Shown here: one piece after another, positions 1 through 36,317 of the stretch
Numbering within the stretch: the stretch's first letter is position 1
Layout of the letters: each line of letters opens with the position of its first letter
Source: a virus
Length of the DNA stretch: 36,317 nucleotides
Direction: 5' to 3' (one strand)
IMG/VR virus record: IMGVR_UViG_3300034198_015370
Location: 1 to 36,317 of that record
Notes under the pieces: generated by a model
Database searches by the model: none
What the model was told of the DNA's origin: nothing
The model's input: the letters and a program-made list of their open reading frames with translations, nothing else
Made by a program: the position numbers and the translations under genes

Positions 1-1
1 T

Positions 2-93
2 GGGCGTGGGTGTTGGTACACGGGAGGGTCTTATAAACCCTTTAGCATCAGATGGGTGTTCTTGACTAGGTTCAAATCCTAGCACGCCTACCA
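2..93 (+). tRNA. tRNA gene with long (class II) variable arm; anticodon reads UAU in the best fold
   Basis: The acceptor stem pairs 2-8 with 83-89 (one G-T pair), followed by discriminator A90 and an encoded CCA at 91-93. The T arm is clear: stem 66-70 with 78-82 around a TTCAAAT loop. The anticodon stem 25-29/37-41 is perfect, with the 7-base loop CTTATAA, so the anticodon is TAT (codon AUA, Ile). Between anticodon and T arms lie 24 bases that can form a variable stem 44-49/55-60. The D arm is short (about 10-12/19-21 with a TTGGTA loop) and the usual T8 is missing. A long variable arm normally marks Leu, Ser or Tyr tRNAs, so the amino-acid identity is uncertain. The gene could also be degenerate. 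Confidence 0.65.
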
Positions 94-113
94 TTATCGT
101 TTTGGGGAGTTGA

Positions 114-332
114 ATGGAAAATAAAATTGTGAAAGATCTGCCTGTAGGTATTTTGATAATGGTGATATCAAACTTTTCCCTTTTGGCAGTTGATTATATT
201 ATACACCTCCCCAAAACTTGGTTCAGTATACCATTAGCAGTAGTTTGTTCTGTTATGTATTGGAACCTTTTTCAGTTTGGTTGGAAAATTGCTTTTGAAG
301 GATTAGAAATTGACAATACTGAAAAACAATAA
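114..332 (+). CDS. small two-helix membrane protein, function unknown
   Basis: This 72-residue protein has two hydrophobic stretches, about residues 10-30 and 36-57, so it is probably a small inner-membrane protein of the infected cell. The ATG at 114 follows a good ribosome-binding site (GGGGAG at 104-109). It starts 20 bases after the tRNA gene, and its 3' end overlaps the next reading frame by 23 bases, which suggests the two are translated together. I do not recognise the family. Small membrane proteins of unknown role are common beside T4-type replication genes. Confidence 0.7.
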   Translation: MENKIVKDLPVGILIMVISNFSLLAVDYIIHLPKTWFSIPLAVVCSVMYWNLFQFGWKIAFEGLEIDNTEKQ

Positions 333-534
333 CTTTGTAGAGGAAATAGAACTACTTTGTAAAAGTAAAAATATCGAATACATCGATGCTGTCGTTTTTT
401 GGTGTGAAAAAAATAATCTCGAAGTAGAAACTGCTGCATATTGGATTAAAAAAGATCCAGCAATGAAAGCTAAAATTCAAGCTGAAGCTGAAATTCTTAA
501 TGTTCTTAAGAGAGGCGCACGACTTCCCGTCTGA
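310..534 (+). CDS. 33: late-transcription coactivator, gp33-like
   Basis: This 74-residue acidic and helical protein has the pattern of marine T4-like gp33: a short N-terminal helix, then YIDAVVFWCEKNNLEVE around residues 24-38, and a C-terminal helix with AEAEILNVLK. In T4, gp33 bridges the gp45 sliding clamp and host RNA polymerase, and with gp55 activates late promoters. The start is a TTG at 310. It is supported by AAGGA at 298-302 with a 7-base spacing, and there is no in-frame ATG before the conserved part. T4 gp33 is 112 residues, so this is a short version. TATAAATA-like motifs upstream of many genes in this window fit the role. The assignment comes from motif memory. Confidence 0.65.
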   Translation: MTILKNNNFVEEIELLCKSKNIEYIDAVVFWCEKNNLEVETAAYWIKKDPAMKAKIQAEAEILNVLKRGARLPV

Positions 535-540
535 TAAATA
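533..540 (+). promoter_or_regulatory. T4-type late promoter motif GATAAATA
   Basis: Seven of eight bases match the T4 late consensus TATAAATA. The motif overlaps the stop codon of the gp33-like gene and lies 27 bases upstream of the metallopeptidase ATG at 568, which has its own AAGGAGG site at 556-562. Confidence 0.45.
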
Positions 541-567
541 CTTGCAAAAGTATAAAGGAGGTCGCCA

Positions 568-1023
568 ATGTACATTAGAACTTCAGGTAAACCTACTAAG
601 ATACAAATTGCCTACTGTAAAGATGCCATGAGGTTTTTCGGTAGAAAGCTATTAAGTGAAAATCTTTACCACAAACTTAATATCAAATTAGTGTTCGAAA
701 AGTTTAACAGTAAACAAAAAGAATACGCTTTTTGTGAATGGGAATTCGAAAACAATAGAGCTAAAGATTACATTATAACAGTAAACAATAATCTTTCTAA
801 GAAAGAAACTCTTCTCGCGATCGCGCACGAGATGGTCCATGTTAAACAGTACGCCAAGGGCGAATTGAAAGATTATCTAAGAGTTAATAAGTGTAAGTGG
901 AAAGGTAAGATAATCGACTCTGACGCTGTAGATTATTGGGACCATCCATGGGAGATAGAAGCCCACGGTAGAGAAAAAGGCTTGTACGTTAAATACCTTG
1001 AAAGTTTGAAGAAAGCAAAGTGA
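568..1023 (+). CDS. SprT-like zinc metallopeptidase
   Basis: This 151-residue protein carries the zinc-peptidase motif HEMVH at residues 87-91 (two histidine ligands and the catalytic glutamate). It is followed by HPWEIEAHGRE at 126-136, a likely source of the third metal ligand (an acidic or histidine residue). This HExxH plus PWE-EA-GRE arrangement is common in small phage SprT/WSS1-like proteins. The substrate is unknown; cellular relatives act on DNA-protein crosslinks. A very good ribosome-binding site (AAGGAGG) precedes the ATG at 568. Its stop overlaps the possible GTG start of gp59. Its position beside gp59 and gp32 suggests a role in DNA metabolism, which is inference only. Confidence 0.75.
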   Translation: MYIRTSGKPTKIQIAYCKDAMRFFGRKLLSENLYHKLNIKLVFEKFNSKQKEYAFCEWEFENNRAKDYIITVNNNLSKKETLLAIAHEMVHVKQYAKGELKDYLRVNKCKWKGKIIDSDAVDYWDHPWEIEAHGREKGLYVKYLESLKKAK

Positions 1024-1025
1024 GT

Positions 1026-1604
1026 ATGTCTGCTATAGAATGTTATAAAGAATATTTGGCGCTGAAGAATCACTTCACGAAAACTTCTTACGACTATTTC
1101 AAATACAATGGTAAAGTTAAAGTCAACCCTTCTTCTTTTGAATGTCGTAAAGATAAACTGTTTTTCCAAAAGCTTGCTAAGCATCCTGATGTTAAAAATT
1201 TCCTAGTCGCTAATTTTTCTTTAAATGAAAAACTTTGGATCAAAGAATTAGCATATAGCGACGAAGCTGAAAAGGTTTATAAGGAATGGGTTAAGCGCCA
1301 ACAGTCTTTCACTTACCTCTTTAAACAAGACCTTTCTAAACTTGATACGGATTTCAATGTAAATTTCGTAGTCAAAAATAACGAGCACCCTATTCTTCTA
1401 AAGAGGTATTTCGCCAAAGAAATTTCTTTAGAGACTTTGTGTTTGCTTTTAGAGTTTGCTGATGCTAAGAAGTATTGGGACACTAAGATGCAGTACGATT
1501 TGGTTTGGGATAACTCCAAAATCAAAATTGAGAAATATACACCATTCATCAACGTAGATAAAAATAATCTTAAAAAAATTGTTATTGACTATTTTGACGA
1601 ATAG
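1026..1604 (+). CDS. 59: gp59 loader of the replicative helicase
   Basis: The 192-residue protein matches the T4 gp59 layout: an N-terminal segment with YDYFKYNGKV near residues 23-32, the basic RKDKLFFQKLAKHP stretch, a W-I acidic segment, and a C-terminal domain with a DLVWDN motif. In T4, gp59 binds forked DNA and gp32-coated DNA and loads helicase gp41. T4 gp59 is 217 residues, so the size is close. A GTG two codons earlier (1020) overlaps the previous stop and could be used instead; I prefer the ATG at 1026. gp32, its partner in the T4 system, follows 75 bases later. Confidence 0.85.
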   Translation: MSAIECYKEYLALKNHFTKTSYDYFKYNGKVKVNPSSFECRKDKLFFQKLAKHPDVKNFLVANFSLNEKLWIKELAYSDEAEKVYKEWVKRQQSFTYLFKQDLSKLDTDFNVNFVVKNNEHPILLKRYFAKEISLETLCLLLEFADAKKYWDTKMQYDLVWDNSKIKIEKYTPFINVDKNNLKKIVIDYFDE

Positions 1605-1611
1605 AGGTATA

Positions 1612-1648
1612 CTAAATAATGTTGAGCGTATACAGCTCGATATAAATC
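1612..1648 (+). promoter_or_regulatory. late-promoter-like motifs in the gp32 leader
   Basis: Two AT-rich motifs resemble T4 late promoters: CTAAATA at 1612-1618 and TATAAATC at 1641-1648 (7 of 8 to the consensus). Both lie upstream of the gp32 ATG at 1680. In T4, gene 32 is served by several promoters, so more than one site is plausible. Confidence 0.4.
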
Positions 1649-1668
1649 ATACAACATACAAATCATAC
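1622..1668 (+). promoter_or_regulatory. candidate gp32 translational operator (hairpin plus AU-rich repeat)
   Basis: A stem of six pairs joins TTGAGC (1622-1627) to GCTCGA (1635-1640) over a 7-base loop; one pair is U-G. It is followed by an unstructured AU-rich tract holding the 9-base direct repeat AAATCATAC at 1644-1652 and 1660-1668, then the ribosome-binding site GGAG at 1669-1672. T4 gp32 represses its own mRNA by nucleating at a leader pseudoknot and spreading over an unstructured AU-rich tract. The arrangement here is similar in kind, not in sequence. Confidence 0.45.
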
Positions 1669-1679
1669 GGAGAATACAT

Positions 1680-2591
1680 ATGGTAGATTTTTCTAAGCTC
1701 AAGGCTATGTCTGGTAAGAAGTCTCTCGAGGCGCTGACTAGCGAACTTACTAAGCTTTCTGGTTCGCAAGAATCAAAAAAGGATACACGCTTTTGGTATC
1801 CCTCAGTTGATAAGGCTGGTAACGGTTATGCCGTAATTCGATTCCTCCCCGCTCCTGGCGAAGAAGATGTTCCTTTCATTCGCATGTTTGACCACGGTTT
1901 TCAGGGTCCATCGGGTCTTTGGTATATCGAAAATTCACTGACCACTTTGGGTAAGCAAGACCCTGTTTCCGAGTATAACTCTAAGCTTTGGAACTCAGGC
2001 GTTGAAGCTAATAAGGAAATCGCTCGTAAGCAAAAGCGTCGCCTTTCGTTTATTTCGAATATTTACGTCGTGAGCGATCCTTCTAACCCTGAAAACGAAG
2101 GTAAGAACTTTCTTTTCAGCTACGGTAAGAAGATTTTCGATAAGCTTAATGAGGCTATGAATCCTCAGTTCGCGGACGAGGAAGCTTTGAATCCTTTCCA
2201 CCTTTGGGAAGGTGCTAACTTCAAGCTTAAGATTCGTAATGTTGAAGGTTATCGTAACTATGATAAGTCTGAGTTTGATAAGCCCAAGCCTCTTTCAGAC
2301 GACGACTCAGATCTTGAGGCTATTTGGTCAAAGGAATATTCGCTTCAAGAATTCCTTGATGCTAAGAACTTTAAGTCTTACGAAGACCTAAAGGATCGTT
2401 TGTCTAAGGTTCTTGACGAAAATGCTTCAAAGAATACTAAGTTCGATAAGGCTGAGAGCACTGATCTTCCTTGGGGTAAGGAAAGCGATACGCCAAGTAT
2501 CAAGTCTTCACCAGCTCCCAAGTATGCGGCTGCTGATGATAGTGATGATGACGAGTCGCTAGAGTTTTTTAAGAAGCTTGCTAGCAAGTGA
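1680..2591 (+). CDS. 32: gp32 single-stranded DNA-binding protein
   Basis: This 303-residue protein follows T4 gp32 throughout: a basic N-terminal segment for cooperativity (residues 1-30), AGNGYAVIRFLP at 46-57, DHGF at 71-74, SNPENEGKNF around 135-144, WEGANFKLKI, and an acidic serine-rich C-terminal tail for partner proteins (DDSDDDESLEFF). It coats single-stranded DNA in replication, recombination and repair. All three zinc-binding cysteines of T4 gp32 are absent, and the protein has no cysteine at all; the region is replaced by ENSLTTLGKQDPVSEYN at 84-100. As I recall this is shared by marine relatives. Codon use favours AAG for lysine, unlike neighbouring genes that favour AAA, as expected for a very highly expressed gene. 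Confidence 0.95.
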   Translation: MVDFSKLKAMSGKKSLEALTSELTKLSGSQESKKDTRFWYPSVDKAGNGYAVIRFLPAPGEEDVPFIRMFDHGFQGPSGLWYIENSLTTLGKQDPVSEYNSKLWNSGVEANKEIARKQKRRLSFISNIYVVSDPSNPENEGKNFLFSYGKKIFDKLNEAMNPQFADEEALNPFHLWEGANFKLKIRNVEGYRNYDKSEFDKPKPLSDDDSDLEAIWSKEYSLQEFLDAKNFKSYEDLKDRLSKVLDENASKNTKFDKAESTDLPWGKESDTPSIKSSPAPKYAAADDSDDDESLEFFKKLASK

Positions 2592-2594
2592 TAG

Positions 2595-2624
2595 AAAGGG
2601 AGCTTCGGCTCCCTTTTTTTTTTT
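2595..2624 (+). terminator. strong intrinsic terminator after gp32
   Basis: GGGAGC (2598-2603), a TTCG tetraloop, and GCTCCC (2608-2613) form a perfect stem, extendable by three A-T pairs, followed by eleven T residues (2614-2624). It sits between the convergent gp32 gene and the 740-residue minus-strand gene. Read leftward, the same hairpin is followed only by TTTC, so it should act weakly in that direction. Confidence 0.95.
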
Positions 2625-4845
2625 ATGCCGTGAATTGCAAATTCTTCATTTGCTCGTTGAATAGACCACTTCTCATCAAATCGCCAAAGAACGAATTATC
2701 AGAAACTCGCATATCATTACTGCCGTTATAATCAGAAGAAGAAGAGTTCAACTGTGTTCTTTGACCACCAGCCTGTTGCTGACTTTGTGCTGCATTTGAT
2801 TCTTCAGAGGCTCTAATAGCGGCTTGTCTTGATCTATCCTCTAAAGAAGATTGCTGTACAGCTGTTTGCTGTAGCATAGAGGTCCTTTCTGTTCTTGGAC
2901 CCATCATAGTTCCTGCGCCAGTCAACCCTCCTAACAATAAACCTGCTAACCCACCTAGAGCAGCTCCTCTGCCGCCTCCGATCATACCACCCATCATAGC
3001 TAGTGGGTTGGCTCCCATACCCATACCAGGCTGCATACCCATACCCATTTCTTGAGGACCTCCCATTGGTCCACCGCCCATAGTTTGAGCCATCGGTATG
3101 CCGTGAAACCTTTGCATCATAGCAGCTTCTCGGTAACTCATACCGCCGCTCTCGCCGCCCATTCCCCCTGTGCCGCCCCCTGATCCACCACCATATTGAC
3201 CACCGCCTGGAGCTCCTGCGCCGCCCCCTGGTCCACCGCCATATTGTTTTCTGCCTGGAGCGCCTCCTACGGCTTCCTGCAGCCAACCAGCGGCGTTGCT
3301 ACCTTTGCCACCAGCTCCCCAAATAGCTTCTTGGCCGAAACCAACGTGAATTCTAGAGCCACCCATGTAGTCTTCGCCAGCTCCGATTCCTGTTGCTCCT
3401 CCTGCGTGAGCTGCAGCAACGAATTTTTTCATAATAGCTTGATCAGCTTTACTGGCTGGGTTCAATTGTCTATCGCCTATGAATAGGTCGACATCAGCAG
3501 CGTTACCGTTATCATGTCTAGTAGAACCAGTTCTAGCACCACCCTGGCCAGCGGCAGGTTGTCCTCCAGATTTAACTCTAACAGTTACACCACCAGATTC
3601 ATCGGCAGCTTTTTGTAACACACCTTTCAGCTTCTGACTGATTGGTAATTTTCTAGTAGCAGCTTCTCTCCCTTGATCTTCTATAACTTGACCGCCACCA
3701 GAGCTTGATTGACCTTGTTCGCCTCCAGCTCCACCTAAAGCTGGAGTTGCTCCTGGTCTTTGTTGTGCAGTAGCGTTAGGCTGACCTGATTGAGCAGCTG
3801 GAGTTGCTCCTGGAATTTGTTGTGCAGTAGCGTTAGGCTGACCTGATTGAGCAGCTGGTGTAGTATTAACTGTAGAAGCATCGCCTTGTAAACCAGCAGC
3901 TGCTACATTTTGATTGTATTTTTTTAACCAAGAAGATTGGTAAGTTTGTGCAGTTTGACCCCTGTTAACCGTTAATGCTTTGGGACTCATATTGCCTTCT
4001 GGGTTGCCCGTGTACCAAACATTAGGAACTTTGGAAACGTCACCCTTAACTCTCACTAAAATTTCTTTGATATAATTTTTAGCAACAGCATCTTGAAGTT
4101 CTGGCGGAGCCATCATAGCTCTAGGGAACATTTGAACATCTACGCCGATTTTTTGAGCTTGAGCTTTCCAAGTGCTATCAGTAAATTGATACCCGCCAGA
4201 AGCAGTAGAACCTTGACCTTCAGCAAAACTTGGGTTGCGGTAAGAGTTAGGTGATTCTTTACCTTTGATTGTTTTTCTTATTAATTCTACTTTTTGTTCT
4301 TCAGTGCCCGCAAATTGAGCTACACCGCCACCTGGTATATTTCCTCCAGGTTCCCCAACTGTAGTTCCTCTACCTGCCACATAGCCAGCGCCACCCGCAG
4401 CCAAAGCTCCAGCACCTGCAGCTGCTATCGTAGCATATTTACCAAAAACCCTTCCAGCAAGTTTTTTTGCCCAACCAGTAATACCTCCTCCGTCACCATC
4501 TCCTTCTTTTTTACCGCCCGCAGCATTATCATCAAGAGATTTTTTAATATCTCTCAAAGTCGAAAGCATATTTTGCTGTATCTGAATAGACTGTTGAAGA
4601 ATACTATTATTGTTTTCTATTTTAGAAGCAGTTTGTTGAGACTGAGTGTTTAAGGTGTTGATACTAGAAATCATTTCATTGTAATTGGTCTTATTACTAG
4701 AAAAAACGTTACTAATATCTTTAATAACCTTTGAAATGTTTTTGTTATGTTCTCCAGCCGCTTGCTTAAAGCTATTTGTCACATTACCCATAGTGGAAAT
4801 GTGTTTAGCAAGTTGTGATATACCTGAAGATTCTTGACCAGCCAT
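2623..4845 (-). CDS. virion cell-wall hydrolase with transglycosylase-like and M15-type peptidase motifs; possible tape measure
   Basis: This is a 740-residue protein. Residues 1-110 look like a coiled coil. Residues 137-158 are a hydrophobic Gly/Ala stretch. Residues 190-310 resemble a lytic transglycosylase fold, with E197 in KGKESPNS and GGYQFTDSTW at 217-226. Residues 400-520 resemble an M15/VanY-type peptidase: S-x-H-x-x-G-x-A-x-D at 441-451 (H444, D451) and RIHVGFG with H500. The C-terminal third is rich in Gly and Met, with a second hydrophobic stretch near 618-645. It starts 3 bases after the gp51 stop, where lambda-like phages place the tape measure after the chaperone pair, and tape measures often carry such domains. 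The function as tape measure is inference; wall hydrolysis during DNA entry is more secure. Confidence 0.7.
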   Translation of the reverse strand: MAGQESSGISQLAKHISTMGNVTNSFKQAAGEHNKNISKVIKDISNVFSSNKTNYNEMISSINTLNTQSQQTASKIENNNSILQQSIQIQQNMLSTLRDIKKSLDDNAAGGKKEGDGDGGGITGWAKKLAGRVFGKYATIAAAGAGALAAGGAGYVAGRGTTVGEPGGNIPGGGVAQFAGTEEQKVELIRKTIKGKESPNSYRNPSFAEGQGSTASGGYQFTDSTWKAQAQKIGVDVQMFPRAMMAPPELQDAVAKNYIKEILVRVKGDVSKVPNVWYTGNPEGNMSPKALTVNRGQTAQTYQSSWLKKYNQNVAAAGLQGDASTVNTTPAAQSGQPNATAQQIPGATPAAQSGQPNATAQQRPGATPALGGAGGEQGQSSSGGGQVIEDQGREAATRKLPISQKLKGVLQKAADESGGVTVRVKSGGQPAAGQGGARTGSTRHDNGNAADVDLFIGDRQLNPASKADQAIMKKFVAAAHAGGATGIGAGEDYMGGSRIHVGFGQEAIWGAGGKGSNAAGWLQEAVGGAPGRKQYGGGPGGGAGAPGGGQYGGGSGGGTGGMGGESGGMSYREAAMMQRFHGIPMAQTMGGGPMGGPQEMGMGMQPGMGMGANPLAMMGGMIGGGRGAALGGLAGLLLGGLTGAGTMMGPRTERTSMLQQTAVQQSSLEDRSRQAAIRASEESNAAQSQQQAGGQRTQLNSSSSDYNGSNDMRVSDNSFFGDLMRSGLFNEQMKNLQFTA
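3745..3858 (-). repeat. two tandem 57-base repeats in the linker of the hydrolase
   Basis: Two near-identical 57-base copies encode a 19-residue unit, TPAAQSGQPNATAQQ followed by I/R-PGA, at about residues 329-366. They lie in the Ala/Gln/Pro-rich linker between the two enzyme-like domains, where copy-number change would alter linker length. Confidence 0.85.
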
Positions 4846-4848
4846 CTA

Positions 4849-5025
4849 TTAACCTTTTTGTTTTTCTTCTTCTATTTTCTTTAAATGCGTGACTAACATT
4901 TCAACATATATGTCTCTTTCAAAGGGTATCATATTCTCAATATCAGTAAGAGAATATTTATGGTGCTGAATCAAAGAGAAATTTACAGTGTAGTAATTTT
5001 CTAAATTGTTATGATTCAGCGCCAC
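4849..5025 (-). CDS. 51: gp51-like baseplate hub assembly catalyst / chaperone tail extension
   Basis: This 58-residue frame carries ENYYTVNFSLIQHHKYSLTD and then the MIPFERDIYVEML segment, the pattern I associate with marine T4-like gp51. It overlaps the end of gp26 by ten bases in the -1 frame. The only initiator before the conserved part is a GTG (5025-5023), and no ribosome-binding site precedes it, only a run of T. It is therefore better explained as the C-terminal extension of gp26 made by -1 frameshifting: slipping on the T run adds one Phe and continues into this frame, giving a 291-residue fusion. T4 gp51 is a separate and much larger protein. The stop lies 3 bases before the 740-residue gene. 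Confidence 0.7.
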   Translation of the reverse strand: MALNHNNLENYYTVNFSLIQHHKYSLTDIENMIPFERDIYVEMLVTHLKKIEEEKQKG

Positions 5026-5034
5026 GAAAAAAAA
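4961..5034 (-). promoter_or_regulatory. candidate programmed -1 frameshift site with downstream stem-loop
   Basis: In the coding (minus) strand, eight T residues (5034-5027) contain T-TTT-TTT in phase with the gp26 frame, the classical X-XXY-YYZ heptamer (5034-5028). Slipping back one base leads straight into the gp51 frame, three codons before the gp26 stop. Downstream, 5024-5012 pairs with 4973-4961 in 12 of 13 positions (one C-A mismatch). The uninterrupted 9-pair part begins 7 bases after the slip site. Inside the 38-base loop a second 6-pair stem (5007-5002 with 4985-4980) can form. Confidence 0.7.
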
Positions 5035-5723
5035 TCATTTAACGAACTTAGAACGATTTTTCTATCGTTCCCCATTTCGTTTTTATACTCAATAGTGTGT
5101 TCAATTTTAGGCGCAGTCATAAGGAATTCGTTAACCGATTCAAACGTTTTAATATCTAAATTCTCTAAAAACTCTTCTAGTTCTTGTCTTTTATAGTCTT
5201 TGACATTATAGATTTCGTCTTCAACGAAAACGTTATCAATACATCTTATGATCAACTCAAACATGTAATCTTTTTCTAAACTCAAAAACTCTTTATCATC
5301 GTATAGAGAAGCAGAAGGGTATTTCATAGTCATACCGACCTTATCATTTATCTTGATAACGTTATCGATATTTTCTGGGTAATTAACTTCAATAGTGTTC
5401 AGGTCGATCTCGAAATCATAAACCTTATTATCTTCAGAATCTTTGTAAGAGACTTTAATCTTATTGTCTACAGAAACAGCTCTCAATTTTAAGAAAATAA
5501 ATTCTAAATCAAAAATAGAAAGCTTGTTGATGTCCAATTTTTCTAACAAACAATTGTTAACAACTTGTTTAATTGCTGATAACGAATCAGAAGGGTTATC
5601 GCTTTCTTTCGCCATCAACAGTAGTTTTTCTTCTTTAACCAGAAATGGTCTAAATGTATAGGTCTTTTTTAAAGAAGGTACATTGATATTATAAATCGGG
5701 TACTCTATTTTTGGTAGTGACAT
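5016..5723 (-). CDS. 26: gp26-like baseplate hub protein / tail assembly chaperone
   Basis: This 235-residue protein resembles the T4_baseplate (gp26) family: an N-terminal beta segment (IEYPIYNINVPSLKKTYTFRPF at about 5-26, then VKEEKLLLMA), an acidic middle part with many alternating hydrophobic residues, and a helical C-terminal part. T4 gp26 is 208 residues and is needed to build the baseplate hub. The ATG follows TGGAGC on the minus strand. As in T4, gp51 follows gp26. The last codons run through the T-rich slippery site, so most ribosomes should stop at TGA (5018-5016) and a fraction may shift into gp51. This parallels lambda gpG/gpGT, whose short and extended forms wrap the tape measure. 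Confidence 0.75.
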   Translation of the reverse strand: MSLPKIEYPIYNINVPSLKKTYTFRPFLVKEEKLLLMAKESDNPSDSLSAIKQVVNNCLLEKLDINKLSIFDLEFIFLKLRAVSVDNKIKVSYKDSEDNKVYDFEIDLNTIEVNYPENIDNVIKINDKVGMTMKYPSASLYDDKEFLSLEKDYMFELIIRCIDNVFVEDEIYNVKDYKRQELEEFLENLDIKTFESVNEFLMTAPKIEHTIEYKNEMGNDRKIVLSSLNDFFSWR

Positions 5724-5738
5724 ATTATAGCTCCAAAA

Positions 5739-6284
5739 TTAAATTAAATTGTAATTCGCATAAGTGATACCAACATTCATTCTTATAAGCTCAGAGCTAC
5801 CCCAGTTTAAAGATGTTTCTTGAATAGAAGTCGGGTAAGCATCGAATAAATTGTAAGTGTGAACAATATAACCGCTTGGGTCATATACAGTTATTTGAAT
5901 TGTTGTTGAATAGTTGTCTTTATACTCAGCATAGTAGCCTGGAATTTGATTTTCAGCGCCGTTGTATTGAAAAATTCTTCTAGTCCATTCATACCAAAAA
6001 CGCCAAATTTCGCCGTCATTATCGCATATCATTGATATAGAATTTTCACTAAAGTTTGCGCTGTGCGCTTGCTTTTGGGTAGGTCCAACACCGTATCTTT
6101 GATTATCAGTTGTCAATATAGTTATGCCTGGCATTTTGATACTGTCAGCTCTGAACCTCATCATATCAGGGACAGGAGTATTTCTCAAAATGTTAGGAGG
6201 TCTTATAGCAATTTCAAAATGATTACCTTTTAGGTATCCATATTGCTCTATATTACTCTTAAATGTTTCTATGTTAAAAGGCAT
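5739..6284 (-). CDS. tail-tube-fold protein (gp19/gp54-like)
   Basis: The 181-residue sequence follows the tail-tube pattern of T4 gp19: GNHFEIAI near the N-terminus, a central MRFRADSIKMPGITI segment comparable to the gp19 CKATALPAG region, WRFWYEWTRRI in place of a FVDWQSI-like helix, and a C-terminal LFDAYPTSIQETSLNW plus NVGITYANYNL, comparable to WPTNVGELQLDW plus LALDYW. It could be a tube subunit or, given its place among baseplate genes, the tube initiator (gp54 role) joining tube and baseplate. It lies 8 bases after the preceding gene and 15 bases before gp26 in the same direction. Confidence 0.7.
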   Translation of the reverse strand: MPFNIETFKSNIEQYGYLKGNHFEIAIRPPNILRNTPVPDMMRFRADSIKMPGITILTTDNQRYGVGPTQKQAHSANFSENSISMICDNDGEIWRFWYEWTRRIFQYNGAENQIPGYYAEYKDNYSTTIQITVYDPSGYIVHTYNLFDAYPTSIQETSLNWGSSELIRMNVGITYANYNLI

Positions 6285-6292
6285 TATTGATC

Positions 6293-6865
6293 CTAATAAG
6301 GAGGTGAACCAGCGTAACGTTTATTTGGATTCACTTTCCATCTTTGTAATGGTAACATGACAGCTTTTTCCCAATCAGCGGGAGAAACTAAATGAAAAGA
6401 ACTTCTAACGTGTGCAAACAAATATCTTTTAACGCAATTTTCGTAACCTTTGAATTGGTTAGAATAAGCTCTCAATAGATCGTAAGAAATATTCAACTTA
6501 GTAGAATCATCGTATTTATTGTTATTCGATACTTTCATAAGTGCATTTAAAAGTCCCGCTCGAGCGCCTGGAGGCAAATAGTGTAAGTTGATAGCTAGAA
6601 ATCCATCATTATAGAAGTTGATAGGGAAAACCAATGGATACATATCATAAAATGGTAAAACATCTTTGTATTTCGGGTCATAAACATACATGTACATTTT
6701 ACCAATTTCTGGCGCAGCTGATCTAGTAAAAATTTTTGAAGGGTCTTTAGTTTTGTCGCCTTTGATTATGTTTTCAATTTTACCCTTATACCAATCTAAA
6801 GCTTCTTTCGCCTTTGATGCGATAGAACGCCCAGCTGATTTCAAAACGTCTAAAAAATCTACCAT
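6293..6865 (-). CDS. unrecognised virion-associated protein beside gp4
   Basis: I cannot name this 190-residue protein. Residues 1-40 are a basic, probably helical segment. Then come FTRSAAPEIGKMYMYVYDPK at about 46-65, FYDMYPLVFPINF, and LHYLPPGARAGLLNALM, and the C-terminus is Pro/Arg-rich with YAGSPPY. The central aromatic and Pro-rich blocks look conserved, and I believe similar proteins exist in marine T4-like phages. Its start overlaps the gp4 stop by 7 bases, so the two are translationally coupled. A role in head-tail joining or tail assembly follows from its neighbours only. Confidence 0.7.
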   Translation of the reverse strand: MVDFLDVLKSAGRSIASKAKEALDWYKGKIENIIKGDKTKDPSKIFTRSAAPEIGKMYMYVYDPKYKDVLPFYDMYPLVFPINFYNDGFLAINLHYLPPGARAGLLNALMKVSNNNKYDDSTKLNISYDLLRAYSNQFKGYENCVKRYLFAHVRSSFHLVSPADWEKAVMLPLQRWKVNPNKRYAGSPPY

Positions 6866-7302
6866 TTAATCCCTAATTCCTTTTCAGTGAAGATGTGAAA
6901 AGACCATTTTCTATCTTTACAATATTCGAATGCTGCTTTCCATTTAGCTTCGTTCATGCCCCAAGTTTTAACCTCGGTCAAATATCTTTTAGTCATATTT
7001 TGCTGTTTTTTAGGAGGTTTCGTTTGAGCACTGGGTTTGACTTCGATAACCACAGTTTCTTTGATCCCTTCTTTATTTATTTTCGTAACGATAAAATCAG
7101 GAAAATACCTGTGTATTCTCCCATCAATAGGAGAACGGTAAGGTATAATCAATTCTTCTGAACCCCAAGTTATAATGTCTTTATGCTCGTCTAGGTAAAG
7201 CATCAATTTAAGCTCCCAACTAGAACGATAAATAATGTTAGTGGGATCACCTCTGTATTTTTTGGGGTTTTTTGGTTTAAAGAAACCTTTGTATGTTGCC
7301 AT
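6859..7302 (-). CDS. 4: gp4 head completion protein (nuclease-like)
   Basis: The 147-residue protein has the gp4/gp50 head-completion pattern: KGFFKPKNPKKYRGDPTNI near residues 5-23, RSSWELKLMLYLDEH, WGSEELIIPY, HRYFPDFIV at about 64-72, and VVIEVKPSAQTKPPKK at about 86-101. The last two blocks (D in PDF, E-x-K in IEVKP) are the catalytic pattern of PD-(D/E)xK nucleases, like the Tn7 TnsA-type fold. T4 gp4 is about 150 residues and is needed before tails attach to filled heads. It is the first gene of the leftward block, with only a weak ribosome-binding site (AAGAAAAAG). Confidence 0.9.
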   Translation of the reverse strand: MATYKGFFKPKNPKKYRGDPTNIIYRSSWELKLMLYLDEHKDIITWGSEELIIPYRSPIDGRIHRYFPDFIVTKINKEGIKETVVIEVKPSAQTKPPKKQQNMTKRYLTEVKTWGMNEAKWKAAFEYCKDRKWSFHIFTEKELGIKW

Positions 7303-7359
7303 TTCTTTTTCTTAAGATAAATAGATCTAACATATTTAGTTGCTAAATAAGGGATTTTG
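7303..7359. promoter_or_regulatory. divergent late promoter region between gp4 and gp48
   Basis: This 57-base gap drives genes in both directions. On the plus strand GATAAATA lies at 7316-7323, 36 bases before the gp48 ATG. On the minus strand CTAAATA lies at 7339-7333, about 30 bases before the gp4 ATG. A further plus-strand CTAAATA at 7343-7349 is too close to the start to leave a normal leader. All resemble the T4 late consensus TATAAATA. Confidence 0.5.
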
Positions 7360-8175
7360 ATGCATCTTTACAATAATCATTCGATTTCTAATATACCGCT
7401 ACCACCAAGAACTGGTAAAAGTAGCATGTCTTTTCCAAACGACCTAGTTGTTGGATCGAGGAATTTTTACACTTCTTTTCACTTTATGGACTACAACAGC
7501 ACTACGAATTTTGGCTCGGCATTGAGTGGAGCTGCTAGTATAATTAACGATGTGTATAATGCTGTTACAGGTAGAAACACTCAGCTTTTATCTACAAGTT
7601 ACACACCCAGCGGTAGCGTAAGACTACCTATACCTAAAAAATTGAATGATATTCAAACTGTTGTGTGGGATCAAATTTCAGCTACTGCTTTGGCTGGTAG
7701 TGCTGTCAGTAGCGGTATTAATGGCTTAGGGGGTCAAAGTGCTAGTAATATAGCTGGTGCTATAGCTGCTGGTGGTACAGCTTTAGGTCCTCTTGGTGGT
7801 TTAACTATCAATCCTTTACTTTTTATGACATTCAAATCTCCTACATTTAAAGAGCATACGCTTAATTGGGTGTTTACGCCAAATAACGAAGCTGAATCGA
7901 ACAGCATAAGAGACATCGTTAACTTTTTCAAATTCAATATGCTACCAGAATCCTCTGCTGGTTTTTATAAATACCCAAGCATATGTTTTATTCAAATTTA
8001 TCCAAGTAGCGCATTTACATTCAAGTTCAAACCTTGCGCCGTGATTTCTGTACAAGTTGATTACACTGGTGGTGGTGGACCTTCTTTTTATAAGAATGGT
8101 GCTCCAACTGTCGTTAACTTTACTGTACAGTTAAAAGAAATTGAGCTTTGGACTAAAAACAATTACACCTCGTAA
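7360..8175 (+). CDS. 48: gp48-like baseplate tail-tube cap
   Basis: This 271-residue protein fits the gp48/gp54 tube-cap family, which shares the tail-tube fold and caps the baseplate hub so the tube can polymerise. Features are a short N-terminal arm, a Gly/Ala-rich middle loop (about residues 115-150), and a conserved C-terminal half with NPLLFMTFKSPTFKEHTLNW, a segment rich in Asn/Glu leading to a helix, and VISVQVDYTGGGGPSFYKNG, ending in TVQLKEIELWTK. The ATG at 7360 follows AAGGGA (7349-7354); a TTG just upstream is less likely. It opens the rightward baseplate operon. Distinguishing gp48 from gp54 needs a search. Confidence 0.7.
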   Translation: MHLYNNHSISNIPLPPRTGKSSMSFPNDLVVGSRNFYTSFHFMDYNSTTNFGSALSGAASIINDVYNAVTGRNTQLLSTSYTPSGSVRLPIPKKLNDIQTVVWDQISATALAGSAVSSGINGLGGQSASNIAGAIAAGGTALGPLGGLTINPLLFMTFKSPTFKEHTLNWVFTPNNEAESNSIRDIVNFFKFNMLPESSAGFYKYPSICFIQIYPSSAFTFKFKPCAVISVQVDYTGGGGPSFYKNGAPTVVNFTVQLKEIELWTKNNYTS

Positions 8176-8184
8176 GGTATTAGA

Positions 8185-9060
8185 ATGAGCGAAAACGGTT
8201 ACTTCAATAAATTTCCAATCACCAATTATTCTAATAATTACGTGGTTGATATTACTAAAAGAGCTACAATGTTAGAAACCGTTTCTAGCAATCCATACAT
8301 TTTTTATCCTTATGAGTTGAGTACATACGAGCGCCCAGATCAATTTAGTCATAGATATTTTGGCGACGCATACAAAAGCTGGATTTTGTACCTCACTAAT
8401 AAAATTGTAGATCCCTACTATGAATGGTATTTGACACAAGATCAGTTTAGAGATTTTCTACAAAAGAAATACGGTACAAGTCAAAATGCTGTACAAAAAA
8501 TCAAGTATTATAGAAATGATTGGTACAACGCTAAAGATATAACAGTTATTCGTTACGATTCTTTGACTCCAGTTTTGCAAAAATACTGGAAACCGATTTA
8601 CCTTAATGATGTCGTAACATCTTATACTAGGAAACAAAACGACTGGGAAATTAATACGAACAAAATTGCTTCTTATGGTGTTGCTAATACTGCCTTCGTT
8701 AAAGACGAGATTTGTGACGTTTATTTTAATGCCAATCAGGTTGGTCGTGGTCAAATAACATTTACTGGTAATAATGAAATATACCTTCAGCATGTTTCGG
8801 GGTATTACCTTTCTAATAGTTCAGTTTCTATAACTGGTAGCAGCTATATCTATGGTAAAGAAAGCGGAGTCAATACGAGCATTTCTTCTACCTCTTTAAT
8901 CAGTAGTAATTTGTTGCCTGAGGAAGAAATTTATTGGTCAGCTATCACTTATTATGATTACGAGCATGAGAAAAACGAATACAACAAGTCTATCAGAATT
9001 TTAGATAAAAGATTATCAGATACGGTTGTCAATAACTTAACTGATGTCATGAAGGAATAA
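8185..9060 (+). CDS. 53: gp53 baseplate wedge protein
   Basis: The 291-residue protein begins with the gp53 pattern: YFNKFPITNYSNNYVVDITKR at about 6-26, then YELSTYERPDQFSHRYFGD around 48-66 and SWILYLTNKIVDPYYEWYLT around 70-89. In T4, gp53 (196 residues) joins neighbouring wedges around the hub. The extra length here lies in the C-terminal half, which carries a beta-rich insertion (about residues 165-240) before an acidic helical tail. It starts 9 bases after the previous stop and ends 2 bases before the next start. Confidence 0.85.
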   Translation: MSENGYFNKFPITNYSNNYVVDITKRATMLETVSSNPYIFYPYELSTYERPDQFSHRYFGDAYKSWILYLTNKIVDPYYEWYLTQDQFRDFLQKKYGTSQNAVQKIKYYRNDWYNAKDITVIRYDSLTPVLQKYWKPIYLNDVVTSYTRKQNDWEINTNKIASYGVANTAFVKDEICDVYFNANQVGRGQITFTGNNEIYLQHVSGYYLSNSSVSITGSSYIYGKESGVNTSISSTSLISSNLLPEEEIYWSAITYYDYEHEKNEYNKSIRILDKRLSDTVVNNLTDVMKE

Positions 9061-9062
9061 AA

Positions 9063-10304
9063 ATGGCAGGTTCGGTTTCTGATATCGATATTAAGAAATT
9101 TACAATAGGTAGTTTAGATTTAAAAGCTGGTAAAGAAGCCCAAATGGTTGGGTTTAACATTTACGAAACAATTTTAAATCCTCTCGGACCTTACGGAGAA
9201 GTTAGAGTATTAGATGCTACTAATGCCATAGGTAAATACAACATCAATGGTAAAGAAGATATTGATATACAGTTTACTACACCTGGTGTTCAAGGCGAAA
9301 CTGTTTCTTTTAAGTTTAAGTTGTTTCAAAATAAAAATGTTAGCGACTCTTCAATTGATAACAAAGGCTCTATGCATAGCAAACAGTACGATTTTAGATT
9401 TGTCTCACCCGAGTACCTTAATGCTCAAGGTAATAAAGTTTGTAAGAGTTATAATGAACAAACCAGTAATATGGCAAAAGATATAGCCCAAAACTTTTTA
9501 AAAACAAAAGATAGTATTGATGTTAAAGAGCAAACTCAAAAAGAAAGGCTCGTTTTTAACGAAGAGCACCCATTAAGTGCTTTGAGAAAATTGAGCAACT
9601 CTTATATTGGCACAAAAAGCCAATCTAATATATTTTTCTTATACAAAACTAGAGATAACGGCAAAACAAAATACGTTTTTGACTCGCCTGATAATATGTT
9701 CAGTAGTAGCCCAGTAGTAACTTTGAAACAAACGGCAACGCTTTCGACTGGTGGTGTCAGTGAAACAGAAAAACAAAATAGTATTATGTGGGTCAAAGTT
9801 GGTGATGGTTTTAATGCTGGTTCAAGATCTCTTTCAAAACCGAAAGAGGTTTCTTACAACTTAGCTACAGGCACTATCAATAGACCGTCAGAACAAAAGT
9901 TCACACCTAAATTGGCTGATGGAAAACCAACTTACAGTTCTCCACCTCCTGAAGCTAACGGTGTACCTGTCAGAACTACATATCAGTCGTTTAACGAAAA
10001 ACAAAAAGTTGATACTGCTGCTGCTAGATCAAACAAACAAGATTATATTTCTCATTTGGCGCAGAATTATGCAGATTTAGAAGTGCCTGGTAATCCTAAA
10101 ATTAAAATAGGTAGTATCGTTCAATTAGAACTACCCAAAAAGGCAGATGGTGGAAATGCTTCGGGCGAAACTCAATTTAACGGTAAAGCTTTAGTGGTGG
10201 CTATTAGACATAAGGTAAAACCTTTAGGTCAAACTCCAAGATATACTATGATTTTGAGAGTTGTCAAAGGTTCTTATAAAGAAGGAGGCGGTGGTAATGG
10301 CTAA
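9063..10304 (+). CDS. 27: gp27-like baseplate hub protein
   Basis: This 413-residue protein fits the gp27/phage-hub family, which forms the trimeric torus below the tail tube. Visible hallmarks are an N-terminal SLDLKAGKEAQMVGFNIYETI with GPYGEVRVLDATNAI (about residues 17-54), a DIQFT segment, an internal LSALRKLSNSYIG around 171-184, and a C-terminal beta-barrel part with IKIGSIVQLELP and GKALVVAIRHKV. T4 gp27 is 391 residues. It overlaps the next gene by 8 bases, and that gene encodes the OB-domain partner. In T4 gp27 and gp5 likewise form one complex. Confidence 0.8.
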   Translation: MAGSVSDIDIKKFTIGSLDLKAGKEAQMVGFNIYETILNPLGPYGEVRVLDATNAIGKYNINGKEDIDIQFTTPGVQGETVSFKFKLFQNKNVSDSSIDNKGSMHSKQYDFRFVSPEYLNAQGNKVCKSYNEQTSNMAKDIAQNFLKTKDSIDVKEQTQKERLVFNEEHPLSALRKLSNSYIGTKSQSNIFFLYKTRDNGKTKYVFDSPDNMFSSSPVVTLKQTATLSTGGVSETEKQNSIMWVKVGDGFNAGSRSLSKPKEVSYNLATGTINRPSEQKFTPKLADGKPTYSSPPPEANGVPVRTTYQSFNEKQKVDTAAARSNKQDYISHLAQNYADLEVPGNPKIKIGSIVQLELPKKADGGNASGETQFNGKALVVAIRHKVKPLGQTPRYTMILRVVKGSYKEGGGGNG

Positions 10305-12093
10305 AATGTATGTTGCTGAGGTAACAAAAATAGGTGGCGAAGATAAAGCAGGTTATGCTCAAATTAGACAATACGGTTTTCAGGACGATGAAAAATCAGT
10401 TAAGCCTGATGATTTGCCTTGGGCTGTTCCTATACAACCTGTTACTTCTGCTGCTACTGGTAGAGTTGGTATAGCTCCTAATGGTTTGAGAGTAGGTTCT
10501 AGGGTTCTTGTAACATACTTAGATACTGATACTGAAGAAAAGCACCCACTTATAATTGGTCCTTATGCTAGATCTTCACCACCAACTAAAGCGAATTTGC
10601 AGCAAAGAGATAGCACAACAGGAAAAGATTCTGCTAAAAAAGACGTTAAAAATGGAGATAGCCCAGCTTCTGTACAAACTTTACCTAAAAATCATGCTAA
10701 TGTTAATTTGGGACAAAAGCCTAACACAACTCCACCAAAATACGGTCAGGCACCTGTTAAAACTCAAGACGATGGAACTGATGGTCATAAAGCTGCTAGA
10801 GAAAAATACGCTCCGAAAGCCGACGAGAAAACAACCGCTGGTGCTGAAAAAGGTCTGAAAGACTTAAACGCTGCTATACAGGCTACTGGTGCAGTTGCTT
10901 CTCAGGTATTGCCTGGGTTGGTTTCTGCCATGGCTATTGTTTCTATGTTAATGAAAAGTAATTCTTCTTCGGGCGCTCAAGATGAAACAACTACAAATGC
11001 ATTGACTGATGCTATGAAGTATTTGTCGAACAAATACGGTCTACAGTTTGTTTTAGATGAGTTTAGTAGAGTATTAGGTAATGGTGGGTTTTTGTTACTA
11101 AGTTCAAGAAATCAAGCGACAGTTCAAGAGGCTATTTCAAAATTAGTGCAAGATATATCTGATGCAGGTACTGATACGAATATACCACACTTTTCGCCAA
11201 CTCCTACGATAATTTCTATTACAACAAAAGGTGTTGTACCTTTACCTATAGTCGGTGTTGCTCCAGATTTATACGTTCAACAGTATTATCAATTGGGTTC
11301 TATACCTTACCCTGGTTACACGCAGTGGAAAGGTCCAAATGGCGATTATGTTTACACTGTACTTTTACCAGGCGAACCAACATATCAAACTACACAAGAA
11401 CATATTTATGATGCAGCCTATAGTACTTTGGGTAGGTCTTTAGAGCGATTCGTAGCTAATAAGATTTTAACTGTAACGATACTAGAGGAAGCTTTAAATA
11501 TTTGTTTAGAAAATATCAAACATACTGGCATGGAAGCTGCTATGGGTAAAGGTTCTTCTACTAATTTAATGGCTATGCTGCCTGCACTTTTGGGTAGTTT
11601 GTCTATGGCGGTTAGCTTCACTCAACAGTACCTTCCTGATTCTGTTTTAAACGTAGGTTCCATAAATACTACAATGCAAGAATATTCAAGAGCCATGGCT
11701 ATAAACAAATTTATGTCTAATGCTACTGGTTCAGCTTTTGCAGTTCCTTCTGCTTTATCTGGTTTGTCTGCAGGACTAGGTGGTGTCACTTCAGGTTTAA
11801 ATATCGGTAGTCTCGCGGGCGGACTCGCTGGTGGACTCGTAGGAGGCATAGGTGGTGGTATAACTGGTGCGATCAGCGGAGCGGTTGCTGGACAAGTTAC
11901 AGGCGCTATCGGAGAGGCTGTCGGTTTGAGTTCTGGTAGCATTAATGCATTAACTACTATAACAAGCGCAGCTGCTGGTTACACTGTTGCAAAAGCGACG
12001 ACCCTAGCTGGTGCTACTTCTTCATTAGAAAAAGCCAATATACAGCAAGCTAGTATATATTCGGCACAAAGATTATTATGGAGTGTTCTATAA
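10297..12093 (+). CDS. 5: gp5-like OB-domain hub/spike protein without lysozyme
   Basis: This 598-residue protein starts with an OB-fold typical of gp5/VgrG spikes (about residues 1-95: YVAEVTKIGGEDKAGYAQIR, the LPWAVPIQPV segment, VGSRVLVTYLD, PLIIGPYA). A Lys/Pro-rich linker follows (about 100-190), then helical and hydrophobic parts, and a Gly/Ala-rich stretch near residues 495-560. I see neither the T4 gp5 lysozyme nor the beta-helix; the next gene supplies the beta-helix. The ATG at 10297 has an excellent site, GAAGGAGG at 10281-10288, and an upstream in-frame TTG can be ignored. The long Gly/Ala-rich C-terminal region resembles membrane-active or packing segments, and its role is unknown. 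Confidence 0.75.
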   Translation: MAKMYVAEVTKIGGEDKAGYAQIRQYGFQDDEKSVKPDDLPWAVPIQPVTSAATGRVGIAPNGLRVGSRVLVTYLDTDTEEKHPLIIGPYARSSPPTKANLQQRDSTTGKDSAKKDVKNGDSPASVQTLPKNHANVNLGQKPNTTPPKYGQAPVKTQDDGTDGHKAAREKYAPKADEKTTAGAEKGLKDLNAAIQATGAVASQVLPGLVSAMAIVSMLMKSNSSSGAQDETTTNALTDAMKYLSNKYGLQFVLDEFSRVLGNGGFLLLSSRNQATVQEAISKLVQDISDAGTDTNIPHFSPTPTIISITTKGVVPLPIVGVAPDLYVQQYYQLGSIPYPGYTQWKGPNGDYVYTVLLPGEPTYQTTQEHIYDAAYSTLGRSLERFVANKILTVTILEEALNICLENIKHTGMEAAMGKGSSTNLMAMLPALLGSLSMAVSFTQQYLPDSVLNVGSINTTMQEYSRAMAINKFMSNATGSAFAVPSALSGLSAGLGGVTSGLNIGSLAGGLAGGLVGGIGGGITGAISGAVAGQVTGAIGEAVGLSSGSINALTTITSAAAGYTVAKATTLAGATSSLEKANIQQASIYSAQRLLWSVL

Positions 12094-13148
12094 TGCCAGT
12101 TGCAGGAGACATTTATGAAATTAGTGGTAGATCAGTTAAATATCCTAGCGATAACCCTAGAGATAATGCCTTAATAGAAGCAGCATTCCCTCCACCTAAA
12201 AAGGCGACTGATCCTAAAAAACAAGATCCTAAGAAAAAACTTTCTAATTTCGATTTTGAAAGTTATGAGTTTAAACCAGAAGATATACCGTATTTGAGAG
12301 TTTCTCATGACGATACTGGTCAAATGAAAATTGAATTTTCTAATCCAAAAGAACCTAAGAAATCTTTCACTACTAAGCAAGATCATACAGGTAGTTTTGG
12401 TGGATCAGAAAACTCTGGCGACAAACCATTTAAAGCTAAAATGAGTTCTGGTCATGAAAGATCTTACACTGCTGAGGGTAACGGTTCTCAAGTTGATGGC
12501 CATAGTGATCATAAAACTGAAAGCACTAAGAATGAAAATGTTGGCGGAGATGTAGGTAGCGCCACTGGTAAAACTCGTATTGAAGGAACTAAAGAGCAAA
12601 AAACAGGAGGTACTGGAGGCGGTACTTTTATGAATGACGCTAAGGGTGATAAGATTCAGTCTATAAATGGTTCTTATACTTTAGATCACAAAGGTAATTG
12701 GGGTGCACATCATACAGGCTGGTATGTTTCTACTATAGACGGTAATTACAAAACTCATGTAACAAAGGGTGAGTATAACGTCATTGTAGAAAAAGGTAAT
12801 ATGGACACCAAAGTCGGTAAACTGTATAAACTAAAAGCAGATAACACCATTTATATAGAAAGTTTAACTTACATACAATTAAAAGTTGGTGATAGTGTTA
12901 TCTTAATTAAACCTAATGGTATTAGTATAAGTACACAAGGTAGCGACGGTATACAATTAATTACTGGTAAAACTGGTAATATTCTTATTGATAGTGAGAA
13001 TGGTAACGTTGGTCTTGCTGCTGAAAAGGGTCCGATATTTGTTAAAGCTTCTACTGGTGTTACTATTAAATCTAAAACTGGCGGTACAAAGATTGAAGCT
13101 GGGGCTGTTATACCTCCGCTGCCTTGGGACGGCACCCTTGGCGGGTAA
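12093..13148 (+). CDS. beta-helix spike-like protein (separate gp5 C-terminal part)
   Basis: The 351-residue protein begins with a polar Pro/Lys-rich region (residues 1-130) and a Gly/Ser/Thr-rich middle. From about residue 185 to 340 it shows short alternating beta repeats: DGNYKTHV, EYNVIVEKGN, KADNTIYIES, SVILIKPNGISIS, GIQLITGKTGNILIDSENGN, VTIKSKTGGTKIEAG. This is the pattern of the triple beta-helix of T4 gp5 and VgrG spikes. The ATG overlaps the previous stop as TAATG with GGAG at 12080-12083; an earlier in-frame ATG at 12078 is less likely. It probably forms the membrane-piercing needle together with the OB-domain protein encoded just before. Confidence 0.7.
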   Translation: MPVAGDIYEISGRSVKYPSDNPRDNALIEAAFPPPKKATDPKKQDPKKKLSNFDFESYEFKPEDIPYLRVSHDDTGQMKIEFSNPKEPKKSFTTKQDHTGSFGGSENSGDKPFKAKMSSGHERSYTAEGNGSQVDGHSDHKTESTKNENVGGDVGSATGKTRIEGTKEQKTGGTGGGTFMNDAKGDKIQSINGSYTLDHKGNWGAHHTGWYVSTIDGNYKTHVTKGEYNVIVEKGNMDTKVGKLYKLKADNTIYIESLTYIQLKVGDSVILIKPNGISISTQGSDGIQLITGKTGNILIDSENGNVGLAAEKGPIFVKASTGVTIKSKTGGTKIEAGAVIPPLPWDGTLGG

Positions 13149-13155
13149 TTAAATA
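13148..13155 (+). promoter_or_regulatory. weak late-promoter-like motif ATTAAATA before gp25
   Basis: Six of eight bases match TATAAATA, and the motif overlaps the stop of the spike gene, 13 bases before the gp25 ATG at 13169. The leader would be very short, so this is the weakest of the candidate late promoters. Confidence 0.25.
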
Positions 13156-13168
13156 AAAAGGTTAATAA

Positions 13169-13600
13169 ATGGCAACGAAAATATCAAGAGCTGATACGCT
13201 AACAACAGTAACGAAAAAAGCAGAATATTTTTCTGATATATTCGATAACTTTTTGAAAGCCCCATTCGGTAAAGATTTGGCCAGAGCAACTAATGAAAAG
13301 GCTGTCAATCAGTCTTTGAGAAACTTGGTTAAAACTGATCTAGGCGAAAGATTGTTTCAACCTTTCGTCGGCTCTACTGTTTATGAATCTTTGTTTGAAA
13401 TGAATGATTACCTTCAGTCAGACATTTTGATTTTCACTATATCAAACACGATAAGAAACAATGAGCCAAGAGTAAATTTAATAGACGTATTTGTAAATGA
13501 AAATGAAGATCCTGGCTATATTGAAATAACCATTGTCTATTCTTTAATAAATAATCCAGACCCTACAACTCTTACAATGCTTTTAAAAAGAGTCCGATAA
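13169..13600 (+). CDS. 25: gp25 baseplate wedge protein (lysozyme-like sheath initiator family)
   Basis: The 143-residue protein belongs to the GPW/gp25 family. It has the family core: KAVNQSLRNLVKTDLGERLFQP at about 45-66, then a helix leading to the NNEPRVNLIDVFV motif at about 97-109 (the conserved EPR triad) and a final beta-hairpin with IEITIVYSLI. gp25 is part of the inner wedge (gp25-gp6-gp7) and starts sheath assembly. T4 gp25 is 132 residues. The stop codon directly abuts the gp6 ATG, indicating coupled translation. Confidence 0.95.
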   Translation: MATKISRADTLTTVTKKAEYFSDIFDNFLKAPFGKDLARATNEKAVNQSLRNLVKTDLGERLFQPFVGSTVYESLFEMNDYLQSDILIFTISNTIRNNEPRVNLIDVFVNENEDPGYIEITIVYSLINNPDPTTLTMLLKRVR

Positions 13601-15379
13601 ATGGCAAATAGCGCAATAAATTTAGCGTCTTTAGATTTCGATACGCTGAAACAGAACTTAAAATTTTATTTGCAGAATCAATCTGCATTCAAAGACTATA
13701 ACTATGAGGGTTCTAATATCAATGTGATGTTAGACGTTTTGACGTACAACTCTTACCTTAATTCTTTCTATTTGAATATGATTGCTTCTGAAATGTTTTT
13801 GGACACTGCACAAAAGCTAGATTCAGTAGTTTCGCACGCTAAAGAGTTAAACTATTTGCCTAGATCTGCTAGGTCTTCTAAAGCCATTGTCAGTTTCACT
13901 ACAGACACTACAGGTGTCAGTAATCCATTCATTATACCAAAAGGATCTATTTTTAGCGGGTTGAATTCCAACGGATCTTATACGTTCACTACTAAAGAAG
14001 AACGCTCTTTCATTTCTACTAATAGCACATATGCTATTGCTAATTTGGAAATTTACGAAGGTTCTTATAATAAAGATACGTTCTTAGTTGATGATAGTTA
14101 TGAAAACCAAAAGTTCGTTTTGTCTACTGCTAAAATAGATACTACAGACATTGAAATTATCGTATCAGAAAACAATGGTCAAACAAACACTACGTTTACT
14201 CAAGTAGACACTTTGTTCGATATTAATTCTAACTCTGCCATTTATTTTTTACAAGCTTCTTCAAACTCAAAATATGAATTAATATTCGGTGATAATGTTT
14301 TCGGTAGAAAACCTCAAAATGGCGCTGTCATTACTGCCAACTATAGAGTTTCAGAAGGTTCTGATAGCAATGGTGTAGCTGCGTTCAATATCCAACAAGA
14401 CTTAGGTTTAGATAATTTAGGCATAGCTTTGATTTCAGAAATTACAGTAAATTCTGAATCTGTTTATGGAGCTAATGCTGAATCTTTAGAATCTATAAGA
14501 TATAATGCACCTAGACACTACCAAACTCAAGGTAGATGTATAACAGTAAACGATTATGAGACAACTATTCTTCAGAACTTTCCTGAAATTCAATACGTTA
14601 GCGTTTTTGGTGGAACAGTAACCAACACTTCTGTAGAGTATGGTAAGGTGTACATTTCGCCGAGCACTTATTCTGGAGCTGTTCTTACTACGAACAGAAA
14701 ACAAGAAATCGAAACATATGTCAACAATCTTTCTACTGTAGGTATATCTGCTAAGGTACGAGATCCAGATTACCTATTAATCAAACTTAGTTCTAAAATA
14801 CATGTCAATTTCAAAAATACTGCTTCTCCAGCCGCATTGATTATTTCGAAAGCTACTGCTGCTGTAAAAAATTACAATCAAAACAGTTTATTGAATTTTA
14901 ATACTGCATTTAGAATGTCTAAATTGGAACAAAAAATCAATGAATGTGACGATGGTATTTTAAGTAATGAAACTACTTCACAATTATTCAAAACATTTTC
15001 ACCACCTTTGGATAAACTCTACGCTATCGTATGTAATTTGAGCAACCCTATCAAAAAAGGTACTGTAACTTCTTCTGAATTTATATCTTTAGGTAAAACA
15101 TATGTATTTTCTGATTATCTAGAAGGTATAGACCAAGGTACTGGTAAAGTGTATATCGTTGAACAAAATCCAAATTTGACAACTATAACATACTCCGAAG
15201 TAGGCACTGTTAATTATTTGACAGGCGCTATTAACATAAATCAATTGACCTATCATGATATCGGTAGTGGTGTAGAAATTTTAGCCACTCCTAGCAATCA
15301 AGACGTTTACTGTTATGATAATACGATTATTTCTATTGACACGATTTCAGGGTTGTCATTCAACGTAGTAAGCGAATAA
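13601..15379 (+). CDS. 6: gp6 baseplate wedge protein (baseplate J family)
   Basis: The 592-residue protein has the gp6/J pattern: an N-terminal FDTLKQNLKFYLQNQ and NVMLDVLTYNSYLNSFYLNM (about 14-62), then ELNYLPRSARSSKA. The central Baseplate_J core has ESIRYNAPRHYQTQGRCITVNDY (about 300-322) and FPEIQYVSVFGG. T4 gp6 is 660 residues; it forms the dimeric iris-like ring of the inner baseplate. The start directly follows the gp25 stop, and its own stop overlaps the next ATG (TAATG). Confidence 0.95.
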   Translation: MANSAINLASLDFDTLKQNLKFYLQNQSAFKDYNYEGSNINVMLDVLTYNSYLNSFYLNMIASEMFLDTAQKLDSVVSHAKELNYLPRSARSSKAIVSFTTDTTGVSNPFIIPKGSIFSGLNSNGSYTFTTKEERSFISTNSTYAIANLEIYEGSYNKDTFLVDDSYENQKFVLSTAKIDTTDIEIIVSENNGQTNTTFTQVDTLFDINSNSAIYFLQASSNSKYELIFGDNVFGRKPQNGAVITANYRVSEGSDSNGVAAFNIQQDLGLDNLGIALISEITVNSESVYGANAESLESIRYNAPRHYQTQGRCITVNDYETTILQNFPEIQYVSVFGGTVTNTSVEYGKVYISPSTYSGAVLTTNRKQEIETYVNNLSTVGISAKVRDPDYLLIKLSSKIHVNFKNTASPAALIISKATAAVKNYNQNSLLNFNTAFRMSKLEQKINECDDGILSNETTSQLFKTFSPPLDKLYAIVCNLSNPIKKGTVTSSEFISLGKTYVFSDYLEGIDQGTGKVYIVEQNPNLTTITYSEVGTVNYLTGAININQLTYHDIGSGVEILATPSNQDVYCYDNTIISIDTISGLSFNVVSE

Positions 15380-17835
15380 TGCAAGAAATAGAAAAATTTA
15401 TATCGCCATTTATCGAATCTCAATTTCCTTCTTTTTACCAAGAAGAAGGAGAAGTTTTCATTGATTTCGTCAAAGCTTACTATGAGTGGATGGAAAGATA
15501 TAATACAGTAACTGGTGAAAAGGGTATACTTAGAGATTCTAGATCTTTATTAGAATATAGAGATGTTGATGACACCCTTCAGCAGTTTGTCATACATTTT
15601 AAAAACAAATATATCAACTCATTACCAGAAAACGTTGTTGCTGATAAACAACTATTGATGAAGCATATATTAGACCTTTATCGTTCAAAAGGAACAGAAA
15701 GATCTTATAACCTACTTTTCAAAATGTTGTTTAATGAAGATATTGAGGTGTATGTCCCAAGTAAAGAAATTTTCAAACTTTCTGACGGTGATTGGGTAGT
15801 TCCTAGATATATTGAAGTTTCTGATAGCCCATATTTGACCGATATGATAGGTAAAGAAATTTATTCTAGTTCTTCTTTTTCTACAGCTGTTGTTGAAAAC
15901 TACTTTACGAAAAATGTTAATAAGAAAATAATTAATGTTTTAGAGCTTACTAACCTTCAAGGTAATTTCAAATATGGTGAAAAAGTATTATGTGATAGTA
16001 TTGATGCTATAACTCCATACAATGCTCCTGAAGTTTTCGGCTCTTTATCTTCTGTTAGTATTACTGACGGCGGTTTAGGGTTTGAAGTTGGTGATATTCT
16101 GCAAATTACTGAAAGTGGCGTTGGTGGTTTAGCTCGTGTTAAAGCGGTAAGAAGAAAAAATGGTGAAGTTACTTTCTCGCTAATCGATGGCGGCACTGGA
16201 TTTTCTATGAATGCGGTCATCAACGTTGATGGCAAAGCTATAAGTATGTCAAATGCTTCTAATACCAACCCAGTAAGAGTAACTACTAGTGTTGCTCACG
16301 GTATTAGTTCTGGTCAAACTTTAAGAATTGATTATGTAGAAGGTATGGAACAACTCAATATTAATGCGTATAGTTATTACGCTAATGTTGTTAATACGAC
16401 TGCTTTTGATTTATATTCTAATCCTACACTAACGACAACTATTGATGGTGTTTCTTTTACGCCTTACGAAACAAACACTGGTTACGTTTATATCAATACT
16501 GGTGGCGCTGGTGCAACATTTGAAATCGGTAGTTTGGTCAATAAAGAAATTTATAAGATCAATACTGATGATATCGAAGATTATTTGAACGCCGTTTTAG
16601 ATAGCACTGTATCAGGTTATACATTACAAGTTAATAATGTGCAAGGCACGTTTACTGTTAATGATGCAGTAAAAATGAATGATGTTGCTGTTAGAGATTT
16701 CGACTGTGATATTTTAACTGATACTATTATGACTGCTGGAGAAAATTTATCCAACGTTACTTTAGGTATAAGTGCATTAACAGTTGTTAGAACAGATGAC
16801 TCTTATTTAATTTTAAGAGGCGCTGATATCAATAATTCTAATTTGGTTTATGGTGCCGTATTAGTTAGTAACACAACATCTACAACTTTGAAAATCAATA
16901 ATGCATTACCCGCATACACAGTTAATTGCACTGCTAATGTTATTGCAGTTAACTCGACTCATGTTTCTGTAAACAATCAAAATGGGTATTTTTTACCTAA
17001 TCAAATGCTTTACGATACAACATCTTCTGCTAATGCTAATATCGTATCAGTTAAAAGATTGACTCATTGGGATTTCCCAGCTGCTGCAGTTCCTGATATC
17101 GAAAATTTAGACACTACAATAATTAATGCTTTAACTACAGAAGATTTGGAAGTTGGAACAATTGCCTCGTTAAAAAACATTAATCCAGGCGAAGGTTATG
17201 CTATCGACCCAGTAGTTTCTATCATAGAGCCGCTGATATATAAATTGAGATATACAGAGCCAGACGGCAGTTTCAAAGGATTTAATGCCACTGTTCTCGC
17301 GGACGCTGGATACGCGAACGGTATTGTTACAGCTGTAGAAGTTATTGATAGTGGTTTTGGGTACGACAGAAATACGAAAGTTCAATTGTATTCGCCCAAT
17401 AGTCAATACTCGGTAGCTGGTGTTACTGTTATCGACATAAATGGTATTTCTGAAGGTTATTGGAAAGACAATAAGAGCTTTATCAGCGATAAAATGTTTT
17501 TACAAGATAGTGATTATTATCAAAACTATTCTTATGAAATTATCGCCTCTAGAATGCTTTATACGTATGAAAATTATGTTAAGAATTTAGTACACCCAGC
17601 TGGTATGAAACTTTTTGGCAGGTTTGTTATTAAAAACGAGTTAGTTTCAGAAAGCAGTTTACAATTTTCTGGTATATCATTATCGATTTCTGTTACATCT
17701 GACACTTCCCTTTTCTCTTCAGACACGATTAGAATAACAGCTGATAATTTCGATCCGACATATATAACTTCGGATTCTATCACTATATTCTCTGACACTA
17801 TAGGCATCACCGCTGACCAAGTCAATCTACAATAA
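15379..17835 (+). CDS. 7: gp7-like baseplate wedge protein
   Basis: Position after gp6 and an N-terminal domain of the marine gp7 type (FISPFIESQFPSFYQEEGEV, FVKAYYEWME, HILDLYRSKGTERSYNLLFKM at about 97-117) support this call for an 818-residue protein. T4 gp7 is 1032 residues, and sequence similarity to it is low. The middle shows beta modules with DGGLGFEVGD and IDGGTGFS, then VQGTFTVNDAV and QNGYFLPNQ units that recur in other proteins here, and later SGFGYDRNTKV. Near the C-terminus a conserved helix-like YTYENYVKNLVHPAGMKLFG precedes Ser/Asp/Thr-rich repeats. It probably links the inner baseplate to the periphery. Confidence 0.65.
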   Translation: MQEIEKFISPFIESQFPSFYQEEGEVFIDFVKAYYEWMERYNTVTGEKGILRDSRSLLEYRDVDDTLQQFVIHFKNKYINSLPENVVADKQLLMKHILDLYRSKGTERSYNLLFKMLFNEDIEVYVPSKEIFKLSDGDWVVPRYIEVSDSPYLTDMIGKEIYSSSSFSTAVVENYFTKNVNKKIINVLELTNLQGNFKYGEKVLCDSIDAITPYNAPEVFGSLSSVSITDGGLGFEVGDILQITESGVGGLARVKAVRRKNGEVTFSLIDGGTGFSMNAVINVDGKAISMSNASNTNPVRVTTSVAHGISSGQTLRIDYVEGMEQLNINAYSYYANVVNTTAFDLYSNPTLTTTIDGVSFTPYETNTGYVYINTGGAGATFEIGSLVNKEIYKINTDDIEDYLNAVLDSTVSGYTLQVNNVQGTFTVNDAVKMNDVAVRDFDCDILTDTIMTAGENLSNVTLGISALTVVRTDDSYLILRGADINNSNLVYGAVLVSNTTSTTLKINNALPAYTVNCTANVIAVNSTHVSVNNQNGYFLPNQMLYDTTSSANANIVSVKRLTHWDFPAAAVPDIENLDTTIINALTTEDLEVGTIASLKNINPGEGYAIDPVVSIIEPLIYKLRYTEPDGSFKGFNATVLADAGYANGIVTAVEVIDSGFGYDRNTKVQLYSPNSQYSVAGVTVIDINGISEGYWKDNKSFISDKMFLQDSDYYQNYSYEIIASRMLYTYENYVKNLVHPAGMKLFGRFVIKNELVSESSLQFSGISLSISVTSDTSLFSSDTIRITADNFDPTYITSDSITIFSDTIGITADQVNLQ

Positions 17836-17852
17836 TTAAGGATTAAACTATT

Positions 17853-18953
17853 ATGGCAAAACAATCTATTAACATCGGTACAACTGCTAATGATGGTACA
17901 GGTGACCCGATCCGCACTGCAATGGGTAAAATCAACGACAATTTTACTGACCTATATGATAACTATCAATCAGAAGGGGGTCTTTCTGCTAATGTTGCGA
18001 CATTAACCTCTAATAATACATCATTTGTCGGAACTGTTGCTGCAGCAAACGTTGTTTCTAACGCTCAACTGATCGCGAATTTAGCACTTTATGCCCCCAA
18101 AGCTTCGCCAGTATTTACTGGTCAGGTTAATGCAGCCGCTTTGTATGTTACAACTTCTGCTAATGTAGGGACTTTTTTCACAGTCAATTCTACAGCAGCT
18201 GTAAAGTCTGTTAATTCTACCTTTAGTGGAGCAGTAACATCATTTACTGGTGCTAACACTTTTATTCAAAATAAACTGCAAATCGGCGATGCTGCTGGTT
18301 ATAATTTCGGTACTGGTGCTGTTATTGAAATTGATATGAACAGCAATACGTATCAACAAATCGTTATGCAAAATGCTAACACAGGCACTAATGCTTCTGG
18401 CGACTTAGTTGTTACAGCTGATAACGGAACTGATTCTGTTAATTATGTCGATTTAGGTATCAATGGTTCTGGTTACTCAAACGCTCTCTTCACTATTGGT
18501 GTTGCTGGGGATGCTTATCTTTATGCATCTAATGGCGCTCTTGCTGTAGGTACGGCTTCAGTAAAGGACGTGGTAATTCATTCCGGAGGTACGCTCGCCG
18601 CCAATAGAATTTTAACTGTAAATACTATGGCAGTCACTGTTAATACTGCCGCAAACCTTACTGTTCTTTCTAATACATTTAACCTTGGTTCTTCTACTAA
18701 CGGCGCTAACGGTTACACATACCTACCGAACGGTTTTAAAATGAATTGGGGTTGGGTCTCTGCTAACTCTACTGCTGGTAATGCTACATTTACTGCAGCT
18801 TATACTACAAACGCTTACGCAGTCACTGCTACTAGTAACTCGACTGTAGCGACTTACCAAGCTGCTGTTATTGGTACAAACACTACCGTTGTTCAAATTA
18901 GAACTGCAAATGCTACTTCTACAAACGTGTTTTGGCATGCTATCGGTTATTAA
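17853..18953 (+). CDS. fibre-like virion protein
   Basis: This is a 366-residue Asn/Thr/Ala-rich protein. Residues 5-35 (INIGTTANDGTGDPIRTAMG, INDNFTDLY) are a head group found at the N-terminus of many phage fibre proteins, where it probably binds the baseplate. The middle is repetitive beta with TSANVG and SPVFTGQVNA segments. The C-terminal part (about 285-366) has NWGWVSAN and alternating TATSNSTVA strands, suggesting a compact trimeric tip. T4 has gp8 after gp7; here this protein sits between them, so it may attach a fibre to the wedge, as gp9 does in T4. Function by context only. Confidence 0.65.
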   Translation: MAKQSINIGTTANDGTGDPIRTAMGKINDNFTDLYDNYQSEGGLSANVATLTSNNTSFVGTVAAANVVSNAQLIANLALYAPKASPVFTGQVNAAALYVTTSANVGTFFTVNSTAAVKSVNSTFSGAVTSFTGANTFIQNKLQIGDAAGYNFGTGAVIEIDMNSNTYQQIVMQNANTGTNASGDLVVTADNGTDSVNYVDLGINGSGYSNALFTIGVAGDAYLYASNGALAVGTASVKDVVIHSGGTLAANRILTVNTMAVTVNTAANLTVLSNTFNLGSSTNGANGYTYLPNGFKMNWGWVSANSTAGNATFTAAYTTNAYAVTATSNSTVATYQAAVIGTNTTVVQIRTANATSTNVFWHAIGY

Positions 18954-18959
18954 TAAATA
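18952..18959 (+). promoter_or_regulatory. T4-type late promoter motif AATAAATA before gp8
   Basis: Seven of eight bases match TATAAATA. The motif lies 29 bases before the gp8 ATG and overlaps the stop of the fibre-like gene, starting a likely separate late transcript for gp8 onward. Confidence 0.45.
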
Positions 18960-18988
18960 ATTAGAATAGGGAAACAGAGAAAAATTAA

Positions 18989-21900
18989 ATGGCTATTTTA
19001 ACGACAAACCATAAAGTACAACTTGTCAATACTTTTATTGATTCTATAGAAAATAGCAAAAACTCATATTATTGCTTTGTGGGTAGAGCAGAACCTTGGT
19101 TAGACGCCAACGGTGATGTAAACGAAGCCAACGTGGAAATAGCTGTTGACTCTGTAAGCCAAAACGAACAAATCGTATACACTAATATGGTTTACGGTAA
19201 AAGGCTCGATAGTTCTGATATCATTCAAATGACAAAAAGATACAATTGGGTCAATAACTCTGTTTATGCCAGATATGATAATAATGATGCAGACTTATAC
19301 ACTAAGAATTTTTATGTTATAACTGACACTAATGATGTGTATAAGTGTATCCATAATGGGTTTTCTCCTTCTTACCCAAATGGCGTGCCTTCTGTTGTAA
19401 AACCGAGCGTAAGACAAACTTCGGGAAATTTCCAAACTTCTGATGGTTATATTTGGAAATACATGTTCACTTGTGATTCTACAGATTATGTTAATTTTCA
19501 AACTTCTAATTTTATACCTGTTAACCCAAATACAGATGTTAAAGACAATGCTGTTCCTGGAACTATTGATTTTATCACATTATCGAATGCAGGAAATAAT
19601 TATCAAATATACGAAGAAGATTTCCTAAAAGGCGTTGTTAATAACTACGTAGTTCAGTTGCCTGCTAATTCTTCTGTTACAGATAATATTTACGTAGGCT
19701 CAAGTATATACCTAAAAGCTGGTTCGGGTGCTGGTCAAATAAGATCTGTTTCCTCTTATGATGGTTTAACTAAGCAGTTAGGTGTGCAACCCGCTTTCAG
19801 CTACTATGAAAATTTGAAACTTTCAAATACAAACGGTTATTTCACTTTAGGTGATTTGGTTACCCAAAAAACCGAAACTATAACGTATTTGTATAACATT
19901 GGTTATTTTAATGTCAATGACTATTTGGTTCAGTCGGACACTGCCTCATATTTGAGAATTAGACAAGCAAACACTAGCACTTTCTTATTAGAAAATTTGA
20001 ATGACGTTGATCTATCAGCTAACACTCCTATTTTCAATACTTCAGAAACACATGAACAGAAAACTGGTACAGTAAATATTACCGACAATTCTATTTACGT
20101 AAACAGCGCTGTGGCTACCGCTTTCACTACTGATTATTCTGTAAACGATTACATCAGAATTGGTCCTGATGCTAACAATAATGTTAGAAGAGTCGTGGCA
20201 GTTAATTCTTCAGTAGTCACTGTTAATTTTCCTTTCGCTCAAAGTTTAACAGCAGCAAATAACTATCACGTTAATAACGCTATTACTGTTGATTCTATCA
20301 CTAGACATAGAGCAACTGGTTCTATCGTGTTTACGAATTTGACATCTGCTCAGCTTAACTACTCAAATGTAACGCCAGCGGGGCAATCGTTTATTGTAGG
20401 AGAATTGATTGATATCGTAGATGCAGCTAATACTTCTCAAGGCTCTAACGGTATCGTTTCATTTTCTAATGCGTCAACGCTTATTTTGACGGATGTTGGT
20501 GGTTCTATTACTGCAAATTACTATGTTTACGGTATGACTTCTAAAATTAAAGCATACATAGACTTAGCTGATTCTAGACCTAATATAACAGTTGATACTA
20601 TCACTGGTGGTTTCTACACTGGCGTTGGTGTAACTACCTTTTATGCGAATAGTGTTCCTAACGGTAACGCTTTCGTAGTTTCTAAAGAGTATTCACCGAA
20701 TGAAAGAACTGAATATATCATATCTCCTAAAGTTGATATTGAAGGCGATGGTAATGGCGCATTTGCGTATTGCACAGTAGATCTAAGCTCTAACAACCCA
20801 AACAGAAGCATTTCTTCTGTAGTGCTTATTGATGGCGGTAGTAATTACACTAGAGCTAACGTTAGTGTATCTGCAAATACCCTTTACGGTGATGGTGCTA
20901 TTGTAGAAGCTCAAATCAGCCCTGTTAATGGTCATGGTTACAACCCATACCAAGAGCTGGCTTCTACATATTGTGGTATTTCTAAAAAATTCGATACAGG
21001 TATCAACGAAGGTTATACTATACCTATGTATGGGTCTTATAGATCTATTGGTGTAATTAAAAATCCACAAATAGAAGATGTTATTTTTGAAATCAATAAT
21101 TTCGATAGAGCCAAATTGAATATAGCCAACACTAGCGGAGTTTTTGTTTTAAACGAAATAGTTGTACAAAGCTCTTCTAACAGCGCAGGTGTTGTAGCTT
21201 ACACTAACTCTACATTTTTAGAATTGAAAAATGTTAAAGGTACATTTACTAGCTCTTCAAATACTGCTAATACTCTTAGTGTGATTTATGGTTGGACCTC
21301 TGGCGCGAACTCGCATGTAACTTCTGCTAATGTTTCATATTTTACAGTTTCTAACACTTCAGAAACAATCGTAGACTCTGCAACTGGTGCTTCTGCTAGA
21401 ATAACACAAGTTATTTCTAACACTCAAATTAGAGTTTCGAATGTTGTTGGTTCTTTCTTAGATAACGATTATATTTACGAAGCCGCAAGCAACTCTTATG
21501 CTAATGTTTCTGTGATTTATACTTCTAATGGTAAAGTTGATTCTACTAGTAATTTCGGTAATAAAATCAATCAAACAGCTAGAATAACATTAGCTTCTAA
21601 CACAAAACCTTTCGCATTATATGAATACGTTACTCAAGATGTGACGTTTGCTACAGGCAGAGTTATTAGTAATGTAGACGAATTAGACATTTATTACGAT
21701 ACTGCTTCTGCTTGGGCGGTTGGTGATATTGTTGTAAACGATACTACAGGTTCTAATGCTATTATAACTTACGCAAATACTACAGCTCAATTTTTAAGAA
21801 TTTCTGCAGTAAACAATAATGGTTTCAACGAAACCACTAATAGACCATTTAATATTGGCGATAGTGTCAGAAATCTTAGCAGCACCAAAAATTCTACTAT

Positions 21901-22168
21901 AAATACTGTTTACAATGTTTTAATTTTAGACGATGTTAATAGAATTGTAAGCGGCAATACTACACCATTCTTAGGTAAGTTTCAAGTAGGCTCTTACGAA
22001 ATAACAGGTAATACTTCAGGGGCTGCGGCAACTGTAACTCTTGAAAATTCTATTAAGCAACCTGATTTCGTTAGAGAAAGTGGAGAAGTGATTTATTTCG
22101 AAAACATAAGTAAATTCGATAAAACTCCGAATTCTACAGAGCAATTAAAATTAATTATTAAATTCTAG
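18989..22168 (+). CDS. 8: gp8-like baseplate wedge protein, greatly enlarged
   Basis: The N-terminal 200 residues match gp8 of marine T4-like phages: a helix with VNTFIDSIENSKNSYYCFVGR (about 12-32), AEPWLD, YNWVNNSVYARYD (about 85-97), the YVITDTNDVYKCI segment, and a QTSDGYIWKYMFTC motif around 149-162. T4 gp8 has 334 residues and forms a dimer in the wedge; this protein has 1059. The extra 850 residues are beta modules, many of the type G-x-F-x-x-(N/G)-(D/E) followed by Asn/Ser-rich turns (for instance around 19830, 21130-21300 and 21430-21530). The C-terminus returns to a conserved block with PDFVRESGEVIYFENI, as in smaller gp8 proteins. The insertions probably form outward decorations. 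Confidence 0.8.
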   Translation: MAILTTNHKVQLVNTFIDSIENSKNSYYCFVGRAEPWLDANGDVNEANVEIAVDSVSQNEQIVYTNMVYGKRLDSSDIIQMTKRYNWVNNSVYARYDNNDADLYTKNFYVITDTNDVYKCIHNGFSPSYPNGVPSVVKPSVRQTSGNFQTSDGYIWKYMFTCDSTDYVNFQTSNFIPVNPNTDVKDNAVPGTIDFITLSNAGNNYQIYEEDFLKGVVNNYVVQLPANSSVTDNIYVGSSIYLKAGSGAGQIRSVSSYDGLTKQLGVQPAFSYYENLKLSNTNGYFTLGDLVTQKTETITYLYNIGYFNVNDYLVQSDTASYLRIRQANTSTFLLENLNDVDLSANTPIFNTSETHEQKTGTVNITDNSIYVNSAVATAFTTDYSVNDYIRIGPDANNNVRRVVAVNSSVVTVNFPFAQSLTAANNYHVNNAITVDSITRHRATGSIVFTNLTSAQLNYSNVTPAGQSFIVGELIDIVDAANTSQGSNGIVSFSNASTLILTDVGGSITANYYVYGMTSKIKAYIDLADSRPNITVDTITGGFYTGVGVTTFYANSVPNGNAFVVSKEYSPNERTEYIISPKVDIEGDGNGAFAYCTVDLSSNNPNRSISSVVLIDGGSNYTRANVSVSANTLYGDGAIVEAQISPVNGHGYNPYQELASTYCGISKKFDTGINEGYTIPMYGSYRSIGVIKNPQIEDVIFEINNFDRAKLNIANTSGVFVLNEIVVQSSSNSAGVVAYTNSTFLELKNVKGTFTSSSNTANTLSVIYGWTSGANSHVTSANVSYFTVSNTSETIVDSATGASARITQVISNTQIRVSNVVGSFLDNDYIYEAASNSYANVSVIYTSNGKVDSTSNFGNKINQTARITLASNTKPFALYEYVTQDVTFATGRVISNVDELDIYYDTASAWAVGDIVVNDTTGSNAIITYANTTAQFLRISAVNNNGFNETTNRPFNIGDSVRNLSSTKNSTINTVYNVLILDDVNRIVSGNTTPFLGKFQVGSYEITGNTSGAAATVTLENSIKQPDFVRESGEVIYFENISKFDKTPNSTEQLKLIIKF

Positions 22169-22176
22169 AGGAAATA

Positions 22177-25100
22177 ATGGCATCGAACAATTCTCTACTT
22201 GATACCAATTTAAACGCCAGTCCGTATTTTGATGATTTTGATCCAACTAAACAGTTTTATAAAATCTTGTTTAAACCAAGAACTGCGGTTCAAACTAGAG
22301 AATTAAATCAGCTTCAAACTGTTTTGCAAAATCAAATTGCAAGTTTTGGTCAAAACATTTTTAAAGAAGGTTCGGTAATCAAGGGATGTTCTTTCACCTT
22401 TGACAACAAATACGCTTACGTTAAACTCGTAGATACCTACGCGAACGGAACAGCATTGACCGTTTCAGATTTGAACGGTCTTATCGTTAATAACCCGAAT
22501 GGTTTGCAAGCAAAAATTATTGATTATCAGGAAGGCAGAATTACTGCAGATCCTGACCTTAATACCATTTATATGAAATATTTGAATAGTGGTACTTATT
22601 CTAATGGTGTATCTCAATCGCAATTTGATGCGAGTGATATATTAAGTTTTTATACGGTAGCTAACACATATCAGGGGCAAGTATTAGCTGCTAATGTTAG
22701 CAACGTTGCTGGTTTCGGTTACGCATTTACAACAACTGAAGGTATCATATTCAAAAAGGGGTACTTCATTTATGTAACTCCTCAAACTTCAATTATCTCA
22801 AAATACAGTAATGTTCCTGATAATATTTCTGTAGGTTTCGACGCTAAAGAAAGCATTGTTACTTCTAATATAGACGACTCATTATTCGATAATGCTGCTG
22901 GGTCTCCTAACTATGCTGCACCAGGCGCAGACAGACTTAAACTAGAATCAACACTCGTAACTAGACAATCTTCTTATTCTAACACCGAAGCGTTTTTTGC
23001 ACTCGTAGATTTTAAAAACGGTGTGCCTGTAACTATTAGAAATGATACCCAATTTAATTCTGTTGCTAAAGAAGTAGCACGTAGAACTCACGAAACAAAT
23101 GGTAATTTCGTAGTAAATCCTTTTGTTGTAACTTCTAAAGCAATCGCTAATACTTCTGACCCTAGTTACGCCAACAACTTTAATGCTACAGTAAGTAAAG
23201 GATTGGGTTACGTAGAAGGTTATAGAGTAGAATTTTTAAACAACACAACTAAACAGGTAAGAAGAGGTGTAGATTATAACACTATTTACCAGCAGGGTGT
23301 ATCTTTAAATTTTGGTTACTATGTATTAGCTCAAGAGCTTTCTGGCGATTTTGGTGATTCGAGCGCTATCGTTCAAATCGAATTACACAACGTAGCAAAA
23401 ACTTCTATAACTAGCAGAACTTACCTTGCGTCTGGATATTCTTCTACTACCAAAATAGGTACAGCTTATATCAAGGGGTTTGCTTACGACAATGGCAACC
23501 AAGGAACTGCAGGTAGCCAATATAGAGTTTACCTATTCAATATTGCTATGAATCCTGGTAGCAACTTCTCAGATGTTAAAAGTTTGATATACAGAAGCGG
23601 CGGCGCCAACAAAGGTGTTGCAGACGTTGCATTAAGCTATAACTTAACTTCTAATACCGATATAGCTAAAATTTATAGTTCTACTTTGAATAGTATGATT
23701 TACCGTTTTGGTCAAAAGGCGTTAAAGTCTGATGGTTTCGGTAATACTTCTTTCTATTATAGAAAAATTGCAAATTCACAAATGTTGGTGGGGGGCACTG
23801 CTACTGTTGGTATCAGTATTCCTTCAGGCACTGGTTCAGAAACCTTTTCTTATTCTGGAACTCTTTCTACTACTCAAATGAATGATTTTATTGTCACTCC
23901 TTTGGCAAATGGTTATTCAACCAATAAAACTAGTACTGTGCAAACTTATTCTGATAATACAGCAGTTAGAGGAACATCTACTTTATTTGCAGCAGAATAT
24001 GCAGTTGGGGATACGATTTACATAAACTCTACTTTGAGAACAATTTTATCTATTTCTAATAATATTTTTCTATCACTAGATGCTAACAGTACTTCAAATT
24101 CTTCTGGTTTGAGTCACCAAAAAGCATTCATTACAGGCAACCCTATACCATTCAGTATTTCTAGACCGTCTAGAAGTATGAGCATTGCTGCAAATACTTT
24201 GACGATTACTTTGGGTGATTCTGCTAATGCAGCTTTCAATATTCAAGTAACTCACACATTAAAGCGTGCTGCTACTACTTCTGTTCAAAAACAAATCAAT
24301 AAAGGCGTATATGTAAAAATTGATTGTTCTAATAATTCTGGCGGTGTGAATGGTCCTTGGAGCCTTGGTCTCCCAGACGTCTACGCGATCGAAGGAATTT
24401 ACTTAGATACTACTGGTAATAAGGCATATACTGCATCTGGTACAAATTTCGCCAATAGTTTCATATTGGACAACGGTCAAAGAGACAGTCATTACGATAT
24501 CGCAAGTTTGAGTGCTGCTAGTCCTGCTGTAGTAAACAAGTTAAATTCTAATACAGTTATGCTAGTTAAGTTGTCTACTTTCACATACAACGTTTCACAA
24601 GGTAAGGGTTTCTTTAACGCTAATTCTTATCCGATTGATGACGCTAATGTTTCTAATACGACAGCTATTACAACTTCTCAAATCCCATATTATGTTGCTT
24701 CTACTGGTGACTTTTACGATTTGAGAGACTGTTTAGATTTTAGACCTTACGGTTCGAATACTGCCGCAGTAACTTCTACAATCGGTTCTGCGACAGTTAA
24801 TCCTACAAGCACACTATCTTTCAATTACACTCCTTATCTTCCTGCGCCAGATAGTATTTTCCAGTCTGATGTTCAATATTACATGGGAAGAACAGATAGA
24901 CTCGCTTTAGATATTGGTGGTAATTTAGTTGTTACTGAAGGTCTACCTGATGTAAACAACCCTGCTGCACCTATCGAGCGTAGCGGTACTATGACTTTGT
25001 CCCTATTGAAAATCCCACCTTATCCTTCATTAACTACTGATGAAGCTAGAGCTTTCCGTAGATACGACAACGCTATTCAAACACAGCCTACACAAAATAG

Positions 25101-25764
25101 ACGTTATACTATGAAAGACATTGCTGGGTTTGATAAGAGAATTACAAACTTAGAATATTACACCTCGTTGTCTTTATTAGAATCTTCAGCTGCCACGCTT
25201 CAAGTAAGAAGCACTGCTACTGGTCAGAATAGATTCCAAAATGGTATTTTCGTAGACCCATTCAATGGTTTCGATTTATCTAATACTAAGCATCCTAAAT
25301 TTTATATTGCTATGGATCCATCTAGAACAGAATTGAGACCTGCTTTTGCTCAGTTTAGATCTGATTTCACTTTTGATTCGACCTTGAGTTCTGGTGTTCA
25401 GAAACATGGCGATTTAGTTATGTTGCCGCACACTAGCAATAATGTTTTGATTCAGCAAGGGTTTGCGTCTAAATACAGAAACTGTATAGAAGGTAACATA
25501 TATAATTGGAAAGGTGTGATTACACTTTCACCTACTGGTTCTGCTGCTCCAGATTTGACTACTTCACCAGACATTACAAATAGTATCGATCTTGCGCAAA
25601 ACTGGGTAAATCTTGAAAATGCTTGGGGAACTCAATGGGGTAATTGGGAAACGATTAGTACAACTTATGCTAACACTTTGATTACGGCATCTAATACTAC
25701 TTCTCAACATGTTGCTAATACTCCAGCAACATTACTCAATACTTCTACTCAATGGACAAAATAA
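22177..25764 (+). CDS. large virion structural protein, DUF4815-like
   Basis: This 1195-residue protein opens with NLNASPYFDDFDPTKQFYKI and the KPRTAVQTRELNQLQTVLQN block (about 11-50), which I associate with DUF4815 structural proteins of marine phages. Further on come VAKEVARRTHETNGNFVVNPF (about 288-308), SKGLGYVEGYRVEF, YDLRDCLDFRPYGSN (about 848-862), FDKRITNLEYYTSLSLLE (about 986-1003) and a Trp-rich end (NWVNLENAWGTQWGNWE, about 1150-1166). The role is unknown; I take it to be part of the outer baseplate or its spike and fibre attachment. It starts 8 bases after gp8 and ends 12 bases before the Hint protein, so these three are one unit. Confidence 0.65.
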   Translation: MASNNSLLDTNLNASPYFDDFDPTKQFYKILFKPRTAVQTRELNQLQTVLQNQIASFGQNIFKEGSVIKGCSFTFDNKYAYVKLVDTYANGTALTVSDLNGLIVNNPNGLQAKIIDYQEGRITADPDLNTIYMKYLNSGTYSNGVSQSQFDASDILSFYTVANTYQGQVLAANVSNVAGFGYAFTTTEGIIFKKGYFIYVTPQTSIISKYSNVPDNISVGFDAKESIVTSNIDDSLFDNAAGSPNYAAPGADRLKLESTLVTRQSSYSNTEAFFALVDFKNGVPVTIRNDTQFNSVAKEVARRTHETNGNFVVNPFVVTSKAIANTSDPSYANNFNATVSKGLGYVEGYRVEFLNNTTKQVRRGVDYNTIYQQGVSLNFGYYVLAQELSGDFGDSSAIVQIELHNVAKTSITSRTYLASGYSSTTKIGTAYIKGFAYDNGNQGTAGSQYRVYLFNIAMNPGSNFSDVKSLIYRSGGANKGVADVALSYNLTSNTDIAKIYSSTLNSMIYRFGQKALKSDGFGNTSFYYRKIANSQMLVGGTATVGISIPSGTGSETFSYSGTLSTTQMNDFIVTPLANGYSTNKTSTVQTYSDNTAVRGTSTLFAAEYAVGDTIYINSTLRTILSISNNIFLSLDANSTSNSSGLSHQKAFITGNPIPFSISRPSRSMSIAANTLTITLGDSANAAFNIQVTHTLKRAATTSVQKQINKGVYVKIDCSNNSGGVNGPWSLGLPDVYAIEGIYLDTTGNKAYTASGTNFANSFILDNGQRDSHYDIASLSAASPAVVNKLNSNTVMLVKLSTFTYNVSQGKGFFNANSYPIDDANVSNTTAITTSQIPYYVASTGDFYDLRDCLDFRPYGSNTAAVTSTIGSATVNPTSTLSFNYTPYLPAPDSIFQSDVQYYMGRTDRLALDIGGNLVVTEGLPDVNNPAAPIERSGTMTLSLLKIPPYPSLTTDEARAFRRYDNAIQTQPTQNRRYTMKDIAGFDKRITNLEYYTSLSLLESSAATLQVRSTATGQNRFQNGIFVDPFNGFDLSNTKHPKFYIAMDPSRTELRPAFAQFRSDFTFDSTLSSGVQKHGDLVMLPHTSNNVLIQQGFASKYRNCIEGNIYNWKGVITLSPTGSAAPDLTTSPDITNSIDLAQNWVNLENAWGTQWGNWETISTTYANTLITASNTTSQHVANTPATLLNTSTQWTK

Positions 25765-25776
25765 CAGGACCTAACA

Positions 25777-27069
25777 ATGGCAGGAACTTTATCTACAACA
25801 ACTACACAAACATTACAAACTACTCAAAGTTTGATGCAGCAGGTTGGTACGCAGTTAAATAACAGCATCTCTGATGTAAACTATAACTTGGGTAATTTCG
25901 TAACTAACGTTAGTATTTTACCATTCATAAAATCAGCGGTTGTGCAGTTTGATGCTATCGGGCTTAAACCTAATACTAGATTGTATGCATATTTTGGTAA
26001 CGTTCCTATGTCTGCTTATTGCGCTCCAACTTTAGCAGGTTATAGTCAAGATACTATAGAAAATTCTCAAAAAGTTCAGCCTTACGGCACTCCATTATAT
26101 AGCAATAGCTCAGGTGGTATTAATGGAGTTTTCCAAATACCTTCTAATACGTTTAAATCTCAAGAAATAACTTTTAAACTCCTTGATATTTCTGATTTGG
26201 CTCAAGGTGAAGATGCAATAACAACCGAAGCTGACGGTGTATATTATGGCAGCACTTTATCTGTAGCTAAAGGTAGTAGTTTCTTAAATACTAGACAAAC
26301 TGTTGTTTCTTCTACAGAAGTTACGCAAAATACTGTTATCAATGGTTTAGGTTTGAGTACACAAATAACTCAGCAATATGTTGCGGACCCGCCGCCTCGC
26401 TCTGGAGGTTCTGGTTGTGGTTGCGGTTGTTTCGTTTATGACACAAAAGTTCTATTGGAAAATGGGACCACAGTCAATATTTCAGAAATTAAAATTGGTG
26501 ATAGAGTTTATAATCACGACAAAACTTCTTTAAATGAAGTTAAATTTGTTGAAACTGTAAGCGATAAATATTTCGAAAACCTATACTCGCCGAATAAAAA
26601 TATCAAACCATTTGCTACAGTCAATCACCCAATTTACATCGATGGCGATCTCGCGAGTGTCGACCCCGATAAGAATTTAAATTGGTATCCTTGGTTGGGT
26701 AAAAATAATAAGGTAGAAGCTATTTTCGCTCCCACAACTGGGCAAAAAGTTTACAACCTTTGGGTTGACGGAGACGGTACATACACTGTCAACGGGTTTG
26801 GTACTACCTCTATAATCGGCGATGGTGGTTTACTACGTTTGGGTATTGAACAGGGCATCATAACGATGCAAGATGCTACTGATATTATGATATATTACAC
26901 TGAAAAATCAAAAGCTGCAGTTTATGGTTCTTATATTTTGAATAAAGTTTTCGCGAAATTGAATATCAAGTGGGTCAATAGATTTGTTCTTAATTCTCTA
27001 AAAGGTCAAGGACTTGCTAAGAAATTTTTTGATGTAACATTCACTTTAGCTGGTAAAGTAGCATCATAA
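25777..27069 (+). CDS. structural protein carrying a Hint (hedgehog/intein) domain
   Basis: Residues 1-205 are a beta-rich structural part (FIKSAVVQFDAIGLKPNTRLYA at 50-71, GGINGVFQIPSNTF at 113-126). Then a Gly/Ser/Cys linker leads to C218, which starts a Hint domain: CFVYDTKVLLENG, ISEIKIGDRVY (235-245, block A), FATVNHPIYI (279-288, block B with H284) and YNLWVDGDGTYTVNGFGTTS (326-345, block F). The last 85 residues are mostly helical. Hint domains convert a peptide bond to a thioester at the first cysteine and then splice, cleave or ligate. The terminal His-Asn and following nucleophile of inteins are absent, so true splicing is unlikely; cleavage or cross-linking at C218 fits better. The next gene looks like the rest of the same ancestral protein. 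Confidence 0.8.
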   Translation: MAGTLSTTTTQTLQTTQSLMQQVGTQLNNSISDVNYNLGNFVTNVSILPFIKSAVVQFDAIGLKPNTRLYAYFGNVPMSAYCAPTLAGYSQDTIENSQKVQPYGTPLYSNSSGGINGVFQIPSNTFKSQEITFKLLDISDLAQGEDAITTEADGVYYGSTLSVAKGSSFLNTRQTVVSSTEVTQNTVINGLGLSTQITQQYVADPPPRSGGSGCGCGCFVYDTKVLLENGTTVNISEIKIGDRVYNHDKTSLNEVKFVETVSDKYFENLYSPNKNIKPFATVNHPIYIDGDLASVDPDKNLNWYPWLGKNNKVEAIFAPTTGQKVYNLWVDGDGTYTVNGFGTTSIIGDGGLLRLGIEQGIITMQDATDIMIYYTEKSKAAVYGSYILNKVFAKLNIKWVNRFVLNSLKGQGLAKKFFDVTFTLAGKVAS

Positions 27070-27072
27070 ATA
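27065..27072 (+). promoter_or_regulatory. T4-type late promoter motif CATAAATA
   Basis: Seven of eight bases match TATAAATA. The motif overlaps the stop of the Hint protein gene and lies 25 bases before the next ATG at 27098, which has AAAGGGG at 27087-27093. The downstream half thus has its own expression signals. Confidence 0.5.
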
Positions 27073-27097
27073 ATAGAAATATCTTAAAGGGGTAACT

Positions 27098-29581
27098 ATG
27101 AAGCCGATTGGTCAGACGTTCTATATTAATGAAACAGGTGCTGGTGTGCCTGGTGTTTTTATCACTAAAGTTGATGTTTATTTTAAATCTGTAAGTTCTA
27201 CGTTTGGTATAGAGCTACAAATTAGAACAACTGATAACGGCGCTCCTACCGTAGAGCGTTTACCGTTCGGTAGTAAATTTTTGTTCCCAACTAGTGCTAA
27301 CCCCCCAAAAGCTTCTGATAATGCCAGTGTTGCTACTACTTTCGAATTCGATACACCAGTATTTGTTCAATCAGGCAGTTCTTATGCTTTAGTTATGATA
27401 CCTATTGGTGGTAACCCAGATTATCAAGTTTGGACTGCTGAAATTGGTCAAAAAGATGCATTGACGAATTTACCAATTTATACCAATAATGAAACTGGTG
27501 ACCTATACCTTTCTTCTAACGATAAAAGCTGGATCCCTGTTATTACAGAAGATTGGAAATTCACAATCTATTCTGCTAATTTCACCTCGCTTTCGGGTAC
27601 AGCTATTTTTAGGTCTCCAGATGAAGACTATTTGGAAATCGAAGATTACATCAGTACATTTTACGAAGGTGAACCTCTTTACCCAGCTAACAACCAATAT
27701 AATGTATCAGTGTTAGGCGTTGCTGGTGTTAATGGTGCTTTCGTTAGTGGAGATTATGTATACCAATCAAACGGTACAGCAAACGTAGCTTATGGTTATG
27801 TTTATAGCGGTAATAGTACCTTTATCAAATTACAAAATACCACAGCTTCTTTTTCGAGCTCTTATAAACTGTATAATGCTAACTCTGTTTCTAATACAGT
27901 CGTTACTTCAGTTTCACAAAATGCTTCTATTATAGCTTCTTCAAATACTTTTTCAGTACCTGACAATAGTTTCTTTTCTACAAACGACGTTATCTATATT
28001 GCAACAAGTAATTTTTCTCAAGCTCAAATTGTCAGAGTTAAAGCTGTTTCATCAGACAACACAACTGTATCGTTTTCGAACGCATTTTTGAATAGTGTTA
28101 ATGTTTCTAGTTTTTCAGACACTAATTGCATATATGGTAAAATTAAGTTCAATGGTGCTTTGGTTGGTGGTTTTGGTGGCGGGGCGACCTACTCAGACTT
28201 TACTCGTATAATTTTGGATAACGTAAACGGAACACAAACTAACAACTTTGTTAGTGCAGTCGGTAAACGTTTGATCGGTCTGTATTCTGGAGCTTCTGCT
28301 AACATTCATAGTGTTTTTGATCCAAAATATAATCAAATGTCTCCGCAAATATCTCATATGGCTCCTTCTAATACAGATATTTCTTGGTCATTCAAGGGAT
28401 TTAAAAACGATAATAACTACGCAGAAGACGGTTCTTACATAAACATTTCTGAAGGTATTTCTAACGAGTTTATCGATCATGAACGTCTTGCAATGTCTAG
28501 AAGTAATGAGCTTACCAATTTGCCTATCGGTAGAGTTGGCGACCGTTCAGTTAAAATTAAAGCTACTTTAGATTCTGCTAACACTAAGATCTCACCAGTT
28601 ATTGACGTGTTGTCTAAATTCTCTCACTTCACATTCAATATGTGTGTGCCAGAAAACGATTTGACTGGTTACTATTTGACAATCAGTAACACAAATGGTT
28701 CTTTCTCTAACGGTATGTCTTCGTATCAGGGTAATGCTACTGGCACTGTAAAGTTTGCTAATACTACGTTCTTGAGGCTTGTTGATGCGGCTAATGATGT
28801 GTTTGCTGCAAACAGTACCACTATAAAAGGTTCTACTAGCTCGACAAATGCGACTATCAACAATGCTGAATATTATAGCGAAGCTTTAGACAATGGTTAT
28901 TTTGGCACTTCAAGATACATTTCGAAAAATATCATTTTGGCTGCTGGTCAAGATTCAGAAGACATTTTAGCATTCTTAGCTGCTTACAGACCACAGTCTA
29001 CCAATTTGAAGGTTTATGCGAAAATTCAAAATGGTCAAGACTCTGATACATACAACTCAAAAGATTGGTCTGAATTAAAAGAAAGAACTTCTGATTCGCT
29101 TCAAAGCAGTCAAGTCGATAAAAACGATATCGTAGAACTTTCTTTCGGTTTTCCTCAGAGTTACAATATTTCTCCTAATAATAATGTATGTAATACTACA
29201 TCAAATGTTATTTCTATAGGTTCTCCATACTCAACAGCTGGTTTGGTATATGGTGATTATGTCTATGTTTCAGACGCTGACACTAAGAAATTCAACGTAA
29301 GAAAAGTTGTATTGGTTAACAATGCTTCTGCAGTAACAGTTGATAAAGTTCCTTCTATAAATTCTGCATCGAACGTAGCTTTTGGTGTTATACCAGATTT
29401 AATTTCGGCTTCAGGAGCTTTCTTAAACGATCAAAATAATGACATCGTAAGGTATGTAACTAATACTGATTTGGTATTTGATACGTATTCTCAGTTTTCT
29501 ATTAAAATTGTTCCAGTTTCTAACACGACTGCGATTGTGCCTAGAGTTGCGGATATGAGAGTTCTAGCTGTTCAGTCTTAA
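27098..29581 (+). CDS. large virion structural protein (apparent continuation of the Hint-split protein)
   Basis: The 827-residue protein starts abruptly with PIGQTFYINETGAGVPGVFI and TKVDVYFKS, a block that I recall as internal (DP-x-AQTF ... GVF-T-VD--F) in single-chain homologues of marine phages. The middle has recurring beta modules (NGAFVSGDYVYQSNG near 27724-27771; NGSFSNGMSSYQGNATGTV near 28693-28750). Around residues 420-480 a conserved block reads PQISHMAPSNTDISWSFKG, and near 610 to 680 a block with ILAAGQDSEDILAFLAAYRP and DWSELKERTSDS. The C-terminus has NNDIVRYVTNTDLVFDTYSQF and VADMRVLAVQS. It is probably part of the outer baseplate. Confidence 0.6.
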   Translation: MKPIGQTFYINETGAGVPGVFITKVDVYFKSVSSTFGIELQIRTTDNGAPTVERLPFGSKFLFPTSANPPKASDNASVATTFEFDTPVFVQSGSSYALVMIPIGGNPDYQVWTAEIGQKDALTNLPIYTNNETGDLYLSSNDKSWIPVITEDWKFTIYSANFTSLSGTAIFRSPDEDYLEIEDYISTFYEGEPLYPANNQYNVSVLGVAGVNGAFVSGDYVYQSNGTANVAYGYVYSGNSTFIKLQNTTASFSSSYKLYNANSVSNTVVTSVSQNASIIASSNTFSVPDNSFFSTNDVIYIATSNFSQAQIVRVKAVSSDNTTVSFSNAFLNSVNVSSFSDTNCIYGKIKFNGALVGGFGGGATYSDFTRIILDNVNGTQTNNFVSAVGKRLIGLYSGASANIHSVFDPKYNQMSPQISHMAPSNTDISWSFKGFKNDNNYAEDGSYINISEGISNEFIDHERLAMSRSNELTNLPIGRVGDRSVKIKATLDSANTKISPVIDVLSKFSHFTFNMCVPENDLTGYYLTISNTNGSFSNGMSSYQGNATGTVKFANTTFLRLVDAANDVFAANSTTIKGSTSSTNATINNAEYYSEALDNGYFGTSRYISKNIILAAGQDSEDILAFLAAYRPQSTNLKVYAKIQNGQDSDTYNSKDWSELKERTSDSLQSSQVDKNDIVELSFGFPQSYNISPNNNVCNTTSNVISIGSPYSTAGLVYGDYVYVSDADTKKFNVRKVVLVNNASAVTVDKVPSINSASNVAFGVIPDLISASGAFLNDQNNDIVRYVTNTDLVFDTYSQFSIKIVPVSNTTAIVPRVADMRVLAVQS

Positions 29582-29590
29582 GGTGAGGTT

Positions 29591-29818
29591 ATGCCAGATT
29601 ATTTAAAAGTTGTTGATCATCCAGAATTGGTAAGAGATCCAGAAAGTAATGCGATTTTGAATACAGATCTAAAAGCTTTACATAAATATAGAGAAGAAAG
29701 AGATCGTCTTTTAAAAAGTAAAATGGAACATGAACAGTTAAAAATTGATGTTGCGAATACTAAAAAAGATATTTCTGAAATCAAAGAATTACTTATCAAG
29801 GTATTGGAAAAGAAATAA
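29591..29818 (+). CDS. small coiled-coil virion accessory protein
   Basis: The 75-residue protein starts with a short motif (VRDPESNAILNTDLKALHKYREER, about residues 14-37, with DPESNAI notable), then forms an amphipathic, highly charged helix to the end (heptad-like ISEIKELLIKVLEKK). I recall similar small proteins beside the structural genes of marine T4-like phages but know no function. It starts 9 bases after the previous stop with AAGGTGAGG upstream, and its stop is directly followed by the ATG of the fibre gene. Confidence 0.7.
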   Translation: MPDYLKVVDHPELVRDPESNAILNTDLKALHKYREERDRLLKSKMEHEQLKIDVANTKKDISEIKELLIKVLEKK

Positions 29819-32068
29819 ATGTCAGTTACTATTACCCAAGTAGCAAATACACAACAATTCGGTACTTGGTTGGCAAGAACTAACCAAATTGCCTCTGTTA
29901 TCAGTGCTAATGTCGTAACTACTGCTAACACTTCTACTGGTGGTTTCACTAGTGGTAATGGTACTGTTAATGGTCACTTCGGTGCCCAGACTATGTTCGT
30001 CATTGATGGTGTAAGGGGCGGTAATTTAACTTCTAACGGCGTTTTACGTATAACTTCAAATGTGCAGTTCAATAGCTATGATGCCAATAATTTAGTATTG
30101 GTGACTGGTAACTCTACTGTTTCTAATTTACAAAGTAATGTAACAACAGCTCTATTTTACGCATCAAACCTTGCTTCTATTGTTTCTAATAATGTCGTTG
30201 TTAACTCTTCATATAATGTAACATTTAATGCTACAAACTTTTACGCAAATACTAATGAAATCGTAACTGGTATTTTTGTAGTTAAAGACAGCACTAACAG
30301 CATGTTGATAGTAAACAACGCTAACTATACTATCATTGCTAATGCTACATCTGCTACATTTAATGCGAACGTTAGCGCAAATGGGGCGAATTTCACCTCA
30401 GCAGCTAATGGTGTGTTCACTAATAAAATTTCAGTAACAAACACTGCAACATTTTCTAATACAGTCGCAGTTACTGGCGCTACTACATTAGCTAACACAT
30501 TAGATGTTACCGGAAATTCTACATTTTCCCAAAGTATAAATGTTACTAATACAGCAGTATTTTCTAACACGATAAGCGTTGTGGGTGCAGCCACCCTATC
30601 AAACACATTAAATGTTGTCGGTGGAGCTAACTTACAATCAACAGCCAACGTTGGCGGAACTTTCGGTGTTGCTGGTGCTACTACTTTAGCTGGAACATTA
30701 GGTGTCACATTAGCTGCTACGATGTCTAATACATTAGCTGTTACTGGTGCTACTACATTATCTAACACACTTGGAGTAACTGGTGCTACTACGCTATCAA
30801 GCACTTTAAGAGTTACTGGTGCAGCAAATGCTATCAGTACATTTGGTGTAAATGGTGCAGCTAACTTAGCTAGCACGCTGGGTGTTGCTGGTTCCACTAC
30901 TTTAGCTGGTACGCTAGGAGTAACATTAGCTTCTACTATGTCTAATACCCTAGCAGTTACAGGCGCAACTACTTTATCTAACACATTAAGTATCACAGGC
31001 GCAGCAAATGCTCTTAGTACATTTGGTGTTTCAGCAGCTGCTAACCTTCTGAGTACAGTAGGTATTGGTGGAGCTGCTAATCTAGCCAGCACTTTGGGTG
31101 TTGCTGGTGCTACCACTTTGGCTGGGACATTAGGTGTCACTGGCGCTGTTACGATGTCAAACACCTTATCAGTAACCAATACTGCTACGTTTTCTAACAA
31201 TATAAGTGTTGCTGGTGCTGCTAATTTACAAACAAGCGTTGGTATTGGCGGTAGCGCAAACGTTGGTGGTTCGCTTAGAGTAGCTGGCGACCTTATCGTT
31301 TCTGGATCATTAACATATACTGGTGTCGGTACTGGTGACGTTGTTCCTGCTACGAATTTAACCTATAACGTTGGTAACAGTTCTTTCTATTGGTCTCAAA
31401 GCTTTATTGCCAAAGGTAATTTCAGTAATAACATCGTTCTCGCGAGCGGGGGAGCGAACTCGAGTTTCGCTGGTGTGTTGTATCTAGACACTACAAACAG
31501 CAGAGTGGGTGTTTCTAACTCTACTCCTGGTAGTAAGTTTACTGTTGGCGGTGTTGTTGAATCTACGACAGGCGGTTTCAAATTTCCAGACGGTCAAATC
31601 CTTACTTCAGTAATTGCTGGTTCTAACACGAACGTCCAATATAATAACTCTGGCGTTCCTGGAGCTTCTGCTGGCTTTACGTTCGATCAAACTTCTAACA
31701 CACTAACTGTTTCTAACACTATCACTTTAACCAACCTCAATTATGGTCATGCAGTATCTTACTCCGCTAATACCACTACTACAGGAACTACACAGCAGTC
31801 TGTTGATACTTTCGCTTTAGCAACATACAGATCAGCTGATTATGTTATTTCTGTAAAAGACAATAACTCTAACTCTTACCAAATTTCTAAAATCCTAGTC
31901 GTACACAATGGCGGTACTGCTTATTCCACAGAATATGGCACTATGGTAACAAATAGTGCTATGGGGGTTTTCGCAGCTGACATAAGCGGTGCTAATGTTA
32001 GACTACTATTTACTCCTGTATCTACTAGCACAACAGTTAAAGTAGCAAGAACAGTGGTGAACGTGTAA
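29819..32068 (+). CDS. tail fibre protein with 12-residue beta repeats
   Basis: Residues 1-204 of this 749-residue protein are Asn/Thr-rich and beta-like. Residues 205-498 consist of 24 copies of a 12-residue unit (typical copy AVTGATTLSNTL) plus one half unit, as expected for a trimeric beta-helical shaft. Then follow a VGGSLRVAGDLIVSGSLTYT transition, a block NTNVQYNNSGVPGASAGFTF, TSNTLTVSN shared with the later fibre gene, and a C-terminal domain (about 650-749) with ATYRSADYVISVKDNNSNSY, LVVHNGGTAY and a final strand. The protein probably forms a fibre or whisker on the baseplate, with the C-terminal domain at its tip. Confidence 0.8.
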   Translation: MSVTITQVANTQQFGTWLARTNQIASVISANVVTTANTSTGGFTSGNGTVNGHFGAQTMFVIDGVRGGNLTSNGVLRITSNVQFNSYDANNLVLVTGNSTVSNLQSNVTTALFYASNLASIVSNNVVVNSSYNVTFNATNFYANTNEIVTGIFVVKDSTNSMLIVNNANYTIIANATSATFNANVSANGANFTSAANGVFTNKISVTNTATFSNTVAVTGATTLANTLDVTGNSTFSQSINVTNTAVFSNTISVVGAATLSNTLNVVGGANLQSTANVGGTFGVAGATTLAGTLGVTLAATMSNTLAVTGATTLSNTLGVTGATTLSSTLRVTGAANAISTFGVNGAANLASTLGVAGSTTLAGTLGVTLASTMSNTLAVTGATTLSNTLSITGAANALSTFGVSAAANLLSTVGIGGAANLASTLGVAGATTLAGTLGVTGAVTMSNTLSVTNTATFSNNISVAGAANLQTSVGIGGSANVGGSLRVAGDLIVSGSLTYTGVGTGDVVPATNLTYNVGNSSFYWSQSFIAKGNFSNNIVLASGGANSSFAGVLYLDTTNSRVGVSNSTPGSKFTVGGVVESTTGGFKFPDGQILTSVIAGSNTNVQYNNSGVPGASAGFTFDQTSNTLTVSNTITLTNLNYGHAVSYSANTTTTGTTQQSVDTFALATYRSADYVISVKDNNSNSYQISKILVVHNGGTAYSTEYGTMVTNSAMGVFAADISGANVRLLFTPVSTSTTVKVARTVVNV
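30431..31312 (+). repeat. 36-base (12-residue) tandem repeats of the fibre shaft
   Basis: Twenty-four diverged copies of a 36-base unit and one 18-base half unit, all in frame, encode V-T/G-G-A-x-T-L-x-x-T-L type strands. A second level exists: units 7-12, 13-18 and the start of 19-24 resemble each other, giving a 216-base higher-order period. The region also creates a long meaningless open frame on the other strand. Confidence 0.9.
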
Positions 32069-32394
32069 TGGCAACAAAAGCTAACTTAGTAATAGATCAA
32101 GGTGCTACATTTGCTGCTGATTTAACGCTGACTGACGAATACGGCGATCCGCTATCTTTAGGTGGGTATACCGCTAACTCACAAATGAGAAAGTGGTATA
32201 CTTCTACTAACTCTATTAGTTTTTCCACCTCTGTCAATACGACTAGTGCAGTGATTACTTTATCTTTAACTGCGAATCAAACTACAAATATAAATGCTGG
32301 CAGATATGTTTACGATTTAGAAATATCGAACGGCGAAACTATTTCTAGAGTAGTTGAAGGTATCGTCACGGTAACACCCAATGTAACGAGATAA
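32068..32394 (+). CDS. small beta-rich virion protein
   Basis: The 108-residue protein begins with NLVIDQGATFAADLTLTDEYG (about 6-26) and continues with LGGYTANSQMRKWY and a final AGRYVYDLEISNGETISRVVEG, TVTPNVTR. This looks like an Ig-like beta sandwich resembling small baseplate or fibre-associated proteins found beside fibre genes in marine phages. The function is unknown. The ATG overlaps the preceding fibre stop (TAATG), and its own stop lies 2 bases before the next start, so the three genes are tightly coupled. Confidence 0.75.
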   Translation: MATKANLVIDQGATFAADLTLTDEYGDPLSLGGYTANSQMRKWYTSTNSISFSTSVNTTSAVITLSLTANQTTNINAGRYVYDLEISNGETISRVVEGIVTVTPNVTR

Positions 32395-32396
32395 TA

Positions 32397-32672
32397 ATGA
32401 CTAACGTAATAGTAGCAAGAAAAAGAAATATTCAAGTTTCTGCAAATGCTACAAGTGGTATCATAGACACTAGTGTGCCTGTTGTTTTAAAAAATAACCC
32501 AGTTTTAAACTCAAGCGGCGGTGCGACTAGGTTAGACGGTTTAACAGATGTAGTCGCTACTACAGAAACTGATGGTGCGACTTTAGTATATGATGCGGGT
32601 TCTGACAAGTATATAGTCAAAAAACTAGATTTAGCTGATGTAACTGGTGATTTAGATGGCGGTGAGTTCTAA
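32397..32672 (+). CDS. small virion protein ending in the LDGGxF-type motif
   Basis: The 91-residue protein has a basic N-terminal segment (ARKRNIQVSAN), then RLDGLTDVVATTETDGATLVYDAGSDKYIVKKLDLADV (about 46-83), and ends with LDGGEF. The middle block (L-D-V-x-x-T--DG-TLVYD----KY-V) is a recurring module in phage fibre-associated proteins. Its final six residues match the end of the following fibre protein (LDGGTF). The function is unknown; the position suggests a linker or capping role with fibres. Confidence 0.7.
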   Translation: MTNVIVARKRNIQVSANATSGIIDTSVPVVLKNNPVLNSSGGATRLDGLTDVVATTETDGATLVYDAGSDKYIVKKLDLADVTGDLDGGEF

Positions 32673-32677
32673 GAAAC

Positions 32678-32685
32678 AATAAATA
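32678..32685 (+). promoter_or_regulatory. T4-type late promoter motif AATAAATA before the fibre gene
   Basis: Seven of eight bases match TATAAATA. It lies 31 bases before the ATG at 32717, in the 44-base gap after the small LDGGEF protein. The same gap holds a GAAGGGG ribosome-binding site at 32701-32707. Confidence 0.45.
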
Positions 32686-32716
32686 ATAAAAAGATCCTTC
32701 GAAGGGGCTTATCACT

Positions 32717-34525
32717 ATGGCATCAAATAAGATTCAAATTAAACGCTCTACCGCTAATGCGGTTGTTACAGGATTAAGCAACGGTGAATTAGCGTTTACC
32801 CAAGCTGGAAATATCCTTTACGTCGGTGCACCAGACGGTACGTCAGGTTCTTTAAGAATCGGTGGCTTACAAACTCCTGGTACATTAACCGCTAACCAAG
32901 CATTAGTTGCAAACTCTACCAGCGGTATCGACAAAGTTATCACTAGTAACGCTGTCCTAACTTCTATTTGGGCTAACGGCGCAGCTGGTACCAATGGTCA
33001 GGTGCTTGTTACAAACGGCACTGCTGTTTACTGGGGCACTGGTACTTCTGGTGCTAACACTCAAATTCAATTTAACGACTCTGGCGTAGCAAATGCTACT
33101 GCTGGCTTTACGTTTACCAAAACTACCAACACACTGTTTGTGGGTAATACTGTTACGATCGGTTCGGTTAACGCTTATATCAACTCGATTTCTTTCGGTT
33201 ATGTCGGTAATACTACTACTTCACCAACGGTAACTTTATCCAATACTGGTGTTATTCAGTCTGGTAACACAAGCGTTACAGCCGCTCCTCAATTAGTAAT
33301 CGCTAATTCTGTTGGTTCTACTGTTGTTAACACTAACGTTATTAGTACTACTACTGTATTGGCTAACGTTTCTGGTTCATACGTAAACGTTTCTGGTCAA
33401 GTAAACACCGCAACTTTATACGCAACAACTTCTGCAAATATAGCTTCAGCGGTACAAGCTAACTCTACTGGTGTATTTACGACTGGTACGGTTAACGGTG
33501 CTGTTTTATCGGTTGGTACAAACTTTATTGCTAACTCGCTAGGTGCTTATTCTACAGGCACAGTTAATGCGGCGGCTGTTACTGTCGGTACAAACTTTAT
33601 TGCTAACTCTCTAGGTGCGTATTCTACTGGTGTAGTAAATGGTGCTTCGCACACAATTGGCACGAACTTTATTGCTAATACCACTAAAATAACATTTACT
33701 GGTGCCAATATTGATGCAACTTCCGCAGCTCTTGCTATCAATGCAGCAACAATCACTAGTCAACTTACTGTTAACGGTAACACGGTACTTGGTGATGCTA
33801 GTTCTGACACTATCAATCCTTTCGGTTATTTTTCAAACAACGTAATTCCTTCTGCTAACGTAACCTACACTCTTGGTACTACAGCTAATCGTTGGAATAC
33901 TGTTTTTGCGAATACAGTTAATGCAGTTTCTGGTAACTTCAGTGGTAGCCTCAGTGTCGGCGGTGACCTTACTATTACTGGTAACTTGGTCACTTCTAAC
34001 GTAACTTCTGTTCTTATTTCTGATCCTCTAATTTACCTAGCAGCTAATAATACACTTTCTGACCTTCTCGATATCGGTTTCGTTGGTGATTATGGTGACG
34101 GTGTTACAAATCGTCACACTGGGTTTTTCCGAGATCACGTAGACGGCATCTATAAGCTTTTCTCTAATACAACTCAACAGTTAACTGGTAACAATGACGT
34201 TGACACTTCTGACGCAAGTTATAGAATTGCAACATTACAAGCGTACCTAATTTCTGGTGGGTTAACAACTAATTCTACATCAGCTAACCTTATTGCTAAT
34301 AGTACATACAACGTTGGTATTGTCGCTAATACATTGACACTTAGCACAGCTCTTGCTGGCACTTCTGGTGGTACAGGTAAAGCTACAGTTGCGAACAACT
34401 CGTTGCTATTTGGTAATTCTACTAACGGTTATAACGAGTTGACATTCAATTCGACAGCTGGTTATGTTCTTCAATCTAACGGTACTGCTATCGTATACGA
34501 TGTATTGGACGGCGGTACATTCTAA
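32717..34525 (+). CDS. fibre protein with KRS-GELA head domain
   Basis: This 602-residue protein starts with a virion-attachment head, KIQIKRSTANAVV ... LSNGELAFT ... ILYVGAPDG (about residues 5-41), shared with the last gene of the window. It contains NTQIQFNDSGVANATAGFTF (module shared with the fibre at 29819), three 24-residue VGTNFIANSLGAYSTG repeats (about 258-329), VGGDLTITGNL, then a conserved block SDPLIYLAANN, LDIGFVGDYGDG, HTGFFRDHVDGIYKLFSN (about 434-480), and ends with YDVLDGGTF. It is most likely a tail fibre or whisker. Which receptor or part it binds cannot be read here. Confidence 0.8.
   Translation: MASNKIQIKRSTANAVVTGLSNGELAFTQAGNILYVGAPDGTSGSLRIGGLQTPGTLTANQALVANSTSGIDKVITSNAVLTSIWANGAAGTNGQVLVTNGTAVYWGTGTSGANTQIQFNDSGVANATAGFTFTKTTNTLFVGNTVTIGSVNAYINSISFGYVGNTTTSPTVTLSNTGVIQSGNTSVTAAPQLVIANSVGSTVVNTNVISTTTVLANVSGSYVNVSGQVNTATLYATTSANIASAVQANSTGVFTTGTVNGAVLSVGTNFIANSLGAYSTGTVNAAAVTVGTNFIANSLGAYSTGVVNGASHTIGTNFIANTTKITFTGANIDATSAALAINAATITSQLTVNGNTVLGDASSDTINPFGYFSNNVIPSANVTYTLGTTANRWNTVFANTVNAVSGNFSGSLSVGGDLTITGNLVTSNVTSVLISDPLIYLAANNTLSDLLDIGFVGDYGDGVTNRHTGFFRDHVDGIYKLFSNTTQQLTGNNDVDTSDASYRIATLQAYLISGGLTTNSTSANLIANSTYNVGIVANTLTLSTALAGTSGGTGKATVANNSLLFGNSTNGYNELTFNSTAGYVLQSNGTAIVYDVLDGGTF
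33488..33703 (+). repeat. three tandem 72-base repeats in the fibre gene
   Basis: Three in-frame 72-base units encode 24 residues each around the shared core VGTNFIANSLGAYSTG; the third is more diverged (IGTNFIANTTKITFTG). The first two copies are close in DNA, indicating recent duplication. Confidence 0.85.
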
Positions 34526-34543
34526 TACAAAGGTGAATTTGTT

Positions 34544-35089
34544 ATGTCTGAGAACGATCAACTTAATTATAATATAAACTATACGAAACGTATGGAACAA
34601 TTGTTCCACGAACAAATAAGAAAGACCATCGACGTCGAAGTTAGACTGTCGATGGCTTTCGAAAATATCAACGAAATTCAAAATATGTATCAAGAATCTC
34701 AAAAACAAGTTGAGGTTCAAAACGAATTTATGCAACAAGCTGGTAGATCTATTGAAGATTTAACTACCAAAAATAAAGATTTTGAATCTAATATAGAAAA
34801 TCTTAAAAATGATTATGAAAATAGAATTGTCAATTTAGAAAAAGATTACAATAGTAGAATTTCTAATTTGGAAAAAATGCTTAGTGAAATGACAACAGAG
34901 CGTAATGATATCGCTTCGAAATATAATGATGTTTCTGAAAAACTCAAAGAGTCTAATAGAGAATCAGATAGACAAAGAGTGGAAATGCAACAGTTGTATG
35001 ATGACTATGTTCTCCTTAAAGAAAAAACAGAGGTTAAACAACCAGCAAAAATTATAAATAAGAAAACAAAAGAAGATAATATTTTCTAA
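34544..35089 (+). CDS. long coiled-coil protein
   Basis: This 181-residue, highly charged protein is predicted to be almost wholly helical: a first segment with MEQLFHEQIRKTIDVEVRLSMAFENI (about 17-42), then heptad-like repeats through about residue 160 (IENLKNDYENRIVNLEKDYN, RISNLEKMLSEMT), and a basic Lys-rich tail ending in DNIF. The ATG follows AAAGGTG. I do not recognise a family. Sandwiched between two fibre genes, it may be a fibre-folding chaperone, a collar/whisker component, or a bacterial-cell-facing protein; none is shown by sequence. Confidence 0.7.
   Translation: MSENDQLNYNINYTKRMEQLFHEQIRKTIDVEVRLSMAFENINEIQNMYQESQKQVEVQNEFMQQAGRSIEDLTTKNKDFESNIENLKNDYENRIVNLEKDYNSRISNLEKMLSEMTTERNDIASKYNDVSEKLKESNRESDRQRVEMQQLYDDYVLLKEKTEVKQPAKIINKKTKEDNIF
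35053..35060 (+). promoter_or_regulatory. exact T4 late promoter TATAAATA before the last fibre gene
   Basis: All eight bases of the T4 late consensus are present, inside the 3' end of the coiled-coil gene (codons for K-I-I-N-K), 64 bases upstream of the ATG at 35125. No other exact copy was noticed in the window. Confidence 0.6.
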
Positions 35090-35091
35090 AC

Positions 35092-35112
35092 CTCGGTATA
35101 TACTGAGATTTT
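35092..35112 (+). terminator. weak stem-loop after the coiled-coil gene
   Basis: CTCGGTA (35092-35098) can pair with TACTGAG (35101-35107), with one G-U pair and the innermost pairs opened to form the loop, followed by ATTTT. The T run is short, so this would be at most a partial terminator or an mRNA-stabilising hairpin between two fibre-region genes. Confidence 0.35.
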
Positions 35113-35124
35113 AAGGGGAGCCAT

Positions 35125-36317
35125 ATGGCTAATACCACATTTCAGCTGAAACGCTCTTCTGTAGCGGGTAAGCAGCCAAACACCTCAACGTTGAGCATAG
35201 GTGAGCTCGCCCTTAATATCACAGATCAAAAGATTTATTCTTCTAATGGAACGGGTATATTCGAGCCAGCGGCTAACGTTTCTGACCAACGTGTTACTAA
35301 TTCGTTAACAATTGATAACGATAAAAACATTTATTTTAAAACTGTTAATACATCTGCCGCAGTTGGGTTTCGTCAACAAAACGACGATAATTTTGTTATG
35401 TATAGCACAACTACTGCATATGGGCAAAGACCTGTATGGTCAATATATGCTAATAGTAATACAAGTGCTTTTAGTCTTTCTGTACCAAGTATATTTAATG
35501 CTAATATTAATCTAGGCGGTGTGTCTGTTACTTCGAACGGCAGCACTGGTACAGCTGGTCAATATTTAACTTCTAACGGAACAGCAACATATTGGTCTTC
35601 TCCTGGTGTTGCTTCTGTTAACACTTCAGCTCAATGGTCATGGACTAACACTCATACATTCAGCGCTAACGTAACATTCAGTGGGAATGGTATCGGTATT
35701 ACATCAAATACTGGTGCAATTTATCTTGGCGGTATTGCCGACGCCAACTGGAAAATTGCTCGTAACTCTGGCGTAGTTACAAAATGGCGATATACGAACA
35801 ACACTGTTGATATAGTAACCGCCAACTCAAATCTTGAAGGTATGGCAATCGGTCTTGTTGCTGGTAATAGCTATTTTGAAACTGGTTACCTAGGAACATA
35901 TATTGCTAGCAATGTTACTATAGGTAATGCTACTTCTAACTCTACTATTAACTCTACAGCATTTTCTGGCACTGCTAATAACTCTACTAATTTCAACGGT
36001 GTTTCTTATGCAACGTTGACTGGTACTATTACAAGTAATGCCGCTACTGCATACACCAATGCTGTCAGTTATGTTGATACTAAAATTGGAACAGCAAATA
36101 CTGCTATAACTGGAAATGCTGCAACAGCCTACACCAATGCGGTCTCTTATGTTGACAACAAAATAGCGACAGTTAACACAGCTATAACTGGTAATGCTGC
36201 AACAGCGTATACTAATGCAACTAGCTACACAGACACTAAGATCGGTACTGCTAATACAGCTATGGCAGCTAACGCTGCTGCTGCTTACACTAATGCTGTT
36301 AGTTACGTAGACACTAA
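35125..36317 (+). CDS. fibre protein with KRS-GELA head domain (cut by window end)
   Basis: The frame is open from the ATG at 35125 to the end of the window (397 codons so far, no stop), with AAGGGGAG at 35113-35120 upstream. The head TTFQLKRSSVAGK ... LSIGELALNITDQKIYSSNG (about residues 4-42) is the same type as in the fibre at 32717. Next come beta segments including GTAGQYLTSNGTATYWSS (about 150-167) and WSWTNTHTFSANVTFSG. From residue 305 a helical 26-residue repeat begins (NAATAYTNAVSYVDTKIG, TANTAITG). It is probably a long tail fibre or whisker; the receptor-binding end lies beyond the window. Confidence 0.8.
   Translation, partial: MANTTFQLKRSSVAGKQPNTSTLSIGELALNITDQKIYSSNGTGIFEPAANVSDQRVTNSLTIDNDKNIYFKTVNTSAAVGFRQQNDDNFVMYSTTTAYGQRPVWSIYANSNTSAFSLSVPSIFNANINLGGVSVTSNGSTGTAGQYLTSNGTATYWSSPGVASVNTSAQWSWTNTHTFSANVTFSGNGIGITSNTGAIYLGGIADANWKIARNSGVVTKWRYTNNTVDIVTANSNLEGMAIGLVAGNSYFETGYLGTYIASNVTIGNATSNSTINSTAFSGTANNSTNFNGVSYATLTGTITSNAATAYTNAVSYVDTKIGTANTAITGNAATAYTNAVSYVDNKIATVNTAITGNAATAYTNATSYTDTKIGTANTAMAANAAAAYTNAVSYVDT
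36037..36317 (+). repeat. 78-base (26-residue) tandem repeats, continuing past the window
   Basis: Units begin at 36037, 36115, 36193 and 36271 and are strongly alike in DNA and protein (NAATAYTNAVSYVD, TKIGTANTAITG). The pattern of Ala, Tyr and Val with Asp/Lys suggests a trimeric coiled-coil or mixed helical shaft. The array is cut by the window end. Confidence 0.9.

Follow-up and report, generated by a model that had tools for sequence, protein, structure and literature searches.

The gp26/gp51 locus in the window, i.e., the whole 36,317-nucleotide stretch of IMG/VR virus record IMGVR_UViG_3300034198_015370 analyzed here, is most probably (probability roughly 0.88) a T4-like tail assembly chaperone gene which is read in two ways, a pair of the lambda G/GT type. 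Most ribosomes would translate gp26 (TAC-N) to its stop codon. On U_UUU_UUU, with tRNA-Phe occupying both the P and the A site, a minority would slip back by one base, helped by a downstream stem. These ribosomes would read past the stop into the gp51 domain, and the product would be a TAC-NC protein of 291 amino acids. On the lambda G/GT analogy, the tape measure protein would be coated by numerous short copies, a few long copies would recruit the tail tube subunit via the gp51 domain, and both forms would be discarded afterwards. Slipping in vivo and its efficiency, the contacts with tape measure and tube, and the loss of both forms from the virion are proposed on this model. Comparison of sequences establishes the conserved site, frame and silent bases, the stem in the window's clade and the homology of the products to T4 gp26 and gp51, with no convincing start for gp51. 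A preliminary description of this DNA had already put forward a chaperone pair following the lambda G/GT logic, and this is supported here by a comparative survey and by compensatory changes in the stem in the window's clade. The features of the locus are as follows.

5739 to 6284, minus strand: tail tube-like protein, immediately upstream (PF23849, E 1.1e-10; phrog_45, E 7.9e-28)
5016 to 5723, minus strand: gp26 or TAC-N, zero-frame ORF of 235 amino acids, short form (PF12322, E 4.5e-57; phrog_150, E 8.7e-61)
5028 to 5034, minus strand: slippery heptamer T_TTT_TTT, phased for a -1 tandem slip (sequence; survey of relatives)
5016 to 5018, minus strand: zero-frame stop TGA, three codons past the heptamer (sequence)
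4849 to 5028, minus strand: gp51 or TAC-C, -1 extension of 59 residues, then TAA (phrog_634; phrog_150 positions 236-281; hhalign to T4 gp51)
5012 to 5025, minus strand: 5' arm of the downstream stem, nine pairs from 5020-5012 and four from 5025-5022 (fold z; covariation in 44 relatives)
4960 to 4973, minus strand: 3' arm of the downstream stem, nine pairs from 4973-4965 and four from 4963-4960 (fold z; covariation)
4977 to 5002, minus strand: nested second stem, 5002-4998 and 4996-4993 with 4986-4983 and 4981-4977 (predicted in the window only)
2623 to 4845, minus strand: next gene, 740 amino acids, candidate tape measure (position only)

Positions 5045-5016 of the minus strand read TCG TTA AAT GAT TTT TTT TCG TGG CGC TGA. 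The gp26 frame had been described as ending three codons after an in-phase T-TTT-TTT, which holds base by base (5034-5028, with the TGA at 5018-5016). The heptamer sits inside a run of eight T. From there the -1 frame is open to the TAA at 4851-4849 and reads FF followed by FVALNHNNLENYY..., and the predicted fusion product has 232 + 59 = 291 residues, the size given before. It is also correct that the gp51-like frame of 58 residues lacks an ATG and a ribosome-binding site. The sole nearby start in the window is a GTG at 5025, which gives the 58-residue ORF and has no Shine-Dalgarno sequence. The next gene adjoins the pair directly, as claimed, but its assignment as tape measure is positional only, and no significant match was found for it in Pfam, PHROG or NCBIfam. 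In some cyanophages, the gene at the same place contains lysin-like domains.

The survey set comprised 86 loci, namely 80 IMG/VR contigs, five isolates and the window. The 80 IMG/VR loci were recruited by a gp26 search that was blind to the junction; searches with single proteins yielded few loci. The 86 loci are related to each other, and the counts given here do not represent independent events. An in-phase T_TTT_TT[T/C/A] was identified in 86/86 loci, with 47 TTTTTTT, 37 TTTTTTC and two TTTTTTA. All 86 loci keep the gp51 frame open across the heptamer, and in 85 of them it is the -1 frame. The spacing between heptamer and gp51 is the same in 84/86 loci, and the zero-frame stop lies 0-8 codons past the heptamer in every locus. 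An alignment of the junction in homologues had been suggested in the preliminary description; across the 86 loci, the in-phase heptamer and the -1 overlap are kept and the gp51 start codon is not. Heptamer, -1 relation, spacing and stem recur in relatives at 34-72% protein identity. In cyanophage S-SCSM1 (5969-6055) the heptamer is kept and an 11-nt insertion follows right after it, which brings gp51 out of the -1 frame. This insertion is either an error in the sequence or the mark of a lineage in which gp51 has its own start.

The break between the frames falls in a homopolymer, and the window is a single uncultured contig, as would be expected if a sequencing or assembly error had split a single fused ORF. 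However, the same break is present in 85/86 separate records, complete isolate genomes among them, and an in-frame fusion occurs in 0/86 loci. Because the break recurs in this way, a homopolymer error was rejected, and its probability appears negligible.

The silent positions around the slip site were compared with the expectation from codon usage. Codon -1 has T as its last base in 86/86 loci (56.3 expected), and the first Phe codon is TTT in 86/86 (59.9 expected). The second Phe codon, whose last base is the free Z base, is TTT in 47 loci vs. 59.0 expected, i.e., without a T bias. In the neighbouring codons -8 to -2, there is no T excess. The probability of this silent-site pattern would be around 10^-30 for independent loci, a value which is overstated since the loci are related. 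The contrast between adjacent codons holds regardless of this probability. Judged by codon usage, the heptamer is more than a conserved Phe-Phe pair, with the silent-site constraint lying exactly at the X and Y bases.

Public records annotate distinct gp51 genes, and gp51 could be made as a separate protein by termination-reinitiation or translational coupling, from the GTG at 5025 in the window and from an ATG near the gp26 stop in relatives. The GTG is in frame and close to the stop, an ATG precedes the gp51 core in 30/86 loci, and an ATG overlaps or adjoins the stop in KVP40, a distant relative, and in nt-1, Cr30, phiM9 and phiM12. The Ackermannviridae-like Vibrio phages K397, K476 and 1.255.O have no heptamer and instead an overlapping TAATG, with the ATG over the stop; here, reinitiation rather than slipping is perhaps used. 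In these three phages, gp26/gp51 adjoin ribonucleotide reductase genes and not the tail tube gene. However, 31/86 loci contain no ATG, GTG or TTG for gp51 at all. A Shine-Dalgarno sequence of 4 or more was detected at gp51 starts within reach in 0/86 loci, whereas the same rule finds one at 65/85 gp26 starts. The A/G-L-S-H residues are conserved, with LSH encoded just a few codons past the slip site, and reinitiation would leave the heptamer's silent bases free to vary. A separately started gp51 is considered very unlikely, and ribosomal slipping into the -1 frame is preferred.

For the RNA downstream of the heptamer, a stem with 12 of 13 pairs had been described, with a 9-pair part seven bases past the slip site and a further stem nested inside. 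It is found in the window in this form. Nine unbroken pairs (5020-5012 with 4973-4965) lie seven bases after the heptamer and are extended past one C.A mismatch by 5025-5022 with 4963-4960. The loop of 38 nt holds the nested stem. The predicted fold has a minimum free energy of -22.5 kcal/mol (z -7.5), and 0/200 shuffled sequences were as stable. Over the 86 loci, the mean z of downstream folding against shuffled sequences was -2.20, compared with -0.39 for an upstream control stretch.

No consensus structure was found across 57 mixed loci; the stem emerged after the loci were split by heptamer type. In 44 T_TTT_TTT loci, the 9-pair stem is paired in 90.9% of cells vs. 22-39% in slid controls. 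Compensatory changes were detected at 6/9 pairs, and changes on both sides of a pair in 19 cells vs. 4.7 in shuffles (reached in 0/500). Both arms are coding, yet coding constraint alone predicts no joint change. By its pairing and covariation, the stem is real in the T_TTT_TTT group, which is the clade of the window. In the 34 T_TTT_TTC loci it is absent (51.0% paired vs. 50.8% in shuffled sequences), so the stem is not a universal part of the system. For many T_TTT_TTC loci, a compact hairpin in varying register is predicted a few bases past the site, in place of the long-range stem. A search of the region against Rfam gave no match.

The eight consecutive T in the window might also allow transcriptional slippage, by which a U is added or dropped and the mixed mRNAs supply both frames. 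Runs of 6-7 T are short for transcriptional slippage, and the run has only six T in 38/86 loci and only seven in 40/86. In addition, the T_TTT_TTC loci preserve a heptamer whose last base is free, and a covarying stem at fixed spacing fits ribosomal slippage. Transcriptional slippage appears even less likely than a separate start of gp51.

In profile searches, gp26 of the window matches PF12322 and PHROG 150 over its full length. It is the single PF12322 match in the 36-kb record, which is probably a fragment; a second full-length copy is not present there but might lie elsewhere in the genome. The 58-residue gp51 frame matches PHROG 634 (E 3e-26) and also positions 236-281 of the 282 positions of PHROG 150, which indicates that fused relatives exist. 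T4 gp51 (249 amino acids) is a fused relative, matching PHROG 150 from 13 to 280 and PF12322 over the whole length. T4 gp26 (208 amino acids) ends at PHROG 150 position 235. In profile comparisons, marine gp26 matches T4 gp26 (99.3%) and aligns with T4 gp51 up to about residue 202 (97.7%). Marine gp51 aligns with T4 gp51 from residue 203 on (hhalign, 95.5%, E 1.5e-8) and gave no match to T4 gp26 (0.15%). T4-type gp26 and T4-type gp51 are paralogues (99.3%), and their genes in T4 lie on opposite strands and are divergently transcribed. According to these alignments, T4 gp26 is the short form and T4 gp51 is the short form with the marine "gp51" as its C-terminus.

The frame had been called gp51-like. 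It is indeed related to T4 gp51 but covers only about the last 48 of its 249 residues; in the public record of KVP40, a small ORF was already noted as resembling the C-terminus of T4 gp51. The preliminary description had further presented gp26 and gp51 of T4 as separate hub proteins. They are encoded by two genes, but this view misses their paralogy and the correspondence to short and long forms. Since T4 gp26 is the counterpart of the short product and T4 gp51 that of the long one, T4 supports rather than contradicts the chaperone reading. The AlphaFold prediction for gp26 is confident, with a pLDDT of 89.6 and a pTM of 0.83, and three helices are predicted for the gp51 domain (pLDDT 78). A sequence search of the PDB with the gp26 profile gave no match. 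A PDB fold search returned nothing significant, with the HK97 chaperone 2ob9 only at E 1.5-2.6 and TM (target) 0.32-0.45.

Heptamer and -1 frame were also identified in S-PM2, Pelagibacter phage Mosig, DSL-LC03, Sinorhizobium phage phiM12, Delftia phage phiW-14, Vibrio phage K491, Aeromonas phage 65.2, Caulobacter phage Cr30, KVP40, nt-1 and Methylophilales phage Melnitz-2. The site of phiM9 is T_TTT_TTG. The heptamer is absent from six gp26 genes of the duplicated type (T4, FL15, KARL-1, phiP4-3, Aeromonas phage 31 and RB43). The gp51- and gp26-like duplicates of RB43 (3501-5187) form a tandem on one strand, whereas the T4 pair is divergent. A hidden frameshift in T4 gp26 was considered and rejected: the gene ends with GAG TTC TTT GAG TTA CTA TAA without a gp51-like frame behind it, and gene 51 lies on the opposite strand.

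A tree was built from 38 sequences. One side of a branch in it (support 99/97) is made up of T4-type gp26 and gp51, and the gp51 copies form one clade (100/98). KVP40, K491 and Aeromonas phage 65.2, which are of the frameshift type, join the T4-type sequences apart from the rest (95/88). Of these three, KVP40 and 65.2 are assigned to the Straboviridae. The topology fits a single duplication that replaced an ancestral frameshift in the T4 lineage. Frameshifting would be ancestral and replaced once by duplication if the root lies outside the Straboviridae. On balance, we lean slightly towards a wider picture in which the covarying long-range stem belongs to one branch and not to the T_TTT_TTC branch, and the "hub assembly catalyst" gp51 of T4 represents the long chaperone form, which a single duplication released from control by frameshifting. 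Slipping would then determine the ratio of short to long form in most lineages, whereas in T4 it would depend on two genes that are transcribed separately.

A publication by Vladimirov, Gautam and Davidson (2022, Virology 566:9-15) reportedly claims in its title the identification of tail assembly chaperone genes in T4-like phages. It is cited in a passage of a later paper for poly-T slippery sequences in T4-like TAC-N genes (PMC12846349). From this title and this citation, the chaperone identity and probably also the slippery site in some T4-like phages are already known. In a literature search that covered few subscription papers, neither the covarying stem nor the silent-site constraint, a gp26/gp51 frameshift in cyanophages or a survey of this kind was found to be described.

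The role of T4 gp51 has been given as "essential, of unknown function", and the composition of the T4 hub, gp26 included, has been called contradictory (PMC3004832). Both the puzzling role of gp51 and the contradictory hub make-up would be explained if gp26 and gp51 are short and long chaperone forms. The result also calls for a correction of annotations, as the public records examined give gp51 as a separate gene with inconsistent starts or miss it, and never as a joined frameshift product. Moreover, it offers a natural comparison of one protein ratio that a first branch would control through ribosome slipping and a second branch through two genes.

The arrangement is like that of lambda gpG/gpGT and P2 E/E+E'. 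Two overlapping frames lie between the tail tube gene and a following long gene, a heptamer is located just before the first stop, and the -1 extension adds a C-terminal domain. The inferred function would be the same; the likeness is one of arrangement, and no sequence relation is claimed. In lambda, the tape measure is coated by the short form, while tube subunits are brought in by the long one (PMC5009743). Unlike in lambda and P2, the site of the window type is T_TTT_TTY, and the clade of the window adds a long-range stem with a 38-nt loop. A -1 frameshift that is likewise conserved, at a T-rich site of a TAC-N gene with the tape measure gene downstream, was described for phage Adele and the Vandenendeviridae/Andersonviridae (PMC12846349). 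These are different phage families, and in contrast to the window their site is GTTTTT (PMC12846349). Both T4 gp26 and the N-terminal part of T4 gp51 are homologues of the window gp26, and the C-terminus of T4 gp51 is the homologue of the gp51 domain. However, T4 has two divergent paralogous genes without the heptamer, whereas the window has one gene with a -1 overlap.

Follow-up and report, generated by a model that had tools for sequence, protein, structure and literature searches.

A Hint domain with a conserved helical tail ends a VrlC baseplate protein of an uncultured phage and recurs on other phage tail proteins

The window, that is, the whole stretch of 36,317 nucleotides forming the viral record IMGVR_UViG_3300034198_015370, contains a baseplate gene whose product ends in a true Hint domain, as a family profile and a structural model confirm. 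Among the relatives of this protein, the alignment and the model show an intact active site for the first step of Hint chemistry (G217-C218, T281, and H284 in the window protein), with neither the Asn nor the +1 nucleophile of splicing or C-terminal release. We propose that Cys-1 probably forms a thioester with G217 and that the baseplate part of the protein is freed from the Hint domain and its tail by hydrolysis or thiolysis.

We first consider the identity of the domain. The first-pass annotation, made from the letters of the DNA, had claimed a Hint domain in a phage structural protein, with blocks A, B (H284), and F in order from C218. The window protein alone scores below every Pfam cut-off (Hom_end_hint, 23.9 bits versus 32.1; Hint, 20.7 versus 29.7; PT-HINT, 20.4 versus 27.7; Vint, 17.3 versus 27), so that its sequence by itself is no proof of a Hint domain, and for this reason we assembled a family of relatives by scanning viral contigs. 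A profile built from 38 of them matched BIL, PI-SceI, and Hedgehog structures with E values of 2.5e-5 to 0.09; the Clostridium BIL domain 2lwy was matched across nearly the whole Hint core (E = 1.1e-4) and the Hedgehog chains at E values of 0.02 to 0.09. The Pfam Hint family was matched by 36 of the 38 relatives at E <= 0.01, and one single-Hint relative, P0006, lies above its cut-off (29.9 versus 29.7). AlphaFold2, run with the family alignment on residues 210 to 430, gave a beta Hint core and five helices with a mean pLDDT of 94.2 and a pTM of 0.88. The best match among solved folds was BIL2 of Tetrahymena (6y75_B; Z 15.7, 126 aligned residues, rmsd 2.3), and other matches included the BIL domains 6tmm (Z 14.8) and 2lwy (Z 12.5), the gp41-1 intein as the best non-BIL fold (Z 12.8), Vint 8r2c (Z 11.9, 146 aligned residues), and Hedgehog 1at0 (Z 11.3); these VIA matches cover mostly model residues 6 to 139. 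Among the 50 matches listed from the predicted viral proteins of BFVD, the query-normalised TM-score was at most 0.51. Profile and model together confirm the Hint domain, and the claimed blocks are in place, block A beginning at C218 (CFVYDTKVLLENG) and blocks B and F/G following it (Table 1).

Table 1. Coordinates of the window gene, its neighbors, and the chains with Hint domains in a row (positions in the window unless a locus is named)
Feature	Position	Strand	Remarks
gp8-like baseplate wedge, same operon	18989..22168	+	1059 aa
Upstream gene, DUF4815, first part of VrlC	22177..25764	+	phrog_358 4-1163
Whole ORF: VrlC middle part, linker, Hint, helical tail	25777..27069	+	430 aa, stop at 27069
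N-part, aa 1-207, VrlC/DUF4815 middle part	25777..26397	+	phrog_358 positions from 1164, E 7.3e-18
Linker, aa 208-217, last residues S-G-C-G-C-G before Cys-1	26398..26427	+	Cys at -4 and -2
C218 codon, Hint Cys-1	26428..26430	+	predicted thioester former with G217; Cys in 61/61 chains covering the site
Hint core, aa 218-346	26428..26814	+	AlphaFold2 strands, Foldseek/VIA matches to Hint folds, profile search
Block B TxxH, T281-V-N-H284	26617..26628	+	T281 and H284, 61/61 each
Block F/G VYNLWVDGDGTYTVNGFGTTS, aa 325-345	26749..26811	+	T344-S345 at the His-Asn position of inteins
C-terminal tail, aa 351-430, five helices, net positive	26827..27066	+	AlphaFold2 model and charge count
Downstream gene, start MKPIGQTFY, last part of VrlC	27098..29581	+	phrog_358 1423-2054
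Array chain, L113	1153-6666		
Array chain, L098	1-6669		
Array chain, L045	1-2361		
Array chain, L120	4447-6651		

The gene lies in an operon for a contractile-tail baseplate, with a baseplate tail tube cap, wedge subunits, and gp8. Three adjacent genes match successive parts of the 2056-residue phrog_358 (Table 1); phrog_358 is VrlC, and the ORF studied here is the middle of three VrlC parts. In pelagimyophages, VrlC takes the place of T4 gp7 and is considered part of a two-layered baseplate (PMC7029224, available portion). A tblastn search matched 423 phage records, covering query residues 24 to 240 at most among the matches listed, and 459 records were matched with aa 1 to 207 as the query. 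VrlC is continuous over the joint in the Pelagibacter phages Mosig and HTVC008M (...NNPDP-LAQTF... in HTVC008M, with no CGC); the window joint reads ...VADPPPRSGGSGCGCG^C-Hint-tail-stop, followed by M-KPIGQTF... at the start of the next gene. DUF4815, the middle part, and the C-part form a single ORF in 13 of 14 Hint-free cultured phages (12 picked from hit lists and the two Pelagibacter phages). The Hint domain is not strictly the cause of the break, as VrlC of Xanthomonas phage X1 (L151, 3708-9502) is broken at the DUF/middle joint without one. We also rejected a split intein, because the next gene starts with MKPIGQTF 28 bases on, with its own Shine-Dalgarno-like site and no C-intein before the VrlC part. 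Other observations in the window include stretches 274-432 and 691-819 of the gp8-like protein, which match the VrlC C-part profile and hint at a shared repeated domain; a 740-residue ORF at 2623-4845 on the minus strand that matched nothing in Pfam or PHROGs and lies in a region of 46.7% G+C, where the surroundings have about 35%; and a tRNA-Ile gene (anticodon TAT) at positions 2 to 93, the very start of the record.

We found 64 unique Hint chains (unique meaning not contained in another chain), which became 62 after removal of the tail-less L018 and the chance match L071. Left out of the 62 are thus L020/L071 (DNA polymerase-like, chance match) and L018/L019/L070 (structural, ending in HNK, without a tail), and the near-copies that remain in the 62 are L051/L052, L039/L040, L063/L064, L034/L037, L124/L139, and L121/L123/L125. 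L018 (3-7232), truncated at its start, is at least 2409 residues long and ends in a single Hint domain (...VVHNK and stop). The Hint and tail were C-terminal in 62/62 chains, with no more than 21 residues after the module. VrlC was the carrier in 33 of them, 12 having the module at the middle/C-part joint, like the window protein, and 21 having it at the DUF/middle joint (two of the latter truncated at the 3' end). By our own grouping, the remaining carriers were gp5-like baseplate hub proteins with the module after the first domain (7 chains: L121, L123, L125, L135, L057, L063, and L064; PHROG E values of 6e-29 to 3.5e-33 in the three tested), Gly-rich or other virion structural proteins (6), small proteins with a hydrophobic stretch before Cys-1 (5), a podovirus-like protein (3), a 72-residue piece (2), and others (6). 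Each record had one tail-bearing Hint domain (32/32 distinct records, from sets of 14 and 21 with 3 shared). The DUF4815 frame was unbroken, at 2016 to 2032 aa, in four records with a gp5-like carrier and measured 1298 to 1808 aa in three VrlC-Hint records; in a DUF4815 search of 23 records, 16 gave no match, many of them being short. On a tree of 59 chains (omitting L041 and L132, which are truncated at the 3' end, and L069, truncated at the 5' end), the carrier label changed 17 times, against a shuffled mean of 36.1 and a least possible number of 7, and a fork supported at 99/97 joined the VrlC carrier L042 with the Gly-rich carrier L120. These changes and this fork indicate a restricted movement of the module from carrier to carrier, and its presence on different tail proteins points to a removable C-terminal unit independent of its carrier. 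Radical-SAM genes lie close to the Hint gene at several loci but showed no overall link with the module (9 of 28 Hint records, mostly fragments, versus 6 of 15 comparison records, made up of Achromobacter phage 2-1 and the 14 Hint-free VrlC phages). Downstream of the Hint gene, records G005, G029, and G018 (L047, L049, and L139) contain clusters of 9, 7, and 6 radical-SAM matches.

The single copy per record on varying tail proteins, the unbroken VrlC of phages whose module sits on a gp5-like protein, and the carrier changes on the tree would also suit a reading in which the Hint and tail are what the virion carries or drops and the structural protein is merely their carrier; polymorphic toxins place HINT before a C-terminal domain (PMC3482391, available portion). 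We regard this as improbable, since the tail has no known effector or toxin domain by Pfam or PHROGs, since PMC3482391 (available portion) reports that HINT has not been observed together with T6SS or PVC export, and since a Hint domain lacking HN cannot cut the tail off itself.

We then analyzed the residues of the active site. The Cys-1 column of the 62 chains held 60 C, one S, and one gap; the S comes from a misaligned row (L143, in which RRRRRCFTGDTLV precedes an insert) and the gap from a truncated contig (L069), so that Cys-1 is kept in every chain covering it. In the alignment of the Hint and tail, E259, at Hint position 42, was as invariant as T281 and H284 (61/61 each), and N339, T343, D333, W329, W306, and Y326 were found in 62/62 each. 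The general acid/base of Hedgehog Hog is an Asp, D303 (D46). The -1 residue was Gly in only 36 of 61 chains, as is G217 of the window protein, which weakens the case for the first-step chemistry proposed below. Thr B:7 and His B:10 assist the first step of intein splicing (PMC4031507, available portion), and in the TXXH motif of Hedgehog, changing His to Ala abolishes autoprocessing and changing Thr to Ala strongly lowers it (PMC9163320, likewise in part). The other end of the domain was altered, as the first-pass annotation had stated in declaring the C-terminal His-Asn and the nucleophile absent. The Asn position held S in 59 chains, T in 2, and D in 1, never Asn (0/62); the His position held T in 41, H in 12, S in 3, E in 3, P in 2, and Y in 1; and the +1 position was never C, S, or T (0/62). 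The F:4 residue, mostly Asp in inteins (PMC4031507, in its available portion), was N in 60 of 62 chains (N327 in the window). This Asn, together with the invariant E259 and T343, suggests that the chemistry may differ from that of Hog and BIL domains.

Because the residues that make the thioester are kept and those that finish splicing are lost, N-terminal cleavage at G217-C218 is predicted. Self-cleavage had been predicted for the window protein at the outset, and the Hint fold, the missing splicing end, and the conserved thioester half, seen in 62 relatives and a confident model, make cleavage at this bond the natural prediction. We propose that the gene product is probably a self-processing precursor. 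C218 would attack the carbonyl of G217 in an N-S acyl shift, the thioester would be resolved by water or a small thiol, and the baseplate part (aa 1-217) would be released from the Hint and tail (aa 218-430), similar to the N-terminal cleavage of Hog and BIL domains. Retention of Cys-1, Thr, and His, each in 61/61 chains, for structural reasons of the fold alone appears less likely from the sequences. The other outcomes proposed at first, namely, attachment through the thioester, cross-linking, or maturation of the baseplate, are speculative.

One such outcome would be ligation in trans, the N terminus of the next gene's product attacking the thioester and making VrlC one chain again. In favor of this, the gene after either VrlC site opens with the remainder of VrlC or with the part that follows, VrlC is one chain in nearly all of the Hint-free records (13 of the 14 mentioned above), and ligation by BIL domains without nucleophilic side chains is in print, by a title cited in PMC4031507 (available portion). 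The starts of the next genes vary, however (MKPI, MANE, MPYT, MATS, MSYN, MTTL...), and present no conserved nucleophile, and Xanthomonas phage X1 splits VrlC without any Hint domain. Moreover, the genes after the gp5-like carriers, which we take to resemble gp25 and gp6, are not the missing piece. We consider this ligation very improbable and find it unsupported as a general role; these starts and the occurrence of the module on gp5-like and other carriers also speak against a cross-link understood as a specific link to the next protein.

We also found at least six chains with Hint domains in a row: seven in L113, five in L098, four in L045 (cut at its start), three each in the close kin L050 and L051, and two in L120. 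The upstream Hint domains of these arrays end in HN-Lys (18/18 among those listed), followed by 1 to 18 residues up to the next Cys-1; the last one never has HN and alone bears the tail. In L113, a single Lys separates the Asn from the next Cys-1 in five of six joints, and Hint domains 3 to 6 are almost identical to one another. The upstream domains therefore keep both cleavage ends and the last one the first end only. These arrays bear on the possibility that the C-terminal domain is a degraded intein retained as a structural or trimerisation domain without chemistry. The lost splicing end, the chain ending at the domain, and the differing position of the VrlC break among phages could be taken that way, yet Cys-1, Thr, and His persist among widely diverged chains (identity to the window protein as low as 33%) and the upstream array domains keep HN; a dead domain is hardly to be expected.

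The tail, described in the first-pass annotation as helical, indeed forms five helices in the AlphaFold2 model (window residues 351-358, 364-377, 379-395, 398-409, and 413-429), although a model of the tail alone from the single sequence, without an alignment, was poor (pLDDT 52). In 60 chains its median length was 88 residues and its median net charge +7, with 59 of 60 tails positive. The median net charge per 100 residues was -2.1 for the N-part, -4.5 for the Hint core, and +8.0 for the tail, and the tail value exceeded both others in 57/57 chains. The tail is amphipathic. A transmembrane anchor was rejected, as just 2 of 60 tails contain a 19-residue stretch whose mean hydropathy reaches 1.6.

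The layout of a Hint domain and a C-terminal helical region is that of Hedgehog Hog (Hint and SRR/ARR), in which the thioester step leads to transfer onto a cholesterol that the helical region after Hint holds (PMC9163320, available portion). In the phage protein, the tail could similarly bring a nucleophile (a lipid, a sugar, or a partner amine) to the thioester, so that the baseplate part would be modified at G217. Such an adduct would agree with a tail that is, like the extra region of Hog, a conserved module folded with the Hint domain, and that is amphipathic and more positive than the core and N-part. However, the SCYA motif is absent, the positive charge of the tail may serve only for packing against the acidic core, and a strongly hydrophobic stretch is as rare as noted above; we judge the adduct rather unlikely. 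A fuller device at the tail tip, in which a thioester-activated baseplate, hub, or other tail protein would dock by the cationic tail on a membrane or partner and be joined covalently to a lipid or surface amine, for irreversible adsorption or membrane anchoring, with a C214/C216-C218 disulfide holding the reaction until reduction in the subclade of the window protein, we think unlikely. Under the cleavage that we favor, it may be, with less assurance, that the tail tunes the reaction through partner or membrane binding or through timing.

The disulfide concerns the linker. The unusual GSGCGCGC sequence pointed out in the first-pass annotation is present (GSGCGCG^C, the caret marking the start of the Hint domain) and is the trait of a small subclade, with Cys occupying -2 in 8 and -4 in 9 of the 62 chains; L028 and the cultured Achromobacter phage 2-1 likewise have an (X-C)n run ahead of Hint. 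In inteins, a Cys of the extein or of the intein itself is known to lock the catalytic Cys by a redox switch (PMC6195587, available portion), and by analogy a disulfide lock could apply to the CGCGC subclade, where, as a weaker suggestion, C214 or C216 paired with C218 might hold the reaction until reduced. With so few chains having Cys at -2, such a lock cannot apply to the family as a whole.

Hint chemistry is known from inteins, Hedgehog proteins, BIL domains, and toxins, and BUBL-type genes encode several Hint domains in one chain. BIL domains gave the best fold matches and share the thioester-forming half with the phage domain; their HN-type C-terminal cleavage end is absent from the tail-bearing Hint and present in the upstream array Hints, and the phage module differs further in its five-helix tail and its phage tail-protein carrier. 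Hedgehog Hog has, like the phage protein, an end-of-chain Hint, Gly-Cys-1, TXXH, no HN, and a helical region after Hint (SRR), which the phage tail resembles in layout; it differs in its SCYA motif after block F, where the phage has GTTSI, and in the carrier, a baseplate protein in the phage. For Vint 8r2c, the alignment (model residues 6-177) reaches into the first tail helices with just 15% identity, and Vint resides in eukaryotic VWA proteins, unlike the phage module. PT-HINT likewise serves to cut large surface or secreted proteins, but there a toxin follows the Hint, in place of which the phage has a conserved tail of no known toxin family. Cys-1, Thr B:7, and His B:10 of class 1 inteins are met by C218, T281, and H284, whereas His G:6-Asn G:7, the +1 Cys/Ser/Thr, and the C-extein are absent. 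Phage inteins (in TerL, RNR, and helicase) have the Hint fold as well but, in the available portions of the sources, are spliced out of enzymes. In Achromobacter phage 2-1, the 480-aa protein WKV22028.1 (L170, 5185-6627), encoded beside the Tal hub, has a Hint domain at its end after an NCNCDCNCSC run, with SEEH instead of TxxH and no such tail seen; a radical-SAM gene lies two genes on.

We then searched for the module more widely. By tblastn in 50,697 phage records, the window Hint half had no match (E limit 1), L027, L059, and L066 had none (E limit 0.01), and L125 had a single partial match, in a P-loop protein of a Vibrio phage, with no Hint and tail; no cultured member of the family was found in these records. 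Two array queries gave, among the matches listed, partial Hint matches only, in helicase-annotated, intein-bearing, and hypothetical proteins, including the Achromobacter phage 2-1 chain. PHROGs held no family for the window module, and five of its families were matched weakly, by 1 to 7 of the 38 members. In bacterial genome contigs there was one match, L072, VrlC with Hint on a 3960-base contig of an Erysipelotrichaceae MAG, which is possibly a phage contig binned by mistake. No description of such a Hint-plus-tail module on a tail protein was found in the literature covered, which was open-access. What looks new is the carrier, the conserved tail, and the rows of Hint domains, on a fold and a chemistry already known.

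Here, many uncultured phages carry Hint on their tail proteins as a mobile C-terminal module that has its own tail. If it is active, these tail proteins would be cut or chemically modified by a domain that they themselves carry, a route not found in the literature searched. An active family would also supply natural, compact domains for N-terminal cleavage, as well as poly-Hint chains from nature with which to test the action of Hint domains in series.
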